Source: Aestuariibaculum sp. M13
GTDB taxonomy: Bacteria; Bacteroidota; Bacteroidia; Flavobacteriales; Flavobacteriaceae
Direction of reading: 5' to 3'
DNA: 64,000 nt
Assembly (NCBI RefSeq): GCF_024723255.1
Contig: NZ_JANIAC010000003.1
Coordinates: 248,001 to 312,000, forward strand
Part shown: one piece after another, positions 1 to 64,000 of the stretch
Layout: each line of letters opens with the position of its first letter
Numbering within the stretch: position 1 is the stretch's first letter
The notes under the pieces: generated by a model
Database searches by the model: none
What the model was told of the DNA's origin: nothing
Seen by the model: only the letters and a program-made list of their open reading frames with translations
Made by a program: the position numbers and the translations under genes

Positions 1-218
1 GAAAACTTATCAGGAAGGATACGCTCGGCTTCAATTTTATGCTTTCCGATGAAAATCGTCAGGAAATCAATCACAAATAACAGGACCAGAACTAAAATAG
101 ATAACTGTGCTATATTGAATAATACCGGAAGGAAATAACTTAAACCAAATAACACGACAATGCCAATGCCGGCATAGAAAAAACGAGGTTGTATGTAAAA
201 GGGTTTAAAGAATTTCAA
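1..218 (-). CDS. DUF58 domain protein, N-terminal part (cut by window edge)
   Basis: The first 72 codons of a minus-strand gene that runs off the left edge. From a TTG start at 218 the frame reads as a short basic N-terminus, then two adjacent hydrophobic segments (about residues 14-32 and 37-57), then the start of a soluble part ending in a lysine/glutamate-rich stretch. This is the usual N-terminus of DUF58 proteins, which are encoded directly after MoxR ATPases and carry a VWA-like domain further on. The start is uncertain: an in-frame stop lies 18 bases upstream of the TTG, so it is the only standard start codon available. The MoxR stop is 20 bp upstream, so the two are probably co-transcribed. 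Family assignment rests mainly on context, because the diagnostic region is outside the window. Confidence 0.6.
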   Translation of the reverse strand, partial: MKFFKPFYIQPRFFYAGIGIVVLFGLSYFLPVLFNIAQLSILVLVLLFVIDFLTIFIGKHKIEAERILPDKF

Positions 219-238
219 TGTGCACTGGATTTATATAT

Positions 239-1306
239 TTACCTTGGTATTTCTACCGTTTCAATAATTTGTTTGATAATTTGCTTGCTGGTAACTCCTT
301 CCATTTCGCGCTCCGGCGTTACAATAACACGATGATGTAATACAGGTACCGATGCGCGCTTAATGTCTTCTGGTGTTACAAAATCGCGACCAGACATGGC
401 TGCAAAGGCTTTACTAGCTTTTAGTATGGCTATAGAAGCCCTTGGTGAAGCACCCAGATATAAAAACGGATTGTTACGCGTAGCCACAATCAGTTCAGCG
501 ATGTATTTTAATAAATGTTGCTCTACAAGAACCTGACTCACCAAAGTCTGATATTTTACTATTTGTTCGGCGGTTAAAAATGATGTGATGGTTGCCGTTT
601 TTTCTTTTTCTTTTAAGTCGTGTTCACGTACCAGAATTTCAATTTCTTCTTCCAGATTCGGGTAATCGACATCTATTTTAAACAGAAAGCGGTCTAACTG
701 TGCTTCCGGTAATCGGTAGGTGCCTTCCTGTTCAACAGGGTTTTGTGTTGCTAAGACTATAAACGGCCCATTAAGACTATATTTATTACCGTCAATGGTA
801 ATTTGTTGTTCCTCCATCACCTCAAACAGGGCCGCCTGTGTTTTGGCAGGCGCGCGGTTAATCTCGTCAATTAAAATCATGTTCGAGAAAATAGGGCCTT
901 TCTTAAACTCAAATTCCGACACCTTTAAGTTAAATACCGAGGTTCCTAAAATATCACTTGGCATTAAATCGGGGGTGAACTGTATACGACTAAACCCAAC
1001 ACTTAATGATTTGGCTAAAAGTTTTGCCGTTACTGTTTTGGCAACTCCCGGAACACCTTCAATTAAGGCGTGTCCTTTGGCTAATAGTGAAGCAATCAGC
1101 ATATCGACCATATCTTTTTGACCAACAATCACTTTACCTACTTCGGCTTTAATGTTTTGCACACTGTTTTGTAATTCCGACAGGTCTAAACGGTTTTGAA
1201 ACTCTAAGCCGTTAGTCTCTGTATTATCGGTAGTTCCTATTTGTGTGCCTGCGTCTTGTTTTGGTAAAAAGGCGCTGTGGTCTTGGGGTTGCATGTTTTC
1301 TTCCAT
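239..1306 (-). CDS. MoxR-family AAA+ ATPase
   Basis: A 355-residue AAA+ ATPase of the MoxR class, cytoplasmic, thought to work as a chaperone-like remodeller with VWA/DUF58 partners. After a non-conserved N-terminus of about 40 residues, a Walker A motif (GVPGVAKT, about residues 84-91) and a Walker B motif (MILIDEIN, about 143-150) are clear, followed by the MoxR-typical sensor region with [13 protein letters not shown] and the arginine-containing LPEAQLDRF. It is the third to fourth member of a tight minus-strand run: SpoIIM, DUF4129, DUF4350, MoxR, DUF58. The start codon is 2 bp after the stop of the DUF4350 gene, which indicates translational coupling. The cluster is characteristic of Bacteroidota; its substrate is not known. 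Assignment is firm, biological role is inference. Confidence 0.93.
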
Positions 1307-1308
1307 AA

Positions 1309-2514
1309 TTAGTAGTTGTAAAAGGCTTCGATATGCCTGTTTAACTTGATTAGGTTTTCTTCAAAAAACTCGTTTTTTGTTCTAAGCCAATTAATGTATT
1401 TAATCAGTGCTTTAATATCTTCTTTTTTCTTGCCTGATTTCGATGCTAACCTTGCAACGAATTCATCATCAAGAGTATCGGTATTGATATTATAATCGCT
1501 TCTTACTTTTTCTAAAAAGTACGTTATTTTTTTGTCAATCAGGTTTTTGTGATCTTGTGTTTCAAAATATAAATTAGAAACCGTTTTCACAAAGGCCACT
1601 TTTGTATTTTGTAAAGGTTTGATGATTTTAATTACGCGTTGGCGTCGTTTGGCATTAAAAATCATGAATAGCAGGGTAAAAATAAGAGTGGTATACCATG
1701 CCCAGCGGAAGGAGGTTTGCTCTAAAAACCAGCTGAGGTTAGATTTTTGCTCCACTTCACCGTAATAGTTTTTTTGAATCTTGGTGTACGAGTCGAAGTA
1801 AATATCGGTATCGGGAAAATAGGAGAGGACTCCCTCAACATACTGGTAACGGTCTTCTTTTAACAGGTTGTAATTAGTGAAAATCTTTGGTTCGGTATGA
1901 AGCAATACAGAACCATTTCCAAAAGGCACTTCAATAAAATTCACGTGTTTATAGTCAATTTTTGAATAGCCTAATATGTTGTAGTTTATTGAATCGAAAC
2001 GGGAGAAATAGTTGTCGCCCACATTTCTGTCAATCTTTGTCGACTTTAAGGTTCTGTTTTCAAAAGATAAATACGAGATACTGTCTTTTTCGTTGGCAAT
2101 ATAATCGATGCTGATTTGCAGGGTGTCGTGTATTTTTTGCGGATACACATAATCGGAAATAAACAGGGTGTTTCCTTCACTCACAAAGCGCATCAGTTCA
2201 TTAATGGAATCGTCTAGTAAATAATCAGAATTTCCAATAATCATAAACGTCCCCCTGGCAATATGTTTGCCGTTACCGTCTTCGCTATTTACACTCAGGT
2301 AACTCGCCGGCTGATGGTACACCGTTCTAATCTTTTTATCTTTAAACAGGTTCGGTAATTCCTTATACAGAATACTTACTCCGTAGGGTTTGTTGCTTTT
2401 TTCGTTAAACGATTCTTCCCAGTCTACCATTTTGGTAGTACGTACCGAAAGCATAACCGATGCAGTGATGATCAGGACGACAATAATGAGGATAAATGGT
2501 AAGACTTTCTTCAT
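1309..2514 (-). CDS. DUF4350-containing membrane protein
   Basis: A 401-residue protein with an N-terminal membrane segment (about residues 4-22), a long extracytoplasmic region of about 245 residues, a second membrane segment near 273-290 and a basic cytoplasmic tail of about 110 residues. The extracytoplasmic part has the DUF4350 pattern (GVSILYKELPNLF near the start, then a glycine/aspartate-rich core). DUF4350 proteins have no assigned activity, but the fold is related to glutamine-amidotransferase-like domains and the gene regularly lies between MoxR and DUF4129 in Bacteroidota. Its start overlaps the stop of the DUF4129 gene by one base. Function unknown; likely a structural partner of the MoxR system. 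Confidence 0.82.
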   Translation of the reverse strand: MKKVLPFILIIVVLIITASVMLSVRTTKMVDWEESFNEKSNKPYGVSILYKELPNLFKDKKIRTVYHQPASYLSVNSEDGNGKHIARGTFMIIGNSDYLLDDSINELMRFVSEGNTLFISDYVYPQKIHDTLQISIDYIANEKDSISYLSFENRTLKSTKIDRNVGDNYFSRFDSINYNILGYSKIDYKHVNFIEVPFGNGSVLLHTEPKIFTNYNLLKEDRYQYVEGVLSYFPDTDIYFDSYTKIQKNYYGEVEQKSNLSWFLEQTSFRWAWYTTLIFTLLFMIFNAKRRQRVIKIIKPLQNTKVAFVKTVSNLYFETQDHKNLIDKKITYFLEKVRSDYNINTDTLDDEFVARLASKSGKKKEDIKALIKYINWLRTKNEFFEENLIKLNRHIEAFYNY

Positions 2515-3236
2515 TATTTCACCAGGTTTAACAGGGTTGTAAAATTGCCTTTGGCTTTGTTGTACTGGGCTTCGTTTACCGGAAATTTACCGTACCAGAT
2601 GTAGTTGTACAAATAGGAGGTATAGGCAAAGTTGTCGCTGAAAGGGGTGTTGCTCATTTCATTAAGGTACTCGCTATTAGTCTTGTCGTCTTCAAACTTA
2701 ATATGGTTTTTTAAGCTCAGATTTTTCAATACCAGCAAGTAGAAATAGCGAATAGCCAGTCGGTAGTCGCCAAGGTCTTCCGCCTGTTTAATCAATAGAC
2801 TGATATCGGTATGCTCAATGTTTTCAGAGGTAATCTCCTGATGATGTGCAATGTTTCGGTTTTGTTTCGACTGAAACCAGCCATTGCCACCTTCCTTAAA
2901 TAATACGTAAACCAAACCAATGACGGCCAAAGCAATCGCGATGTAGAATATAAAGCGCAGCGGCCCTAAATTCATATTCAGGTAATTGTCGTTATTCTGT
3001 TCTTTAACCTTAACCTTTTGCTCTTTATAATCCACATATTCGCCTGAACCTTCTGGTGTGTGGCCTACCATATCAATACCTTCATAGTTAAAGGTGTCAC
3101 TGTCGTAACGATCTTTGAAGTTCTCATCAAACTGACGTTCCTGTTGCGGCTCCTGCAGGGGTAAACTTTTAGCCGTTTGATGGCTGAAAAGCATCAAAAT
3201 AAGCAGGAGGTAGATATGTAATTGTTTTAAGGTCAA
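2514..3236 (-). CDS. DUF4129-containing membrane protein
   Basis: A 240-residue protein with an N-terminal signal-like hydrophobic stretch (residues 5-25), an acidic, Gln/Asp-rich extracytoplasmic segment, one membrane span near 93-112 and a cytoplasmic C-terminal domain of about 110 residues. The C-terminal portion has the DUF4129 signature of helices rich in Tyr, Arg and Leu (RLAIRYFYLLVLKNL; SYLYNYIWYGKFPV). DUF4129 is often fused to transglutaminase-like proteins or found alone in MoxR clusters. The gene overlaps the SpoIIM gene by 4 bp upstream and DUF4350 by 1 bp downstream, so all are in one operon. No catalytic residues are evident, and the biochemical role is unknown. Confidence 0.8.
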   Translation of the reverse strand: MTLKQLHIYLLLILMLFSHQTAKSLPLQEPQQERQFDENFKDRYDSDTFNYEGIDMVGHTPEGSGEYVDYKEQKVKVKEQNNDNYLNMNLGPLRFIFYIAIALAVIGLVYVLFKEGGNGWFQSKQNRNIAHHQEITSENIEHTDISLLIKQAEDLGDYRLAIRYFYLLVLKNLSLKNHIKFEDDKTNSEYLNEMSNTPFSDNFAYTSYLYNYIWYGKFPVNEAQYNKAKGNFTTLLNLVK

Positions 3237-4216
3237 GGGCGGTGCAATATGGGGCTTTGGGTAATTTGTTTCTGAATTTTAAACGGATATATCAGGTAAT
3301 AGTAGGTTATGATACTTAAAGTGGTAAGGATGATCCCTACCGATAGCCAATGCGGCATGATGTTACTGTATCGGGTAATAAAGCCTTCCAGAAAGCCTGC
3401 CGAAAAGGTAAACGGAAAGGTACTGATGAGGATCTTTACCCCGGTTTTAGCACCTTGTTTAAACGAGGTCATGCGGCTGTAGGTATTGGGGAACAGAATA
3501 CTCGCCCCAAGAATCAGTCCGGCGGCAGCTTCAATAACAATGGCGAAAATTTCCATAGCGCCGTGTATCCAGATACCGCGCACACTCTCCCAAAATACGT
3601 CTTTTTCGTAAAAGAAATACTGAAACGAGCCCAGCATGATGCAGTTTTTAAACAGGATGTATATGGTACCAATACCACCAAACACCCCAAGAATAAACGA
3701 GATAATCCCCACCTTAAGGTTGTTTATGGTAATACCAATAAAACTCCCCCAGTTACTGCCGCTTTTATACACAGCTACTGGGTCGCCGGCTTCAATATTT
3801 TCAATAGACATATTAACGTAATCGTCGCCCAGAATGGAACGTACAAATTCACCATCGTTAGCCGCCGATATGGCTCCAATAAAGGTAAAAGCAAAAAAGA
3901 TGATGAACGACACATAAATAAACTTGCGGTACTGGTAGCAGATTAAAGGGACTTCGGTTTTCCAGAAACTTACCAGACGATTGCTGTCTTCGCGTTTGGT
4001 TTTATAAATTTTCTGAAAAGCTTTGGCGGCCAGCTGGTTTAAATAAACAATTACCTTACTTTTGGGGTAATAGGTTTGTGCGTAAGCCAGATCGTTAATT
4101 ACATGAATGTATTGAGAAGCCAGTTCGTCTGCATCTTTAAAGTCATTATTAAAGATGGCTTTTTCGAAAGCTAACCATTTTTCTTTATTTTGCTTGATGA
4201 ATGAAACTTCTCTCAT
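3233..4216 (-). CDS. SpoIIM/stage II sporulation protein M family membrane protein
   Basis: A 327-residue polytopic membrane protein. A soluble N-terminal helical part of about 95 residues (starting MREVSFIKQNKEKW) is followed by five or six hydrophobic segments. The conserved family feature is the segment around residues 165-245 with repeated Gly and the HGAMEIFAIVIEAAAGL stretch. In non-sporulating Bacteroidota these SpoIIM relatives lie next to RDD-domain proteins and MoxR clusters; the function is not that of Bacillus SpoIIM and is unproven. This is the first gene of the minus-strand operon. Its start codon is only 24 bp from the start of the divergent RDD gene, so the promoters of the two must overlap or lie in the opposing coding sequences. 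Confidence 0.85.
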   Translation of the reverse strand: MREVSFIKQNKEKWLAFEKAIFNNDFKDADELASQYIHVINDLAYAQTYYPKSKVIVYLNQLAAKAFQKIYKTKREDSNRLVSFWKTEVPLICYQYRKFIYVSFIIFFAFTFIGAISAANDGEFVRSILGDDYVNMSIENIEAGDPVAVYKSGSNWGSFIGITINNLKVGIISFILGVFGGIGTIYILFKNCIMLGSFQYFFYEKDVFWESVRGIWIHGAMEIFAIVIEAAAGLILGASILFPNTYSRMTSFKQGAKTGVKILISTFPFTFSAGFLEGFITRYSNIMPHWLSVGIILTTLSIITYYYLIYPFKIQKQITQSPILHRP

Positions 4217-4240
4217 ATAGGAGATAAATTAAAATATAAA

Positions 4241-4960
4241 ATGTCAGAGTTACAAATTAACACGACCCAAAATGTGAAAATAAATTTCAATGCCGCCGGA
4301 GCCGGAGAGCGTGTACTGGCGTATGCTATTGACTGGGCCATTAAAATTGGGTATCTGCTTATTTTAAGTGAGGCGTTTGGGGTGTTCGATGCTATGGATC
4401 AATGGTCGCAAATAGCTATTAATACCGTGTTAAGTTTTCCGGTGATGTTTTATACCTTGGCTTTAGAGTCCACGTTACAGGGGCATACCCTTGGAAAGAA
4501 AGCCTTGAAGATTAAGGTGGTGAAGATTGATGGCTATCAGGCCTCGTTGTCCGATTATGTGGTGCGCTGGTTTTTTAGAATTGTCGATGTCTTTATTTTC
4601 GGACTTGGTTTTTTTGTGATGATTCTCAATAAAAAGTCGCAGCGACTGGGCGATATGGCGGCAGGAACGGCAGTGATTAGCTTAAAGGAAAACATAAACA
4701 TTAATCACACCATTCTGGAAGAGCTGAAGGACGATTATGTGCCAACCTATCCGAACGTGATTAAACTAAGCGATAACGATGCCCGCATTATTAAAGAAAC
4801 CTTTACACAGGCCAAAGCGGCACGCGATTATCAGACCTTGATTCGTCTGCGTAAAAAACTGATTGAGGTGGTAGGCATTAAAGACGTGAAGCAAAAAACC
4901 GATATGGAGTTTATTGATGTGATTTTAAAAGATTATAACTTTTATACCCAGAACATGTAA
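4241..4960 (+). CDS. RDD family membrane protein
   Basis: A 239-residue protein with the RDD architecture: an N-terminal soluble strand region, a first membrane segment containing the family Arg/Asp residues (GAGERVLAYAIDWAIK, about residues 20-35), a loop rich in GHTLGKKALKIKVV, a second conserved membrane segment, then the conserved KSQRLGDMAAGTAVI near residues 131-145. The C-terminal 90 residues are a cytoplasmic helical tail found in Bacteroidota members. RDD proteins are proposed transporters or channel-like proteins, and some act in ion homeostasis. The gene is divergent from spoIIM and overlaps the next gene by one base (TAATG). The pairing with SpoIIM is a recurrent arrangement in this phylum. 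Confidence 0.88.
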   Translation: MSELQINTTQNVKINFNAAGAGERVLAYAIDWAIKIGYLLILSEAFGVFDAMDQWSQIAINTVLSFPVMFYTLALESTLQGHTLGKKALKIKVVKIDGYQASLSDYVVRWFFRIVDVFIFGLGFFVMILNKKSQRLGDMAAGTAVISLKENININHTILEELKDDYVPTYPNVIKLSDNDARIIKETFTQAKAARDYQTLIRLRKKLIEVVGIKDVKQKTDMEFIDVILKDYNFYTQNM

Positions 4961-5565
4961 TGCTGTATATAATTGACATTTTAGGAACCATTGCCTTTGC
5001 TATTTCGGGAGCCTTAGTGGCGTTCGATAAGCGTATGGATGTGTTTGGTATTTTTATTATTGCCTTTGTAACGGCGGTAGGTGGTGGTACCCTACGCGAT
5101 TTACTCATTGGGCATACACCTGTAGGCTGGATGAATGACCTGACCTATACCTATGTTATTATTGTCTCGACCATTTTTGCTATTGGGTTTCGCAGTAAAC
5201 TGAATTATTTACGTACCTCGTTATTGCTGTTCGATGCCATTGGTATCGGTTTGTACACCCTTATTGGTTTAGAAAAAGGCGTAGAATTACAGCTGCATCC
5301 CATACTTTGTATAGCCTTAGGAACCATGACGGCCTGTTTTGGTGGGGTTATTCGTGATATTTTGTGTAATGAAATCCCCGTGGTGTTTAGGCGTGAAACC
5401 ATATATGCTACCTGTTGTATTCTGGGTGGGGTTATGTATTTTGCTTTAGGGGCTTTACCCTTAGACCACAATATTGTGTTTTTAGCTTCTGGTGCCATTA
5501 TTATTGCGACGCGATTACTCGCGGTGCGTTTTAAAATTGCTTTGCCTAATATTTATAGGGATTGA
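4960..5565 (+). CDS. Trimeric intracellular cation (TRIC) channel family protein (UPF0126)
   Basis: A 201-residue protein with about seven membrane segments arranged as two related halves. Each half carries the family motif: GGGTLRDLL near residues 46-54 and FGGVIRDIL near 124-132. The second half has Cys-rich membrane segments. TRIC/UPF0126 proteins form trimeric K+-permeable channels in the inner membrane; the E. coli relative is YadS. The ATG overlaps the TAA of the RDD gene (TAATG), so translation is probably coupled. The length matches the family. The assignment is firm; the physiological role here is inference. Confidence 0.92.
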   Translation: MLYIIDILGTIAFAISGALVAFDKRMDVFGIFIIAFVTAVGGGTLRDLLIGHTPVGWMNDLTYTYVIIVSTIFAIGFRSKLNYLRTSLLLFDAIGIGLYTLIGLEKGVELQLHPILCIALGTMTACFGGVIRDILCNEIPVVFRRETIYATCCILGGVMYFALGALPLDHNIVFLASGAIIIATRLLAVRFKIALPNIYRD

Positions 5566-5588
5566 TATTAATACGGTTTTGTGTTGAC

Positions 5589-6170
5589 TTATTTTTTATA
5601 ATAGTCGATTTCTTCTCGCATCATACTTTCGATTTCAGTCCATAACTCACTCATCCTTGCATCTCTTTCAGTCTTACCAATTGTTTTTAATTCTTCGGCA
5701 GTTTTTTTAATGTCATTAGAATTTGAAATTTTATTTAATATAAGTTGATATTCATTAGAAAAATCTGTTACCAATTGTTTGTACTCATTTATTTTTGGCA
5801 ATAATTTTTTACTAGCGACAAGTTTTAGTTTATTCAGTTCCTGATTAATGATCATCATGGGTTTCAGTGATATTTTTGTCATTTCAATGAGTTCTGAATT
5901 AAACTTTATTAAGGCATTGTTTATTTTTATCTCATCACCTGTCAATAGTTCACTCATTAATTCATTTCTAATACCATAAATCATATTTGGATTTGTTCTT
6001 ATTTCAGCACTCATTTCATCTATTTGATTCATGAAGTTTGAATAAACTTCAAATCTTTTTTCAACGGCTATATCACTTTTTTGATATTTCCTTTTAAGGA
6101 TGAACTGAATTATTCCCCAAACCCAGCCTGCAAGTCCAAGTGAAAGTAATATTATATCTTTTAATTCCAT
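5589..6170 (-). CDS. Hypothetical membrane-anchored helical protein
   Basis: A 193-residue protein of unknown function. It has one N-terminal membrane segment (about residues 6-24, IILLSLGLAGWVWGIIQFIL) followed by a short basic stretch and a long, almost entirely helical cytoplasmic part rich in Lys, Glu, Ile and Asn with likely coiled-coil character. No enzymatic motif is visible. The coding sequence is noticeably more AT-rich than its neighbours, and the gene sits between the conserved MoxR/RDD/TRIC cluster and a 1.07 kb repeat island, so it may be an accessory acquisition. It converges with the TRIC gene (23 bp between stop codons). A small scaffold or a toxin-immunity-type membrane protein would be possible, but nothing in the sequence supports a specific role. 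Confidence 0.6.
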   Translation of the reverse strand: MELKDIILLSLGLAGWVWGIIQFILKRKYQKSDIAVEKRFEVYSNFMNQIDEMSAEIRTNPNMIYGIRNELMSELLTGDEIKINNALIKFNSELIEMTKISLKPMMIINQELNKLKLVASKKLLPKINEYKQLVTDFSNEYQLILNKISNSNDIKKTAEELKTIGKTERDARMSELWTEIESMMREEIDYYKK

Positions 6171-6486
6171 TTTTAAAGTTTACATACAACGCATTGATAA
6201 GCACAATATCGTTTACCTTTGCTATATTTATTTTGATAAATATACATGCTATTCCTACGAACTAAAAATGAATTTATTTGTAGTTTTAAACAACTCTACA
6301 TCTTACCATTATTCTCGTTTAAAACCACTTTAGTAGCACCCTTGTTCAGCTAAAGGTGTATTTAAAAAACATAACCCCGAACGAGAGCTGAACAATCCTC
6401 GAACAAAACTGCAACAAAACCCCTGTTTTTTTGGCTTCAGTCCCAAATTGTCTCAAATGGTTTTATTTTTCGAATTATTTTGTTCA

Positions 6487-6510
6487 TTTCTTTTGCTTGT
6501 CCAAAAGAAA
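6487..6510. repeat. Perfect inverted repeat, 9-bp arms
   Basis: TTTCTTTTG (6487-6495) and CAAAAGAAA (6502-6510) are exact reverse complements separated by a 6-base loop. It is the first of several hairpins in the intergenic island. There is no T-run on either side, so it is not a typical Rho-independent terminator. Confidence 0.75.
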
Positions 6511-6529
6511 CGAACCAAAGAAAAAGACC

Positions 6530-6633
6530 CTCCAACGATAGGCATTTTTCGGCATACCGAAAACCGCAATGCAAACTCCGCGTCACTGCGTTCCTGAATC
6601 TCGGAGCTTTGCCTTGTTATGCTTACGTTGGAG
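6530..6633. repeat. Nested inverted repeats forming a three-way-junction-like fold
   Basis: An outer stem CTCCAACG (6530-6537) pairs with CGTTGGAG (6626-6633). Inside it lie two independent stems: TTTTCGG (6546-6552) with CCGAAAA (6557-6563) around a 4-base loop, and GCAAACTCCG (6571-6580) with CGGAGcTTTGC (6602-6612, one bulged C). The segment is more GC-rich than its surroundings. This layout is what a structured RNA or a foldable mobile repeat would show. No known RNA family was recognised. Confidence 0.6.
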
Positions 6634-6738
6634 ATGAGTTTCTAACAATATTTGTTGTTCTTATTTTTGGTTTAAAATCAGAATTAAGAAGTTGTTTTTT
6701 TATGTTTCGACCTATGATTTATTTTGTAGTAATATCAG

Positions 6739-6810
6739 TTTTAAGGTGCGGCAGGGGCAGAGGAGCATGGCCTAGCGTAGCGTTTGCCATGCGCATGCAA
6801 AGCCTTAAAA
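6739..6810. repeat. Nested inverted repeat
   Basis: TTTTAAGG (6739-6746) is the exact reverse complement of CCTTAAAA (6803-6810). Inside, CATGGC (6766-6771) pairs with GCCATG (6786-6791). It belongs to the same chain of palindromes as the 6530-6633 structure and could be the second arm of one composite element. Confidence 0.6.
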
Positions 6811-6978
6811 TCAGATATTCAAGAAATGAATCAGAAGTCTAGCGTTTTTTGTTACTTTTTTCGGCGATGTAAAAAAGTAAGGGAAATAAGAGGTTTAATA
6901 AGTTCATTTTGAAGGAAAACAAACAACTGGTTTAGCTATGCTGAATCTTCGATTTCAGGGGCTAAGCAAGATGTAGTA

Positions 6979-7007
6979 GAGATGCTGAAACGAATTCAGC
7001 ATGACAG
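6979..7007. repeat. Dispersed palindromic repeat, copy 1
   Basis: An imperfect palindrome of about 29 bp, core GATGCTGAAACGAATTCAGC. The same family occurs at 7158-7186, 11612-11638 and 11695-11727, always in intergenic DNA and in either orientation. It resembles short extragenic palindromes found scattered in flavobacterial chromosomes. Confidence 0.7.
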
Positions 7008-7157
7008 TATTTGTAATATTGCGTTTTTTGTTACTTTTTTCGGCGATGTAAAAAAGTAAGGGTAATAAGAGGTTTAATAAGTTCATTTTGAAGGAAAAAA
7101 AACAACTGGTTTAGTTACGCTGAATCTTCGATTTCAGGGTCTGAATGTGATGTCGTA

Positions 7158-7186
7158 GAGATGCTGAAATGAGTTCAGTATGACAG
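7158..7186. repeat. Dispersed palindromic repeat, copy 2
   Basis: The counterpart of the 6979-7007 repeat inside the second tandem copy: GATGCTGAAATGAGTTCAG followed by TATGACAG. Differences from copy 1 fall mainly in the loop and one arm, weakening the stem. Confidence 0.7.
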
Positions 7187-7243
7187 TTAACACTTCCTGC
7201 ATTCGTCACCCATCATCGGTCACCAGTCACTGATCATCAAACC

Positions 7244-7942
7244 TTACTCTATAATATCAACATTACGGATGTAAATATTCTTTAAAGGCCAGTCGGCATC
7301 ATCGGTTTCAACGGCAGCAATTTTATCAATCACCTCCATACCTTTGGTAACGCGACCAAAAATGGAGAAATCACCATCTAAAAAGTGGGAGCCACCATGT
7401 TGCTGCACAATAAAAAACTCGAAAGGCGATGCCAGCTTATGTGGGTTGTCAATTTCACTACTTGGCATAGAAATCACCCCGCGATCGTGTTTAAAACCAC
7501 GTTTGGTATCGGCAGGTAATAAATAACGTCCAATATTGGCACGTTTTCTACCCACTTCAATATCGTCACTACTGCCCGCCTGAACCATAAAGTTATTAAT
7601 CACACGGTAAAACTGGGTGCCGTTAAAATACTTCTGTTTTGTTAAAAAGATAAAATTAGCACGGTGGTATTTGGTTTCTTCAAACAATAAAATCTCGATA
7701 TCACCAAAGTCGGTAGTAATACGCACTTTATTTTCCTTGTTCTCTTCGCCGTACTTTAAAAAGAACTCCATGGCGTTCTTATCCGTAAGTTTTGGGTAGG
7801 TACGTTTTTTAGGTTCTACCAGTTTCGGTTTGTCGGCTGCGGTTTCAGTCTTCTGCTCTTGGGTCTTATTTTTTTGTTTAGATTGTTTATCTTCACAATT
7901 CAGAAATAAACAGGAAAAACATAAAAACAAGATAAAGCGCAT
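7244..7942 (-). CDS. Cyclophilin-type peptidyl-prolyl isomerase, lipoprotein
   Basis: A 232-residue peptidyl-prolyl cis-trans isomerase predicted to be lipid-anchored. The ATG at 7942 gives a short hydrophobic signal ending in LFLNC (Cys17), followed by a Lys/Gln/Thr-rich linker; upstream in-frame starts would add a non-signal extension and overlap the divergent gene, so they were rejected. The cyclophilin domain covers about residues 70-232, with recognisable strands around FGDIEILLFEETKYHRANF, FYRVINNFMVQAG and FFIVQQHGGSHFLDGDFSIFGRV. Such enzymes assist protein folding in the periplasm. Its start is only 5 bp from the start of the divergent Nudix gene. Confidence 0.9.
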   Translation of the reverse strand: MRFILFLCFSCLFLNCEDKQSKQKNKTQEQKTETAADKPKLVEPKKRTYPKLTDKNAMEFFLKYGEENKENKVRITTDFGDIEILLFEETKYHRANFIFLTKQKYFNGTQFYRVINNFMVQAGSSDDIEVGRKRANIGRYLLPADTKRGFKHDRGVISMPSSEIDNPHKLASPFEFFIVQQHGGSHFLDGDFSIFGRVTKGMEVIDKIAAVETDDADWPLKNIYIRNVDIIE

Positions 7943-7947
7943 AGTGT

Positions 7948-8595
7948 ATGAATTTTGATGAATTTTTAAAAGTTGCTTCAAAAATAAAAAATATACCACT
8001 ACCAGCCGAATCTGCACAGTTTAAAATGGTACCCACGTTTCGTCGGGAAGAATTACGTATGCAACGTGAAGCCATAAAACAGGCACGGCAGGCAGGCGTT
8101 ATGGCTTTGTTTTATCCTGATAGATCACATATTACCAATATTATTTTAATCTTACGGAAGACTTATAAAGGCGTACATTCGGCACAGGTGGGCTTTCCCG
8201 GAGGTAAGCTGGAAGACGACGATGCCTCTATTGAAGCCGCTGCTGTACGTGAAACGTTTGAAGAGGTAGGGGTACCGGAGCAAAATATTAAAGTATTACG
8301 CCAGTTAACCGAGGTGTATATTCCGCCAAGTAATTTTTATGTGTTTCCGTTTATAGGGGTATGTCATGAAACCCCTCAGTTTATAAAGCAGGATGAAGAA
8401 GTTGAAGCACTTATTGAAGTGGCTTTAAGCGATTTTTTAGACGATGCGAACGTGATTGCCAAAACCCTGCAAACGTCTTATAGTCCTGAAGTTGAGGTTC
8501 CTGCCTTTAAATTGAACGATTATGTGGTGTGGGGAGCTACCGCCATGATGCTCAGTGAAATAAAAGACTTATTAAAAACGGCCATAGTAGTCTAA
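7948..8595 (+). CDS. Nudix hydrolase, CoA-pyrophosphatase type
   Basis: A 215-residue Nudix hydrolase resembling the NudL/CoAse branch, which cleaves coenzyme A or its derivatives to phosphopantetheine and 3',5'-ADP. The NuCoA upstream motif (ILILRKTYKGVHSAQVGFPGGK) precedes the Nudix box, visible as GGKLEDDDASIEAAAVRETF plus EEVG (about residues 90-115). The N-terminus (MNFDEFLKVASKI) is typical of flavobacterial homologues, supporting the ATG at 7948. The gene is divergent from the cyclophilin gene with 5 bp between start codons, so its promoter must lie inside the cyclophilin coding region. Substrate is inferred from the motif. Confidence 0.88.
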   Translation: MNFDEFLKVASKIKNIPLPAESAQFKMVPTFRREELRMQREAIKQARQAGVMALFYPDRSHITNIILILRKTYKGVHSAQVGFPGGKLEDDDASIEAAAVRETFEEVGVPEQNIKVLRQLTEVYIPPSNFYVFPFIGVCHETPQFIKQDEEVEALIEVALSDFLDDANVIAKTLQTSYSPEVEVPAFKLNDYVVWGATAMMLSEIKDLLKTAIVV

Positions 8596-8604
8596 TAGAT
8601 TTAT

Positions 8605-8612
8605 TACTTTTG
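8605..8612 (+). promoter_or_regulatory. Candidate -7 promoter element
   Basis: TACTTTTG matches the Bacteroidota -7 consensus TAnnTTTG, 36 bp upstream of the acyltransferase ATG. No clear TTG is found 17-23 bp further upstream, so support is moderate. Confidence 0.4.
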
Positions 8613-8647
8613 TAGCTGCTAACTAAATTTATTTGAGGCACGATTTT

Positions 8648-9445
8648 ATGGGGTTGTTTAAAAGAAATCCGTTTGGACATATACTTATTGTAAAGAAGTG
8701 GTTAATTCGCGTGTTGGGCGCCATGACGCATCAGCGCTTTCGCGGATTTAACGAACTACAAATTGAAGGTTCTGAAATTATCAAAAATCTTCCGGATAAA
8801 AACGTGCTGTTCATTTCGAATCATCAGACGTATTTTGCCGATGTGGTAGCCATGTTTCACGTGTTTAACGCAAGTTTAAGCGGTCGTGTCGATTCCATAA
8901 AAAATGTAGGCTATTTGTGGCATCCTAAACTGAATATCTATTACGTAGCAGCCAAAGAAACCATGAAAGCCGGCTTACTCCCAAAAATATTAGCGTATGT
9001 GGGGTCGATTAGTATCGAGCGTACCTGGCGAGCTGAAGGTAAAGATGTAAACCGTCAGGTAAAAATGAGCGATATCTCGAATATAGGGAAAGCGCTGGAC
9101 GATGGTTGGGTAATTACCTTTCCGCAGGGTACAACCACACCGTTTAAACCGATTCGTAAAGGAACGGCTCATATTATAAAACGCTACAAACCAGTGGTGG
9201 TGCCTATCGTAATTGATGGGTTCCGTCGTTCGTTCGATAAAAAAGGCTTACGCATCAAGAAGAAAAACATTCTTCAAAGTATGGAGATTAAAGCCCCGTT
9301 AGAGATTGATTACGATAACGAAACAACCGAAGATATCGTAAAAAAAATAGAATTTGCTATCGAGCAACATCCATCGTTTTTAAAAGTGATTCCTCAAAAA
9401 GAATTAGAGGCACAGGAGGAATTGAATAAACTTAGAGAGTGGTAG
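8648..9445 (+). CDS. 1-acyl-sn-glycerol-3-phosphate acyltransferase (PlsC-like)
   Basis: A 265-residue membrane-associated acyltransferase of the PlsC/LPLAT family, expected to transfer an acyl chain to a lysophospholipid or related acceptor. The ATG at 8648 (MGLFKRNPFGH) is preferred over a TTG 15 bases upstream. The first catalytic block is NHQTYFAD (about residues 60-67), where five residues instead of the usual four lie between His and Asp. The later FPQGTTTPFKP corresponds to the FPEGTRS block, with Gln in place of Glu, and a VPIVIDGF block follows. These substitutions are shared features of a Bacteroidota subgroup as far as I recall. It follows the Nudix gene by about 50 bp. Confidence 0.82.
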   Translation: MGLFKRNPFGHILIVKKWLIRVLGAMTHQRFRGFNELQIEGSEIIKNLPDKNVLFISNHQTYFADVVAMFHVFNASLSGRVDSIKNVGYLWHPKLNIYYVAAKETMKAGLLPKILAYVGSISIERTWRAEGKDVNRQVKMSDISNIGKALDDGWVITFPQGTTTPFKPIRKGTAHIIKRYKPVVVPIVIDGFRRSFDKKGLRIKKKNILQSMEIKAPLEIDYDNETTEDIVKKIEFAIEQHPSFLKVIPQKELEAQEELNKLREW

Positions 9446-9484
9446 ACTAAGCCATTCTCTCTGGTCTTTTCACGACACAGCTAC

Positions 9485-11602
9485 ATGCAAATTACAAATA
9501 TTCAAAATCTGGTATTATCGAACCTGAAGCATTATTTTGGTTACGATAGTTTCCGTGCGCAGCAAAAAGACATTGTTGAAACTTTACTAAACAAGCAGGA
9601 TTGTTTGGTAATAATGCCTACCGGTGGTGGAAAATCGATATGTTTCCAGCTGCCTGCTTTGTCATTTCCTGGAGTTACTCTGGTTATTTCGCCTTTAATT
9701 GCCTTAATGAAAGATCAGGTGGACGGATTAAATGCCAATGGAATCAAGGCGTCGTTTTTTAACAGTAGCCAGAGTGCCGAAGAGCAGGAAGCCATTATTG
9801 AACAGGTGGTCGCAAAGCAGTTAAAATTATTGTATGTAGCACCTGAAAGTTTACCGGGTTTACAGAATATTTTAAAGGAAACATACATTAGTTGTGTGGC
9901 TATTGATGAGGCGCATTGTATCTCATCGTGGGGTCATGATTTTCGTCCCAGTTACCAGCAGTTAGGCTTTTTAAAAGCCAGCTTACCCAATACACCGTTT
10001 ATTGCTTTAACGGCTACGGCCGATAAAGCCACGCGCGATGATATTTTAAAGCAGTTGCAGATTGAGCATGCCCAGCAGTTTATTTCGTCGTTCGATAGAA
10101 AAAACATTTCACTGGAGGTGCGTGCCGCCGATAATCGCGTGTCGCAAATTGTAAAGTTTATTAGAAAACGACCAGACCAATCGGGAATTATATATTGTTT
10201 AAGCCGAAAAGCTACCGAGCAACTCGCAGAGAAATTATCTAATAACGGGATTAAAGCCAAGGCTTATCATGCCGGATTGAATTTCGATCAGCGTAATAAG
10301 GTTCAGGAAGATTTTATTTTCGATAGAACTCCCATTGTATGTGCTACGGTTGCCTTTGGGATGGGGATTGATAAATCGAACGTGCGTTGGGTAGTGCATT
10401 ATAACATGCCTAAAAATATAGAGGGCTATTATCAAGAAATTGGTCGTGCGGGACGTGACGGCTTAAAATCGCATGCGGTGTTATTTCACAGTTATGCCGA
10501 TGTGATTCAGTTAAGAAATTTTGCTTCGGGTACGTCTAATGAAGATGTTCAGGTTGCTAAAATAGAACGTATGAAACAGTTCTCTGAAGCCACTACCTGC
10601 CGAAGAAAAATACTGTTGAGTTACTTTGGAGAATTATTGGCTGAGAATTGCGGGAACTGCGATGTCTGTAAAAACCCGCCACAGTTTTTTGATGGAACGA
10701 TTATAGCGCAAAAGGTATTGTCGGCCATCTATCGCTTAAAGGAAACCGAAGCTATTGGTATGGTGATTGATGTGTTGCGTGGGTCGCATAATGCAGCGGT
10801 GATGGAGAAAGGTTACACCCAGTTAAAAACTTTTGGTATTGGTAAAGATATAGCCTGGAAAGACTGGCAGCATTATATTATTCAGTTGATTAATCAGGGG
10901 TTTTGCGAAATCGCTTTTCATAAGAATAACGCCTTACATCTTACCGAATTTTCAAAAAAGGTGCTGTTCGAAGGTTTAAAGGTATCGTTAACCAAACCAA
11001 CAGAGGTTGCTGAGGTGAAACAAAAGCCAGCGGAACGTGAGCGTAAAGTATCGAAACCAAAAGGTACTGGATTATTTGAGCGTTTACGTCAGTTACGTTA
11101 TAAGATTGCTTTAGAGGAAGATATTCCCGCGTACCTGGTGTTTAGTGATGCCACACTTAAAGAAATTGAACGCGAACGCCCTATGAGTGAAGATGACTTT
11201 TTACGCATTAGCGGGGTCGGGCAGCGTAAGCTCGAAGTTTATGGTGATGAGTTTATTGCCGAGATTCTCGATTTTATGGGCACAAAACCTAAGAAACCTA
11301 AAAAGAACGATACACATTTGGTTACTTACGAGATGTATAAGCAAGGTTTGTCTATTGAAGAAATATCTATAAAACGAAAGCTGAAATCACCAACTATTTA
11401 CTCACATATAGCTAAGTTATATAAAGATGGTAAAGCCATAAATATCTACGATTTTGTAACAAAAAACGAAGTGGCTGCGGTAAAAAAAGCCTATAAAGAG
11501 CTGGACGCACCTGATGCTTTAAAACCGTATTTCGATTACTTTAACGAGCAGATGGATTACTTTAAAATTCGTTTGGCGTTGAGTGTTATTGAGAAGGGTT
11601 AG
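9485..11602 (+). CDS. recQ: ATP-dependent DNA helicase RecQ
   Basis: A 705-residue RecQ-family 3'-5' DNA helicase acting in recombination and repair. Domains in order: helicase lobe 1 with Walker A MPTGGGKS (about 44-51) and DEAH box (about 141-144, in AIDEAHCISSWGHDFRPSY, the RecQ aromatic-rich loop); lobe 2 with the QEIGRAGRDG motif; a zinc-binding region with Cys pattern C...CGNCDVC (about 370-400); winged helix; an HRDC domain (about 530-600); and a C-terminal helix-turn-helix extension seen in Bacteroidota/Firmicutes RecQ. All catalytic motifs look intact. It begins 39 bp after the acyltransferase gene with no evident separate promoter. Confidence 0.96.
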   Translation: MQITNIQNLVLSNLKHYFGYDSFRAQQKDIVETLLNKQDCLVIMPTGGGKSICFQLPALSFPGVTLVISPLIALMKDQVDGLNANGIKASFFNSSQSAEEQEAIIEQVVAKQLKLLYVAPESLPGLQNILKETYISCVAIDEAHCISSWGHDFRPSYQQLGFLKASLPNTPFIALTATADKATRDDILKQLQIEHAQQFISSFDRKNISLEVRAADNRVSQIVKFIRKRPDQSGIIYCLSRKATEQLAEKLSNNGIKAKAYHAGLNFDQRNKVQEDFIFDRTPIVCATVAFGMGIDKSNVRWVVHYNMPKNIEGYYQEIGRAGRDGLKSHAVLFHSYADVIQLRNFASGTSNEDVQVAKIERMKQFSEATTCRRKILLSYFGELLAENCGNCDVCKNPPQFFDGTIIAQKVLSAIYRLKETEAIGMVIDVLRGSHNAAVMEKGYTQLKTFGIGKDIAWKDWQHYIIQLINQGFCEIAFHKNNALHLTEFSKKVLFEGLKVSLTKPTEVAEVKQKPAERERKVSKPKGTGLFERLRQLRYKIALEEDIPAYLVFSDATLKEIERERPMSEDDFLRISGVGQRKLEVYGDEFIAEILDFMGTKPKKPKKNDTHLVTYEMYKQGLSIEEISIKRKLKSPTIYSHIAKLYKDGKAINIYDFVTKNEVAAVKKAYKELDAPDALKPYFDYFNEQMDYFKIRLALSVIEKG

Positions 11603-11611
11603 GAGTAGGTT

Positions 11612-11638
11612 ATCATACTGAACTTGTTTCAGTATCTA
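11612..11638. repeat. Dispersed palindromic repeat, copy 3
   Basis: ATCATACTGAACTTGTTTC followed by AGTATCT: the same family as 6979-7007 but in the opposite orientation and more diverged. It lies 10 bp after the recQ stop. Confidence 0.6.
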
Positions 11639-11694
11639 TTTAAAGTAATAGTAGTCATTTATTATATTTCTTTTTTATCTTCGAAAATATAATA

Positions 11695-11727
11695 CCTGTC
11701 ATGCTGAATTTATTTCAGCATCTCTAT
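11695..11727. repeat. Dispersed palindromic repeat, copy 4
   Basis: CCTGTCATGCTGAATTTAT followed by TTCAGCATCTCTA. Its reverse complement matches the 6979-7007 copy nearly base for base across both arms. It lies between recQ and the pentapeptide gene. Confidence 0.7.
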
Positions 11728-11767
11728 ATACCATGACTGGTCAACAATATAATTATAAAGTTAATCA

Positions 11768-12334
11768 ATGCACATCACAGAAGACGAAGTTTTCGAAAAA
11801 CAAGACTTTACAGTAAACCGATTGCCAAAAGGTGATTACGATTACTGTAGATTTATTAATTGTAATTTTTCTGAAAGCTTTCTATCTGAAATTAAATTCA
11901 TGGAATGCGAGTTTATTGACTGTAATTTGAGTTCTGCTAATATTACGCATACCAGTTTTCAGGATGTGGAGTTTAAACGCTGTAAAATGCTGGGGTTACA
12001 TTTCGAGTATTGTAACACCTTTGCTCTGGAGATTAAAATTGATGACTGCGTGCTTGATCATTCTTCCTTTTATCAGGTCGGACTAAAAACCAGCAGCATT
12101 GTTAACAGTAAGTGTATACATGTCGATTTCACGGAAGCCGATTTAAGCGGTTTAAATCTGGAAGGCTGCGATTTTAAAGAGGCGACATTTCAGAATACGG
12201 TTTTAGAACATACCGATTTTAGAACATCAATAAATTATCGAATTCATCCTGAGCATAATAAAATGAAAGGCGCTAAATTTGCTTTGGAAGGCGTTTCTGG
12301 ACTCTTGGAGGCGTATCAAATAAAAATAGAATAA
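11768..12334 (+). CDS. Pentapeptide-repeat protein
   Basis: A 188-residue protein built largely of pentapeptide repeats of the A(D/N)LXX type. Consecutive units such as CRFINCNFSES, CEFIDCNLSSA, CKMLGLHFEYC and ADLSGLNLEGC run from about residue 25 to 160, which should form a right-handed quadrilateral beta-helix. It is in the size range of the Qnr/McbG/AlbG group that mimics DNA and protects gyrase, but this function is not demonstrable from the sequence and many pentapeptide proteins have other roles. It is followed after 6 bp by an AraC-type regulator gene, so the two are probably one operon. No signal peptide is seen; cytoplasmic. Confidence 0.85.
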   Translation: MHITEDEVFEKQDFTVNRLPKGDYDYCRFINCNFSESFLSEIKFMECEFIDCNLSSANITHTSFQDVEFKRCKMLGLHFEYCNTFALEIKIDDCVLDHSSFYQVGLKTSSIVNSKCIHVDFTEADLSGLNLEGCDFKEATFQNTVLEHTDFRTSINYRIHPEHNKMKGAKFALEGVSGLLEAYQIKIE

Positions 12335-12340
12335 CTCTCT

Positions 12341-13216
12341 ATGAAGGTATTCGATACTATAGACGATCTACTTACCGAACTCCATGTGACCAAAAAAAGC
12401 GTGTCACCAGATTTCTTTATTCTAAAGTTTGACGATTTAGATTATGCACGAACAGTAGAGACTTTTCCGCATTACAAGAGGTTTTTCGAGATTACATTTT
12501 ACGAGGAGAATAAGAATGAAGTCCAGGTAGGGCATACCAAGATGAAAGACTTAAGTGACTCTATTATGTTCACGTCGCCTATGCAATCGCTTTCGGTAAT
12601 TCGAAAGGAAAAACCGGTAGGTATCATTGTGTTTTTCAAAGCCAAGTTTTTTACGCCCAAACGTCACCAATACGATATCCAGCATGAGTTTCCGTTTTTT
12701 AAACTAAATACCAAACCGTCGTTTAAAATTAGTAAAGAAGAAAAGCAATATATCAAGCAGTTATTGGAAGTCATGCATCGCGAGTTTGAGAATAACGAAC
12801 CACAATGTATTGAAATCATTCAATCGTACTTAAATATTTTGTTGAATTACATTAAGAGAATTTTAAAAGGAGAATCTGGTAATGTAAAATTGAAGCGTTA
12901 CGAAGAGCTTACCAATGCCTTTGAAGAACTGGTGCTTGAAGAAACCGTTAAGTATAAAACGATTGCCGAATACGCCAGCCAGTTGAATATTACACCTATT
13001 TATTTGTCGGAATGTACCAAGCGCGCCAATGGACTTTCAGCGAAACAGATTTTAACCAATTATCAGATGCTTCGTGCCAAATCTTTACTGGTACAAACCA
13101 CAAAATCTATTGAAGAGATATCAATGATTATGGGGTTTGAAGAAGCGACCAACTTTATTAAATTCTTTAAAAATAATGAAGGAGTAACACCTTCGGTTTT
13201 TAGAAAACTACCTTAA
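12341..13216 (+). CDS. AraC-family transcriptional regulator
   Basis: A 291-residue regulator with an N-terminal cupin-like sensing domain (about 1-180) and a C-terminal AraC helix-turn-helix pair (about 200-291). The latter shows the family order: a first helix block KTIAEYASQLNITPIYLSE, a linker with LSAKQILTNYQMLRAKSLL, and the second block SIEEISMIMGFEEATNFIKFFKNNEG, ending with the TPSVFRK signature. The ligand is unknown. It lies 6 bp after the pentapeptide gene and about 85 bp before an MFS exporter with its own promoter, making it a plausible regulator of these neighbours. Confidence 0.92.
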   Translation: MKVFDTIDDLLTELHVTKKSVSPDFFILKFDDLDYARTVETFPHYKRFFEITFYEENKNEVQVGHTKMKDLSDSIMFTSPMQSLSVIRKEKPVGIIVFFKAKFFTPKRHQYDIQHEFPFFKLNTKPSFKISKEEKQYIKQLLEVMHREFENNEPQCIEIIQSYLNILLNYIKRILKGESGNVKLKRYEELTNAFEELVLEETVKYKTIAEYASQLNITPIYLSECTKRANGLSAKQILTNYQMLRAKSLLVQTTKSIEEISMIMGFEEATNFIKFFKNNEGVTPSVFRKLP

Positions 13217-13243
13217 AAAATATCATTTTCACCTTATTTTGAA

Positions 13244-13276
13244 TTGCTGTTAAACTTTTAAGCCGAGTTATCTTTG
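13244..13276 (+). promoter_or_regulatory. Bacteroidota-type promoter
   Basis: A -33 TTG at 13244-13246 and a -7 TATCTTTG at 13269-13276, spaced by 22 bases, match the TTG-N17-23-TAnnTTTG consensus. The element ends 26 bp upstream of the MFS transporter ATG at 13303. Confidence 0.7.
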
Positions 13277-13302
13277 CACCTTCCGAAGGGAGAAAATTGC
13301 AT

Positions 13303-14538
13303 ATGAAAAAGTTTAGAGTTAATAAGGGTAATAGCAAAATTATCATATTGTTTTTGGCGGCATTGATAGCATTGTCGCCATTTGCAATAGATTCATATTT
13401 ATCGGCCATGCCGCTAATGGCAACGTTTTTTGGGGTGGATATTAATGTGGTAGAATTAACTATTACCTTATATTTTCTCGGGTTTGCCATTGGAAACTTT
13501 TTTGGGGGTCCGCTTTCTGATGCCTTTGGTAGAAAACCAATAGCTTTAACAGGAATTACACTTTACGGACTTTCGGCATTGGCTATACCATTCTGTTCTG
13601 CAATAGAAGGTGTATTGGCTCTGCGAATCCTTCAGGCTTTTGGCGGTGGTTTTGCAACAGTTACAGCGAATTTGTTTATTCGTGATTGGTATCATGGTGA
13701 AAAAGTAGCTAAACTGATTACGATCACAACCATGATTATGATGCTGGCACCTTTGTTTGCTCCAGTGTTTGGTTCCGCAATCATTCATTATAACGGATGG
13801 CAAGGGGTCTTTTTCTTTTTGTGTATCTGGGCGGTGATTCTGTTTACATTATTTTACATGCTTATTCCAGAATCCAGAGATGAAAAGCTAATTACCAAAA
13901 ATTTTAATACCAGACAATTATTAGAGAAGTACAAAGTATTTCTGTCCGATAGAAAATCGGTGATTATGCTTATGGCAATAAGTTTTCCGGTGTCCGGACT
14001 GTATATTTTTATTACGAGTTCGTCGTTTATCTACTTAGAATATTTTGAGGTTAATCAGGCACATTTCCCGTTAATTTTTGGAGCTACTATCTTGTTAAAT
14101 ATCTTATTATCTTTATTGAATACATACCTTCTTAAATTCTACAAACCAAAGCGTTTGTTGCGAATAGGTTTGTATATGCAGCTATTGGCAGGATTCTTAT
14201 TATTTTTATCGGTGCAGTTTGAAAGTGTGTCGTTTTGGAGTGTGTTTGTATTGATTGTGTTTTATGTAGGTAGTTTGGGATTGGTTTTTGGTAACGGAAC
14301 AGCCTTAATTTTGAATAGTAATCCTGAAGTAAGCGGTTCTGCAAATGCAACTTTAGGGATTTTCAGATTCCTATTAGGTTTTGTTTCTGGAACCTTAATT
14401 GCGTTATTTCATTCTAAAGATTTAGTACCAATTGGTGTAGCCATGTTTACTTGTAGTTTGATTGGTAATCTGTTCTTTTTCATGTCTAAAAAAGTTAAAA
14501 GTAAAGATATGGTATTGGCTATCGATACCAGTAAATAG
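13303..14538 (+). CDS. MFS multidrug exporter, Bcr/CflA type
   Basis: A 411-residue inner-membrane major facilitator with about 12 hydrophobic segments. The N-terminal half carries Bcr/CflA (DHA1) features: SPFAIDSYLSAMPLMA in helix 1, and the loop 2-3 motif GPLSDAFGRKPIALTG, which contains the MFS motif A. Proteins of this group expel drugs such as bicyclomycin, sulfonamides or chloramphenicol using the proton gradient. The ATG at 13303 is chosen over a TTG two codons upstream. It has its own clear promoter, and the upstream AraC and pentapeptide genes suggest a small stress or drug-response group. Substrate unknown. Confidence 0.92.
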   Translation: MKKFRVNKGNSKIIILFLAALIALSPFAIDSYLSAMPLMATFFGVDINVVELTITLYFLGFAIGNFFGGPLSDAFGRKPIALTGITLYGLSALAIPFCSAIEGVLALRILQAFGGGFATVTANLFIRDWYHGEKVAKLITITTMIMMLAPLFAPVFGSAIIHYNGWQGVFFFLCIWAVILFTLFYMLIPESRDEKLITKNFNTRQLLEKYKVFLSDRKSVIMLMAISFPVSGLYIFITSSSFIYLEYFEVNQAHFPLIFGATILLNILLSLLNTYLLKFYKPKRLLRIGLYMQLLAGFLLFLSVQFESVSFWSVFVLIVFYVGSLGLVFGNGTALILNSNPEVSGSANATLGIFRFLLGFVSGTLIALFHSKDLVPIGVAMFTCSLIGNLFFFMSKKVKSKDMVLAIDTSK

Positions 14539-14604
14539 TTTCTTCATATTCGTTTTTTTAAGAATTTGATTAAATTTAGGATAGGTTTCTAAAATTAATA
14601 ATTC

Positions 14605-15213
14605 ATGAAAAATGTACTTTTATTGTTTGTCGTTGTTAGTGTCTTGTATACCTGTAAAAAGAAGATAGAGAATCAAGTTACTGAACCTATAGTAGAGCAA
14701 GTTGAACAGGTTGAGGTTAAAAATGAAGAGCCCAAAGAAATCTTTACTCCACAAAGTGTAAATGATACGCTCGCGGAACAAATAAAGGATTTTATAACAA
14801 CTCAGTATTTATCTGAAGGTGATCTGAATATTATTGATGAATCACAACGCAAGTTTCAGCTTTATCAAATCGATTTAAATGATGATGGAAACAATGAGGT
14901 CTTTGTAAATTTTATGACGTCTTATTTTTGTGGAACAGGGGGATGTACCCTGCTACTATTAAGTCCTGAACTAAAACCAATCACTAAGTTTACCGTAACC
15001 AGTACACCACTGTGGGTAGAGCAGACTATGAAAAATGGTTGGAAAATTATTTTAACCAGGTCTCAAGGAGAATTAAAGGAGCTGATATATACAAACGGAA
15101 CCTATCCGTCCAATCCATCGATGGTTGCAAAAGCGCCTTACGATGCCGCTAGTGGTCATGCAGAAATACTTTTTGATAATAATTTTAGTCCGGCCAAAAC
15201 CTATACTTTTTAA
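14605..15213 (+). CDS. Hypothetical lipoprotein
   Basis: A 202-residue protein with a lipoprotein signal (MKNVLLLFVVVSVLYTC, Cys17), then a Glu/Val-rich linker of about 35 residues, then a globular region. The globular part contains DLNDDGNNEVFVNF, a calcium-loop-like or FG-GAP-like stretch, and FCGTGGCTLLLL with two cysteines that could form a disulphide. These resemble small secreted proteins that follow an 'LDLNGDGxxE' pattern with a CGxGGC motif. Function unknown; likely attached to the outer or inner membrane facing the periplasm. It stands alone between the MFS gene and the GH43 gene. Confidence 0.75.
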   Translation: MKNVLLLFVVVSVLYTCKKKIENQVTEPIVEQVEQVEVKNEEPKEIFTPQSVNDTLAEQIKDFITTQYLSEGDLNIIDESQRKFQLYQIDLNDDGNNEVFVNFMTSYFCGTGGCTLLLLSPELKPITKFTVTSTPLWVEQTMKNGWKIILTRSQGELKELIYTNGTYPSNPSMVAKAPYDAASGHAEILFDNNFSPAKTYTF

Positions 15214-15285
15214 AACGGAATTAGGAAGTTTTAATAAAAAGTGTAAATTAGTCACTTATTATATTTTATTAAAACTAAACTACAT

Positions 15286-16290
15286 ATGAAATTCTTATCA
15301 CCACTACTTTTTCTGGCATGTTTTGTTATTATGCCCTTGCAGTCTTTTGCGCAGAACGAACAATTTAATAACCCAATAGCAGAAGAACGTGCCGATCCCT
15401 GGGTGTTTAAAACCGATGACGGCATTTATTATTTAATTGCTACCGTTCCCGAATATGATAAAATTGTTATTAGAAAAGCTAACACTATTAACGGCTTAAA
15501 GGAAGCTGAAGAAAAAGTGGTGTGGACCAAGCATAAAACTGGTGTGATGGGGCATCATATCTGGGCACCGGAGTTACACAAAATTGATGGTGTCTGGTAT
15601 ATTTATTTTGCAGCTGGCGAAGCCGAAAATATCTGGAATATCAGAATGTGGGCTTTATCTAACACTTCAGAAGATCCAATGAAAGGCACATGGAAAGAAG
15701 AGGGTAAGGTGAAAGCCAAACAAGAATCCTTTTCTTTAGATGCCACAACATTTGAACACAATGGTAAACGTTATATGATTTGGGCGCAAAATGTACGTGG
15801 TGGAGCTCATGGAACAGGATTGGTCTTGTCTGAAATGAAAAATCCAACCACATTGGTGGGACCTGAAGTAGTAATTACCGAACCAGAATTTAGCTGGGAA
15901 CGTATGAAATACAATGTAAACGAAGGACCTGCGGTAATAAAACACGGTGGTAGAATTTTTGTAACCTATTCGGCAAGTGCTACCAATCATAACTACTGTG
16001 TCGGTTTAATGTGGATTGATGAAGATAAGGATCTTTTAGATTTTAAAAACTGGAATAAATCACCTGGCCCCGTATTTTATACCAACGAAGATGTAAAACG
16101 CTACGGACCAGGGCATAATTCATTCACCACTTCAGAAGACGGTAAAGAGTTGATTATGATTTACCATGCCCGTGATTATAAGGAGATTAAAGGGCATGAG
16201 CTTTCAGACCCGAATCGAGCAACCAGAGCAAGAGTAGTAAAATGGACGCCAAGTGGTTTCCCTGATTTTATGCAGGCGGTTGGAGATTAA
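15286..16290 (+). CDS. Glycoside hydrolase family 43 protein
   Basis: A 334-residue secreted glycoside hydrolase with a cleavable signal peptide (hydrophobic residues 4-22, ending SFAQ). The five-bladed propeller of GH43 is indicated by the conserved ERADPWVFKTDDGIYYLIAT (catalytic base Asp in ADPWV), APELHKIDGVWYIYFAA, SLDATTFEHNGKRYMIWAQ (pKa-modulating Asp) and NEGPAVIKHGGRIFVTYSA (general acid Glu). GH43 enzymes remove arabinofuranose, xylose or galactose from plant or algal polysaccharides; the exact substrate cannot be read from the sequence. It is not in a polysaccharide utilisation locus here (no SusC/D pair next to it), which is a little unusual for this family in Bacteroidota. Confidence 0.9.
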   Translation: MKFLSPLLFLACFVIMPLQSFAQNEQFNNPIAEERADPWVFKTDDGIYYLIATVPEYDKIVIRKANTINGLKEAEEKVVWTKHKTGVMGHHIWAPELHKIDGVWYIYFAAGEAENIWNIRMWALSNTSEDPMKGTWKEEGKVKAKQESFSLDATTFEHNGKRYMIWAQNVRGGAHGTGLVLSEMKNPTTLVGPEVVITEPEFSWERMKYNVNEGPAVIKHGGRIFVTYSASATNHNYCVGLMWIDEDKDLLDFKNWNKSPGPVFYTNEDVKRYGPGHNSFTTSEDGKELIMIYHARDYKEIKGHELSDPNRATRARVVKWTPSGFPDFMQAVGD

Positions 16291-16372
16291 TTTCGTTAAT
16301 AACTCCTGATAAGTCTTCTGTAAAAACTACTTCAAAATTGCTATTTTGCGGGCTCTTATTTAGTGTAATCGA

Positions 16373-18697
16373 ATGAAAGTCTGTATAGCCGAGAAACCGA
16401 GTGTGGCACGAGAAATTGCTACTGTTTTAGGAGCGAATACCAAACGTGATGGGTATTTCGAAGGGAATGGCTATGCAGTAACGTATACCTTCGGGCATTT
16501 GTGTACTTTAAAGGAACCTAACGATTATAAACCGTACTGGAAAAGCTGGGATTTGAATAATCTGCCTATGCTGCCTGAAAAGTTTGAAACGAAGGTAGTA
16601 TCCAATTCAGGAATTCAAAAGCAATTTAAAATTGTTAAGAGTCTGTTTGAAAAAGCCGATGTGGTTATAAACTGTGGGGATGCCGGGCAGGAAGGAGAGC
16701 TTATTCAGCGTTGGGTAATGAATGAAGCGAATTACAAAGGTGAAGTGAAACGTCTTTGGATTTCTTCGTTAACCACCGAAGCCATTAAAGAAGGTTTTGA
16801 AAACTTGAAGCCATCTGAAAAGTATGATAATTTATATTACGCCGGTTTTTCCAGAGCGATAGGTGACTGGTTATTGGGTATGAACGCCACGCGTTTATAC
16901 ACTTTAAAACATGGTGGATACAAACAGGTTTTGTCTATCGGGCGCGTACAAACGCCAACTTTGGCGATGGTTGTGAATCGTTTCAAGGAAATTGAAAACT
17001 TTAAGCCACAGCCGTATTGGGAATTACAAACCATGTATCGCGATACTTTGTTTAGTTGTGAGGAAGGGCGGTTTTTAAAGAAGGAAGACGGGGAGGTTTT
17101 AGCCAATCGCGTTAAAGAAAGTGACTTCGAGATTGTTTCCATTGAAAAGAAGGATGGAAAGGAATATGCACCCAAACTGTTCGATTTAACAGGCTTACAG
17201 GTGTATTGTAATAATAAATTTGGTTTTTCAGCTGAAGATACCTTGAAGATTGTTCAGAGTTTATATGAGCAAAAAGTGGTGACTTACCCAAGGGTAGATA
17301 CGACGTTTTTACCAAATGATGTGTATCCGAAAGTAGAAGGTATTCTTAGAAATCTAACCGAATATGCCGCTTTAACCCAACCACTTTTGGGTAAGAAGAT
17401 TAGAAAATCGAGCAAGGTATTCAATGACAAAAAAGTTACCGATCACCATGCTATTATTCCCACCGGTATGCAGTCGCAATTACCATACAATCAAAAGCAG
17501 GTTTACGATATTATTGTAAAACGTTTTATCGCCGTATTTTATGATGACTGTCTGGTGGCGAATACATCAGTTATTGGAGAAGCCGATAAAGTATCATTTA
17601 AAACCACAGGAAAAGAAATATTAAAGAAAGGCTGGCGTGTGGTTTTTGAAAGTCCGGATAAAAAAGAAAAGGAAAGCGGTATTTTGCCAAGCTTTGAAAA
17701 AGGTGAAAAAGGCCCGCATGAACCTTCGTTTTTAGAGAAGGAAACCAAACCGCCAAATCAATTCACAGAGGCGTCGTTATTACGTGCTATGGAAACTGCA
17801 GGAAAACAGGTTGATGATGAGGATTTACGTGAGCTAATGAAAGAAAATGGTATTGGTCGTCCCTCAACGCGGGCGAATATAATAGAGACTTTATTTAAGC
17901 GTAAATACATTAAGCGTAATAAAAAGCAGGTATTGCCAACCGTTACAGGAATTCAGTTGATAGATACGATTCAGAATGATTTATTAAAATCGGCGGAATT
18001 AACCGGTAGCTGGGAAAAGCAATTAAAAGATATTGAAAAAGGCGAATACAGTGCCGCAGCGTTTATAAAAAATATGAAGCGCATGGTAGATGCTTTGGTT
18101 TACGAGGTGCGCAGTGAAGCAACTCGTGCTAACATTTCGCATGCCGTAACCGTGAAGAAACGCGAAGTTAAAGCCGAGCAGAAAAAACAGGCTGGTATTT
18201 TAGCTGAAACATGCCCGAAATGTAAAGAAGGTAAGATAATAAAAGGGAAAACAGCTTATGGCTGTAGCGCTTATAAATCGGGATGTCATTTTGTGATGCC
18301 TTTTGAGTTTAGCGGAAAGAAAATCTCTGAAAAACAATTTGTAAGATTACTTCAAAAAGGATCGACGGTAAATTTGAAAGGTTTTAAAACCGATGCAGGA
18401 ACGGTAGAAGGCCTGGTGCGTTTAGATGATGATTTTAAATTAAAGTTAGAAACTAAAAAAGGAAAAGCCAAAACAAGTGAAGCTAGAGTTGCTGCGCCAA
18501 ATGACTCAAATGCTGATGAATTACAATGTCCTAAATGTCATCAGGGTACCATTATAAAGGGGAAATCGGCTTACGGTTGCAGTGATTACAAGTCTGGGTG
18601 TACCTTTGTTGTGACTTTTGAAGATGTAAAAGCGAAAATTAACGGACAAACACCAACAAAAGAGTTAGTATACCGTATTTTAACAGAAAGTGTTTAG
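16373..18697 (+). CDS. topB: DNA topoisomerase III (type IA)
   Basis: A 774-residue type IA topoisomerase that decatenates DNA. The N-terminal Toprim domain (MKVCIAEKPSVAREIA; acidic NCGDAGQEGELI, about 100-112) is followed by the type IA core with the active-site tyrosine in TYPRVDT (about residue 305) and the SIGRVQTPTLA motif. After about residue 600 come two similar Cys-rich modules (CPKCKEGKIIKG...CSAYKSGC and CPKCHQGTIIKG...CSDYKSGC), zinc-ribbon-like repeats typical of this subgroup. All motifs appear intact. Its stop is one base before the start of the pseudouridine synthase gene. Confidence 0.95.
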   Translation: MKVCIAEKPSVAREIATVLGANTKRDGYFEGNGYAVTYTFGHLCTLKEPNDYKPYWKSWDLNNLPMLPEKFETKVVSNSGIQKQFKIVKSLFEKADVVINCGDAGQEGELIQRWVMNEANYKGEVKRLWISSLTTEAIKEGFENLKPSEKYDNLYYAGFSRAIGDWLLGMNATRLYTLKHGGYKQVLSIGRVQTPTLAMVVNRFKEIENFKPQPYWELQTMYRDTLFSCEEGRFLKKEDGEVLANRVKESDFEIVSIEKKDGKEYAPKLFDLTGLQVYCNNKFGFSAEDTLKIVQSLYEQKVVTYPRVDTTFLPNDVYPKVEGILRNLTEYAALTQPLLGKKIRKSSKVFNDKKVTDHHAIIPTGMQSQLPYNQKQVYDIIVKRFIAVFYDDCLVANTSVIGEADKVSFKTTGKEILKKGWRVVFESPDKKEKESGILPSFEKGEKGPHEPSFLEKETKPPNQFTEASLLRAMETAGKQVDDEDLRELMKENGIGRPSTRANIIETLFKRKYIKRNKKQVLPTVTGIQLIDTIQNDLLKSAELTGSWEKQLKDIEKGEYSAAAFIKNMKRMVDALVYEVRSEATRANISHAVTVKKREVKAEQKKQAGILAETCPKCKEGKIIKGKTAYGCSAYKSGCHFVMPFEFSGKKISEKQFVRLLQKGSTVNLKGFKTDAGTVEGLVRLDDDFKLKLETKKGKAKTSEARVAAPNDSNADELQCPKCHQGTIIKGKSAYGCSDYKSGCTFVVTFEDVKAKINGQTPTKELVYRILTESV

Positions 18698-18698
18698 A

Positions 18699-19277
18699 AT
18701 GGAGCACAAGCACTTTATCATTTACAAACCCTATGGCTATTTAAGTCAGTTTTACAGTAACGATAGTAAACAACAAAAGAAAAACTTTTTAGGAAGCTTA
18801 CATGACTTTCCAGAAGGTATTATGTCTATTGGTCGTTTGGATGAAAAATCGGAAGGCTTACTGCTTTTAACTACAGATGGTAAAACCAGTGATTTTGTAA
18901 ATAGTAAAAAAGTTGATAAAGAATACTACGCTTTGGTAAACGGAGCTATAACCCATGACGCTATTGAACAGATGGCTTCAGGTGTAGAAATAGGTTTTAA
19001 CGGTAAAAAATACCAAACCAAACCCTGTAAAGTTTTTAAACTGGAAACGGAACCTGATTTACCAACGCGATCTAAAAAAATACGTGATGACCGTCACGGA
19101 CCAACCACTTGGATTTCTGTAACCCTTAACGAAGGTAAGTTTAGGCAGGTTCGAAAAATGACTTCGGCAGTTGGTTTTCCAACACTTCGACTAGTACGTG
19201 TGCGTGTGGGACACTTACACCTAAGTAATATGCAGGTTGGTGAGGTTATGCCTATTGACCTGTTAGAAGAATTTTAG
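18699..19277 (+). CDS. Pseudouridine synthase, RluE-like
   Basis: A 192-residue RsuA/RluB/RluE-family pseudouridine synthase. The ATG at 18699, directly after the topB stop, is preferred over a GTG three codons upstream that overlaps topB. Recognisable motifs are the KPYGYLSQF start, the catalytic block IGRLDEKSEGLLLLTTDG (Asp about residue 48), and the C-terminal NEGKFRQVRKMTSAVGFPTLRLVRVRVG. There is no S4 domain, and the length fits RluE, which modifies U2457 of 23S rRNA in E. coli. Target site here is inferred. Confidence 0.9.
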   Translation: MEHKHFIIYKPYGYLSQFYSNDSKQQKKNFLGSLHDFPEGIMSIGRLDEKSEGLLLLTTDGKTSDFVNSKKVDKEYYALVNGAITHDAIEQMASGVEIGFNGKKYQTKPCKVFKLETEPDLPTRSKKIRDDRHGPTTWISVTLNEGKFRQVRKMTSAVGFPTLRLVRVRVGHLHLSNMQVGEVMPIDLLEEF

Positions 19278-19424
19278 GTTTAGACAGGTTATATTTCTAG
19301 ACACTTCTTTGACCTGTTCTATTTTATAACTTCACTATTCACATTAGGGATTACTCATAAACTCTTATTGTTATAAAAAGGAAATCGTGAATACGAAAGT
19401 ATTTGAAGCATGCTACCGTGTAGC

Positions 19425-19462
19425 GCGTAAAGCACTACCCTGAGTTTAGCGAAGGGTAACGC
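19425..19462. repeat. Nested inverted repeat
   Basis: GCGT (19425-19428) with ACGC (19459-19462) encloses ACCCT (19437-19441) with AGGGT (19453-19457) around a GAGTTTAGCGA loop. The inner unit resembles the CCCTGAGTTTAGCGAAGGG repeats scattered in flavobacterial genomes. There is no T-run, so it is not a good terminator for either convergent gene. Confidence 0.45.
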
Positions 19463-19470
19463 CTGAAAGA

Positions 19471-20103
19471 TTAAACTTCCAGTTTCTTTAATTCCTGATA
19501 ATTACTGTTTAAACGCTTAAGTAGTAAACCGTAGATAAGGCGATAAAATAGCCATAAAATAAGTACAAATACCACTGTAAAAACGACTACAAGCATAGAG
19601 ATAAAAACTACTTGCTTGGTGGTTAAATCTGCAAACTTGTCTATAAGTTCCGGATCGTGGGTAAAGGCATAATAAAAGCCAATTAGTAACGAAACTCCGG
19701 CAACAACCAAATTATAAATCACGTAGTATTTGATAATTTTACGAGTCTTAATTATGCTTTTCATTAGGTTTTTAACACTATCGGTCACCGAAATAGCTTT
19801 GTAGGCTTTATAGAGCAGATAAATGAATAGGAAAATAATGCCATAACTAATGGTGGTAATGGCACCAAAGACATATTCGTTAGTGTAAATTGAATCGAGT
19901 TTGGCTTTATAGCCATCTGAAGCAAAATAGGGGATGAAGTTTATTATAATCCAAAAGGCCAGCTCGGCAATGCTAATATAAAATAAGGTCTTAACGATGG
20001 AAGACGATTTTTTAAGCAGCATTGGGTAGATATCTTTTGCAGATAGTTTATTGTGGTCGGACGGTTTGTTCCAGTCTTTTTTTAGTAAATCTAATTCATC
20101 CAT
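19471..20103 (-). CDS. Membrane protein paired with ECF sigma factor
   Basis: A 210-residue protein with an N-terminal cytoplasmic stretch of about 40 residues (MDELDLLKKDWNK) and four predicted membrane segments (about 40-58, 75-95, 122-142, 163-190). The gene begins 3 bp after the stop of the sigma gene, so it is almost certainly co-expressed. By position it would be the anti-sigma factor, with the short acidic N-terminus as the sigma-binding part, but no zinc-finger (HC...C..C) or RskA motif is visible. Similar uncharacterised proteins with a LLKKDW N-terminus follow sigma genes in other Flavobacteria. Function as anti-sigma factor is inference. Confidence 0.7.
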   Translation of the reverse strand: MDELDLLKKDWNKPSDHNKLSAKDIYPMLLKKSSSIVKTLFYISIAELAFWIIINFIPYFASDGYKAKLDSIYTNEYVFGAITTISYGIIFLFIYLLYKAYKAISVTDSVKNLMKSIIKTRKIIKYYVIYNLVVAGVSLLIGFYYAFTHDPELIDKFADLTTKQVVFISMLVVVFTVVFVLILWLFYRLIYGLLLKRLNSNYQELKKLEV

Positions 20104-20106
20104 AGC

Positions 20107-20601
20107 TTACGGATTTAATATGGTTTTTAGTTTGGTTTTAATTCGGTTCATTTTCACTCGTGCATTCACCTCGCTAATTCCTAAAGTTTCACTTATTTCT
20201 CGATAGTCTTTATCTTCTAAATACAGAAATATCAGGGCTTTTTCTATATCATTAAGTTGATGTATGGCTTTGTATAGAATTTTTAATTGTTCTTCTTCGG
20301 TATCATCATAAGCTTCAGATTTTATTTTAAACTCAACGCCTTCAAAGTCTTGTGTGTTGATGCTGCGCTTCGATTTTCGGTATAATGTAATGGCTGTGTT
20401 CAGACTTACACGATACATCCAGGTACTGAATTTTGCATCACCTCTAAACTTAGGGTAGGCTTTCCAGAGTTGTATGGTTATTTCCTGAAATAAATCGTTA
20501 TGAGCATCGTAATTATTAGTGTACAACCGGCATACCTTATGCACAATATTCTGATGCTTTTCTAGCAATTCAACAAAACTATGTTCTAGTTCTTTTTTCA
20601 A
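20107..20601 (-). CDS. ECF RNA polymerase sigma factor
   Basis: A 164-residue extracytoplasmic-function sigma-70 factor. Region 2 covers about residues 10-85 (the NDLFQEITIQLWKAYPKFRGDAKFSTWMYRV pattern), and region 4 covers about 105-160 with DIEKALIFLYLEDKDYREISETLGISEVNARVKMNRIK. It redirects RNA polymerase in response to an envelope or other signal. It is followed by a four-helix membrane protein that probably controls it. The upstream 205-bp gap to the divergent DUF6340 gene should hold its promoter; no convincing match was picked out. Confidence 0.93.
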   Translation of the reverse strand: MKKELEHSFVELLEKHQNIVHKVCRLYTNNYDAHNDLFQEITIQLWKAYPKFRGDAKFSTWMYRVSLNTAITLYRKSKRSINTQDFEGVEFKIKSEAYDDTEEEQLKILYKAIHQLNDIEKALIFLYLEDKDYREISETLGISEVNARVKMNRIKTKLKTILNP

Positions 20602-20806
20602 ATTAGTGGTTTAGTTATATTGTAAGTAGCTTAAAGTTTTAAAACGTTACAACTTTATAAAAATAATATTTTTGATAATATGGTTAGGAATGATAATAGG
20701 GGTATAAAATCAAAAATATTAGTAATATAGCATCCGGTAAAACAGAGCTTTAAAACAGAAATGGCATATTTCTTGTTTTAACCTGAAAAACTTAAACCCG
20801 AAAGAC

Positions 20807-21814
20807 ATGAAAAACATCTACTTTTTATTATCAGGAATAATGGCTCTTAGCTTAACGTCTTGCGGAACTTCGGGCTATGTAAATTTAAATTATCCACAGG
20901 AACCGTTAGTTATACTTCCAGACAATGTATCCAATGTGGTTTTGGTGAATCGGTCGTTAACCAAAGATGAAGATAAAAATGCTGAAACCATGGAGGCCAT
21001 TACTACCGGAGAAGTTATGGGCTCAGACCGAATAGCTTCAGATGAAGCCATGAAAGGTGTTTATGATGGTATACAGAATAAAAGCCATATCCAGATTATC
21101 ATGCCGGATACTTTACGTTTGTACGGAACAGGAACAAGATTAACACCCGAATTATTGCCTTGGGATAAGGTGTCTGAAATATGCGAAAAATCGAATGCCG
21201 ATGTGTTACTGGTTTTGGAAAACTTCGATTCTAATTCAGATTTAATACGTTCTGCGATGGTCGATCAGGTTAATGCTGTAATTACCACAGGAAAACCAAG
21301 TGCCAGAATTCCAACCGGTGCTCGTGTAAATGTTCGAAGTTACTGGCGATTGTACGATCCGTATACCAAAACGATTATCGATCAGTTTCAGCAAACACAT
21401 TATATGAATTTTGATTTAGTAAATGGTGTGGCGCCAATAAATGCTTTAGGGGAAACTGCCTATGCTGCGGGATTTGATTATATCAACCGGTTTTTACCAA
21501 GCTACTATCGTGTAAAACGCGATATGTATAAAAAAGGAAAAGGTCGCGATAAGGATTTGTTTGGAGCCGGATGGCGCTCTGCCGAAGTCGCTAAATGGAA
21601 TGATGCGATAGCTGCCTGGAAACGTATTGTTGATGAAAATCCAAGAAGCAAATCGGCTGGGCGAGCAGCTCATAATATTGCCGTTTCTTATGAGGTTTTA
21701 GGTGATACAGATTTGGCTTTACAATGGGCACAACGAGCTTACCGCGATTACGGTGACAAAGAGAGTCGTGATTATGCTAAAATACTCCTTAGAAGACAAC
21801 GTGTAGAAGGATAA
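20807..21814 (+). CDS. DUF6340 family lipoprotein
   Basis: A 335-residue lipoprotein with signal MKNIYFLLSGIMALSLTSC (Cys19). The body begins with GYVNLNYPQEPLV and includes DVLLVLENFDSNSD, a feature of DUF6340 proteins. The last 90 residues have tetratricopeptide-like character (AAWKRIVDENPRSKSAGRAAHNIAVSYEVLGDTDLALQWAQRAY), which suggests a protein-binding role at the inner face of the outer membrane. It lies upstream of tonB (100 bp) but that gene has its own promoter. Function is unknown. Confidence 0.8.
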   Translation: MKNIYFLLSGIMALSLTSCGTSGYVNLNYPQEPLVILPDNVSNVVLVNRSLTKDEDKNAETMEAITTGEVMGSDRIASDEAMKGVYDGIQNKSHIQIIMPDTLRLYGTGTRLTPELLPWDKVSEICEKSNADVLLVLENFDSNSDLIRSAMVDQVNAVITTGKPSARIPTGARVNVRSYWRLYDPYTKTIIDQFQQTHYMNFDLVNGVAPINALGETAYAAGFDYINRFLPSYYRVKRDMYKKGKGRDKDLFGAGWRSAEVAKWNDAIAAWKRIVDENPRSKSAGRAAHNIAVSYEVLGDTDLALQWAQRAYRDYGDKESRDYAKILLRRQRVEG

Positions 21815-21849
21815 AGTCTACTTTTTATGTAGTAAATTTTATAGGTGGC

Positions 21850-21867
21850 ATATGATAAATGTCATAG
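21850..21867 (+). promoter_or_regulatory. Candidate Fnr-like box upstream of tonB
   Basis: ATATGATAAATGTCATAG contains the core TGAT-AAAT-GTCA (21853-21864) within the perfect palindrome TATGA-N6-TCATA. Its centre (21858.5) is 29.5 bp upstream of the -7-like TAATTTTA starting at 21888, the same spacing as in the hemN, cco and ccoI promoters of this window. Confidence 0.5.
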
Positions 21868-21887
21868 TAGGAATCGGGCATATAGAC

Positions 21888-21895
21888 TAATTTTA
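21888..21895 (+). promoter_or_regulatory. Candidate -7 element of tonB
   Basis: TAATTTTA matches TAnnTTTG except for the last base and lies 19 bp before the tonB ATG. It is supported mainly by its fixed distance to the Fnr-like box. Confidence 0.45.
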
Positions 21896-21914
21896 CTACT
21901 ATAAATAAACAACT

Positions 21915-22661
21915 ATGTTACCTAAAAAAAATCCCGATGTAGAAATTGGCAGAAATAGCGGTTTATATTTTGCTATCGGGCTTAATATCATGCTATTTTT
22001 GTCTTGGCAAGCCTTAGAATATAAAACCTTTGAAACAGAAGATGTAGATATAGGATATGTTAATATGCAGGCTCAAACCGAGGAAGAAATTCCTATTGTG
22101 CAATATACACAAACATTACCGCCACCGCCACCGCCACCAGCTATTGTAACTGAGAGTGTTGAAATAGTTGAGGACGAAGAAATTATAGAAGAAACTATTT
22201 TTGAAAGTACCGAAGTGACTCAAACAGATGCTATTGTTGAGTATGGCGATACAGATTTAGGCGTTTCTGATGTACAGGTTGCTGAAGTTGCCGAAGATGT
22301 AGAGGTGCCATTTTCAGTTATTGAGAATGTTCCTGTATTTCCAGGTTGTGAAGGCAAATCTAAAGCTGCTACCGTTAAGTGTTTTAATGATAAAATGCTG
22401 GAGCACGTTAAAAATAATTTCCATTACCCTGAAGCAGCACTTGATTTGGCTATTGGAGGTCGTGTTACTGTAGTCTTTATCATAGATCAAAAAGGATATA
22501 TAACAGGAATACGTTCAAGAGGACCAGATAAAATTTTAGAAAAAGAAGCCGAACGAATAGTAAGCCTATTACCTAAAATGAAACCAGGTACTCAACGTGG
22601 CAGACCTGTAAAAGTAAACTATGCCGTGCCAATTGTATTTAAATACAGTGCTACACAATAA
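21915..22661 (+). CDS. Energy transducer TonB
   Basis: A 248-residue TonB protein that would transmit the inner-membrane proton-motive force to outer-membrane TonB-dependent receptors. It has a cytoplasmic N-terminus, one membrane anchor (about residues 16-36), a periplasmic stretch with a PPPPPPP run (about 70-76) and Glu/Val-rich linker, and a C-terminal TonB domain (about 135-245) including FPGCEGKSKAATVKCFNDKML and the YPEAALDLAIGGRVTVVFIID core. No ExbB/ExbD genes adjoin it. Its upstream region carries an Fnr-like box and -7 element with the same geometry as the oxidase promoters, suggesting expression under low oxygen. Confidence 0.93.
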   Translation: MLPKKNPDVEIGRNSGLYFAIGLNIMLFLSWQALEYKTFETEDVDIGYVNMQAQTEEEIPIVQYTQTLPPPPPPPAIVTESVEIVEDEEIIEETIFESTEVTQTDAIVEYGDTDLGVSDVQVAEVAEDVEVPFSVIENVPVFPGCEGKSKAATVKCFNDKMLEHVKNNFHYPEAALDLAIGGRVTVVFIIDQKGYITGIRSRGPDKILEKEAERIVSLLPKMKPGTQRGRPVKVNYAVPIVFKYSATQ

Positions 22662-22709
22662 CGATTAGGTAATGTAGTACGATTACCGCTAATTTTAGTG
22701 GTAATTAAG

Positions 22710-22755
22710 AAAGTCAATGAATATTGCAGCATCAGTATTCATTGACTTTTTTTTT
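22710..22755 (+). terminator. Rho-independent terminator after tonB
   Basis: A perfect 14-bp stem, AAAGTCAATGAATA (22710-22723) with TATTCATTGACTTT (22736-22749), 12-base loop, followed by a run of nine T residues. It lies 49 bp after the tonB stop. Because the stem continues into A/T runs on both sides it could work in either direction, but only plus-strand genes are present. Confidence 0.88.
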
Positions 22756-22923
22756 GATTTAAAACCGAATGATTACACTTCAGATATTAAAAATGACAGT
22801 TCGGTAAGACTCTTTTCGGAAAGCCAAAGTAAGTTGGCACTTTTGTCTTGTAATTATAATCTGTTAGTTTTTACTGCTTTTAGTAAATTTAAGGATTAAT
22901 AAAAACAAAGTATAACAAAGAAC

Positions 22924-24264
22924 ATGGCAAAAGGATTTAAAAATTTAATCATTACGTTTTTTATCGGGTGTGCCGTTTTTTTAGTAGGTAATTTACTTGA
23001 AAACGGATTGCAGTTTGGTAGTATAAAAGTAGCGTTAGTAAACTTTGCTTTTTATCAGTTATACTCATTTGTTTTAGGATATTCTAATTTGTTATTCTTT
23101 GGGTATCTGGAGACTTTAAAGTGGAAATCTACCGAATCTATTAAACGTATTGTTTTAGGAATTTTGGGCTCTGTGGTAGTTACGCTGTCAGGTTTGTTTT
23201 TATTGCGTGCCGGAACATCGGTGTTATACAATGGTAATTCATTCAAAGAATTTTTAGACCACGAGAGAATTCAGTATTATGGTTTTGGGTTAATAATTAC
23301 CTTAATCATTGTTGTCATCTTTCATCTTATATATTTCTACAACCGCTATCAGCAAAACAGAATTAAAGAGCAAAAGGTTATTGCAGGTACGGCGAGTGCG
23401 AAATTCGATGCTTTAAAAAATCAGTTAGATCCACATTTTTTATTCAACAGTTTAAATGTACTTACCAGTTTAATTGATGAAAACCCCGAGAATGCCCAGA
23501 AATTTACAGCAGCTTTATCGAAGGTATATCGCTATGTTCTGGAACAGAAAAATAAAGAACTGGTTTCGGTTGATGAAGAACTTAATTTCGCAAAGACCTA
23601 TATGTCGCTTTTAAAAATGCGATTCGAAGACAGTATTGTTTTTACAATTCCAGAGCAGGCAAGCAACCCGGAAAGTAAAGTCGTGCCATTATCATTACAA
23701 TTATTACTGGAAAATGCAGTAAAGCACAATATGGTAACACCAGCCAAGCCTTTACATATTAAAATTTATGAAGACGGTAATAATTTGGTGGTCGAAAATA
23801 ATTTACAACCCAAACAAATAGTTAAAAAAAGTAGTGGAGTAGGACTCAATAACATTTTGCAGCGTTATAAGTTGTTAACCACAAGAAAAGTAAACATCAA
23901 TCAGGAAGCAAACCGTTTTGCCGTTGCAATACCAATGCTTACAAAACAAATTTCAGTTATGAGAACACAATCAAACCAATCCATCGATGATGCTTATGTA
24001 AGAGCACGAAATCATGTAGACGAACTTAAAGGCTTTTATTATAGTCTGGTATCTTATTGCTTAGTTATTCCCTTTTTAATCTTTGTAAACTATAAAACGT
24101 CATGGGATTTCCAATGGTTTTGGTTCCCCATGTTTGGTTGGGGCTTAGGTTTAACAATTCAGGCGTTTAGAGTTTTTGTTTCCAATCAGTTTTTGGGACG
24201 AAATTGGGAAGAGCGAAAGATAGAGGAGTTTATGCGCGAGGAAGAAAACAAGCGCTGGAAATAA
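22924..24264 (+). CDS. LytS-type sensor histidine kinase with C-terminal 2TM domain
   Basis: A 446-residue membrane histidine kinase. Four N-terminal membrane segments (about 8-28, 40-62, 75-98, 118-140) precede the His_kinase domain with the phospho-acceptor block KNQLDPHFLFNSLNVLTSLI (about 160-180) and an ATP-binding domain with LQLLLENAVKHNM and GVGLNNILQRY. Unusually, the protein continues for about 100 residues into a 2TM domain (two further membrane segments) ending in NWEERKIEEFM. The next two genes encode stand-alone 2TM proteins with the same tail, and the fourth encodes a LytTR response regulator. The four genes form a signalling operon; the stimulus is unknown. Confidence 0.92.
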   Translation: MAKGFKNLIITFFIGCAVFLVGNLLENGLQFGSIKVALVNFAFYQLYSFVLGYSNLLFFGYLETLKWKSTESIKRIVLGILGSVVVTLSGLFLLRAGTSVLYNGNSFKEFLDHERIQYYGFGLIITLIIVVIFHLIYFYNRYQQNRIKEQKVIAGTASAKFDALKNQLDPHFLFNSLNVLTSLIDENPENAQKFTAALSKVYRYVLEQKNKELVSVDEELNFAKTYMSLLKMRFEDSIVFTIPEQASNPESKVVPLSLQLLLENAVKHNMVTPAKPLHIKIYEDGNNLVVENNLQPKQIVKKSSGVGLNNILQRYKLLTTRKVNINQEANRFAVAIPMLTKQISVMRTQSNQSIDDAYVRARNHVDELKGFYYSLVSYCLVIPFLIFVNYKTSWDFQWFWFPMFGWGLGLTIQAFRVFVSNQFLGRNWEERKIEEFMREEENKRWK

Positions 24265-24278
24265 TAAAATTAAAAATC

Positions 24279-24632
24279 ATGAAAAATTACGAACTAGAAT
24301 CATACGATAACGAAACTTCAAAAGAACGTTTCTATAGAGAAGAAGCTTATTTACGTGCAAAACAGAAAGTAAAAAAAATATTAGGGTTTTACTGGCACCT
24401 GGCTAGTTACATTATTGTGAATATATTCATCATTATCGTTATCGTCTCTAATGGAGGAGAGTTGTTTAGTTTTGGCACTTTTGCTACAGCCTTATTTTGG
24501 GGTATTGGTTTAGCATTTCATTTTTTAAGTGTTTATGGGCCGGATTTTATTTTTGGAAAAAAATGGGAAGAACGCAAGATCCAGGAGTTTATGGAAAAGG
24601 AACAAAGTCATCATAAATTTGAAAAGCTATGA
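24279..24632 (+). CDS. 2TM domain-containing protein
   Basis: A 117-residue protein starting at the ATG at 24279, 14 bp after the kinase gene; a longer in-frame extension upstream overlaps the kinase and was rejected. It has a charged N-terminus (YREEAYLRAKQKVKKI), two membrane segments (about 42-62 and 70-92) and the C-terminal KWEERKIQEFMEK motif. 2TM (DUF) proteins occur in Bacteroidota LytS/LytTR operons, and their function is unknown. The last base pairs form an ATGA overlap with the next gene. Confidence 0.88.
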   Translation: MKNYELESYDNETSKERFYREEAYLRAKQKVKKILGFYWHLASYIIVNIFIIIVIVSNGGELFSFGTFATALFWGIGLAFHFLSVYGPDFIFGKKWEERKIQEFMEKEQSHHKFEKL

Positions 24633-24943
24633 GTGCAGATAACAGAAACCAAGAAGCCTTTTTGAAAGCCGAAAAAAAGGTTTACAACCTAAAAGTATTT
24701 TATATTCATTTAGTCGGATATTTTATTTTAGTAGCGCTATTGGTATATAATTTATATATCATGCATGGACCGTATAAAGATTTTTTCTTTTGGTTTGATA
24801 TCATCGTTTTGGTAGCCTGGACAGTTTTTATTAGCATTCATGGCAGGCACGTATTTAGAGGGGAAATTATTTTTAAGAAAAACTGGGAAGAACGTAAAAT
24901 AAAAGAGTTCCTCGAAAAAGATAGAATTAATCGCTGGGAATAG
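24629..24943 (+). CDS. 2TM domain-containing protein
   Basis: A 104-residue paralogue of the preceding gene: a charged N-terminus with AEKKVYNLKVFYIH, two membrane segments (about 25-45 and 54-72), and the tail NWEERKIKEFLEKDRINRW. It starts inside the previous stop (ATGA overlap). With the 2TM domain of the kinase this makes three related modules in three consecutive genes, suggesting hetero-oligomeric membrane partners. Confidence 0.88.
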   Translation: MSADNRNQEAFLKAEKKVYNLKVFYIHLVGYFILVALLVYNLYIMHGPYKDFFFWFDIIVLVAWTVFISIHGRHVFRGEIIFKKNWEERKIKEFLEKDRINRWE

Positions 24944-24975
24944 TTAAAATAAAAGCCTGTTAAATAAACATATCT

Positions 24976-25731
24976 ATGCACGTAATTATTATAGAGGACG
25001 AAAAACCATCAGCACGCCGATTAAAGCGTATGCTTGAAAAGTTGAATATTGAAGTGGAAACCATGTTGCATTCTGTTGAAGAATCGTTAAGTTGGTTTGA
25101 AGCCAATACACATCCCGATTTAATATTTTTAGATATTCAACTGAGTGATGGTTTATCGTTCGAAATTTTTGAAACGATTCCAATTAAAAGTGCGGTTATC
25201 TTCACCACAGCTTACGACGAATATGCGCTACAAGCCTTTAAACTAAACAGCATCGATTATTTGTTAAAACCTATTGATGAAGATGATTTACAGGCTGCCG
25301 TTGAAAAATACAAGGAACGTTTACCACAAAAGCAGTCGGTATCTTTAGATTTTAACGATATTAAAAAGCTATTGGTTAATCCGATAGATCGGGAATATAA
25401 AAAACGATTTTCAGTAAAAGTAGGGCAGCATTTAAAGTTAATTGCTGTAGATGATATTGAATGTTTTTACAGTGAAAATAAAGGGTCTTACATTCATACC
25501 AAAGATGGCAGAAATTATTTGCTTGACATTACTTTAGAAAGTTTAGAAAGTGAGCTGGAACCACAACTGTTTTTTAGAGTAAATCGTAAATTTTTCGTCA
25601 ATATTAATGCGATAAAAGATATGATTAGCTACACAAATTCCAGGTTACAAATTAAGCTGAATAGTTATGCTGACGATGAAGTTATTGTGGCGCGCGAACG
25701 TGTTAAGGATTTTAAAGAGTGGTTGGAGTAA
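24976..25731 (+). CDS. LytTR-family response regulator
   Basis: A 251-residue response regulator. The receiver domain (about 1-115) shows the acidic pair in IIEDEKPSARR, the phospho-acceptor Asp in DLIFLDIQLSDG (Asp about 54), and the KPI lysine in YLLKPIDEDDL. The LytTR DNA-binding domain (about 140-251) includes FYSENKGSYIHTKDGRNY and FFRVNRKFFVNINAIKDM. It is the fourth gene of the operon and the likely partner of the upstream LytS-like kinase; target genes are unknown. Confidence 0.95.
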   Translation: MHVIIIEDEKPSARRLKRMLEKLNIEVETMLHSVEESLSWFEANTHPDLIFLDIQLSDGLSFEIFETIPIKSAVIFTTAYDEYALQAFKLNSIDYLLKPIDEDDLQAAVEKYKERLPQKQSVSLDFNDIKKLLVNPIDREYKKRFSVKVGQHLKLIAVDDIECFYSENKGSYIHTKDGRNYLLDITLESLESELEPQLFFRVNRKFFVNINAIKDMISYTNSRLQIKLNSYADDEVIVARERVKDFKEWLE

Positions 25732-25736
25732 AGAGG

Positions 25737-26294
25737 TTAAATCTCATTCCCTCTAATTTTAATTTCATTTGCTTTTTTAATGTTTTCGGGGGTTTTAGTA
25801 ATTATTTTAACTAAATTAATTTCTGAGTATTTTTTAGTGAATATTTTTTGAACGTGAATTTTCAATATGAATTTTTCATTCACTATAAATTTTTCGTCAT
25901 TTACATTAACTATGTCTTCATCAATTTGATAAATAACAGGTTTAGAATCTAATTTTAAATACTTTGCTTTTAGGTCTTTTAACAAAATAAATTTAGGTTT
26001 ATAACCCGCTTTCGTCTTTATATAAATTTTACCATAATACTCAATGCCATTGATAGTATAGTTCTCTTTTTCGACATGTATCGATTCAATTTGCTTTGTA
26101 GGAACAAAATTCATGGTTAGTACTTCTCCAACAAATTTATCATTAACATAAATTGCAACTGGTCTTGTTTCTTTATTTTGAAAGTCGTAAAAAACAGATA
26201 TTTTTGAATCTTCTGAATATTCTCTAAAATTTTGGTTTTGACCAAAGGTAATTGAACAAGAAATATAAATTACTATCAAAAATAAACTCTTCAT
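25737..26294 (-). CDS. Hypothetical secreted protein
   Basis: A 185-residue protein with a cleavable signal peptide (MKSLFLIVIYISCSITFGQ). The mature part is Lys/Ile-rich, predicted mostly beta, with phrases such as AIYVNDKFVGEVLTMNFVPTKQIESIHVEK and YGKIYIKTKAGYKP. The 'I..I.V.K' and 'GKI.I.TK' pattern recalls the plug-like signature of small TonB-plug-related proteins, but the match is weak and no domain is claimed. It is AT-rich relative to neighbours, convergent with the LytTR gene (5 bp between stops) and downstream of the LETM1-like gene. Function unknown. Confidence 0.6.
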   Translation of the reverse strand: MKSLFLIVIYISCSITFGQNQNFREYSEDSKISVFYDFQNKETRPVAIYVNDKFVGEVLTMNFVPTKQIESIHVEKENYTINGIEYYGKIYIKTKAGYKPKFILLKDLKAKYLKLDSKPVIYQIDEDIVNVNDEKFIVNEKFILKIHVQKIFTKKYSEINLVKIITKTPENIKKANEIKIRGNEI

Positions 26295-26354
26295 TGTAAT
26301 ATAAAAATATAATTAGAATTCTTTAAGATAGAAGAAATTATTGACAAAATAAAA

Positions 26355-27530
26355 TTAATCTTCATCAATGCGATTTTCATCAAAAGCAGAAGGCAGGAGT
26401 TTAGGTATAAATTTTACTACTAAAGGCAATAAAATAGCACCACCCGGAAGTAAAAAAATAGCCAGACTTGGTATGGATTTAAAAATATCTAGTAATTGGT
26501 CCTGAACTTTCTTTTGTTCTTCAGCTGTTAAGTCTCTTACGGTCGATTGTGTTAAAAGTACCATAAGTTCTTTACTGTCCTTTAACTCTTTATATAAACG
26601 TTTGCTGTTTCGGATAATTAATTTTTTCACCATTTTGCTCGAGTTATTGTAAAAACTCTGAACAATATTTTTAGAACCTAAAACGGCAATATTCTCTTTG
26701 TTTGTGGTATAAAAACTGTTAACTGTTTCCAACGATTGTTTTATCAGTTGGGTGTCAATATTAAAATCCTGACCTAATTGAATTAAAAAACGTTTTTCAG
26801 TACTATCAATCGTTTTATCGGTCCAGGCGGCCATACAGGCCAGGTCTAAAATATATTGCTTTTCTAAAGGTGTTTTAATATTTGAGATGGCGTCTTCATA
26901 AGTTATATGTGTGTGGTCCTGAAAACGCAGAGACGATTCAATGAGTCGTATTAAACTTTCATCGTATTGGTTTTTGTCTTCTTTCGCATTTAATACATCT
27001 AAAGAAACGCATTCAATAGAAGCTTCTATGTTTTTAATATAAGTTTTAGAAATATGCTTTTTTCTTAAATAATTATCATACGCCAACACATCAATATATA
27101 AAAGCGCATTAATTATGAAGTAATTAAAGTTTTTGGTAATTATGTTTGCATCTATCTGAATACGCTTGTGTATTAACTTTTCAAGCTGTTCATTCGATTT
27201 TTTACCGCCTAGTAACTCACCAAAAAAAGAGGCTTTCTTTTCGCTTATTTCTGTATAAAAATCGATAACACTATCAACAAAAGGAATGTCGGTTTTCGAA
27301 TGGTTATACGTTTGAAGTAATGCTAAACACAGATTGATTTTACAAAGTTCTTCCTCGATTAAATCTTCTTTTGCGAAGATGTTTAAAACCACATCTAGGT
27401 TACTGCCATAAATAAAGCCACAAGATCTTAGCGCCTGATAAAAGCCTTCGTCGTCTAAGTCAAGAAACCGGTGGTTAGTCTTAGCTTCCTTTAGTAATTT
27501 TTTTATCCAACCATTTGCAGATGGATTCAT
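26355..27530 (-). CDS. LETM1-related protein
   Basis: A 391-residue protein, start taken at the ATG at 27530 (MNPSANGWIKKLL) rather than an ATG 15 codons upstream with a non-conserved extension. The N-terminal two thirds are helical with a TerB-like stretch (YILDLACMAAWTDKTIDSTEKRFLIQLGQDFNI, about 240-275). The last 80 residues carry the LETM1-like segment: DLTAEEQKKVQDQLLDIFKSIPSL followed by a hydrophobic span rich in Pro and Gly (FLLPGGAILLPLVVKFIPKLLPSAF). Flavobacterial homologues have been called 'LETM1-related biofilm-associated'. Probably a membrane-associated protein; its activity is unknown. Confidence 0.78.
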   Translation of the reverse strand: MNPSANGWIKKLLKEAKTNHRFLDLDDEGFYQALRSCGFIYGSNLDVVLNIFAKEDLIEEELCKINLCLALLQTYNHSKTDIPFVDSVIDFYTEISEKKASFFGELLGGKKSNEQLEKLIHKRIQIDANIITKNFNYFIINALLYIDVLAYDNYLRKKHISKTYIKNIEASIECVSLDVLNAKEDKNQYDESLIRLIESSLRFQDHTHITYEDAISNIKTPLEKQYILDLACMAAWTDKTIDSTEKRFLIQLGQDFNIDTQLIKQSLETVNSFYTTNKENIAVLGSKNIVQSFYNNSSKMVKKLIIRNSKRLYKELKDSKELMVLLTQSTVRDLTAEEQKKVQDQLLDIFKSIPSLAIFLLPGGAILLPLVVKFIPKLLPSAFDENRIDED

Positions 27531-27673
27531 AGCATGCGATTTTGTTGTTGTAAATGTAATGTTTTCACAGAACATTTCGTAATTATTTCCTTTAACAAAA
27601 TTTTAACAAAACCGAGTTTTTCTTTTTTGCGTAGGTATGCTTGAAACCGAGTAAATAACTAATTAATAAACGT

Positions 27674-28360
27674 ATGAAAAAGTTAAAAACAGTTTTTGGA
27701 ATTGGAGTAGTAGCGGTTGCTGGTTACTTCGTAGTTGCTGCAGACCATATTGATGCACCAGCCGTGCAGGGTGGCTCTAGCGACATTACCGATTTTTATG
27801 CCTTTCAAGGTGAAGATACCAATAATCTGGTATTTGTGGCTAATGTTCAGGGCTTATTGAGTCCTGCTAATACCGCTTCGGCGAGTTTTGATGAAAGTGT
27901 CATGATTGAGTTTAATATCGATTACGATAATGATTATGTCGAAGATTATGTAATTCAAGCCATTCCTAAGGATGGTAAAATGTATGTAATCGGACCAAAA
28001 ATGCCAAGTCAAACAGGGTTGAACAGTATGGTGGGAACAAACGATGTTTATAACGCTGCTGTAACCAATATTACACCTTATGGATCTGAAGCCATGATGG
28101 GAATGAAAAACGGGGTTAAAGTGTTCGCCGGGCCAAGAGACGATCCGTTTTTTATGGATTTTGCACGTTATGTACAAATTGTAACTCCAGGTGATGATGA
28201 TGGCGATGGTATGGAAGAAGGTGCTTTTTTACCTGATGGTATGGCATCTGATACGTTTGCAGGAACTAATGTGATGTCGGTTGTGGTTGAAGTACCAAAA
28301 TCAACCATAGGGGGTAGCGGAACCATTAATACATGGGTAGAATCAAAAAGAAAGCAATAA
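27674..28360 (+). CDS. DUF4331 protein, N-terminal half only
   Basis: A 228-residue exported protein with an N-terminal signal-like segment (residues 5-22) followed immediately by ADHIDAPAV, the equivalent of the SHREAP start of DUF4331 domains. Further family features are ITDFYAF (TDLYAF), the Asp-rich FNIDYDNDYVEDYVI, and VFAGPRDDPFFMDF, ending near VVEVPKSTIGG...WVESKRKQ. Normal DUF4331 proteins are 400-500 residues and continue with a second half; here that half is encoded by the next gene. It starts an operon of two DUF4331 genes, a TPR lipoprotein and a TonB-dependent receptor. Activity of DUF4331 is unknown. Confidence 0.85.
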   Translation: MKKLKTVFGIGVVAVAGYFVVAADHIDAPAVQGGSSDITDFYAFQGEDTNNLVFVANVQGLLSPANTASASFDESVMIEFNIDYDNDYVEDYVIQAIPKDGKMYVIGPKMPSQTGLNSMVGTNDVYNAAVTNITPYGSEAMMGMKNGVKVFAGPRDDPFFMDFARYVQIVTPGDDDGDGMEEGAFLPDGMASDTFAGTNVMSVVVEVPKSTIGGSGTINTWVESKRKQ

Positions 28361-28390
28361 AAAGACTTAAAAAACGAAATACAGACCATT

Positions 28391-28945
28391 ATGAAAAATA
28401 TAAAATTAATCCTAGCACTTTTAGTGATGCCATTTGTAGCATTTAACTGTAGTGATGACGACGATATGAAAAATGAAAACGGACTTCCAAATTTAGCAGG
28501 AACCTACATGCAGGAAGACCAAATGGGAAGACCAGCGGTAAATACCGTATTCGTGTCTCCATCAAGTAAAGATATGTTTAATGTTACCATACCATCGATG
28601 CAAAATGCCTCGTTCCAAAGTATGTTTCAGGCTAATTTAGAAGGCTTAAGTCCTGCTTTTGCAAATGCAGAAGATACCAATGCCCTAGGTTTAGATGCGG
28701 CAACCTTTACAGGAGTATTGGCAACCGATGTTTTAAATGTTTCTTTAGACGGAACTACAACATTTTACGATGGCACTAATGTGTTAACCGGAAGAAATTT
28801 AGCCGACGATGTGATTACGGTAGAACTCTTGTTAATTTTTGGAGGAGAAGACTTTTCTGAAAATCCAGGACTATCAGACGATAATGTCGATGCTAACGAT
28901 AAACCTTTTTTAGCCTCATTTCCTTATCTGGCTTCACCATGGTAG
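28391..28945 (+). CDS. DUF4331 protein, C-terminal half, lipoprotein
   Basis: A 184-residue lipoprotein (signal ending FVAFNC, Cys20, followed by a run of Asp). The mature region corresponds to the second half of a DUF4331 domain: QMGRPAVNTVFVSPSSKDMFN aligns with the LGMPLVNEVVIP block, then GRNLADDVITVELLLIF and the ending VDANDKPFLASFPYLASPW are typical family features. It starts 30 bp after the first-half gene and has its own export signal, so the two products probably assemble in the periplasm. This is a real gene arrangement rather than a frameshift, because a new signal peptide is present. Confidence 0.82.
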   Translation: MKNIKLILALLVMPFVAFNCSDDDDMKNENGLPNLAGTYMQEDQMGRPAVNTVFVSPSSKDMFNVTIPSMQNASFQSMFQANLEGLSPAFANAEDTNALGLDAATFTGVLATDVLNVSLDGTTTFYDGTNVLTGRNLADDVITVELLLIFGGEDFSENPGLSDDNVDANDKPFLASFPYLASPW

Positions 28946-28962
28946 AAGCTTAAACTTAATTC

Positions 28963-28990
28963 AGAAGCAAAGAGTTTGCTCTTTGTTTCT
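28963..28990 (+). terminator. Weak intra-operon hairpin
   Basis: CAAAGAG (28968-28974) with CTCTTTG (28979-28985), extended by AGAA/TTCT pairs with mismatches, followed by a T-rich but interrupted stretch. It lies 17 bp after the second DUF4331 gene and 40 bp before the TPR gene. It may attenuate transcription into the receptor genes or protect the upstream mRNA. Confidence 0.45.
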
Positions 28991-29030
28991 GGGTTTCTCT
29001 AACAAATGTTAAACCTAAAAAACAAAGACC

Positions 29031-30320
29031 ATGAAATACCAATATCTAACCATCTTTTGTATGCTTGCATTACTGTCAAGCTGTACTATCTCTTCAAAAA
29101 AAGTAACAGATACCAAAGAGTATAATGTTTACCTGGAAACTACGAATGCCACAGTAAAGGAACAGGTTTTAGAAGATTTAACCTTTTGGCAGGAGAAATT
29201 TACCCAAACCCCGAATCAATTTCCGTATTTATCAAAAATAGCTTCAGCCTATAATAAGTTATTTAGTATAACCGGAGAAATTGAATATCTTCATGAATCC
29301 CAGAATGTCTACCAAAATCTAAATAAGAAAACAAACTATTCAAATTCTTCATATTTAAGAGGACTTGCAGCAAACTACATTTCACAACATAAATTTAAGG
29401 AAGCTTTGGTGTTACTTTCAAAAGCCGAAAAGAATGGTGATAATTTGGAAGGAACTCAAAAAATGCTGTTCGATGTGCATTTAGAATTAGGTAACTATAA
29501 ACAAGCAAAAAGTTACCTAGACAAATTTAGCAATGATGCCGATTTCGATTATTTAATTCGAGTGGCCAAGTGGTCTGATCATCGTGGTGATTTGAATGCG
29601 GCCATTAAATACCTGGAACAGGCTAAGGTGAAAGCAGAACAATCGAATATAGCAAGTTCCAAACAGTGGATTTATACCAATCTAGCTGATTTTTATGGTC
29701 ACAGCGGAAATATTCAAGCTTCGTATAATCACTTTTTAAAAGCCTTGGAATTGAGTCCGGATGATGCGTATGCGAAACGCGGTATTGCCTGGATTGTGTA
29801 CTCTCATGAAAAAAATCCAGACGAAGCCCTCCGTATTTTAAATACGGTTTCGCAAACCTATCATGCCCCTGATTATTACTTGTTAAAAGCAGAAATAGCC
29901 AAGTTTAAAGGAGATTTAGATTTATATCAAAAAGAATTAGAGTCTTACAAACTAGCTGTGAACAATTCGTTATATGGTGATATGTACAACACTTACAATG
30001 TTATGGTTTACACAGAAACCTTCGAAAAATTAAATGAAGCTCTAGTACTGGCAGAAACCGAAGTGAATAATAGACCAACACCACAATCCTACGGTTTATT
30101 AGCCTGGACTTATTTTAAACAAGGGTTTAAAAGAAAGGCATTAAAAATTATGAGGGAGCATGTCGCAAACCAAACCTACGAGCCACAGACCTTATTACAT
30201 CTTGCAGAAGTTTATAAAGCTAATAATAAGTTAAAAGAGGCAAAAATTTTGAAAAAGGATTTGCTGGAAAGTATTTTTGAATTAGGTCCATTAACCGAAA
30301 AAGATGTCAGAAATATTTAA
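29031..30320 (+). CDS. TPR-repeat lipoprotein
   Basis: A 429-residue lipoprotein (signal ending LLSSC, Cys18) with repeated helical tetratricopeptide units across most of its length, for example around 95-125, 190-220 (LNAAIKYLEQAKVKAEQ), 225-260 (HFLKALELSPDDAYAKRGIAWIVY) and 345-380. TPR lipoproteins often act as scaffolds at the outer membrane. The 3' end overlaps the upstream extension of the receptor frame, and the receptor ATG is 14 bp after this stop, so the genes are co-transcribed. It probably works with the DUF4331 proteins and receptor in uptake or surface assembly; this is inferred from context. Confidence 0.85.
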   Translation: MKYQYLTIFCMLALLSSCTISSKKVTDTKEYNVYLETTNATVKEQVLEDLTFWQEKFTQTPNQFPYLSKIASAYNKLFSITGEIEYLHESQNVYQNLNKKTNYSNSSYLRGLAANYISQHKFKEALVLLSKAEKNGDNLEGTQKMLFDVHLELGNYKQAKSYLDKFSNDADFDYLIRVAKWSDHRGDLNAAIKYLEQAKVKAEQSNIASSKQWIYTNLADFYGHSGNIQASYNHFLKALELSPDDAYAKRGIAWIVYSHEKNPDEALRILNTVSQTYHAPDYYLLKAEIAKFKGDLDLYQKELESYKLAVNNSLYGDMYNTYNVMVYTETFEKLNEALVLAETEVNNRPTPQSYGLLAWTYFKQGFKRKALKIMREHVANQTYEPQTLLHLAEVYKANNKLKEAKILKKDLLESIFELGPLTEKDVRNI

Positions 30321-30333
30321 CCCAAAATCAACC

Positions 30334-32568
30334 ATGAACGTATTAAAACTTATGACGCTATTTTCAGCCATAATGTGTGCAAAATTCAGTTTTTCACAAC
30401 AAATAAAAGGTGTTGTGGCAAACAGTGTTAAACAACCATTAGAGGCGGCTTATGTTTACAATTTAAATTCTAAAAGTCACGCGCACTCTTCCGAAAATGG
30501 TGTATTTGTTATCGATAATTGTTCCAATGGAGATTCTTTGAAGATAGGGTTGTTAGGATATAAAAACAGGTATGTTGTAGTTAGTGACTCAAGTTTTAAC
30601 TCGAAACAGACCATTATTTTAGAAGAGAAATCATTTCAATTAAGTGAGTTAGTCATCAACGAAACTGTTAATCCGGTAAGTACCATTTCCCGATTAGATT
30701 TAAAAACAAATCCGGTAAACTCATCTCAAGAAATTCTTAGAAAAGTACCGGGTTTAATTATTGGTCAACATGCCGGTGGAGGAAAAGCAGAACAAATCTT
30801 TTTACGTGGTTTCGATATCGATCATGGTACCGATATCTCACTGTCAGTTGATGGAATGCCGGTAAATATGGTATCCCACGCTCACGGTCAGGGGTATAGT
30901 GATTTGCATTTTATTATTCCGGAAACGGTAAATAAAATAGACTTTGGTAAAGGATCATACTATGCCAATCGCGGTGATTTTGCAACTGCAGGCTACGTTG
31001 ATTTTTCAACCAGAGATTACTTAAAAGAAAGTTCAATAGGCTTAACGGTTGGTGATTTTAATACCCTACGAACACTTGGAATGTTTAATTTATTAGAACA
31101 TGATACCGATAAAAATGCCTATATCGCTACCGAATATATTGCTACCGATGGGCCTTATGAATCACCACAAAACTTTAACAGATTAAATCTGTTTGGGAAA
31201 TTTACCAGCTATTCACCAAATAATGATAAGGTGTCGGTGACTTTATCGCATTTTATAAGCCGTTGGGATGCTTCAGGACAAATTCCGCAACGTGCTGTTG
31301 ATGATGGAAGTATTACTCGATTCGGAGCCATTGATGATACAGAAGGCGGAACGACCGAACGCACCAATTTTAATGTAGAATTTAATAAGCACGTGTCCGA
31401 CCATTCCATGTTGAAAAGTAATGCCTTTTACTCGCATTACGGATTTGAATTGTATTCCAATTTTACCTTCTTTTTAGAGGATCCGGTAAATGGCGACCAA
31501 ATTAAACAGCAGGAAGAACGTCATATTTTTGGTTTCAACACAGCCTTAAATCAGGAATTACTTTTAGGCGATGTCGGATTAACATTGACTTCGGGAGCCA
31601 GTTTGCGTCACGACATTATTAACGATATAGAATTGTCGCATACGCTAAATAGAAAAACAATCTTAGAACAAAAACAATTGGGGGATTTAAATCAAACGAA
31701 TATGAATGCGTTCACTAATGCTCAGTTCGATTTAGGAAAGCTCAAAATAGCCCCGGCTTTGCGATTGGATTATTTTAAGTTTATGTATAACGATAAGCTA
31801 TTGAACACTTACAGCACACAGGCTGAAGCGAAAACCATCGTAAGTCCTAAACTAAATTTCTACTACGATGCTTTAACCAATTTACAAGTGTATTTAAAAT
31901 CGGGGTTAGGATTTCACTCCAACGACACGCGAGTAGTGGTAAGTCAGATGGGGAAAGATATTTTACCACGCTCTTATGGTGCAGATTTGGGAAGTGTTTG
32001 GAAACCGTTTCCAAAGTTAATTGTTAATTCGGCATTGTGGTATTTGTTCTTAGAACAAGAGTTTGTTTATGTAGGCGATGCTGGAATTGTAGAGTCAAGT
32101 GGAAAAACGGAGCGTTATGGTGTCGATTTAGGATTGCGTTACCAGTTAACAGATTGGTTGTATTTTGATTCTGATGCTACTGTAACACATGCCAGAAGTA
32201 CTGAAGATCCTGAAGGAGAAAACTATATTCCTTTAGCACCGGATTTTACATTGGCCGGCGGATTGGCAGTAGATAATTTAGATGGTTTTTCAGGAGGTTT
32301 ACGTTACAGATATGTTGATGACAGACCAGCGAATGAAGATAACAGTATTGTAGCCAAAGGTTATTTTGTAACCGATTTTAACGCGAATTATACGTTTAAT
32401 AAAGTAACTGTAGGAGTGATTGTAGAAAACCTATTCGATACCGAGTGGAATGAAACACAGTTTGCTACCGAATCGAGATTGTTCAATGAGACAGCTCCTG
32501 TTGAAGAAATTCACTTTACGCCAGGAACGCCATTTTTTATAAAAGGAACAATTTCTTATAAATTTTAA
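30334..32568 (+). CDS. TonB-dependent receptor
   Basis: A 744-residue outer-membrane receptor. The ATG at 30334 gives a signal peptide (MNVLKLMTLFSAIMCAKFSFSQ); a longer in-frame start overlaps the TPR gene and was rejected. Next come a carboxypeptidase-regulatory-like domain (about 22-100), a plug domain (about 115-225) with an unusual His/Gly-rich part (DHGTDISLSVDGMPVNMVSHAHGQG) and a 22-strand-type barrel ending in aromatic FIKGTISYKF. No SusD gene follows, so it is not a SusCD glycan transporter; the His-rich plug may point to a metal or metal-complex substrate, but this is inference. It is the last gene of the DUF4331 operon. Confidence 0.92.
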   Translation: MNVLKLMTLFSAIMCAKFSFSQQIKGVVANSVKQPLEAAYVYNLNSKSHAHSSENGVFVIDNCSNGDSLKIGLLGYKNRYVVVSDSSFNSKQTIILEEKSFQLSELVINETVNPVSTISRLDLKTNPVNSSQEILRKVPGLIIGQHAGGGKAEQIFLRGFDIDHGTDISLSVDGMPVNMVSHAHGQGYSDLHFIIPETVNKIDFGKGSYYANRGDFATAGYVDFSTRDYLKESSIGLTVGDFNTLRTLGMFNLLEHDTDKNAYIATEYIATDGPYESPQNFNRLNLFGKFTSYSPNNDKVSVTLSHFISRWDASGQIPQRAVDDGSITRFGAIDDTEGGTTERTNFNVEFNKHVSDHSMLKSNAFYSHYGFELYSNFTFFLEDPVNGDQIKQQEERHIFGFNTALNQELLLGDVGLTLTSGASLRHDIINDIELSHTLNRKTILEQKQLGDLNQTNMNAFTNAQFDLGKLKIAPALRLDYFKFMYNDKLLNTYSTQAEAKTIVSPKLNFYYDALTNLQVYLKSGLGFHSNDTRVVVSQMGKDILPRSYGADLGSVWKPFPKLIVNSALWYLFLEQEFVYVGDAGIVESSGKTERYGVDLGLRYQLTDWLYFDSDATVTHARSTEDPEGENYIPLAPDFTLAGGLAVDNLDGFSGGLRYRYVDDRPANEDNSIVAKGYFVTDFNANYTFNKVTVGVIVENLFDTEWNETQFATESRLFNETAPVEEIHFTPGTPFFIKGTISYKF

Positions 32569-32917
32569 AACCTAGGGTAGGGTAAAATAAAGTAAGGGTG
32601 TCTTACTAACAAATACAACTGAAAGAAGAGAGTGATGGTATACAGAAAAGAGAATCCTTCGTGAGTTGATTAATAGCAGCTAACAAAAGGAACAAAGAGT
32701 TAATAATTATGAAATGTGCCATGATAAATCTTTTAAATCAACCTAGATGATTATTGGCAAATTACATCTGACTATTATAAAAATAATAAATACTAACAGA
32801 TGAAAAAGGAAAATTGATTTTCAAGGGACCGGTAGGATTGGTTGTCCTATTTGGTTTTTTGGGTTTTTTGTTAGGGAAAGCGGCTCGTGGTTGAGCCGCT
32901 TTTATTTTATATACATG
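32569..32917. other. Intergenic region with distal terminator
   Basis: These 349 bases hold no open frame with recognisable features. The first 300 are AT-rich and unstructured apart from a short AGGA...TCCT hairpin near 32852-32866. The region ends with a strong hairpin (separate entry). The receptor mRNA may run on to this hairpin, or a short non-coding RNA may start within; no TAnnTTTG promoter was found to decide. Confidence 0.5.
32877..32905 (+). terminator. Rho-independent terminator
   Basis: A 10-bp GC-rich stem AAAGCGGCTC (32877-32886) with GAGCCGCTTT (32893-32902), 6-base loop, followed by TTATTTTA on the plus strand. It best serves plus-strand transcription arriving from the receptor gene, 309 bp upstream. 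On the minus strand, after acr3, the T-tract is weak. Confidence 0.8.
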
Positions 32918-33964
32918 CTAATTTGTAGCTTTTAAAAAGTATTTTTTACGTAACCAGAACGATACACTTACCAATAGAATTAATGCTGGAACTTCTACTA
33001 AGGGTCCTATAACACCAGCAAAAGCCTGTCCGGAATTTAATCCGAAAACGGCAATAGCAACAGCAATGGCTAATTCAAAATTGTTTCCAGCAGCAGTAAA
33101 GGCTACCGAAGCTGTTTTGTCGTAAGTACCACCCATGGCTTTGGTAAAGAAAAAGCCAATAATAAACATTAAAGCAAAGTATATCAATAATGGAACAGCA
33201 ATAATTAAAACATCCATTGGGATTTCAACAATAAGTTCGCCTTTTAATGAGAACATTACGATAATAGTAAATAGCAATGCGATTAAAGTTAGTGGAGAAA
33301 TTGTTGGAATGAATGTTTTTGTGTACCATTCTTCACCTTTTAACCGAACTAAAATTTGTCGGCTTAAAATACCCATTGCAAACGGAATACCTAAGTAAAT
33401 CGCAACACTTTCAGCTATGGTTCCTATAGAAATATCAACAATAGCACCTTCGAAACCAAAGTAAGGAGGCAAGATTGTAATAAATATCCAGGCATAAAAA
33501 CTATAGGCAAACACTTGAAAAATACTGTTAAGAGCTACTAAACCGGCGCCGTATTCGCTACTACCTTCGGCTAAATCGTTCCAAACTAAAACCATAGCAA
33601 TACATCGTGCCAGACCTATTAAGATTAAACCGACCATATACTCCGGATAGTCTCTTAAAAATGTAATGGCTAGAATGAACATTAAAACCGGACCAATAAC
33701 CCAGTTTAGAATTAGCGATACCGAAAGAATTTTTGTGTTTTTAAACACCGCAGGTAATAAGCTGTAATTTACTTTAGCCAGTGGTGGATACATCATTAAA
33801 ATAAGTCCGATGGCAATAGGGATATTGGTAGTACCGCTACTCATAGCGTTGATAATATCTGGAAACTTAGGAAAAAAATATCCTAAACCAACACCTAGTG
33901 CCATGGCAACAAAAATCCATAAGGTTAGGTTTCTATCTAAAAAACTTAATTTTTTTGTAGCCAT
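32918..33964 (-). CDS. acr3: Arsenite efflux transporter Acr3
   Basis: A 348-residue inner-membrane transporter of the ACR3 (BART) family that exports arsenite, with about ten hydrophobic segments. Diagnostic stretches are [30 protein letters not shown], which contains the essential Cys and the conserved Trp/Asn, and [18 protein letters not shown] in the C-terminal half. It is the last gene in an operon with arsR, a DUF6428 gene and an ArsC-type phosphatase; its start is 2 bp after the arsC-like stop. All motifs look intact. Confidence 0.95.
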
Positions 33965-33966
33965 AA

Positions 33967-34584
33967 TTACGCTTTAATTTGTGAAAACACATAGAATAAT
34001 TCGGTAGCTATTTGAAGGCTACGCTCGTTGTATTTCTCAGCTTGTAGCGGTGTGTTATCGAACGCTTTTGGGTCTTCAAAAGTAATCGGGAAACGCTTTT
34101 CTGCTCCTAAAATTATCGGACAACCTTTATCGGCAGAAGAGCAGGTCATAATCGCAGCAAATTCAGATTGCGGATTAAATACATCATCGTAAGTTTTTGA
34201 AAAGCCAATAACCGGATGTTCATCTTCAGCATATTTAATACTATAAATAGGGTTGTTGCCTTCGGCGATGGTATGAATATCAAATCCTGTGTTTTTCAAT
34301 GTTTCTGCAGCCATTGGGAATAGAGCAGTAGCTTCAGTACCTCCTGAATAACAGAATACTTGTTTTATATTAAAATGATGAGCGATTGTTTGTGCCCAAA
34401 CCTGGGATAAATGACTGCGTCTGGAGTTGTGTGTACAAATAAAATTTAAACGTACTTCTTTTTGTGCATTAACTTTCTTTTGGATAAAGTCTATTAACGG
34501 TTGTAATGTTGTTTTACGTTCATCACTTACATTATCGGTCGGCAAGTTTAGTAATGTTTGTTCAATGTTTTTGTATAATGCCAT
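33967..34584 (-). CDS. Arsenate reductase of the low-molecular-weight phosphatase type
   Basis: A 205-residue protein with the LMW protein tyrosine phosphatase P-loop CTHNSRR (Cys50 to Arg56), downstream cysteines in [11 protein letters not shown] and an aspartate in ITFEDPKAF. This cysteine set fits the thioredoxin-linked ArsC mechanism, in which arsenate is reduced to arsenite through a Cys relay. The protein is longer than the 130-residue Staphylococcus-type ArsC because of an N-terminal extension. Position between a DUF6428 gene and acr3 supports arsenate reduction followed by arsenite export. It could also retain phosphatase activity. Confidence 0.86.
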
Positions 34585-34615
34585 GTTTTAAAAAAAGGTA
34601 TTTTATACTTATAAA

Positions 34616-35083
34616 TTAGCAACAACCGCTTCCAGGAACACAAGTGTTTACCGGTTGTAAGTCTGATAATTTTACTTTTGGTTTTTCAGCAGGAACTCCA
34701 CATTTATCTTTCGCTAAACAATCAGTTTGTTTATTGGTTAATAAGAAAGTAGTACCGTCAAAATCCAATCCGAACTTACCAATGGTATCACCTTGATATT
34801 CTACTTCAATTTCAGAATCTTCAATATGTAAGGTGTTTTCTGAAAGTTCAATGATGTGTAATAGTTTTTCAGGATGTAAACGGTGGTCGTAATCGTTGGC
34901 ATTCCATAGTTGAAAATTCACGATATTTTCGTGTCTAACTGTACCGCCACAGTCGATAAAGGTTTTATTTATTCTACCTATTTCGGTGACATGAAAATGA
35001 GATGGTACTAAATCTCCGTTTGGTAATTGAAACGCGATGGTTTCCAAATTTTGTAAGGCTGATTTAACTTCAGATAGTTTCAT
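34616..35083 (-). CDS. DUF6428 family protein of the arsenic operon
   Basis: A 155-residue cytoplasmic protein. The N-terminus contains PSHFHVTEIGRINKTFIDCGG, the hallmark of DUF6428, and the C-terminus ends in CVPGSGCC, a Cys-rich tail suited to bind As(III) or another thiophilic metal. DUF6428 genes accompany arsR and arsC in many Bacteroidota. The gene lies 31 bp after arsR and 31 bp before the arsC-like gene. Function is not characterised; a role as an arsenite-binding chaperone is inference from the tail and context. Confidence 0.85.
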   Translation of the reverse strand: MKLSEVKSALQNLETIAFQLPNGDLVPSHFHVTEIGRINKTFIDCGGTVRHENIVNFQLWNANDYDHRLHPEKLLHIIELSENTLHIEDSEIEVEYQGDTIGKFGLDFDGTTFLLTNKQTDCLAKDKCGVPAEKPKVKLSDLQPVNTCVPGSGCC

Positions 35084-35114
35084 AATACAATGATTTTAAT
35101 TTTGTGTTTTAGGG

Positions 35115-35444
35115 TTAACAACAGGATGTTTTTGGTAAATCCTGATCTAAAAACTCGGTCATTACAACTTTCATTTTAGTCCATACTTCTGGATTGATGC
35201 AATAGCATACGCTGGTACCTTCAACCGAACCTTTAATTAATCCTAAATGTTTTAATTCTTTTAAATGTTGTGAAATTGTGGGTTGCGCTAAACCAATTTC
35301 GTCTACCAAATCGCCACATACGCAAGCGTTGATTTTAAATAAATGTTGCAGAATAGCTACACGAGCCGGATGCCCGAAAGCTTTGGCGAACAGAGCAATT
35401 TCATTTTGTGAATCGGTAAATATTTCAGTTTTAGCTAATCCCAT
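35115..35444 (-). CDS. arsR: ArsR-family transcriptional repressor
   Basis: A 109-residue winged-helix repressor that should release DNA when As(III) binds. The helix-turn-helix is VDEIGLAQPTISQHLKELKHLGLI (about 47-70). Cysteines are found in NACVCGDLV just before it (ELCVCDL-like arsenic site) and in the C-terminal tail SCC, plus one in the wing (SVCYCI). It is the first gene of the arsenic operon and probably autoregulates through the palindrome at 35463-35478. Confidence 0.95.
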   Translation of the reverse strand: MGLAKTEIFTDSQNEIALFAKAFGHPARVAILQHLFKINACVCGDLVDEIGLAQPTISQHLKELKHLGLIKGSVEGTSVCYCINPEVWTKMKVVMTEFLDQDLPKTSCC

Positions 35445-35462
35445 ATTTATTGTTTTATTGCA

Positions 35463-35478
35463 ATATTACGATTAATAT
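35463..35478. promoter_or_regulatory. Candidate ArsR operator
   Basis: ATATTACGATTAATAT is a perfect inverted repeat (ATATTA, 4-base spacer, TAATAT) centred 27 bp upstream of the arsR start codon, next to a smaller palindrome ATTGCAAT (35457-35464). Location and symmetry fit an ArsR/SmtB-type operator. Confidence 0.55.
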
Positions 35479-35523
35479 AAAATAGAGAAAAGATATTTTC
35501 AATGTTTTTTCGTTTTAAGCATA

Positions 35524-35562
35524 AAAAAGCCTCAAAACTTATAAGGTTTCAAGGCTTTTTTT
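35524..35562. terminator. Hairpin with A/T tracts, bidirectional
   Basis: AAAAAGCCTC...GAAACC-like pairing: AAAAGCCT near 35525-35532 with AAGGCTTTTTTT near 35551-35562, plus an inner AAAAC/GTTTC pairing. It lies upstream of arsR's promoter and upstream of the sulfatase stop at 35581, so it can end transcription from the right-hand operator side and insulate the two minus-strand units. Confidence 0.6.
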
Positions 35563-35580
35563 ATAAAGATTGATTTTTTG

Positions 35581-37104
35581 TTAAGGTTGAATTATTTTTA
35601 AGATTTGTCCGTCTTTTTCAGGGTATAAGGCATGTTTGTTGTCCATATCCTCCTGTAAAAGCGTCATCATAACTTTTAACTGTTGTGGATTAGAATCGGC
35701 TAAATTGGTTGCTTCAAACGGATCGTTACTTAAATTATACAACTCATATTTTGGCGAACCTTCGATTTGAAAATGGTAAACAACTTTCCAGTTATCATTC
35801 ACCAAACTTGTAAAATATGGTGTGCGATGATCATGAGGAAAATGGTTAAGGAAACTATTGTCTCGTTTTTTATTGGTTTTACCTTTAAGTTGCTTTTGTA
35901 AATTGAAACCATCTAAAATATATGATTCGGGAATATTTACATCTGCTAAATTACAAATGGTAGGGAACAGGTCTAAAATAGTTCCCATTTGATTCTCGGT
36001 TTGATTCTCAGAAATTTTTAATTTCTTTTGAAGTTTAATTTGATTATCTGGAGTTACCCATGAAGCAATAAATGGTACCCGCATGCCACCTTCCCAGTGC
36101 ATGGCTTTTTTTCCTCGTAAAGGTTCAGAACTGCTATAGTCATTAGTTATGGGAAGAGGAGCATCCGAGCCGTTGTCTCCTAAAAATAGAATAAGTGTGT
36201 TTTCTCCCAGTCCTAAGTCTTTAACATGTTTAACAATATCTCCAAGGGATTTATCCATACCTTCAATTAAAGTGGCATAAGCCTGAGCTTTTTCATCTTT
36301 ACCAAAGTTTTTATAATGTTCGGCAAATCTAGGGTCTGATTGAAATGGTTGATGAACCGCATAGTGTGACATATATAAAAAGAAGGGTTTGCCTTCATTT
36401 TTAGCATCTGTAATTTTTTTATTTGCCTCTCTGGTAAGGGCTTCTGTTAAAAAAATATCGTCTTTCCAGTATTCATCTAATCCGGGAACGGCACGAGAAA
36501 TTTGTCCGTTTAGTTTACCATAACCATCACGTCCATAATAACTTCCGGGATGTCCGGCTCCAGAGCCACCTACATTAACATCGAAGCCTAAATTAAGAGG
36601 ATTCTCTCCTTCGTATCCAATAGGACCGAAATGGGCTTTACCGACATGAATGGTTTTATATCCAGCCGATTGTAATAAACGAGGTAAGGTAATAGAAGAT
36701 TTATTTAAGCCTTCCCAGTTCCAATCAGATGGTCCATATTTATTCTTGTTATTATGTTCTAAATGAATCCAGTTTGTTGTGCCGTGGCGAGCAGAGTTTT
36801 GCCCCGTAAGAATAGAAGCTCTGGTAGGTGAACACACAGAATGTGCATAGAAATTAGTAAAGCAAACGCCCTGCCTTGCTAACTTTTCCATATTGGGTGT
36901 AATATAGTAATCGTTTAGCGGATATTTTTTAGGTTGACCATTTGCGTCTACTAAAAATGGAACAGAGGTATCCATTAATCCCATATCGTCTACTAAAAAC
37001 ACAATAATGTTAGGGCGGTTTTCTTGAGCAGAAGCATAAGGGGTGAAACAGAATATTGATAAGATAATTAAGATTAAAAACTCTTTTTCTAAACGTACTT
37101 TCAT
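35581..37104 (-). CDS. Sulfatase (S1 family, arylsulfatase-like)
   Basis: A 507-residue exported sulfatase. After the signal peptide (ending YASAQ, about residue 27) the alkaline-phosphatase fold begins with NIIVFLVDDMG (metal-binding Asp39/Asp40). The formylglycine motif is CSPTR (Cys91 to Arg95) within HSVCSPTRASILTGQ, which requires conversion of the Cys by a sulfatase-maturating enzyme. A later LFLGDNGSDAPL supplies further metal ligands. Such enzymes desulfate algal or host polysaccharides. No glycan operon adjoins it, but the gene is preceded by a 20-bp perfect palindrome that probably binds a regulator. Confidence 0.93.
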   Translation of the reverse strand: MKVRLEKEFLILIILSIFCFTPYASAQENRPNIIVFLVDDMGLMDTSVPFLVDANGQPKKYPLNDYYITPNMEKLARQGVCFTNFYAHSVCSPTRASILTGQNSARHGTTNWIHLEHNNKNKYGPSDWNWEGLNKSSITLPRLLQSAGYKTIHVGKAHFGPIGYEGENPLNLGFDVNVGGSGAGHPGSYYGRDGYGKLNGQISRAVPGLDEYWKDDIFLTEALTREANKKITDAKNEGKPFFLYMSHYAVHQPFQSDPRFAEHYKNFGKDEKAQAYATLIEGMDKSLGDIVKHVKDLGLGENTLILFLGDNGSDAPLPITNDYSSSEPLRGKKAMHWEGGMRVPFIASWVTPDNQIKLQKKLKISENQTENQMGTILDLFPTICNLADVNIPESYILDGFNLQKQLKGKTNKKRDNSFLNHFPHDHRTPYFTSLVNDNWKVVYHFQIEGSPKYELYNLSNDPFEATNLADSNPQQLKVMMTLLQEDMDNKHALYPEKDGQILKIIQP

Positions 37105-37120
37105 TATACTTTAATATTGG

Positions 37121-37140
37121 TTTTGTGTTCGAACACAAAA
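37121..37140. promoter_or_regulatory. Perfect 20-bp palindrome upstream of sulfatase
   Basis: TTTTGTGTTCGAACACAAAA is self-complementary over 20 bases with no spacer. It ends 17 bp before the sulfatase start codon, where an operator for a dimeric regulator would be expected. The cognate regulator is not in the window. Confidence 0.6.
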
Positions 37141-37175
37141 TTTTAGAGTGTGAATATAATTGTTTTGAAATAAAA

Positions 37176-37203
37176 AAGCCTGCTTCAATCAAGAAACAGG
37201 CTT
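37176..37203 (-). terminator. Rho-independent terminator
   Basis: AAGCCTG (37176-37182) with CAGGCTT (37197-37203), 14-base loop. Read on the minus strand the stem is followed by TTTTTTA, so it terminates the NagB-like gene, whose stop is at 37235. Confidence 0.75.
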
Positions 37204-37234
37204 AAAAATTTATATATAATTCTCGTTTTGACTT

Positions 37235-38155
37235 TTAAACACCTAAATTAGATAATACAAACGATTTTGCATTTGGGTGTAGCCTAATCCATAAGCCTGG
37301 GTTTGCGTTTAATTGCTCCTTAGCTTCTAAAGGGTTTGAACTTATTTTTGTATTTAGAACATTGGCATAAGTCTTAATTTTAGCAGGGGCAGAGTCGGCA
37401 TCAACAACAGACTGTACCACCTTTTTAGCTTGTAAAATCGCAGCAGGACCTAAGGTAAGAATGTATTCGGCAGAACGACATTCCTGTTCATCATGTTCAC
37501 TTACAACACTTCCACCTGCTTTAAACTTACTGATATGATGCTCTAAAATGCTATTTGAAATAGGTATAATTCCTGCTACATGGTGGTATTGTGCTCCCGA
37601 AAATGGTTTAATATAAGCCAGATGAGACGCCTTATTTTCTTCAGGACCATGACCTATAAAAAAGATATCCAGCCCTCCTAAATTTTCAAGTTTTGTAAGA
37701 TACTCTATAAGGGCATATTCTAAATCAGGAGTATCGGTTTGCGTAGGTGTAAAGCTTTTAATTTTTTTAAAAAAAGCATCACCTAAAATGCGTTCAAAAT
37801 CGCGAACAAAACTAAAACCATTAGCCATACACATAGGCGCTAAAGCATCCTGAGTGAATACATTCAATCGTGCTAATAAAGCATCTTGCTCGCCAGATTT
37901 TGCTAATTCTCCAAGTAAACGATGTAATTGTTGTGCGCCTCGACCACCAAGTAACGCGATGTTAATATCACCTTCTTTAGCTTCAGCTGTTTTGTATAAT
38001 TCATTTAACATGGCCTGACCAACCTCAGCTTCGGTGTTAAAGACAGTTGGTGTTACTCCATAATCTGTTATATTAAAATTGCTGCTGTCTTGCTTGGTTA
38101 ACCACACATTATTATTTTCTTCTTGTCTTGAAAAATTAGAATTTTTCATACTCAT
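37235..38155 (-). CDS. NagB/6-phosphogluconolactonase-like protein with altered active-site motif
   Basis: A 306-residue protein related to the NagB/SIS/6-phosphogluconolactonase fold. The phosphate-binding glycine loop is seen as ALLGGRGAQQLHRLLGEL (about 65-82) and the second family block as FFIGHGPEENKASHLAYI (about 168-185). In active 6-phosphogluconolactonases and glucosamine-6-phosphate deaminases that block contains D-G-H; here it reads E-N-K. Either the reaction differs or the protein is a non-catalytic sugar-phosphate sensor. Ends of the gene look intact. It has a candidate -7 element (TACTTTTG, complement 38220-38227). Substrate unknown. Confidence 0.7.
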   Translation of the reverse strand: MSMKNSNFSRQEENNNVWLTKQDSSNFNITDYGVTPTVFNTEAEVGQAMLNELYKTAEAKEGDINIALLGGRGAQQLHRLLGELAKSGEQDALLARLNVFTQDALAPMCMANGFSFVRDFERILGDAFFKKIKSFTPTQTDTPDLEYALIEYLTKLENLGGLDIFFIGHGPEENKASHLAYIKPFSGAQYHHVAGIIPISNSILEHHISKFKAGGSVVSEHDEQECRSAEYILTLGPAAILQAKKVVQSVVDADSAPAKIKTYANVLNTKISSNPLEAKEQLNANPGLWIRLHPNAKSFVLSNLGV

Positions 38156-38219
38156 TTTCTTTATTTATTGATGTGTAACTAATCACACACCTCGTGTTTT
38201 TATAATCTTTTACTTAGAG

Positions 38220-38227
38220 CAAAAGTA
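38220..38227 (-). promoter_or_regulatory. Candidate -7 element of the NagB-like gene
   Basis: On the minus strand this reads TACTTTTG, an exact TAnnTTTG match, 65 bp before the start codon at 38155. No clear -33 TTG was found at the expected spacing. The leader between it and the gene contains TGTGT-N8-ACACA (38172-38189), a possible operator. Confidence 0.45.
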
Positions 38228-38288
38228 AAATAATTGAAAGTAAGAGTTAAAGGAATACGAGTTTTATTTAGGTTTAAAAAGCATGGAT

Positions 38289-38708
38289 TTAGTTTTGCTT
38301 TTCATATTTAAAGCTACAACCTTCTATACAAACTGGTCCGCTGGTTGGAATAAGGATAAAATAATTTGAATAGAATTCTAAGATGTAGGTAATAAAGCCA
38401 TCATCATTTTCGGTTTCGCTAGTAAAGTCCGGGCAGTTATATTTTAATAGTAATTGATGCTCTTCTATAGAAAAATCCCCAATCGAACATTCAGCAAACA
38501 TATCTGAAGAAAATATACCGTTTTCAAAAAACTCAAAAACTTTTCCGTTTTCCTGATCTACCCAATATTGAGGACCACCTGAACTAATGTAAGATTGGGT
38601 ATGTTTCCATGTTCCAAGAAGTAATGATTCGTCGGCTATAACAGGATCATCAGATTTTGTATCGCAACCAACTAAAAGGTCAATTTTTAAAGCTTTTAAT
38701 CGGGGTAT
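38289..38708 (-). pseudogene. Lipocalin-like lipoprotein frame without a normal start codon
   Basis: A minus-strand reading frame ending at 38289 stays open well upstream of its first ATG (38501). It encodes a lipobox LLVGC (Cys codon at 38664-38666) followed by DTKSDDPVIADESLLLGTW, a lipocalin-like start (LxGTW), then aromatic beta-strand sequence ending SFKYEKQN; about 125 residues after the Cys. Upstream of the lipobox there is only a short hydrophobic/basic stretch and no ATG, GTG or TTG in frame before the terminator at 38717-38742. Either a rare start codon (such as ATT) is used or the N-terminus was lost by deletion or frameshift near the run of nine Ts. The left limit of the gene is therefore uncertain. 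Confidence 0.55.
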
Positions 38709-38716
38709 TAATAAAA

Positions 38717-38742
38717 AAAAATCCCCTAAAAGCGTTAGAGGA
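38717..38742 (-). terminator. Rho-independent terminator of the sigma/anti-sigma operon
   Basis: On the minus strand ATCCTCTAACGCTTTTAGGGGAT folds into a stem (ATCCTCTAA/TTAGGGGAT with one wobble) and is followed by nine T residues (38712-38720). It lies about 35 bp after the anti-sigma gene stop. Confidence 0.8.
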
Positions 38743-38775
38743 TATTTTTTAAGAATTTAATTATTGGTTTTTTAA

Positions 38776-39576
38776 TTAACTCGCATTAACTACACCAAGC
38801 GTATAAAGGAATTCCATAGTAGGTGTTTCACTTCCGCCTGCTGGCTCTAAAGTAATACCAAAGGCCTCACTTGCATTGGCGTTTTCAATTTCAAATATTT
38901 TATTGTCGTCTGTTATAAAATCGTCTATAGTGCCTAAGCTGGTAGGCGTAAGGGGACTTAAAGTTAAAGACCAAACCTGATACACTTTTCCTTCAGGAGG
39001 TTCAGGTAATCCTTGCGCATCTAAATAAATACGCTCGTTAGTCTTATCCCAATACACATTAGCATAGGTGCTGGTAAAATTTCCCTGACCGGCTAATGGT
39101 ATCTTCGTAATATTATTATCGCGTAATACAGAAATTAAAGTATTGGCTTCTTCCAAACTGTTGTTGGCATTGGCTATTTTTGTTTCTAATAATTCCTGCT
39201 GTGTTTTGCTTAATTGAATATCGGATTTTAATTGGTTGTTTTGTGTTACCGTCCAGAATAAACCAATCGCTAAAATAACTGAAGCTGCCCAACCGGTATA
39301 GGTTATCCAGTTGTATCTTGGTAATGATACCACTTTGCTATCTGTTCCGTTTAATCCTAAATGGGCTTTTATAGCCTTTAAAATGTTATCATTAATTTTT
39401 ACTGGAGAAACTGATGCTGTAAGTTTAATTACGGCTGCTTCAATGTCTAATACTTCTTGTAATATTTCAGGATATTGCAGCATGAGGTTGTAGACTTCCT
39501 TATTTTGTGTTTCAGAAAGGGCACCTGCTACATATAGCTCTAAAATTCCAGATTCTATGTAAGCTTGTATATCCAT
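38776..39576 (-). CDS. Anti-sigma factor, RskA-type
   Basis: A 266-residue membrane protein with an N-terminal cytoplasmic sigma-binding part (ESGILELYVAGALSETQNKEV, about 6-26, the YALG-like pattern of class anti-sigma factors), one membrane span (about 93-112), a coiled-coil stretch (about 115-155) and an extracytoplasmic RskA domain (about 160-266) with PEGKVYQVWSLT and GSETPTMEFLYTLG. It binds and holds the neighbouring sigma factor until a signal triggers release. The gene lies 1 bp after the sigma gene stop and is followed by a strong terminator. Confidence 0.92.
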   Translation of the reverse strand: MDIQAYIESGILELYVAGALSETQNKEVYNLMLQYPEILQEVLDIEAAVIKLTASVSPVKINDNILKAIKAHLGLNGTDSKVVSLPRYNWITYTGWAASVILAIGLFWTVTQNNQLKSDIQLSKTQQELLETKIANANNSLEEANTLISVLRDNNITKIPLAGQGNFTSTYANVYWDKTNERIYLDAQGLPEPPEGKVYQVWSLTLSPLTPTSLGTIDDFITDDNKIFEIENANASEAFGITLEPAGGSETPTMEFLYTLGVVNAS

Positions 39577-39577
39577 A

Positions 39578-40108
39578 TTATTCTAATACCATGTTTCTTA
39601 ATTCTTTAATACAGTTGCGATTTCTGGTCTTAATAGTGCCCACGGGCATGTCGAGAGCTTCTGAAGCTTCAATTTGTGTATAACCTTTAAAATAGAGAAG
39701 TTCTATAACCGCTTTACATTTTTCTTTCAACTTTTTTACGAACTTTTTAATTCCAATAGCGTCTGTAGAATTGTCTAAACTATCGCTGCTTTCTAGAATA
39801 TCTACGAAAAAATCGGCATCAAGGTTTTGCTTTGTTTTTTTAAAAGCTTTAGATCGTGTTTTATCGATGGCTGCATTTCTGGCAATATTTAAAATCCAGG
39901 TAAAAAATCGGCCTTTTTCGGAAGAATAACTGCTTGCATTATGCCAGGCTTTAATAAATACGTCCTGCATAACTTCTTCGGCTATATCTTTATCACGAAC
40001 AATATTGTAGATGACGCCTTGCATGCTCTCGCTATACATGTGGTATAGGGTTTCAAAAGCTTTTTCGTCCTTCTGTTTGAAGTTTTCAATTAGGGTCTCT
40101 AATTCCAT
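39578..40108 (-). CDS. ECF RNA polymerase sigma factor
   Basis: A 176-residue sigma-70 family ECF factor with region 2 (about 15-85, RDKDIAEEVMQDVFIKAWHNASSY and FFTWILNIARN) and region 4 (about 115-172, KCKAVIELLYFKGYTQIEASEALDMPVGTIKTRNRNCIKEL). It resembles the SigK/RskA-linked group. It forms a two-gene operon with the RskA-type anti-sigma factor. This is the second ECF system in the window; the first (20107-20601) has an unrelated membrane partner. Confidence 0.94.
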   Translation of the reverse strand: MELETLIENFKQKDEKAFETLYHMYSESMQGVIYNIVRDKDIAEEVMQDVFIKAWHNASSYSSEKGRFFTWILNIARNAAIDKTRSKAFKKTKQNLDADFFVDILESSDSLDNSTDAIGIKKFVKKLKEKCKAVIELLYFKGYTQIEASEALDMPVGTIKTRNRNCIKELRNMVLE

Positions 40109-40148
40109 TTGGTAGATTAAGTTTCCGAAAAATAAGGAATTAAAAAGA

Positions 40149-40174
40149 AAAAGCTACTTAAATAAGTAGCTTTT
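40149..40174. terminator. Rho-independent terminator after YceI gene
   Basis: A perfect 11-bp stem, AAAAGCTACTT (40149-40159) with AAGTAGCTTTT (40164-40174), loop of 4. On the minus strand it is followed by TCTTTTT, terminating the yceI-like gene (stop at 40201). Confidence 0.82.
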
Positions 40175-40200
40175 GTATAAATATATTTTCAGTAACGAAG

Positions 40201-40824
40201 TTAATTCTTACGTAAATAAGTGCTGACAACAATGGCAACGTCTTCCCATGTCTTGCTTACACCATCTGGTCCGGTATGTAAGTCGAAACATACTTTATTT
40301 AAACTTTCAAGGGCTCCAAGGGCATCCCAATCGGCTAAATTCATAGTTCCCGTCATGGTTACACGGCGTTCATCGGTAACCTCAAAAGTAAGAGGTAAAT
40401 CTTTTGTAACACCATTCATAGTTAAAGTGGCTACATAATTACCATTTGTTACTTTAATGGTTCCATCAATAAGGTCTGTATCTAACATAGCCCCAAAAAA
40501 GGATTCCTTTAATTTTGTATCTCTTGATGGATCTTTAGTAAATAAACTGCTTACAGGAATAGTGAAGTTTAAATTATTTAGAGCTTCTTCAGCTGATGCT
40601 CCCGTTTTTTCATCGAATTTTAATACGGTAAATTCTCCTCCAACTGGTAGTTTATCTGTGGTTTTGTAGGCGGTCCATTTTACCGAAGTAGCTTCTGGTT
40701 TTACCACAAACTTTTCTGCAGTCGTAATTTCTGTGTTTTCTTCAGTAGAGGTCTCTTTTTTATTGTCTTTACAGGCTACGAAACTTAATGCCAAAACAAT
40801 AATCAGGTAACTTATTTTTTTCAT
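40201..40824 (-). CDS. YceI-family lipoprotein
   Basis: A 207-residue lipoprotein (signal ending LSFVAC, Cys18) followed by a Lys/Glu/Thr-rich linker and a YceI domain (about 40-207), an eight-stranded lipocalin-like barrel that binds isoprenoids or similar amphiphiles. Family features are ATSVKWTAYKT near the start of the domain, the FTIPVSSLFTKDPSRDTKLKE block and the MTGTMNLADWDALGALESLN segment. Its start is 125 bp from the divergent hemN start; the Fnr-like box between them fits the hemN promoter better. Substrate unknown. Confidence 0.9.
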   Translation of the reverse strand: MKKISYLIIVLALSFVACKDNKKETSTEENTEITTAEKFVVKPEATSVKWTAYKTTDKLPVGGEFTVLKFDEKTGASAEEALNNLNFTIPVSSLFTKDPSRDTKLKESFFGAMLDTDLIDGTIKVTNGNYVATLTMNGVTKDLPLTFEVTDERRVTMTGTMNLADWDALGALESLNKVCFDLHTGPDGVSKTWEDVAIVVSTYLRKN

Positions 40825-40885
40825 GAATTAAGAATTTTTTTAAGATGTGAAATAGAGTACTAATATACTAATTGCATATGTTTAT

Positions 40886-40903
40886 ACATGACATAAGTCA
40901 TGT
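40886..40903 (+). promoter_or_regulatory. Fnr-like box upstream of hemN
   Basis: ACATGACATAAGTCATGT is a perfect inverted repeat (7-bp arms, 4-bp spacer) with core TGAC-ATAA-GTCA. Its centre (40894.5) is 29.5 bp upstream of the -7 element TACTTTTG, the class II activator position. Confidence 0.75.
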
Positions 40904-40923
40904 TTTTAACAAAAGAATAAGGA

Positions 40924-40931
40924 TACTTTTG
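40924..40931 (+). promoter_or_regulatory. -7 promoter element of hemN
   Basis: TACTTTTG is an exact match to TAnnTTTG, 17 bp upstream of the hemN start codon. No -33 TTG is present, as expected for an activator-dependent promoter, since the Fnr-like box occupies that side. Confidence 0.7.
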
Positions 40932-40948
40932 AACTTTAAAAAACCACC

Positions 40949-42313
40949 ATGATAAAACAACTAACCAATAAGTACAATGTTGCTGGGCCAAGATATACCA
41001 GTTATCCGACGGTACCTTATTGGAATCAAGATACTTTTTCTCTGAAAAACTGGAGAGCTTCGCTAATAAAATCGTTTAAGGCAAGTAATGCCTCCGAAGG
41101 CTTGAGTTTATATATTCATTTACCATTCTGTGAAAGTTTATGTACATTTTGTGGTTGTAATAAACGTATTACTAAGCAGCATAGTGTAGAACCGGTTTAT
41201 ATTAAGGCTGTTTTAAAAGAATGGAGTTTATACTTGGAGTTGTTTGATGAAAAACCAGTGATTAAAGAAATTCATTTAGGAGGTGGTACACCGACTTTCT
41301 TTTCTCCGGAGCATTTAACATTGTTGATTGAAGGCATTCTAAAACATGCCAAAGTTGCTGAAGATTATGAATTTAGTTTTGAAGGCCACCCGAATAATAC
41401 CACGCGAGAACATTTACAGGCTTTATACAATGTAGGTTTTCGTCGTGTAAGCTTTGGTGTTCAGGACTATAATGAAACCGTACAGAAAGCGATTCATAGA
41501 ATACAACCATTTGAACATGTAAAACGCGCTACCGAGTTAGCCAGAGAAGTAGGTTACACTTCGGTAGGTCATGATATTATTTTTGGTTTGCCATTTCAAA
41601 CCTTAGAACACGTTAAAGAAACCATTTTAAAAACACAGGCTTTATTACCTGACCGTTTGGCTTTTTACAGCTATGCACACGTGCCATGGATAAAAGGTAA
41701 CGGACAACGCGGATTTAATGATGAAGATTTACCATCGGCAGAATTGAAACGCGAACAATATCAATTAGGAAAACAATTGCTAACTAATATCGGCTATCAC
41801 GAAATAGGGATGGACCATTTTGCTTTACCAACAGACACCCTTTACACATCCATGATTAACGGGAAATTACACCGTAATTTCATGGGATACACCTCATCAA
41901 AAACCCAGGCTATGATAGGCTTGGGCGTTTCGTCTATTAGTGATAGCTGGTATGGGTTTGCACAAAATGAAAAGAGCATAGAGGCTTATTATCATTTATT
42001 GAAAGAAAATATTATTCCTGTATACCGCGGACATATTTTAAATGATGAAGACCTTATTATTCGAAAACATGTTTTAAACTTAATGTGTCAGTTTAAAACC
42101 AGTTGGAGTAATGATAATTTATATTTTGATGAATTACCACAGGTTTTAAGTCGTCTGGCAGAAATGGAACGTGATGGTTTAATAGAAATTAAGAAGAGCA
42201 GTATTGTTGTAACATCAAAAGGTAAACCTTTTGTTAGAAATGTATGCATGGCTTTTGATGTGTTATTACAAAGAAAACAACCGGATACCCAGTTGTTTTC
42301 AATGACTGTATAG
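40949..42313 (+). CDS. hemN: Oxygen-independent coproporphyrinogen III oxidase
   Basis: A 454-residue radical SAM enzyme that decarboxylates coproporphyrinogen III to protoporphyrinogen IX without oxygen in haem synthesis. The N-terminus NKYNVAGPRYTSYPTVPYW is typical of true HemN. The radical SAM motif is CESLCTFC (Cys61, Cys65, Cys68) with the extra Cys70 of HemN, followed by HLGGGTPTFF and the FEGHPNNTT block. It is monocistronic, with an Fnr-like box and -7 element upstream, as expected for a gene needed under low oxygen; haem supply also fits the neighbouring cbb3 oxidase. Confidence 0.95.
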   Translation: MIKQLTNKYNVAGPRYTSYPTVPYWNQDTFSLKNWRASLIKSFKASNASEGLSLYIHLPFCESLCTFCGCNKRITKQHSVEPVYIKAVLKEWSLYLELFDEKPVIKEIHLGGGTPTFFSPEHLTLLIEGILKHAKVAEDYEFSFEGHPNNTTREHLQALYNVGFRRVSFGVQDYNETVQKAIHRIQPFEHVKRATELAREVGYTSVGHDIIFGLPFQTLEHVKETILKTQALLPDRLAFYSYAHVPWIKGNGQRGFNDEDLPSAELKREQYQLGKQLLTNIGYHEIGMDHFALPTDTLYTSMINGKLHRNFMGYTSSKTQAMIGLGVSSISDSWYGFAQNEKSIEAYYHLLKENIIPVYRGHILNDEDLIIRKHVLNLMCQFKTSWSNDNLYFDELPQVLSRLAEMERDGLIEIKKSSIVVTSKGKPFVRNVCMAFDVLLQRKQPDTQLFSMTV

Positions 42314-42336
42314 AATTTGTTATTTATCAGTGGTGA

Positions 42337-42786
42337 CTATATTCTGAGTTTGCCTGTTATTTCGTCTACTTTTATGGCGTAAATAACAGGCGAATCTTCT
42401 TCTACCTTAGCCGAAAACTCTTGAATATAATCTAAATCGCGTCCTTCGTTATTTAGAATGACTTCTTTAACTCCTAAAGAAAATTCGTGTAACATGGCTT
42501 TAGCTCCACTACCAGATAGTTCCTGATAAGTGCCGTGAACCACAACCGATTTCCATTTGTCTATGGCATCAATTTCTGAAACTTCAAGAGCCACATTAGG
42601 GTTTAATCGAAGAGCATTAATTTTGTGACCTTCACCTGAATAACCAATAATAATATGGTCTTTATTGTACAAATAGGTGATGGGAACTACAAACGGGCGA
42701 TTATTATATATATAGGCCAAATGGCCAACGTAGTTGTTGTGCAAAATGTACTCGCATTTTTGTAAATCTAAAGTTTCCATGAGCAT
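42337..42786 (-). CDS. Pyridoxamine 5'-phosphate oxidase-like protein
   Basis: A 149-residue split-barrel flavin/haem-binding protein of the PNPOx-like superfamily. Key stretches are CEYILHNNYVGHLAYIYNNRPFVVPITYLYNKDHIIIGYSGEGHKINALRLNP, the classical 'GHKI..L' arrangement, and SVVVHGTYQEL. The start could be the ATG at 42786 or the one two codons later. Relatives include FMN-dependent enzymes, haem-utilisation proteins and nitroimidazole reductases. An Fnr-like box with a TAATTTTA element lies upstream, consistent with the redox-linked setting. Activity is unassigned. Confidence 0.8.
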   Translation of the reverse strand: MLMETLDLQKCEYILHNNYVGHLAYIYNNRPFVVPITYLYNKDHIIIGYSGEGHKINALRLNPNVALEVSEIDAIDKWKSVVVHGTYQELSGSGAKAMLHEFSLGVKEVILNNEGRDLDYIQEFSAKVEEDSPVIYAIKVDEITGKLRI

Positions 42787-42885
42787 TAGTTTTATTGGTT
42801 TTTAAATATGGCGGGTTCATTAATGCGTTTTTAGTAAAATCGATTCAGGGAACATTCATCTTTCAACACAAGAATTTACCATGTT

Positions 42886-42893
42886 TAAAATTA
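42886..42893 (-). promoter_or_regulatory. Candidate -7 element of the PNPOx-like gene
   Basis: On the minus strand this reads TAATTTTA, one base from TAnnTTTG. It is 29.5 bp from the centre of the Fnr-like core at 42917-42928, and leaves a leader of about 100 bases before the start codon at 42786. Confidence 0.4.
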
Positions 42894-42916
42894 CAGAATA
42901 CCGTAGAACTGAAAAA

Positions 42917-42928
42917 TGATTAAAATCA
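42917..42928 (-). promoter_or_regulatory. Candidate Fnr-like box upstream of the PNPOx-like gene
   Basis: TGATTAAAATCA: core TGAT-TAAA-ATCA, identical to the E. coli FNR core half-sites. Flanks match the local ACATGA/TCATGT pattern only partly. It is located between the minus-strand tauE stop (42957) and this gene. Confidence 0.45.
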
Positions 42929-42956
42929 GTTGGTTATCATGTTGAATAAGAAATGT

Positions 42957-43658
42957 TTAATGGCAGTCTATAGAACTCGTGGCAAGTTCTACAACAGGAG
43001 CAGGAGACAGGTAAGGAATACCTAAACCTAAACCACGAAGAATAAATAGAAGACCAATGATTACCACGAAAACAGGAACAGCTTTCTGAATACGTTGCTT
43101 AATGCTACTGTTTAAAAATTTACCAAGGTAAATGGCTGAGGTCATCAACGGAATAGTGCCTAACCCAAACAACATCATGTATAAGCTGCTTTGAAATGCA
43201 GATGACATGGTGATGGCAGCAAACACGGCCATATAAACCAATCCACAAGGTAAAAATCCGTTAAGAAAGCCTATAGTTAAAAACGTATCGGCAGTTTTCT
43301 TTTTAAGGGCTTTTCCTAATGCAGACTTTACTTTAGCAATAAGGTTATAAATAGGTTTTGAAGCATTGTATTTATTAAATAGTTGTGTCGGAATTAAAAT
43401 AATTACAATCATTAAAATACCAATAGCAATAGATAATTGCTGTTGCATACCAAACAGGTAAAAGCTTTTACCAATAAAGCCGAAAAGCAGTCCTATAATA
43501 CTGTAAGCTAATAAACGCCCAATATGATATGAGAAGATTTGAGCGATTTTTTTAACCGAATTGCTGCGGTCTACAGGTAGCATAAAGGCAATAGGGCCAC
43601 ACATACCAACACAGTGGAAACTTCCTAAAATACCAAATATGAGTGCAGACCAAAGCAT
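42957..43658 (-). CDS. TauE/SafE (DsbD-like) membrane protein of the cbb3 cluster
   Basis: A 233-residue inner-membrane protein with six hydrophobic segments. It shows the DsbD/CcdA-like features of this branch: GSFHCVGMCGPIAFML near the N-terminus (two Cys) and GFLPCGLVYMAVFAA in the middle, with Pro-Cys. Such 'sulfite exporter TauE/SafE' proteins follow ccoG/ccoH in many cbb3 clusters and are proposed to act in copper delivery or cytochrome assembly; real sulfite export is unlikely. The C-terminus ends SSIDCH with Cys and His. It starts at the stop of the FixH gene and is the final member of the cco operon. Confidence 0.85.
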   Translation of the reverse strand: MLWSALIFGILGSFHCVGMCGPIAFMLPVDRSNSVKKIAQIFSYHIGRLLAYSIIGLLFGFIGKSFYLFGMQQQLSIAIGILMIVIILIPTQLFNKYNASKPIYNLIAKVKSALGKALKKKTADTFLTIGFLNGFLPCGLVYMAVFAAITMSSAFQSSLYMMLFGLGTIPLMTSAIYLGKFLNSSIKQRIQKAVPVFVVIIGLLFILRGLGLGIPYLSPAPVVELATSSIDCH

Positions 43659-44105
43659 CTAGTATATAATTTCTTTTTTATAGAGATAAGAATTTTCGTT
43701 ATATTTCCAGTCTACTTTAATGTTCCAGCGACCATCCAATAAACGTTTGTCAGGTATGAGCAAATTGTGGTTTGACAATGAAATAGGCGTTTCAAAGTCG
43801 AATTGTTTATTAGATGGTCTGTATAGGAACACTTTACCTGTAATTTTTGTGTAATCTAGATCACTGGGAAAATTAATTATCAACCCCTCTGCTGATATAT
43901 TGTATGTAATATTTTGAGCTAAATTTTTAGCGTTATTTTCTTTATTTAAGTCGTTTTGAAACTCCAGTTCCTGACCGTAATAATCTTCGGTAACCAAATC
44001 ATGATTGTATTTTTTATCGACACTCATAGTTATAATAAAATACATAATGAAGCTTATAAAAGCTACAAACGCTAAGGCAATACCTGTTCCCCAATTGAAT
44101 TTCAT
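43659..44105 (-). CDS. ccoH: Cytochrome oxidase assembly protein FixH/CcoH
   Basis: A 148-residue membrane protein with one N-terminal membrane span (about residues 6-25, GIALAFVAFISFIMYFIITM) followed by a periplasmic beta domain. The MSVDKKYNHDLVTEDYYGQELEFQNDLNKENNAK motif around residues 28-60 is the FixH hallmark. FixH/CcoH helps the assembly of cbb3 oxidase. The gene follows ccoG by 12 bp and precedes the TauE-like gene with no gap, so all are co-transcribed. Confidence 0.9.
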   Translation of the reverse strand: MKFNWGTGIALAFVAFISFIMYFIITMSVDKKYNHDLVTEDYYGQELEFQNDLNKENNAKNLAQNITYNISAEGLIINFPSDLDYTKITGKVFLYRPSNKQFDFETPISLSNHNLLIPDKRLLDGRWNIKVDWKYNENSYLYKKEIIY

Positions 44106-44117
44106 CTGTCTTATTTT

Positions 44118-45542
44118 TTAATTATAACTTCTAGGTCCTAGAAAATTTACACTGGTTGTTTCAATAAGTTCATCATCGCTATAAACTTCTATAATCAGTT
44201 TATTTTTGTCTCCTGATAATTCACTTTGATTTATTTCTATAAACAGGGTGCCTTCGGCAATGCCTTGTTTTGGTACTTTAAAATTATCGCTGGCCGAAAC
44301 CAGTTTAATTTCTCCGTTATACTTTCTAAGTTTAAAACTTACGTTGTCTATTTCTTTTACGGTTTTGTTAACCAGTTTGTAGGTGAAAATATTACTGATA
44401 ATATTATCGCCTTTACGTTCATAGAGCTGTCCTGGTAAACGTAACACAGTGGCTTCAACATCGTTTCGAAGAAGCAGAAGCCCTGTAAATACGCCTATTA
44501 AAATAGTTAAAACAGCTATGTAGCCCTTCATTCGGGCTGTAAGTTTGAATTTTTGTTTCTTTTCTATTTCGTCTTCACTGGCATAACGAATTAACCCTTT
44601 AGGCAGGTTGATGCTTTCCATAATATGGTCGCATTCGTCAATACAAGCGGTACAGTTTACACATTCCAGTTGCGTACCGTTTCGAATATCGATACCGGTA
44701 GGGCAAACGTGAACACATTGTAAACAGTCTATACAATCGCCATGACCTAAGGCCTGACGGTCTTCATTTTTTCTGAATTTTTTTCTTCCGCTTTCGCCTT
44801 CACCACGTTTGTGGTCGTACGCTACTACAATAGATTTATTGTCAAGCAGTACACTTTGTAATCTTCCATAAGGGCAAGCAATAATACATACCTGCTCTCT
44901 AAACCAGGCAAAAACAAAATAGAATACCCCAGTGAAAATAATAAGTGGAACAAGTGTGCCTAAATGGTTAAACGGGCTTTCACCAATGTATTGTAAAAGC
45001 TTATCGCTACCAATTAAATAGGCTAAAAATATATTAGCAATAAGAAACGAGATGACTAAAAATATAAACCATTTCAGGCCACGCTTTCTTATTTTTTCGG
45101 CGTTCCATTCTTGGTTATCCAACCTGCGTTGTTTATTACGATCGCCTTCAATCCAGTATTCAATACGTCTGAAGACCATTTCCATAAAAATGGTTTGCGG
45201 ACAAACCCAACCGCAAAACACGCGCCCGAATGCCACTGTGAATAAGGTGATGAACACGACACTTATAATCATGGACAAAACGAACAAATAGAAATCCTGT
45301 GGCCAGAATGGAAAACCGAAAATATTGAAACGACGCTCTAAAACATTAAACATCAAAAATTGATTTCCTTGGACCTTAATAAACGGAGCGGCAAACAAAA
45401 AGGCCAGCAATACGTAGCTTGTTATCTTGCGGTACTCGTATAGCTTGCCGCCGGGTTTTTTAGGGTACACCCAGGCACGCTTTCCTTCTTTGGTCATAGT
45501 ACCAATACTATCTCTGAACGATTCGTTGCTAGGTGTTTCCAA
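44118..45542 (-). CDS. ccoG: cbb3 oxidase accessory protein CcoG (FixG), polyferredoxin
   Basis: A 474-residue membrane ferredoxin. The N-terminal half carries membrane segments with FGRVFCGWVCPQTIFMEMVFRRIEYW and REQVCIIACPYGRLQSVLLD; the cytoplasmic ferredoxin domain has two 4Fe-4S motifs, CIDCLQCVHVCP and CVNCTACIDECD (about 275-310). A C-terminal membrane segment and an immunoglobulin-like domain complete it. CcoG is thought to reduce Cu(II) to Cu(I) for the CuB centre of cbb3 oxidase. It lies about 40 bp after ccoP in the cco operon. Confidence 0.95.
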   Translation of the reverse strand: METPSNESFRDSIGTMTKEGKRAWVYPKKPGGKLYEYRKITSYVLLAFLFAAPFIKVQGNQFLMFNVLERRFNIFGFPFWPQDFYLFVLSMIISVVFITLFTVAFGRVFCGWVCPQTIFMEMVFRRIEYWIEGDRNKQRRLDNQEWNAEKIRKRGLKWFIFLVISFLIANIFLAYLIGSDKLLQYIGESPFNHLGTLVPLIIFTGVFYFVFAWFREQVCIIACPYGRLQSVLLDNKSIVVAYDHKRGEGESGRKKFRKNEDRQALGHGDCIDCLQCVHVCPTGIDIRNGTQLECVNCTACIDECDHIMESINLPKGLIRYASEDEIEKKQKFKLTARMKGYIAVLTILIGVFTGLLLLRNDVEATVLRLPGQLYERKGDNIISNIFTYKLVNKTVKEIDNVSFKLRKYNGEIKLVSASDNFKVPKQGIAEGTLFIEINQSELSGDKNKLIIEVYSDDELIETTSVNFLGPRSYN

Positions 45543-45582
45543 GTTGTTTTGGTTTTAGGTTTTTTGTTAGGTGTTTAACGTT

Positions 45583-46467
45583 TTAGTTTGCGTCGTTCCA
45601 AATTTCTCCTTCAGCAGCTTTAGGCTCGGCAGGGGTTGTGCCCTGAAAGCTTAAAACATAGCTTGATACTTGTGCAATTTCTGATGGTTTTAATCCGTTT
45701 TTAGACCAGGCAATCATACCTTTTCCATCACGGCCACCTTCAGAAACTGTTTTAAATACATTTTTAATACCACCACCAAGAATCCAGTATTCATCGGTTA
45801 AGTTAGGTCCGATACCACCACCACCGTCAGCTTTATGACAAGCTATACAGTTGGCATCGAATATTTTTTTACCGTTGCTTAAATCGGAAGCATCGGTTAA
45901 TAGTTCAACAGTATTGAAATCTACTAAGTCTTTAGCGGTTTTCTTGTATTCTTCAATGGCTTTTTGAGCTTCAGCATATTCAGTATTTAATTCGTCGTAT
46001 TGTCCTTCGCCATTAAAAACGTGGAAACGTAGTAAATAGATTGCAGCAAAAACGATTGAAGCATAGAACCCATATAACCACCACGGTGGTAAATCGTTAT
46101 CTAATTCCTGAATACCATCGTAGTTGTGATCCAGAATAATTTCGTGTTCTTTTTCAATGGGTTTTGTACCTGCAAGTGCCTTATATAAATTTTTAACCCA
46201 TTGAATGAATTTAGAAGGTGTTTCTTGTTCAGCATCAAAGCGTGCCTTTGCAGCTTCGTCTAAACTTTGATAAAGTATAGACTTCATAGAGCTTACTATA
46301 CCTTCTATTGCAATTAAAATAAAGATGACCAGTAAAAGGAATAGTGCCAGTAACGGGTATTCTACAAAGGCTGGTTTGTCTCCGGAATCTATAAGGAATT
46401 CGGCTAAGAAAAATATCGCAAAGAATATTATTGGAACTCTTAACCATGAAGGGAATGATTGTCTCAT
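45583..46467 (-). CDS. ccoP: cbb3-type cytochrome c oxidase subunit CcoP, mono-haem
   Basis: A 294-residue membrane-bound c-type cytochrome subunit. Two hydrophobic stretches (about 10-25 and 38-60) are followed by a cytoplasmic part, the PPWWLYGFYASIVFAAIYL membrane anchor (about 127-147) and a periplasmic cytochrome c domain with one haem motif CIACH (Cys207, Cys210, His211) and a Met in GMIAWS as axial ligand. Proteobacterial CcoP has two haems; only one is found here, as in other Bacteroidota. It overlaps ccoQ by 4 bp (ATGA). Confidence 0.95.
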   Translation of the reverse strand: MRQSFPSWLRVPIIFFAIFFLAEFLIDSGDKPAFVEYPLLALFLLLVIFILIAIEGIVSSMKSILYQSLDEAAKARFDAEQETPSKFIQWVKNLYKALAGTKPIEKEHEIILDHNYDGIQELDNDLPPWWLYGFYASIVFAAIYLLRFHVFNGEGQYDELNTEYAEAQKAIEEYKKTAKDLVDFNTVELLTDASDLSNGKKIFDANCIACHKADGGGGIGPNLTDEYWILGGGIKNVFKTVSEGGRDGKGMIAWSKNGLKPSEIAQVSSYVLSFQGTTPAEPKAAEGEIWNDAN

Positions 46468-46649
46468 AATGTTTGGTCGTTTTGGTTTTCTAGTGGTAGG
46501 TTACTAACAGTTTTTATATAATCTTTTTTAGCAGTAACAACCCACCAAAATAGTACAACAAAAAAGATAAAAAAGATTAGCAGGGAGATGATAGGGTAGA
46601 TCTCTACCCCGGCAATGGTCTCCATATGGTTTTTTATAAATTTCATCAT
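46464..46649 (-). CDS. ccoQ: cbb3-type oxidase subunit CcoQ (FixQ)
   Basis: A 61-residue small membrane subunit with one hydrophobic span (IYPIISLLIFFIFFVVLFWWVV, about 17-39; key residues W, F, V) and a charged C-terminus (TAKKDYIKTVSNLPLEN). CcoQ stabilises the CcoNOP complex. It lies 5 bp after ccoNO and overlaps ccoP by 4 bp, so translation is coupled. Confidence 0.9.
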   Translation of the reverse strand: MMKFIKNHMETIAGVEIYPIISLLIFFIFFVVLFWWVVTAKKDYIKTVSNLPLENQNDQTL

Positions 46650-46654
46650 GACGT

Positions 46655-48847
46655 TTAGTTTTTAGTTGAAGAAATTTCAGAATCTTTAACCTTAATGTCG
46701 GTTCCTAATCGTTGTAAATAAGCTATAACAGCTACAATTTCACGATTGCGCATTTCGGTAAAATCTGTACCGGCAGCTTTTTTGTCTGCTTCATAATTTG
46801 CAGCAAAATCTGGGTCGGTATACAGGTTTTTCTCGATTTTAGTTCCTTGGTCTAGCATGTGCTGTTGAGCATTGGCAATGTCATCTTCGGTATACGGAAC
46901 ACCTAGACTAACCATAGCACGCATTTTATCTTCGGTTTTCGATTTGTCCAGTCTGTTTTTAACCAACCATTGATAAGCTGGCATAATAGACCCTGAAGAG
47001 GTGCTTTGTGGATCGTATAAGTGGTTTAAGTGCCAGTTATCTGAATATTTACCACCAACACGGTGTAAATCCGGTCCGGTACGTTTACTACCCCATAAGA
47101 ACGGGTGATCGTAAACATATTCTCCAGCTTTCGAATATTCTCCGTAGCGTTCTACTTCACTTCTAAACGGACGAATCATTTGTGAGTGACAGCCCACACA
47201 ACCTTCACGGATGTAAATATCACGTCCTTCTAACTCTAAAGGAGTATAAGGTTTAACACTTGTTAAGGTTGGAATATTAGATTCTACCATTAAAGTCGGA
47301 ACGATTTGTACAATACCACCAATTAAAATGGCGATGGTTGCATAAATGGTAAGTTTAATTGGTTTACGTTCTAACCAGGTATGCCATCCTTCACCAGCCA
47401 CACGGTGTTTAGACACACGCTCCAGTGCAGGAGCCTCAGCTAATTCGTCGGTTACGGCATTCTGCGACTTTCTAATAGTGGTTATAATGTTATAAGCCAG
47501 AATAAACATTCCGAAGATATATAACGAACCACCAATAGCACGCATCCAGTACATTGGAATAATTTCGGTTACAGTTTCCAGGAAGTTACCATACATTAAG
47601 GTGCCGTCTGGGTTAAACTGTTTCCACATACTAGCTTGAGTAAATCCGGCAACGTACATAGGTAAGGCATAAATAATAATACCTAAGGTTCCTACCCAGA
47701 AGTGCGCATTAGCAAGTTTTAAAGAGTATAATTGTGTTTTAAATAGTTTAGGAACTAACCAATAAATCATACCAAAGGCAAGAAATCCGTTCCATGCAAG
47801 TGCTCCAACGTGTACGTGAGCAATAATCCAGTCGGTAAAGTGACCAATAGCATTTACATTTTTAAGAGATAGCATCGGACCTTCAAATGTAGCCATACCA
47901 TATCCGGTTAGTGCAACCACCATGAATTTTAAAACAGGGTCTACACGAACTTTGTCCCAGGCACCGCGTAAGGTTAGTAGTCCGTTAATCATACCACCCC
48001 AAGAAGGCATTAATAACATGACAGAGAAAGCAACACCTAAGTTTTGCGCCCACTCAGGTAATGCGGTATATAATAAGTGGTGAGGACCAGCCCAGATATA
48101 AATAAAGATTAAAGACCAGAAGTGGATGATAGATAAACGGTATGAATAGATAGGTCTGTTCGCTGCTTTAGGTACAAAGTAATACATTAATCCTAAGAAA
48201 GGTGTAGTTAGAAAGAATGCAACGGCATTATGTCCGTACCACCATTGTACTAAGGCATCCTGTACACCGGCGTAAACCGAGTAGCTTTTCATACCGCTTA
48301 CAGGAAGTTCTATATTATTAAAAATATGTAGTACAGCAACTGTTACAAACGTTGCTAAATAGAACCAGATGGCAACATATAAGTGACGTTGACGACGTCT
48401 TAAAATCGTTCCTATTAAGTTGGCGCCAAAGGCTACCCAAACTAAAGCAATGGCAATATCAATAGGCCATTCCAGTTCGGCGTATTCTTTTGATGTAGTG
48501 TATCCTAAAGGCAAGGAAATGGCTGCGGCCACAATAATTAATTGCCACCCCCAGAAGTTAATGTTACTCAGTACATCACTGAACATTCTGGTTTTTAAAA
48601 GGCGTTGAGAGGAATAATACACACCGGCAAAAATGGCATTACCTACAAAGGCAAAAATAACGGCGTTGGTGTGTAGTGGTCTTAGTCGCCCAAAGCTTAA
48701 CCACGGAATTCCGTCGGTTAGGTTTGGAAACAAAAATAAAAAGGCTAAGAGCAAGCCTACAAGCATTCCTACAACTCCCCAAAGCATGGTAGCAAATAAG
48801 AATTTTTTAACAATCTTGTTGTCGTAGTAAAATTGTTGTACTTCCAT
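46655..48847 (-). CDS. ccoNO: Fused cbb3 oxidase subunits CcoN-CcoO
   Basis: A 730-residue fusion of the catalytic subunit and the mono-haem cytochrome subunit. The CcoN part (about 1-480) has about 12 membrane helices with the haem/CuB histidines in [34 protein letters not shown] and [14 protein letters not shown]. The CcoO part begins after a new membrane segment (about 500-520) and carries CVGCH (about 550-554), the [22 protein letters not shown] block and [23 protein letters not shown]. It reduces O2 to water with high affinity and pumps protons. The fusion is normal for Bacteroidota; all key residues appear present. Confidence 0.96.
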
Positions 48848-48852
48848 AATGA

Positions 48853-49041
48853 TTAATTGGTCTTTTTGTTTTTAATGGTTGTTTTCGATTGGTCTTTTAC
48901 TAATTCGTCTTCAAAAAGCATTCTTACCGAAGGGGTGTAATCATCATCGTACTGTCCTTTCTTAACAGCAACAATAAAAGCAACGAAGAAGACAATAGCC
49001 ACCACGATGCTAATACCTAATAACATATATATAACACTCAT
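48853..49041 (-). CDS. ccoS: cbb3-type oxidase maturation protein CcoS
   Basis: A 62-residue membrane protein with one N-terminal hydrophobic span (about 3-27) and the CcoS signature [21 protein letters not shown]. CcoS is required for cofactor insertion into CcoN. It is the first gene of the ccoS-NO-Q-P-G-H-tauE operon, preceded by an Fnr-like box and TAATTTTG element, and followed by ccoNO after 5 bp. Confidence 0.92.
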
Positions 49042-49060
49042 ACCTATTGAAGTTACGGGT

Positions 49061-49068
49061 CAAAATTA
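49061..49068 (-). promoter_or_regulatory. -7 promoter element of the cco operon
   Basis: On the minus strand this reads TAATTTTG, an exact TAnnTTTG match, 19 bp before the ccoS start codon. Its first base is 29.5 bp from the Fnr-like box centre. Confidence 0.7.
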
Positions 49069-49088
49069 AATGTGAAAGGTTTCTTAAA

Positions 49089-49106
49089 ACATGACTTTTA
49101 TCATGT
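49089..49106 (-). promoter_or_regulatory. Fnr-like box upstream of ccoS
   Basis: ACATGACTTTTATCATGT: inverted repeat ACATGA-N6-TCATGT, core TGAC-TTTT-ATCA. It lies between the ccoI stop and ccoS start, showing that the cco operon has its own promoter separate from ccoI. Confidence 0.75.
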
Positions 49107-49121
49107 TTAAAAAAATAACCT

Positions 49122-51491
49122 TTATTTTATCTTCTTACCTATAAAGTTTGTAGCAATAGTGGTAAATACCACAACACTAATAGAACTTAATGGCATTAAT
49201 ATCGCTGCAATAACAGGTGCTAATTGCCCGGTTACCGCAAAGTAAAGTCCAATGCTGTTGTAAATAAAAGAAAGCACAAAACTCCACTTAATTATAGTTA
49301 TGGCCTGTTTAGAGGCTTTAATAAATTGATATAGCTGATTAAATTTTGAAGCGTCTAAAATAGCATCGCAGGCAGGGCTGAAGACATTCACATTTTCTGA
49401 TAGCGCAATCCCTACATTACTTTGTGCCAGTGCTCCGGCATCGTTTAAACCATCGCCAACCATAAGTACTTTGGCACCTTCGGTCTGGTGATATTTTATG
49501 TATTCCAGCTTGTCATCTGGTTTCTGGTTGAAAATCAATTTGGTCTTGGCAGGTAGAAGTTTTTTTAGATTTTCCTGTTCTCCGGCATTATCACCCGAAA
49601 GGATAACTAAATCGAATTCCTGTTTAAGTTTATTAAATAGTTTAGATAAACCTGTACGGTAGCTGTTATAGAAGGTATATTTTCCTTTGTATTGATTGTT
49701 GGTGCTAATATGTACGGTTGTGTTTAAAATTGATGGATCACTGCCTCCCACAAAACTCGCCGAGCCAATTTTAATATTGTCGTTTAGGTAAGATGCTTCA
49801 ATACCTTTTCCTAAATGTTCTTCAAAATGATTTAAAGAAATAATATTGTGTTCATCCAGAATGTCGTAAAGGGTTCTGCTTAACGGATGGTTAGAACCGC
49901 GAAGTGTATTTTTTAATAGAATTTCTTCTGAAGCAGATAGCATATCACCATCATAAGTCGCAATACTTTTTTCATTTGAGGTTATTGTTCCTGTTTTGTC
50001 AAAAATAACCGTATTAATTTCAGCTAACTGCTCAATAACCGAAGCGTTTTTTACGTAGAATTTTAGTTTGCCAAAAATACGAAGCAGATTTCCGAAAGTA
50101 AATGGAGCTGCTAAAGCCAAAGCGCAGGGACAGGCAATTATGAGAACAGCGGTAAAAACATTAATAGCTTTGGAAGCATCAACAACATACCAATACGTTG
50201 TTGCTAATACAGCAATACTTAATATGGCAATAGTAAAACGTTTACTAATGGCATTGGTAAGTGTGGTAAAATGGTCTTCCTTATTTTTATTGAACACATC
50301 ATGACTCCATAACTGTGTTAGGTAGCTTTGTTCTACCGATTTTAAAGCTTCCATTTCTATAAGTCCGGCTGTTTGCTTGCCGCCGGCAAAAAGTTTATCA
50401 CCTGAATCTTTACTGACTGTTTTAGATTCACCGGTAACAAAGCTGTAATCTATTTGGGCATTACCGTTAATTAAAATGCCATCGGCAGGAATTAATTCTT
50501 CGTTTCTAATTAATAGTCGGTCACCTTGTTTAATATCATAAACCTGAATAGGGGTTTCTATGCCATTTTCAATTTTAGTTATGGCAATAGGGAAATAGGA
50601 TTTGTAATCGCGTTCGAAGGATAAAAATGAATAGGTTTTCTGTTGAAAAAACTTTCCGAGTAATAAAAAGAAAACCAATCCGGTCAGGCTATCGAAAAAC
50701 CCCGAGCCCAAATCGAAAATAATATCTATGGTGCTGCGAATGAAAAGTACAGCGATGCCCAAAGCAATAGGTACATCTATATTTAAAAGCCCTTTACGTA
50801 AACCTTTGTAGGCCGAAATAAAATAATCCTGACCAGCATAAAACACTACAGGTAACGAAAAGGTAAACATAAGCCAGCGAAACAAATGTTTGTATTGCTC
50901 TAACCAATATTCGCCCACTTCAAAATATTCAGGAAAGGATAAGAACATGACATTTCCAAAGGCAAAACCTGCGATCCCTAATTTGTAAATAAGTGAGCGG
51001 TTAACTTGTGCTTTTCCGGTCTTGAAATCGTCAAGAGATATATACGGTTCATAGCCAATACTACTTAAAAGAATCACAACATCTTTAAGTGATGTGTCTT
51101 GAGTATTGTAGGTTACCCGAACATTTTTTTTGCCGAAATTCACCTGGGAAGCAGAAATGCCTGGATTTAATTTGTTGAGGTTTTCTAAAATCCAGATACA
51201 TGAACTACAATGAATATGCGGAATATAAAGTGTGGTAATCTGTGTTTTACCATCGTTAAATTCGGTTAATTTTTCAATAATGTTTTCCTGAGATAAAAAA
51301 TCGTATTTACCTTCAATGTCCTTTGGGGTTGCACCAGGTGCTGCCTGTAAGTCGTAGTAACAGGTTAAGTCGTTTTCTGAAAAAATTTCATATACAGTCT
51401 TGCAACCATTACAACAGAATGTTTTATCGTTAAATGTAATAGCCTGCGAATCGCATACGTCGCCACAGTGGAAACAATTTTCTTGATCCAT
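49122..51491 (-). CDS. ccoI: Copper-transporting P-type ATPase CcoI (FixI)
   Basis: A 789-residue P1B-type ATPase that supplies copper to cbb3 oxidase. The N-terminus has a Cys-rich zinc/copper region (CFHCGDVC and FCCNGC, about 6-33), then a heavy-metal-associated domain with HCSSCIW (about 95-101), eight membrane helices including the transport motif ACPCALALA, the phosphorylation motif FDKTGT and the hinge MVGDGLNDA. It is transcribed separately, ending 81 bp before the ccoS start, with an Fnr-like box upstream at 51547-51564. Motifs are complete. Confidence 0.95.
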   Translation of the reverse strand: MDQENCFHCGDVCDSQAITFNDKTFCCNGCKTVYEIFSENDLTCYYDLQAAPGATPKDIEGKYDFLSQENIIEKLTEFNDGKTQITTLYIPHIHCSSCIWILENLNKLNPGISASQVNFGKKNVRVTYNTQDTSLKDVVILLSSIGYEPYISLDDFKTGKAQVNRSLIYKLGIAGFAFGNVMFLSFPEYFEVGEYWLEQYKHLFRWLMFTFSLPVVFYAGQDYFISAYKGLRKGLLNIDVPIALGIAVLFIRSTIDIIFDLGSGFFDSLTGLVFFLLLGKFFQQKTYSFLSFERDYKSYFPIAITKIENGIETPIQVYDIKQGDRLLIRNEELIPADGILINGNAQIDYSFVTGESKTVSKDSGDKLFAGGKQTAGLIEMEALKSVEQSYLTQLWSHDVFNKNKEDHFTTLTNAISKRFTIAILSIAVLATTYWYVVDASKAINVFTAVLIIACPCALALAAPFTFGNLLRIFGKLKFYVKNASVIEQLAEINTVIFDKTGTITSNEKSIATYDGDMLSASEEILLKNTLRGSNHPLSRTLYDILDEHNIISLNHFEEHLGKGIEASYLNDNIKIGSASFVGGSDPSILNTTVHISTNNQYKGKYTFYNSYRTGLSKLFNKLKQEFDLVILSGDNAGEQENLKKLLPAKTKLIFNQKPDDKLEYIKYHQTEGAKVLMVGDGLNDAGALAQSNVGIALSENVNVFSPACDAILDASKFNQLYQFIKASKQAITIIKWSFVLSFIYNSIGLYFAVTGQLAPVIAAILMPLSSISVVVFTTIATNFIGKKIK

Positions 51492-51518
51492 ACAATTTGC
51501 TCATTATTATACCTGTAA

Positions 51519-51526
51519 CAAAATTC
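51519..51526 (-). promoter_or_regulatory. Candidate -7 element of ccoI
   Basis: On the minus strand this reads GAATTTTG, TAnnTTTG with one mismatch in the first base, 27 bp before the ccoI start codon. It is supported by its 29.5-bp distance to the Fnr-like box centre. Confidence 0.55.
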
Positions 51527-51546
51527 CCAAAAGAACTCCTTACAAT

Positions 51547-51564
51547 ATATGACTTTTATCATGA
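51547..51564. promoter_or_regulatory. Fnr-like box between ccoI and the Crp/Fnr gene
   Basis: ATATGACTTTTATCATGA: core TGAC-TTTT-ATCA, the same 14 bases (ATGACTTTTATCAT) as in the ccoS box. For ccoI it stands at the class II position. It also lies 38 bp upstream of the Crp/Fnr start codon, where binding could repress the regulator's own promoter. Confidence 0.7.
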
Positions 51565-51601
51565 ATTTTAAGTATTTTTACCGAACATATAAATTTCAGG
51601 T

Positions 51602-52279
51602 ATGAGTAAATGTGAACAATGTATTGTTAAGCAATTTAATTCGTTAAAATCGCTTACCAAAGATGAATTGGTGCGTATTTCCGGGTGCAAAACTTCTAAA
51701 ATAATCAAAAAAGGAGAAACTATTTTTGAAGAAGGAGACGTTATAAATGGGGTTTTTTGTATCCGCGATGGGGTTTGTAAGTTATCTAAATTAAGTGCCA
51801 ACGGTAAAGATCAAATTGTAAAGTTGGTAGTGAAAGGAGACTTACTTGGGCAGCGCTCGTTGGTAACAGATGAGACAGCAAATTTAAGTGCCGTAGCCTT
51901 AAACGATATGGAAGTTTGCTTTATTCCTAAATCTGAAATTATTAGTGATCTACAGAAAAATTCCAATTTTACCCTGGATGTTTTAAAAGATATGGCTAAC
52001 GATTTGAGACAAGCCGATGATATTATTGTTAATATGGCTCAAAAATCGGTACGTCAGCGTTTAGCCGAGACATTAGTTTACCTTTACGAAAGCTTCGGAA
52101 CAAATTCAGATAAGACTTTAAGTGTGGTTTTATCTCGTGAAGATTATGCCAATATTGTAGGTACAGCTGTCGAGTCTGCTATTCGGGTACTTTCTCAGTT
52201 TAAAAAACAAGGTTTAATTTCAACTTCAGGTAAAAAAATTAAAATTGAAGACCTTGAAGGATTGAAGCGTGTTGAATAG
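51602..52279 (+). CDS. Crp/Fnr-family transcriptional regulator
   Basis: A 225-residue regulator with a cyclic-nucleotide-binding-like beta barrel (about 25-125), a long dimer helix and a Crp-type winged helix (about 150-220; VVLSREDYANIVGTAVESAIRVLSQFKKQGLI). The N-terminus starts MSKCEQC, giving Cys4 and Cys7, and Cys106 in MEVCFIP aligns with Cys122 of E. coli FNR. The third N-terminal FNR Cys is absent at its usual position; Cys29, Cys53 and Cys59 are available. An oxygen-sensing iron-sulfur cluster is therefore plausible but unproven. It is divergent from ccoI, near three of the Fnr-like boxes. Confidence 0.93.
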   Translation: MSKCEQCIVKQFNSLKSLTKDELVRISGCKTSKIIKKGETIFEEGDVINGVFCIRDGVCKLSKLSANGKDQIVKLVVKGDLLGQRSLVTDETANLSAVALNDMEVCFIPKSEIISDLQKNSNFTLDVLKDMANDLRQADDIIVNMAQKSVRQRLAETLVYLYESFGTNSDKTLSVVLSREDYANIVGTAVESAIRVLSQFKKQGLISTSGKKIKIEDLEGLKRVE

Positions 52280-52367
52280 AAACTATTAGCATTCTTCTGA
52301 TTGCCATAGATATTTCTAATTGTATAACTGTGTTTGGTGTGTAAAAATATAGTATTTTTATACAGCT

Positions 52368-53495
52368 ATGACACACGATAATACTACAAGAAAAGGATTT
52401 GTTTTCAAGTCGTACGAAGCACCGAATAAATCACCTTTCGATACTTTATTCGAAATTTTTAAAGAATTAATAACGCATACTTCTGGTGATTTCGATGAGG
52501 CTATCGATTGGTTGCGTGAACTCGATAAAGAATACAAATTAACCACTCCAGACTATTCTATAGACGATTTTATCGAAGACCTTATCAAGAAAGGCTTTAT
52601 TCGTGAAGAACTTGATCCAGATGGTAATGGTGGTATGGCAATAACTGCCAAAACCGAGCGCGCCATTCGTCAGCAGGCTTTAGATCAAATCTTCGGAAAA
52701 ATAAAACGAAGCGGACAGGGTAATCATCGAAGTAAAAGTCCTGGAGTAGGTGATGAGCATACCGGAGATTTTCGGGGGTATCAGTTTGGTGATGCCTTGG
52801 ACAAGGTGTCCATGACCGAAAGTTTAAAAAATGCTCAAATTAATCACGGCATTTCAGATTTTAACCTATCGGAAAGTGATTTAGTAGTTGAGGAAACCCT
52901 TCATAAATCGCAAATGAGCACGGTGCTTATGATAGATATTAGCCATAGTATGATATTATATGGTGAAGATCGTATAACACCGGCAAAAAAAGTAGCCATG
53001 GCTTTAGCCGAATTAATTACTACTCGATATCCAAAAGATACCTTAGATATTTTAGTATTTGGAAACGATGCCTGGCAAATAGAAATTAAAGACTTACCCT
53101 ATTTGAAAGTAGGACCTTACCATACCAATACGGTAGCCGGATTGCAACTGGCAATGGATTTACTTCGAAGAAAACGCAACACCAATAAGCAAATCTTTAT
53201 GATCACCGATGGAAAACCTAGTTGTTTGCGGTTATCTAATGGCGAGTATTTTAAAGATAGTTTTGGACTAAATCCTAATATCGTTAATAAATGTTATGCC
53301 ATGGCACAGCAAGCCAGACGTTTGCATATTCCTATTACAACCTTTATGATTGCAAAAGACAATTACTTAATGCAATTTGTCAGGGAGTTTACCTATGCCA
53401 ATCAGGGCAAAGCCTTTTATACTGGCATTAAAGGTTTAGGAGAAATGATTTTTGAAGATTACGAAACCAATAGAAAAAAGAGAATTAGAGGATAG
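52368..53495 (+). CDS. VWA domain protein
   Basis: A 375-residue protein whose C-terminal half (about 180-375) is a von Willebrand factor A domain with the metal-ion-dependent adhesion site DISHS in VLMIDISHSMILYG (about 189-193) and later acidic residues in MITDGKPS. The N-terminal half is acidic and helical. It is 3 bp upstream of an AAA+ ATPase gene; such MoxR/VWA or chelatase-like pairs couple ATP hydrolysis to insertion or remodelling. No chelatase substrate pathway is visible nearby apart from haem and cytochrome genes. Role unknown. Confidence 0.88.
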   Translation: MTHDNTTRKGFVFKSYEAPNKSPFDTLFEIFKELITHTSGDFDEAIDWLRELDKEYKLTTPDYSIDDFIEDLIKKGFIREELDPDGNGGMAITAKTERAIRQQALDQIFGKIKRSGQGNHRSKSPGVGDEHTGDFRGYQFGDALDKVSMTESLKNAQINHGISDFNLSESDLVVEETLHKSQMSTVLMIDISHSMILYGEDRITPAKKVAMALAELITTRYPKDTLDILVFGNDAWQIEIKDLPYLKVGPYHTNTVAGLQLAMDLLRRKRNTNKQIFMITDGKPSCLRLSNGEYFKDSFGLNPNIVNKCYAMAQQARRLHIPITTFMIAKDNYLMQFVREFTYANQGKAFYTGIKGLGEMIFEDYETNRKKRIRG

Positions 53496-53498
53496 CTT

Positions 53499-54965
53499 AT
53501 GAATATTGAAAACATAAAAACACTTGGAGACTTAAAGAAATCAGGTTATCAAAGTAAATCTATTAAGGACGAATTAAGAGATAATCTGATTCAAAAAATA
53601 AAAAATAAGGAAACGACTTTTGAAGGTGTTCACGGGTATGAAAATACTGTGATTCCCGAATTAGAGCGTGCTATTTTATCAAGACATAATATTAATCTAC
53701 TTGGATTACGCGGACAAGCGAAAACGCGTTTGGCGCGTTTAATGCTGAATCTTTTAGATGAGTATATTCCTTTTGTTGAAGGTTCTGAGATTAACGACGA
53801 TCCCTTTCATCCAATTTCTCGATATGCAACAGAACTAATTAAAGAAAAAGGTGATAATACTCCAATTGCCTGGTTACATCGCAGTGAACGTTTTGCTGAA
53901 AAATTGGCGACCCCCGATGTTACTGTGGCTGATATTATAGGTGATGTTGACCCAATAAAAGCAGCAAACCTGAAACTTAGTTATGCCGATGATCGTGTGA
54001 TTCATTATGGAATGATTCCTCGGGCCAACCGTTCCATTTTTGTGATTAATGAGTTGCCCGACCTGCAAGCCCGAATTCAGGTGGCTTTATTTAATATATT
54101 GCAGGAGGGAGATATACAAATCCGTGGATTTAAGTTGCGATTACCTTTAGATATTCAATTCGTGTTTACCGCCAATCCTGAAGATTATACTAACAGAGGT
54201 AGTATTGTTACACCGTTAAAGGATAGAATTGGCTCACAGATATTAACGCATTATCCGGTTAATATTGAAACGGCTAAACAGATTACAGAACAAGAAGCAA
54301 AATTGGAGGAAAGTCAGAAAGAGACCGTTGTGGTTCCGGATTTAGCCCGCGATTTATTAGAACAGATTGTTTTTGAAGCGCGTAAAAGCGATTATATCGA
54401 TGCTAAAAGTGGTGTAAGCGCTCGTTTAAGTATTACAGCTTTAGAAAATTTATTAAGTACTGCCGAGCGTCGTGCTTTACTTGCAGGCGATGAAACTACA
54501 ACGGTACGTTTATCAGATTTTATGGGGGTTATTCCTTCTATTACCGGAAAAGTAGAACTGGTGTATGAAGGCGAACAGGAAGGAGCGGCTGTTGTGGCTT
54601 ATAATTTAATTGGTGAAGCAGTGAAAAGTTTATTTGTACAATACTTTCCTAAAATTGAAAAACTAAAGAAACAGGAAGAAGAAACGCCTTATGATGATAT
54701 CATTTCTTGGTTCTTCAATCAGAAAGATGGTTTTGAATTGGGTGATAGTTTGCGTGACAAGGAATACAAAAGTCTATTAGATGGTGTAAGTCCGTTAAAC
54801 GATTTGTTAGGAAAATATCAGCCTAAACTGAATCCGATAGACAGTTATTTTATGAAAGAATTTGTACTCTGGGGACTTTCAGAATTCAACCAATTAAGTA
54901 AGCATCGTTTTTCAGACGGCATGCAATTTAAAGATCCTTATGGAAGTTTTATAAGTGGTATTTAG
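53499..54965 (+). CDS. AAA+ ATPase, magnesium-chelatase-like
   Basis: A 488-residue AAA+ ATPase paired with the VWA protein. It has Walker A GLRGQAKTR (about 68-76), a Walker B-like FVINELPDLQARIQVALFNILQEGDIQIRG segment (key residues E, D; about 172-200), the sensor FTANPEDYTNRGSIVTPLKDRIG, and a C-terminal lid region. It resembles ChlI/MoxR but is longer at the C-terminus by about 120 residues. It would work as a hexamer with the VWA partner; the client is not known. The operon ends at a clear terminator. Confidence 0.88.
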   Translation: MNIENIKTLGDLKKSGYQSKSIKDELRDNLIQKIKNKETTFEGVHGYENTVIPELERAILSRHNINLLGLRGQAKTRLARLMLNLLDEYIPFVEGSEINDDPFHPISRYATELIKEKGDNTPIAWLHRSERFAEKLATPDVTVADIIGDVDPIKAANLKLSYADDRVIHYGMIPRANRSIFVINELPDLQARIQVALFNILQEGDIQIRGFKLRLPLDIQFVFTANPEDYTNRGSIVTPLKDRIGSQILTHYPVNIETAKQITEQEAKLEESQKETVVVPDLARDLLEQIVFEARKSDYIDAKSGVSARLSITALENLLSTAERRALLAGDETTTVRLSDFMGVIPSITGKVELVYEGEQEGAAVVAYNLIGEAVKSLFVQYFPKIEKLKKQEEETPYDDIISWFFNQKDGFELGDSLRDKEYKSLLDGVSPLNDLLGKYQPKLNPIDSYFMKEFVLWGLSEFNQLSKHRFSDGMQFKDPYGSFISGI

Positions 54966-55002
54966 ATGAAATTTCCTTCTTTTTTCATATTCACGGTATA
55001 TG

Positions 55003-55048
55003 GTGGTTTAATTTGCAAATCTGTATTTTAAACCACTAATTTTTTTTA
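55003..55048 (+). terminator. Rho-independent terminator
   Basis: GTGGTTTAA (55003-55011) pairs exactly with TTAAACCAC (55028-55036), then TAATTTTTTTTATA follows. It ends the VWA/AAA+ operon, 38 bp after its stop codon. Confidence 0.8.
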
Positions 55049-55193
55049 TACCCCTAAAAAGTCTTTCTAAAGGTTTTGTTAGTGTCGTTTTTGATCTGTT
55101 TTTCGTGATTTTTTGTGTATATTAAGCAAGAACCATGTGTTTTTCGTGGTTTTTTAATAAAAAACAAATAAAAACGCTTCAGAATTTCTTAAT

Positions 55194-57272
55194 ATGGAAA
55201 CAAACCTTACTAAGAGTCCTATCAAGCTCCTTTCTTTTGATATTGATAACACGTTAATAGAATTTCACACGCTTAAAAGTAATTTTAAAAAAATCTGGAA
55301 GACCTATAAACCTGAGGATGTCATACTCACTTATAATACCGGACGGTTAATAGATGATGTTCTGCGGCTTATTAAAAAAGGGGTGCTTCCCAAACCAGAT
55401 TATATAATAGGTGGCGTTGGTACTCTAATTTACGATTGTAATAAGGATTGCATAGTTAAAGAGTTTAATGATGTTTTAGATGAAGGTTGGGATTTAGATG
55501 CTGTTGAAAAGCTAATTCAAAGCATCGATCATCCTATTAGCGATCAGCCAGCAAAGTTTCAGCATTCCTATAAACGCAGTTACTTTTTTCATGATGCCAA
55601 CGATGAACTTATTGAGAGTATTGAAGCCGATTTTGTCAAAGCTAATATGTTGGTGAATATTGTATACTCGGGTAATAAGTTTCTGGATGTACTTCCAAAA
55701 TGGGCAAACAAAGGTAATGCCTTGCAGTGGCTGTTAACTAAACTCAATTTAACAGCCGACAACGTTTTGGTTGCCGGCGATAGCGGAAACGATTCTGCCA
55801 TGTTTAATATGAAAGGTATTCGAGGCATCGTAGTTGCTAACGCACACGAAGAACTATATAAATTCACAAAATACAGACAGGTGTATCATTCCGAAGGCGA
55901 TCATGGTGATGGTGTTATTGAAGGTTTGGTGTATTATAAAGTCTTGCCAGAAGAAGCTAAAACATGTCTGGAAGAAGATCATACCGATGATTATTTTATA
56001 CAGCAGGAATTAAATCATATTGCTGAAGATGACGACAAGGAAAAATTAGAACTAATACGCGAAGGCTATGAAAAGGCTATTATTGCACTAAAGAAGAATA
56101 TAACACCACTCGGATTTTCAGCGTGTTCTATAAAAGATAATGTACCAAGTGGTACCGATGAGAATTACCATAGTGTATGGGCACGTGATGGTGCTATTAC
56201 GGTTATTGGTTCGCTATCACTTATTCACGATGAAGAAATTCATAAATGCCAGCGTCAAACTTTAGTGACTTTATTCGAACATATTTCACGAAATGGTCAG
56301 ATTCCGTCTAATGTGCGCATAAAAGATAATGTCGCCGATTATTCTGGGGTAGGTGGTATTTGCTCGATTGATAGTGGTATTTGGGTAGTTATTGCGTTTT
56401 ACGAGTATGTAAACGTTACTAAGGATATCGATTTTCTTCGTAAATATATTTCAGATATCAAAGAAACTATGCGTTGGCTTGGTGCTCATGACAGTAATAA
56501 TGATGCTTTGTTGGAAATACCTGAAGCAGGCGATTGGACCGATTTATTTGGAGGAAGTTATAATATCCTATACGACGAAATTTTATGGTATCGTGCTAAT
56601 GTATGTTACGGTCGAATGCTGGAAATGTTGGGTGATTATGAAGAAGCAGGCGAATACATTCGATGGTCTCAGGTTATTAAAAAGGAGATTCTTCAAAATT
56701 TTTGGCCATCAACACAACAAAAATTATTTCAGTCGGTATCCTTTGCCGAGCGTCAGTTTACTCTTGGTGATACTTCCTATTTAATTGCGCAAACCACACC
56801 TTTCGATTTTAGCTGGCGTTGTGATATTTTTGGAAACGTTTTAGCCTTTTTACATGGCACGGTCGATGCCGAAAAAGCGCATCAAACCTTCAAATTTATT
56901 TTAGGAGTAGGCGTTAACGATCCATTCCCTATAAGAAATGTGTATCCAGTAGTAACGCCTGGTGATCCGGATTGGAGACCTTATTACACCGTTAATTTGT
57001 TAAATCTTCCGCATCATTATCACAATGGAGGTATATGGCCTTTTGTTGGAGGATTCTGGGTGAAGTTTGTTAATAAGCTGGGATTACGTGAAGTCGCTAT
57101 TTCAGAGTTGTATAAACTGGCCTTAATTAATAAACAGGGGTTAACCGAAGAATGGGAATTTACCGAGTGGGCTCATGGAACTTCAGGTAAAGCTATGGGG
57201 AAAGCCTATCAGGCGTGGTCTGCGGCTCAGTACATTTCTGCTTGTAACGATTTAAAAGTAATTAATAACTAA
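55194..57272 (+). CDS. HAD phosphatase fused to neutral-invertase-like glycoside hydrolase
   Basis: A 692-residue fusion. Residues about 1-270 form a type IIB HAD phosphatase like sucrose-phosphate phosphatase: DIDNT (Asp16, Asp18), a Lys in WANKGNAL, and GDSGNDSAMF (about 190). Residues about 285-690 resemble GH100/neutral invertases and amylo-alpha-1,6-glucosidase relatives: VWARDGAIT, IDSGIWVVIAFYEY (the DSG block of invertases), HYHNGGIWPFVGGFW and EWAHGTSGKAMGKAYQAWSAAQYI. It thus combines a sugar-phosphate phosphatase and a glycosidase in one cytoplasmic chain. The partner gene encodes an SPS-like glycosyltransferase 10 bp downstream. Substrate identity, sucrose or a related non-reducing disaccharide, is inference. 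Confidence 0.82.
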   Translation: METNLTKSPIKLLSFDIDNTLIEFHTLKSNFKKIWKTYKPEDVILTYNTGRLIDDVLRLIKKGVLPKPDYIIGGVGTLIYDCNKDCIVKEFNDVLDEGWDLDAVEKLIQSIDHPISDQPAKFQHSYKRSYFFHDANDELIESIEADFVKANMLVNIVYSGNKFLDVLPKWANKGNALQWLLTKLNLTADNVLVAGDSGNDSAMFNMKGIRGIVVANAHEELYKFTKYRQVYHSEGDHGDGVIEGLVYYKVLPEEAKTCLEEDHTDDYFIQQELNHIAEDDDKEKLELIREGYEKAIIALKKNITPLGFSACSIKDNVPSGTDENYHSVWARDGAITVIGSLSLIHDEEIHKCQRQTLVTLFEHISRNGQIPSNVRIKDNVADYSGVGGICSIDSGIWVVIAFYEYVNVTKDIDFLRKYISDIKETMRWLGAHDSNNDALLEIPEAGDWTDLFGGSYNILYDEILWYRANVCYGRMLEMLGDYEEAGEYIRWSQVIKKEILQNFWPSTQQKLFQSVSFAERQFTLGDTSYLIAQTTPFDFSWRCDIFGNVLAFLHGTVDAEKAHQTFKFILGVGVNDPFPIRNVYPVVTPGDPDWRPYYTVNLLNLPHHYHNGGIWPFVGGFWVKFVNKLGLREVAISELYKLALINKQGLTEEWEFTEWAHGTSGKAMGKAYQAWSAAQYISACNDLKVINN

Positions 57273-57282
57273 AATATATATT

Positions 57283-58575
57283 ATGAAGTCAATTTTAATG
57301 ATCTCTTTGCACGGATATGTAGGTGCTAATGCCGAATTAGGAAAACCCGATACGGGAGGACAAGTAGTTTATGTTTTAGAGCTCGCAGAACGTTTTAGCA
57401 GATTAGGAAAACGAGTGGATTTGGTAACCCGACAATTTGAAGATCAGCCGGAATACGATCACGTCGATGAAAATTACAGTGTTTGGCGTATTCCTTTTGG
57501 AGGAAAAAAATTCATTAGAAAAGAAGACATGCACGACCACCTGAAAAAGTTTGTAACCAACTGTCTGGCGGCTATTCAAAAGGAACGTAAAAAGTATGAT
57601 GTAGTTTATACGCATTACTGGGATGCGGGTTGGGCAGGACAAAAAATAGCCGAAGAATTAGGCATTTGCCATGTACACACACCTCATTCTTTGGGTTGGT
57701 GGAAGCAGCATACTATGGGAAGCGATATGAGTGAAGAGGATATGGAAAAAAAATACCGTTTTAAAGAGCGTATTAGAAAAGAATATTTCGTTTATCAAAT
57801 GTGTAATTATGTGATTGCAACTACCTTACCTCAGGTTGATTTATTAACGCAACAATATGATGTATTGCCTCGAAATTGTGGTATGATTCCTCCTGGCATT
57901 GACGAAAACCGCTTTTACCCGGTTCCTTCAAAAGAAAACGACAGAATAAGAGCAAAATACGATATACATCCTACCGATATTTTAGCATTAGGAAGAATGG
58001 CTCATAATAAAGGCTACGATTTGTTAATTCAGGCGTTACCAACCGTTTTTGAACTTTGTCCGGAAGCGCGATTGGTGGCTGCTATTGGAGGCGATAATTC
58101 AAAGCAAGATGATAAAGGGGTTGAAGGCTTAAAAAAGTTAGCAGGAGAATTAGGAGTGTTAGACAAGATTACCTGGAAAAATTACATTGCCGATGCCGAT
58201 TTGGCAAATGTATACCGATCTGCGAATATTTTTGCCATGCCTTCGCGTTATGAACCTTTTGGTATGGTAGCTATTGAGGCTATGGCTTGTGGTACCCCAA
58301 GTGTGGTAACCGTACATGGTGGTCTATATGATTTAATCGATTTTGGAAATCAGGCGTTATTCGCTGATCCGCATCGTCCATTAGAGTTTGGAGCCATGAT
58401 GTCTATGCCGTTATTATATCCTAAATTGCGTAATGAATTGTCGGTTGAAGGGGCTCGTTTTGCACGTCGAAATTTTGGCTGGACAGGAATTGCTAAGCGT
58501 ATTTTAGCGATTTTTAATAGTTCTATAAACCAGCGCTCAATGGAGTCGAGTATTTATTCTCATTTTAATAATTAG
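57283..58575 (+). CDS. GT4 glycosyltransferase, sucrose-phosphate-synthase-like
   Basis: A 430-residue GT-B fold glycosyltransferase of family 4. The N-terminal motif GKPDTGGQVVYVLELA is characteristic of sucrose-phosphate synthases and mannosylfructose-phosphate synthases. The C-terminal nucleotide-sugar site is visible as LGRMAHNKGYDLLIQAL and MPSRYEPFGMVAIEAMACG, with the E-X7-E motif. With the adjacent HAD domain it would make a phosphorylated disaccharide that is then dephosphorylated. Co-transcription is supported by the 10-bp spacing and by the terminator that follows. The sugar donor and acceptor cannot be read from the sequence. Confidence 0.85.
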   Translation: MKSILMISLHGYVGANAELGKPDTGGQVVYVLELAERFSRLGKRVDLVTRQFEDQPEYDHVDENYSVWRIPFGGKKFIRKEDMHDHLKKFVTNCLAAIQKERKKYDVVYTHYWDAGWAGQKIAEELGICHVHTPHSLGWWKQHTMGSDMSEEDMEKKYRFKERIRKEYFVYQMCNYVIATTLPQVDLLTQQYDVLPRNCGMIPPGIDENRFYPVPSKENDRIRAKYDIHPTDILALGRMAHNKGYDLLIQALPTVFELCPEARLVAAIGGDNSKQDDKGVEGLKKLAGELGVLDKITWKNYIADADLANVYRSANIFAMPSRYEPFGMVAIEAMACGTPSVVTVHGGLYDLIDFGNQALFADPHRPLEFGAMMSMPLLYPKLRNELSVEGARFARRNFGWTGIAKRILAIFNSSINQRSMESSIYSHFNN

Positions 58576-58579
58576 AACA

Positions 58580-59149
58580 TTAATAAGAACCTCTCGATTT
58601 TATATTATCAGCGCATAATTGAAGGATTTCAGTTATGCGCTTTTTCCTTGTGGCTTCACGCTTGGCTTGATTTAGCCAGTACAAATAACTTTTTCTGTAG
58701 GAAGGCGCAAAGTTGAGGTAGTTATTGTAAGCTTCGGTATGTTTATCGAATTCTTGTTGTAAATCTTCAGGGATGATACCATTTTCAACATCGTCTAAAG
58801 CCGACCAACTACCATTTCCTTTTGCGATTTCAATGGTTTTCAAACCACTTGTATGCATTAAGTTATCTGCAACTAATTCTAGAATGTATTTTTTATTAAG
58901 CGCACTCCATACACTTTTAGGATTTCTGGGGGTAAAGTATTGTCGGCGTTTGCCGTCACCTAAACTTTTAACCGTAGAATCAATCCAACCATAACAAAGC
59001 GCCACTTTTACCGCTTCTTCCCAACGCATGCTGTCGTTTTCGTGGTCTACTTTATAAAAAATTAAATAAATGCCCGTTGCTTTACTGTGATTGTCATGTA
59101 ACCACTTGCGCCATTCTGTATCGGTTTTAAAGTAAAGTTCAGGCAGCAT
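58580..59149 (-). CDS. YdeI/OmpD-associated family protein
   Basis: A 189-residue cytoplasmic protein of the YdeI family: N-terminal TEWRKWLHDNHSKATGIYLIFYK, central WEEAVKVALCYGWIDSTVKSLGDGKRRQYFTPRNPKSVWSALNK and C-terminal Lys/Arg-rich SYRKSYLYWLNQAKREATRKKRI. Members are linked to stress or outer-membrane protein phenotypes but have no defined activity. The gene converges with the GT4 gene with 4 bp between stops, and its 3' coding end contains the terminator hairpin of that operon. Confidence 0.9.
   Translation of the reverse strand: MLPELYFKTDTEWRKWLHDNHSKATGIYLIFYKVDHENDSMRWEEAVKVALCYGWIDSTVKSLGDGKRRQYFTPRNPKSVWSALNKKYILELVADNLMHTSGLKTIEIAKGNGSWSALDDVENGIIPEDLQQEFDKHTEAYNNYLNFAPSYRKSYLYWLNQAKREATRKKRITEILQLCADNIKSRGSY
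58611..58645 (+). terminator. Terminator of the HAD-GH/GT4 operon inside a coding region
   Basis: GCGCATAATTGAA (58611-58623) pairs with TTCAGTTATGCGC (58628-58640) with one wobble, followed by five T residues on the plus strand. It is 36 bp after the GT4 stop and lies within the C-terminal codons of the convergent YdeI gene. Confidence 0.8.
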
Positions 59150-59154
59150 TTATG

Positions 59155-60798
59155 TTATAATTTTTTTGTTTCGATGTAAAAGTTAGGATCAACTTTAAAA
59201 GTGTTTTCCGAACCGTCAAGCGGAATAGTTTTCCAATCTGCTTTTGGGTAAATCCATTGCGCTTTTCCGTTAAGTGATACAAGTACCGGCATGTCGAATT
59301 TTTCAACAATGTTTGTCCAACGGAATTTAAGCTCTTTATTATTAATTGAATATTCCAGTGTTGGAATTTTTGTTGTTCTTAAATATTGGTCGAAAAATTG
59401 TTGTAAATCGTAACCTGTTTGTTTGCTAATATAATTTTCGATTTGTTGCGTCGTAACTGTTTGATGATAAAAAGTTTCATTCATACCGCGTAAAATGTTT
59501 CGGAATTTTTCGTCATCTTCAATCAATTGACGAAGGGTATGAATCATATTAGCCCCTTTGTAGTACATATCGCCAGAACCTTCTTTGTTAACATTGTATG
59601 GCCCGATAATTGGCTTGTCGTTTAAAATGTTTTTTCTAATGCCTATAACATATTCTGAAGCGGCTTCTTTTCCGAAGTAATATTCTAAATAGAGCGATTC
59701 AGAATAATTTGTGAAGCTTTCATGAATCCACATATCTGCGGCATCCTTGTAAGTGATATTGTTGGCAAACCACTCGTGTCCCGATTCGTGAACAATAATG
59801 AAATCGAACTTTAAACCCCATCCCGTTCCTGAAAGATCACGTCCTAAATAGCCATTTTTAAAACCGTTTCCGTAGGTTACCGAACTTTGGTGTTCCATAC
59901 CTAAATATGGCGTTTCAACAATTTTAAATCCATCTTCGTAAAAAGGGTATGGTCCAAACCAGTATTCAAACGCCTTCATCATTTTAGGAGCTTGTTTAAA
60001 TTGTTCTTTAGCTTTTTCTAAATTATCACGAAGCACATAATAGTCCATTTTTAAAGGCCCTTTTTCTCCGTCGTATATTTCAGTGAAATGCACATAATCA
60101 CCGACATTGGCGTTAACTCCGTAGTTGTTTATAGGGTTTTTTACTGTCCAGTTGTAAGTGGTCGAGGTTTCATTTTCAGTTTTTCCAGCAAATTGCCCGT
60201 TTGAGACATCCATTAATCCTTTCGGAACCGTTACACTAATATCCATGCTGTCTACCTCGTCGTACATGTGGTCTTTACAAGGCCACCAAACACTAGCTCC
60301 AAGACCTTGGCAAGAGGTTGCCACAAACGGATTGCCATTTTTGTCTGTTTTCCAAGAAAAACCACCATCCCATGGGGCTTTAACGGCTACTTTAGGATGT
60401 CCTTCGTAATAGACTTCTATACTATTAGTTTTACCAATTTCCTGTTTCTTTTTTAAATAGACAAAATGAGCGTTACCATTTTGAACTACTTTTAAGGATT
60501 TTCCATTTTGAGTTACTTTGGTAATTTTAAGTGGTTCCTGTAAATCGATTTGCATCACCGATTGGTGCTCTAAAACTTTATATTGAATGGTGTTTTTTCC
60601 TGAGATGAATTTTTTATCAGGGGCTATTTCCACATCTAAATGATAATAGGTTAAATCCCACCAAGAACGTTCGGGAGTTATACTACCTCGTAAGGTGTCT
60701 TGTTGTGTAAATTCATTTTTATCGGTCATTAACTGGGCTTTCGCCGAAAGAGATAATGCTAAAAACGATATAGAAAATAGTAAAAAACGGGTGTTCAT
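59155..60798 (-). CDS. M1 family aminopeptidase-like metallopeptidase
   Basis: A 547-residue exported zinc peptidase (signal MNTRFLLFSISFLALSLSAKAQ). An N-terminal beta domain (about 40-215) precedes the catalytic domain with LGMEHQSSV, corresponding to the GAMEN exopeptidase loop, the zinc motif HESGHEW and the downstream zinc ligand in WIHESFTNYSE. A Tyr in YYKGANMIHTL fits the transition-state stabiliser. It is shorter than PepN-type M1 enzymes because it lacks the large C-terminal helical domain. No type IX secretion tail was seen, so it is probably periplasmic. Stop is 5 bp from the YdeI start. Confidence 0.93.
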   Translation of the reverse strand: MNTRFLLFSISFLALSLSAKAQLMTDKNEFTQQDTLRGSITPERSWWDLTYYHLDVEIAPDKKFISGKNTIQYKVLEHQSVMQIDLQEPLKITKVTQNGKSLKVVQNGNAHFVYLKKKQEIGKTNSIEVYYEGHPKVAVKAPWDGGFSWKTDKNGNPFVATSCQGLGASVWWPCKDHMYDEVDSMDISVTVPKGLMDVSNGQFAGKTENETSTTYNWTVKNPINNYGVNANVGDYVHFTEIYDGEKGPLKMDYYVLRDNLEKAKEQFKQAPKMMKAFEYWFGPYPFYEDGFKIVETPYLGMEHQSSVTYGNGFKNGYLGRDLSGTGWGLKFDFIIVHESGHEWFANNITYKDAADMWIHESFTNYSESLYLEYYFGKEAASEYVIGIRKNILNDKPIIGPYNVNKEGSGDMYYKGANMIHTLRQLIEDDEKFRNILRGMNETFYHQTVTTQQIENYISKQTGYDLQQFFDQYLRTTKIPTLEYSINNKELKFRWTNIVEKFDMPVLVSLNGKAQWIYPKADWKTIPLDGSENTFKVDPNFYIETKKL

Positions 60799-60858
60799 TA
60801 GTTTGTGTTTAAACCGTAAATTAATTAAAAACCCATATAAAAGGCTGCTAAATCTATG

Positions 60859-62193
60859 TTAATTTCTAATGATGGCATTTGGAAATGTAACAATGCTTTC
60901 AAAGCCATCTTCATCAATTGCTGCAATGCCGAAGAAATAATTATCAATAACAAACCCTTCTAACGTAAAATCCGAAACATCACCAACGTATCGACTATAA
61001 TCCCAGGTAGGTGAAGTGGTATCGCGCCAGTATATTTTGTAGCCTTTAGCGCCATCCACTTTATTCCATTTTAATTTAGCTGAAGCTTCAACAATACCAC
61101 CAATAGCAACTTCTTTAGGTGCGGGAGGGGCAGAGGCCAGGCTAGCCAGATTAATAGCATTTACAGCCGTGAGTTTTTTTGCGTATTCAAAATTAACATG
61201 CTCTAAAACATCGCCGTACTTTATACCGTTTTCTTCACGGATATCCTGATGCTGGTGTGTGTAATTTTCATGGGCCTCCATAATACGAATGGCAGGAAAG
61301 CCTAAGTCGTTAAACGGACGATGGTGACCGCCGCGCCCAAAACGGTCTAACCTGTAAATCATCAGGGGGTTCATTTCGGGCATATAGGTCTTGGTAGTTT
61401 TGTGAATGTATCTTGCCAACTGACGGGAGATTCCATCGACTTCACCACCATAAAAACGACGTAGGTTTCTGGTTTGTTCGGGTTCGTTAGCTGGCACAGG
61501 CTCCGAGAAAATTCTAAAAGCACGGTTGTCAATAACACCATCAACACCTTTTATATTTCCAATCATATCGTTGTTAAAAACGCCAACAATATCCCAGTTA
61601 TGGTTTTTGGCATAATTAGCTAAGCCTTTGCCACCAAATAAACCTTGCTCTTCACCAGATAGGCCTACATATACAATACTGTGTTCAAATTTATAGTTCG
61701 ATAAAACTCGGGCAGCTTCAATAGTTCCAGCCATTCCGGAGGCGTTATCGTTGGCTCCTGGTGCATCGGTAGTGAAATCCATAGTGTCGCTGGCTCGAGA
61801 ATCTATATCGCCACTCATAATAATATAACTGTTTGGGTATTTTGTGCCTTTTTGAATAGCAATAACATTAACCACCCAGGCGTCATGAGGTACTCGATTA
61901 TTTCCTTTTTTGGTTACATAATCTTTCTGGTAAAAAACGTCAAGGCAGTTATTACAATCTTTAGAAATATTTTCAAATTCCTGTTTTATCCATCGACGCG
62001 CAGCACCAATACCTCTTGTGTCTGATAAGGTGTCGCTAAAGGTATTTCTGGTTCCAAAATTCACTAAAGTTTCAATGTCTTTTTCAATTCGTTCGGCAGA
62101 AATGGCATCAATAATATCGTAGATTTTTTGATTGGTTTGTGCTGTAATTATTGAAGTAAAGAATAGTAAAATATAAATTGTAGTTTGTTTCAT
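60859..62193 (-). CDS. M28 family peptidase with fibronectin type III domain
   Basis: A 444-residue exported zinc peptidase (signal ending ITAQ). The M28 domain (about 60-340) shows DSRASDTMDFTTDAPGANDNASG with the metal-bridging Asp, the catalytic glutamate pair in VGLSGEEQGLFGGKG, a zinc Asp in FNNDMIGN and a final His in AHENYTHQHQD. A C-terminal beta domain (about 350-444; AKLKWNKVDGAKGYKIYWRD) is a fibronectin type III module that may bind substrate or surface. It is a probable aminopeptidase in the periplasm or outside. It lies 60 bp upstream of the M1 gene on the same strand. Confidence 0.92.
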   Translation of the reverse strand: MKQTTIYILLFFTSIITAQTNQKIYDIIDAISAERIEKDIETLVNFGTRNTFSDTLSDTRGIGAARRWIKQEFENISKDCNNCLDVFYQKDYVTKKGNNRVPHDAWVVNVIAIQKGTKYPNSYIIMSGDIDSRASDTMDFTTDAPGANDNASGMAGTIEAARVLSNYKFEHSIVYVGLSGEEQGLFGGKGLANYAKNHNWDIVGVFNNDMIGNIKGVDGVIDNRAFRIFSEPVPANEPEQTRNLRRFYGGEVDGISRQLARYIHKTTKTYMPEMNPLMIYRLDRFGRGGHHRPFNDLGFPAIRIMEAHENYTHQHQDIREENGIKYGDVLEHVNFEYAKKLTAVNAINLASLASAPPAPKEVAIGGIVEASAKLKWNKVDGAKGYKIYWRDTTSPTWDYSRYVGDVSDFTLEGFVIDNYFFGIAAIDEDGFESIVTFPNAIIRN

Positions 62194-62225
62194 AAACTTT
62201 TAATTTCTACTAAAATACTTAAAAA

Positions 62226-62263
62226 ATAAAAGCGTTTCAATAATTACATTGAAACGCTTTTAT
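62226..62263 (-). terminator. Rho-independent terminator of the acyl-CoA dehydrogenase gene
   Basis: A perfect 16-bp stem, ATAAAAGCGTTTCAAT (62226-62241) with ATTGAAACGCTTTTAT (62248-62263), 6-base loop. On the minus strand the stem ends in TTTTATTTTTT, terminating the acyl-CoA dehydrogenase gene 25 bp after its stop codon. Confidence 0.88.
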
Positions 62264-62287
62264 AAATTAAATTAGTCACTTTATGTT

Positions 62288-64000
62288 TTAGAAACAGTAC
62301 TTGTTTTCAGTAATAACCTTATTGGCAATAATGTTTCTTAGTTCTATAATATTAGGCATATTCACGTATTTAATGTAACGTTTTAAGCCCATAAGCATCA
62401 TACGTTGCTCATCTCCCGTAGAAAATGAAATGATGGAGTGTTTACCTGCTGTTTCAATCACATCAATAGCATGGAATAAATTCAGTTTTGCCATGGCTAT
62501 CTGTTCTTTTGCTTTGTCTTCGCCTTCTTTTTTAGCCATTTTTTCAGCACGTAAAATTGCCGATTCTGCTAAATAGATTTGAATTAAAATATCGGAAGCG
62601 GCTAGCATAAGTTGCTGGTGCTTCTCAATCTCTTCTCCATATTTTTGAAGCGTTGCACCTGCCACCATTAAGAACAGTTTTTTAAGATTTTTAATGATGT
62701 TTTTTTCCTCTGAAAATAAAGCTGAATAGTCTGGTGATTCAAATGAAGGAATACTCATAAGTTCGTCTTTAACTGCCATGGCAGGAGTCAGGACATCAAC
62801 ATGACCTTTCATCGCTTTTTTGATAAGCATCCCAATGCAAAGCATGCGATTGATTTCGTTTGTTCCTTCGTAGATTCTTGAAATTCTGGCATCTCTCCAA
62901 GCCGATTCAATAGGTGTATCTTCAGAGAATCCCATACCTCCAAAAATTTGAATACCTTCGTCGGTACAATGCTGAATAAACTCTGAAACCGCCACTTTTA
63001 AAATGGAACATTCAATGGCATATTCTTCTACGCCTTTAAGTTCAGCTTCCTGATGCGTGTCTTTTCCTTCTGCTTTTCTTATTTCAATACGGTCTTCAAT
63101 ATTTTTTGCGGCTCTATAGCTCGCTGCTTCACCTACCCAACAATTCGTGGCCATCTCAGCAATTTTTTGACGCATGGCTCCAAAACTTGAAATAGGCGTT
63201 TTAAATTGAATGCGCTCGTTTGCATATTTCACCGATTCGGTGATGGTGCGACGTTGTGCATCTAAACAGGCAGCTGCTAATTTTATGCGTCCAATGTTAA
63301 GGGCATTCATGGCAATTTTAAAACCATTGCCTCTTGTAGACAGCATATTCTCAATAGGAACTACAGTGTCATTGAAAAACACCTGACGCGTTGAAGAGGC
63401 ACGAATTCCCAATTTATGTTCTTCTTCCCCTAAAGTGATTCCGTTAGGATTTGCTGAATCGTATTCCACGATGAATCCGGTAATGTATTTGTCATCTTCA
63501 ATGCGAGCAAAAACTATCATTAAGCTACAGAATCCCGCATTGGAAATCCACATTTTCTGACCATTAATTTTATAGCTTTTACCGTCTTCAGATAGGGTAG
63601 CAGTGGTTTTTCCTGAGTTGGCATCACTACCTGCGCCTGGCTCTGTTAAACAATAAGAACCAAACCATTCGCCTGACGCCAATTTTGGTACATATTTTTG
63701 TTTTTGATCTTCGGTACCATATAATAAGATAGGCATGGTTCCAATACCAGTATGCGCACCAAATGCCGTACTGAAAGACCCTGTGGCACCTGAAATATAA
63801 TCGCAGACTAACATGGTGTCAACAAATCCCATACCCATACCGCCGTATGCTTCAGGAACGGAAACGCCTAAGAATCCCATTTCAGCCGCTTTTTGCATGC
63901 AGGATTCGGTTAAGGCATAATCTTTGGCTTCAAAACGAGGTTTGTTAGGCCATAATTCGCGATCTACAAACTCGGTAACGGCATCCTTCATCATGCGTTG
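62288..64000 (-). CDS. Acyl-CoA dehydrogenase, N-terminus cut by window edge
   Basis: A flavin-dependent acyl-CoA dehydrogenase involved in fatty-acid beta-oxidation. The frame is open to the window edge; an in-window ATG at 63994 is probably internal, because homologues of about 600 residues have 30-35 further N-terminal residues and the two preceding codons (Gln, Arg) fit that extension. Seen here are the FAD-binding blocks YCLTEPGAGSDANSGKT and WISNAGFCSLMIVF, the central helical domain, FGGMGFSEDTPIESAWRDARISRIYEGTNEI with the catalytic-region residues, and a C-terminal helical extension of about 170 residues typical of very-long-chain type enzymes. Upstream genes are not in view. Confidence 0.93.
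   Translation of the reverse strand, partial: QRMMKDAVTEFVDRELWPNKPRFEAKDYALTESCMQKAAEMGFLGVSVPEAYGGMGMGFVDTMLVCDYISGATGSFSTAFGAHTGIGTMPILLYGTEDQKQKYVPKLASGEWFGSYCLTEPGAGSDANSGKTTATLSEDGKSYKINGQKMWISNAGFCSLMIVFARIEDDKYITGFIVEYDSANPNGITLGEEEHKLGIRASSTRQVFFNDTVVPIENMLSTRGNGFKIAMNALNIGRIKLAAACLDAQRRTITESVKYANERIQFKTPISSFGAMRQKIAEMATNCWVGEAASYRAAKNIEDRIEIRKAEGKDTHQEAELKGVEEYAIECSILKVAVSEFIQHCTDEGIQIFGGMGFSEDTPIESAWRDARISRIYEGTNEINRMLCIGMLIKKAMKGHVDVLTPAMAVKDELMSIPSFESPDYSALFSEEKNIIKNLKKLFLMVAGATLQKYGEEIEKHQQLMLAASDILIQIYLAESAILRAEKMAKKEGEDKAKEQIAMAKLNLFHAIDVIETAGKHSIISFSTGDEQRMMLMGLKRYIKYVNMPNIIELRNIIANKVITENKYCF

Follow-up and report, generated by a model that had tools for sequence, protein, structure and literature searches.

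A DNA box at a fixed distance upstream of the promoter probably marks low-oxygen genes switched on by an Fnr-family sensor in a marine flavobacterium and its relatives

Introduction

The systems closest to the one described here are controlled by regulators of the Crp/Fnr superfamily. FNR of E. coli and A. fischeri controls respiratory and fermentative genes through TTGAT-N4-ATCAA boxes, with class II operators at -41.5, the position from which class II activators act; the cysteines of its oxygen-labile [4Fe-4S] cluster, which controls dimerisation, are Cys20, Cys23 and Cys122, together with Cys29. In rhizobia, the cbb3 genes are under Crp-family control by FixLJ-FixK and FixK2. The latter has no Fe-S cluster according to the accessible part of PMC12937710, where the Crp of P. 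gingivalis is described as effector-independent. Flavobacteria are abundant in the sea, soil and fresh water. Their control of gene expression at low oxygen seems little described, and among the matches listed in a search of the open literature (titles and beginnings of abstracts) we found no Fnr regulon in flavobacteria.

Here we analyze a window, the whole stretch of 64,000 nucleotides from Aestuariibaculum sp. M13, for which an earlier note had proposed a local Fnr-type regulon. The system resembles that of FNR in its respiratory and fermentative targets and in the predicted class II position of its boxes, whereas its boxes read ATGAY-N4-RTCAT and its promoters carry the -7 element of Bacteroidota. 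The half-site spacing is that of the FNR-like nitrogen-oxide regulators HcpR, DNR and NnrR, and the HcpR box (TTGAC-N4-GTCAA) is close to ours, but the excerpted text of PMC1274295 gives T or G at the third motif position, where we find A, and nitrogen-oxide genes as targets, where we find cbb3, pfl and nirK. The FixJK-like element of this genome is a receiver-Crp fusion encoded elsewhere.

Results

Boxes, promoters and genes in the window

The boxes reported upstream of hemN, the cco operon and ccoI have the coordinates given in the earlier note, and in each the centre lies 29.5 bp from the first base of a -7 element (Table 1). The note's three pairs are real but incomplete, as two more, both with TAATTTTA, have this spacing and bring the window to five sites. 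Two of the note's boxes do have the ACATGA/TCATGT flanks, but the third reads TCATGA...TCATAT on the ccoI strand. Similarly, all three -7 elements were correctly placed, and those of hemN and cco match the Bacteroidota sigma-A consensus TAnnTTTG in full, whereas that of ccoI has G instead of T at -12; the two additional sites deviate by A at -5. The pattern TGAY-N4-RTCA-N23-NANNTTTG occurs three times in the window, against a shuffled mean of 0.01 and no shuffle out of 100 with three or more, which agrees with the note's view that the constant spacing makes chance unlikely. As a marker, the box alone was discarded as uninformative, being barely enriched either in the window (6 matches to TGAC-N4-RTCA, against a shuffled mean of 2.21; 5 of 100 shuffles gave at least 6) or in the genome (ATGAC-N4-RTCA has 54 matches and the pattern in reverse 44).

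The gene names hemN, ccoNO, ccoP, ccoG, ccoH, tauE and ccoI hold by profile, Pfam or NCBIfam matches, and the HMA and ATPase-cat_bd domains of the P-type ATPase are those expected for CcoI. The gene adjoining the third box is indeed of the Crp/Fnr superfamily. Since the -7 element of flavobacteria spans -12 to -5, as given for F. psychrophilum in the accessible text of PMC9723704, a box centred 29.5 bp away is predicted to lie at -41.5 of sigma-A promoters, in agreement with the activator position proposed in the note.

Table 1. Features of the window, and the genes of two rival regulators elsewhere in the genome (G000)
Feature	Position	Strand	Remarks
Box ACATGACATAAGTCATGT, upstream of hemN	40886-40903	+	centre 40894.5
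-7 element of hemN, TACTTTTG	40924-40931	+	predicted transcription start 40936, leader ~13 nt
hemN, oxygen-independent coproporphyrinogen III oxidase	40949-42313	+	TIGR00538, 433.9 bits, above cut-off
Box upstream of cco operon	49106-49089	-	centre 49097.5
-7 element of cco operon, TAATTTTG	49068-49061	-	predicted transcription start 49056
cco operon, ccoS through DsbD_2/TauE-like	42957-49041	-	profile matches, partly by eye
ccoS	ATG at 49041	-	by eye
ccoNO fusion	46655-48847	-	NF011053
ccoQ region	between ccoNO and ccoP	-	by position only
ccoP	45583-46467	-	TIGR00782, below its cut-off
ccoG	44118-45542	-	TIGR02745
fixH (ccoH of the earlier note)	43659-44105	-	Pfam FixH
DsbD_2/TauE-like (tauE of the earlier note)	42957-43658	-	Pfam DsbD_2
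Box common to divergent ccoI (-) and fnr (+)	51564-51547	.	centre 51555.5
-7 element of ccoI, GAATTTTG	51526-51519	-	predicted transcription start 51514
ccoI-type P-type ATPase	49122-51491	-	Pfam E1-E2_ATPase, Hydrolase, ATPase-cat_bd, HMA
Putative -7 element of fnr, TATTTTTA	51573-51580	+	17.5 bp from shared-box centre
fnr, Crp/Fnr regulator	51602-52279	+	Cys4, 7, 29, 53, 59, 106
Box upstream of TonB_C (tonB-like) gene 21915-22661	21850-21867	+	-7 TAATTTTA at 21888-21895; pair (21850-21895) outside the earlier note's range
Box upstream of PNPOx-like gene 42337-42786	42931-42914	-	-7 TAATTTTA at 42893-42886; pair (42886-42931) within that range
Receiver-Crp fusion beside PAS-containing histidine kinase	G000:C3:132-135 kb		rival regulator
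CxxCx5C FNR-like paralogue	G000:C7:213212		rival regulator

The spacing in the genome and its relatives

The genome-wide scan for a box and a -7 element at 29.5 bp, suggested in the earlier note, was strongly positive. We compared 31 gaps for -7 elements ending in G (G-type) or in A (A-type). The single gap of 29.5 bp holds 11 of the 47 G-type pairs and 18 of the 53 A-type pairs of the genome, while reversed-pattern controls gave 28 and 13 matches, respectively, over all gaps. The corresponding P values, which take related sites and genomes as independent, are 2.3e-7 (7.3e-5 without the three seed sites) and 3.1e-14. Nearly all of the resulting 29 pairs (27) are outside ORFs: 9 of the 11 G-type pairs, compared with 6 of 32 at other gaps (43 of the 47 pairs were read), and 14 intergenic A-type pairs, the remaining 4 of which are also upstream of ORFs. 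Spread as they are over the genome, these pairs rule out a purely local regulon; of the earlier note's wording, "regulon" stands and "local" does not. The same gap holds 78 of the 143 pairs in a set of 26 genomes (control: 21 over all gaps), and 148 genomes of the order have 178 G-type sites in 48 genomes (control: 1 match).

The arrangement is conserved at the cco loci of relatives. Upstream of ccoNO, the box is found in 67 of 75 regions and TANNTTTG at 29.5 bp in 65; upstream of ccoI, the box is found in 78 of 79 and NANNTTTG at 29.5 bp in 75, with TANNTTTG at that distance in none of the 79. Inside the operon, no box was identified upstream of ccoG (70 regions), ccoP (69) or tauE (62), and for ccoH 2 of the 60 regions contain a box, neither at the 29.5-bp spacing. 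hemN is present in only 2 of the 80 named loci, once with a box, at 28.5 bp, and has one at 29.5 bp in 7 other genomes.

Targets elsewhere include pflB, pflA, nirK, formate-THF ligase, ppdK and Usp genes (the latter by Pfam or, for others, by eye), and pta has its box at 28.5 bp from the -7 element. Pfam gave no match for the target proteins at two loci (L129 and L153), nor did NCBIfam for an ORF that we read as YceI-like. In F. psychrophilum, cbb3 and haem genes increase in expression upon oxygen limitation, as far as the excerpted text of PMC9723704 goes.

The Fnr protein and its cysteines

The window Fnr matches PF00027, PF13545 and PF00325 above cut-off, i.e., a cNMP-binding fold and a Crp-type HTH. 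Its best NCBIfam match is Fnr (NF008365), which together with the target genes supports the label "Fnr-type" of the earlier note, but the score is far below cut-off (101.6 bits vs 228), as is that of FnrL (70.6 vs 300). The best PDB match, by sequence and by fold, is the P. gingivalis Crp (2GAU), whose sequence match starts at residue 35 of Fnr and thus offers no aligned counterpart of the CxxC region. The AlphaFold model, of modest quality (mean pLDDT 73.5, pTM 0.51), has the Crp fold of FNR (TM 0.69 to 5E44).

Cys4, Cys7 and Cys106 align with the CxxC and the beta-strand cysteine of FNR, three of its four cluster cysteines, and are present in all 30 orthologues, a number that includes the window's own copy. 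The third N-terminal cysteine, FNR Cys29, five residues after the CxxC, is absent and faces Asn13. A conserved Cys53, opposite an alanine of FNR, may take its place; presumably, from the CRP fold, it lies on a strand neighbouring that of Cys106. We surveyed Crp/Fnr proteins from across the phylum, 84 in all; the sampling is biased towards the query, and the window protein is counted along with its copy (L154). Cys53 is found in 0 of the 14 proteins lacking CxxC; among the 70 with CxxC, it is found in 44 of the 45 without another nearby N-terminal cysteine, compared with 9 of the 25 with one (Fisher 1.2e-8). On the tree, these numbers come down to a handful of independent changes, 6 for Cys53 and 5 for CxxC: in 4 supported pairs differing in the other N-terminal cysteine, Cys53 is the same in 3.6 on average, and in 2 supported pairs differing in CxxC it changes along in 1.8, neither sign test being significant. 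These results are suggestive of Cys53 as a relocated ligand, and the ligands of a putative [4Fe-4S] cluster would be Cys4, Cys7, Cys106 and probably Cys53. The window's Cys29 is invariant in 81 near relatives, but across the order just 10 of the 30 orthologues have it, which makes it a weaker candidate than Cys53.

Discussion

We consider it likely that an activator of the Crp/Fnr family uses the boxes as its operators and acts from -41.5 on a low-oxygen regulon; the most likely such activator is the Fnr encoded at 51602. That AT-rich palindromes lie by chance near TANNTTTG-like strings has a negligible probability: the weak enrichment of the box alone would fit, but the spacing histograms peak at one gap in every data set and rule it out. 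A more serious contender, even if we think it the lesser one, keeps the class II geometry and has other Crp/Fnr proteins bind or share the boxes. The recognition helices of the window Fnr (VESAIR), of the receiver-Crp fusion (TETLIR) and of the CxxCx5C paralogue (EEQVIR) all read E-x-x-I-R, and 6 of the 29 sites lie no more than 15 kb from the gene for the receiver-Crp fusion. On the other hand, the 8 kb that we read in the surroundings of the CxxCx5C paralogue contain no box, and G102 has a frame of receiver-Crp size (359 aa) and no G-type site. Defining orthologues of the window Fnr by E up to about 1e-48 and alignment from residue 5 or earlier, G-type sites occur in 28 of the 42 genomes with an orthologue, compared with 6 of 87 others outside family f5, and the G-type scan found none in the remaining 14 of the 42. 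Two genomes, G039 and G072, have sites and lack a close match to this Fnr; in G039 the best match (E 3.5e-24) is a frame of 350 aa whose alignment starts at residue 31, and the -41.5 box before ccoNO is kept. Moreover, 14 of the 19 f5 genomes have sites, and the best-matching proteins read in 8 of them lack CxxC, Cys53 and Cys106; neither the geometry nor the box is thus specific to the window Fnr. Against such a change of regulator, 25 of 30 orthologues (window copy included) have a box at most 200 bases upstream of their own gene. The best reading remains a regulon whose main driver is the Fnr encoded next to the third box, which we infer to be the protein that binds the boxes.

The box between ccoI and fnr would, given the putative fnr -7 element 17.5 bp from its centre, overlap the fnr promoter, which suggests negative autoregulation. 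It may instead act on ccoI only, with TATTTTTA no promoter and fnr not autoregulated, a view that we doubt more than we credit. In most relatives the last base of the putative -7 is A, its distance in the window and in the nearest relative (L031; 16.5 bp, by eye) departs from the common 15.5 bp, and another promoter could serve fnr. However, the distance of TANNTTTR from the box centre is 15.5 bp in 65 of the 80 relatives, and no other distance is shared by more than two, and the leader of 17 nt predicted for the window fnr fits those of flavobacteria (median 24 nt in the accessible part of PMC9723704). We propose, tentatively and at a little under even probability, that Bacteroidota have an FNR variant with an altered box. 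The fourth ligand of its oxygen-sensing [4Fe-4S] cluster would sit on a beta strand (Cys53) instead of in the N-terminal loop, and a single box would serve both to activate ccoI from -41.5 and to repress fnr from about -28.

In the mechanism that we propose, falling oxygen, the presumed signal, would lead the activator dimer to bind ATGAY-N4-RTCAT beside RNA polymerase. Once bound, it would activate transcription of the cbb3 oxidase, the copper pump CcoI and HemN, and elsewhere in the genome that of fermentation, nitrite-reduction and stress genes.

The rule of ATGAY-N4-RTCAT, 22 bases and TAnnTTTR predicts this regulon from sequence alone, and suggests that class II activators keep their geometry on the Bacteroidota promoter, different though it is. 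With its cysteines, the window Fnr would provide a naturally occurring variant of the iron-sulphur site of FNR. If one box indeed serves both ccoI and fnr, the sensor would turn on respiration and at the same time keep its own level in check.

Spacing of the box and the -7 element

The three Fnr-type boxes and their -7 elements, before hemN, the cco operon (ccoS first) and ccoI, lie at the positions reported in the earlier note, with 29.5 bp in each case from the box centre to the first base of the -7 element. Chance had been judged unlikely at this fixed spacing, and shuffles bear this out: the joint pattern occurs three times in the window, against 0.01 expected. Taken by itself, the box is only weakly enriched in the window and shows little enrichment across the 4.16 Mb genome (54 matches versus 44 for the reversed pattern). 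It is the spacing that provides the evidence. Two further pairs in the window have exactly this spacing (see table).

The genome-wide scan proposed in the earlier note gave a peak at the same distance. We searched for TGAY-N4-RTCA followed by NANNTTTG at 8 to 38 bases, with the reversed pattern as control, and found 47 pairs versus 28 in the control. Gap 23, which corresponds to 29.5 bp, takes 11 of the 47, other gaps 1.2 each on average. Of these, nine fall outside any ORF of at least 100 aa, whereas at other gaps this holds for 6 of the 32 pairs read for ORF position (43 of the 47 pairs were read in all); the two inside ORFs, at C1:836032 and C1:1305389 (C, contig), are probably chance matches. 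With TANNTTTA as the -7 element, 18 of 53 pairs fall on gap 23 (P 3.1e-14; 13 pairs in the control); 14 of the 18 were read directly, all intergenic, and the remaining four are upstream of ORFs. Because 9/11 of the G-type pairs (-7 ending in G) are outside ORFs and all 18 A-type pairs (ending in A) are intergenic or precede ORFs, 27 of the 29 gap-23 pairs in this genome look like promoters.

Locations of box/-7 pairs, site clusters and genes (G000, genome holding the window; other G numbers, comparison genomes; C, contig; L, locus)
Feature	Location	Strand	Remarks
Extra pair	21850-21895	+	29.5 bp exactly; -7 TAATTTTA; upstream of TonB_C gene
Extra pair	42931-42886	-	29.5 bp exactly; -7 TAATTTTA; upstream of PNPOx-like gene
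Six clustered 29.5 bp sites	G000:C3:129500-149400 (L348)		around receiver-Crp fusion and PAS-containing histidine kinase
Second FNR-like gene	G000:C7:213212-213808 (L260, L294)		CxxCx5C; helix EEQVIR
Box between two -7 elements (29.5 and 15.5 bp)	G148:C15:251842-251901		29.5 bp side, nirK
Box between two -7 elements (29.5 and 15.5 bp)	G149:C33:183443-183502		nirK side inferred from similar sequence
Box between two -7 elements (29.5 and 15.5 bp)	G150:C32:534946-535005		nirK side inferred from similar sequence

Target genes and conservation

By family search, the targets in this genome comprise pyruvate formate-lyase and its activase, copper nitrite reductase, formate-THF ligase, pyruvate phosphate dikinase, a PNP-type phosphorylase, an ion transporter, and S30AE (ribosome hibernation type), Usp, CBS, ATP-cone, Thioredoxin_3 and Thioredoxin_9 proteins. 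Boxes also precede the phosphate acetyltransferase gene (at 28.5 bp) and an ORF read by eye as YceI-like (at 30.5 bp). Two target proteins, L129:1589-3043 (485 aa, open-ended) and L153:1690-3498 (603 aa), have no Pfam match; relatives of the latter likewise follow a site in three comparison genomes (G079, G087, G109). In other genomes, the next ORFs after 29.5 bp sites include nirK, hemN, pflB, pta, ppdK, hemA, PEP carboxykinase, a globin, a c-type cytochrome and a molybdopterin oxidoreductase.

Across 26 genomes (this one, plus 3 from its genus, 12 from the family and 10 from the order), 143 ATGAY-N4-RTCAT/TANNTTTG pairs were found, 78 of them at 29.5 bp, 14 at 30.5 and 8 at 28.5. No other gap has more than 6, and the reversed pattern produced 21 pairs with all gaps counted together. 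Outside the genus, 10/12 relatives of the family and 5/10 of the order have a match at 29.5 bp. The fixed G-type pattern has 178 matches in 48 of 148 genomes of the order, versus one control match. P values overstate independence here, since the genomes compared are related. Among 80 named loci, the box occurs in 67/75 upstream regions of ccoNO (65/75 with TANNTTTG at 29.5 bp) and in 78/79 of ccoI (75/79 with NANNTTTG at 29.5 bp). As operon-internal controls, ccoG (0/70), ccoP (0/69) and tauE (0/62) lack it, and ccoH has it in 2/60, never with the 29.5 bp spacing. In a mixed set of 72 sites, fetched by a pattern that imposes conservation of box and -7, no spacer base exceeds 0.3 bits apart from those of a T-rich stretch from -33 to -30 (0.4 to 0.8); in the ccoNO set taken alone the spacer itself is fairly conserved.

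Predicted promoter position

The sigma-A -7 box of F. psychrophilum, TAnnTTTG, covers -12 to -5 (PMC9723704). Given this and the 29.5 bp spacing, the box centre is predicted at -41.5 if promoters here share that register. The predicted leaders of hemN, ccoS and ccoI (13, 15 and 23 nt) are near the published median of 24 nt (PMC9723704). That paper reports that oxygen limitation strongly induces cbb3 oxidase and haem genes in F. psychrophilum; a term search of its main text found no mention of Fnr or Crp. Among the open-literature matches listed (titles and beginnings of abstracts), no paper on this regulon in flavobacteria was recognisable. PMC8510549 puts its Flavobacteriales homologue in a MalR-like group.

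Fnr and other candidate regulators

The gene beside the third box does encode a Crp/Fnr protein, as the earlier note had it: a 225-aa product at 51602, hereafter Fnr, 97% identical to its A. marinum counterpart. Its best NCBIfam model is Fnr, with a score well below the cut-off. Aligned with A. fischeri FNR, its Cys4, Cys7 and Cys106 stand opposite Cys20, Cys23 and Cys122, FNR Cys29 (usual FNR numbering) lies opposite Asn13, and Cys53 faces an alanine. Cys4, 7, 53 and 106 are kept in 30/30 orthologues of the order (own copy counted). Among proteins without CxxC, Cys53 is absent in 14/14 and Cys106 in all but one; the tree places few independent events behind this association. Fnr would thus bind a [4Fe-4S] cluster in which Cys53 may be the fourth ligand. 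In PMC1274295, motif position 3 is tied to CRP residue 180, R going with G. Here position 3 is A and the matching residue is Val (Thr in most relatives), which is consistent with a changed DNA specificity.

Other regulators could share these boxes. G039 has no close match to Fnr, yet its ccoNO (C30; L234, L295) retains the box predicted at -41.5, and in G072, which has 3 sites, the best match is a CxxCx5C protein. One family of the order (f5) has sites, yet the best-matching proteins read from 8 of its genomes lack the cysteines; in two of them the residue preceding position 106 is a Cys. G-type sites are absent from 14/42 genomes with an Fnr orthologue. In the genome holding the window, six sites surround a receiver-Crp fusion (helix TETLIR) adjoining a PAS histidine kinase. 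This neighbourhood also has a CBS gene (by Pfam) and genes read by eye as Usp-, DnaJ- and MlaE-like, and may be a module for oxygen or stress of the FixL/FixJK kind that uses the same box. The second FNR-like gene has neighbours that resemble, by eye, moeA, globin and ferredoxin-reductase genes. From sequence alone, any of these regulators may act at a given box.

The shared ccoI-fnr box

The ccoI-fnr box is predicted at -41.5 of ccoI. In the ccoI promoters of L031-L110, TANNTTTG at 29.5 bp occurs in 0/79 loci, the -12 base being other than T; our guess is that this may make the promoter more activator-dependent. On the fnr side, TANNTTTR begins 15.5 bp from the box centre in 65/80 relatives and 17.5 bp in the window. 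Relative to fnr, the box would thereby sit around -28 to -30 and cover the putative promoter, a position that suggests autorepression of fnr through the box it shares with ccoI. G148, G149 and G150 show a comparable arrangement, with gaps of 22 and 8 on the two sides of one box; in the genome holding the window, TM_HPP is the gene that diverges from nirK.
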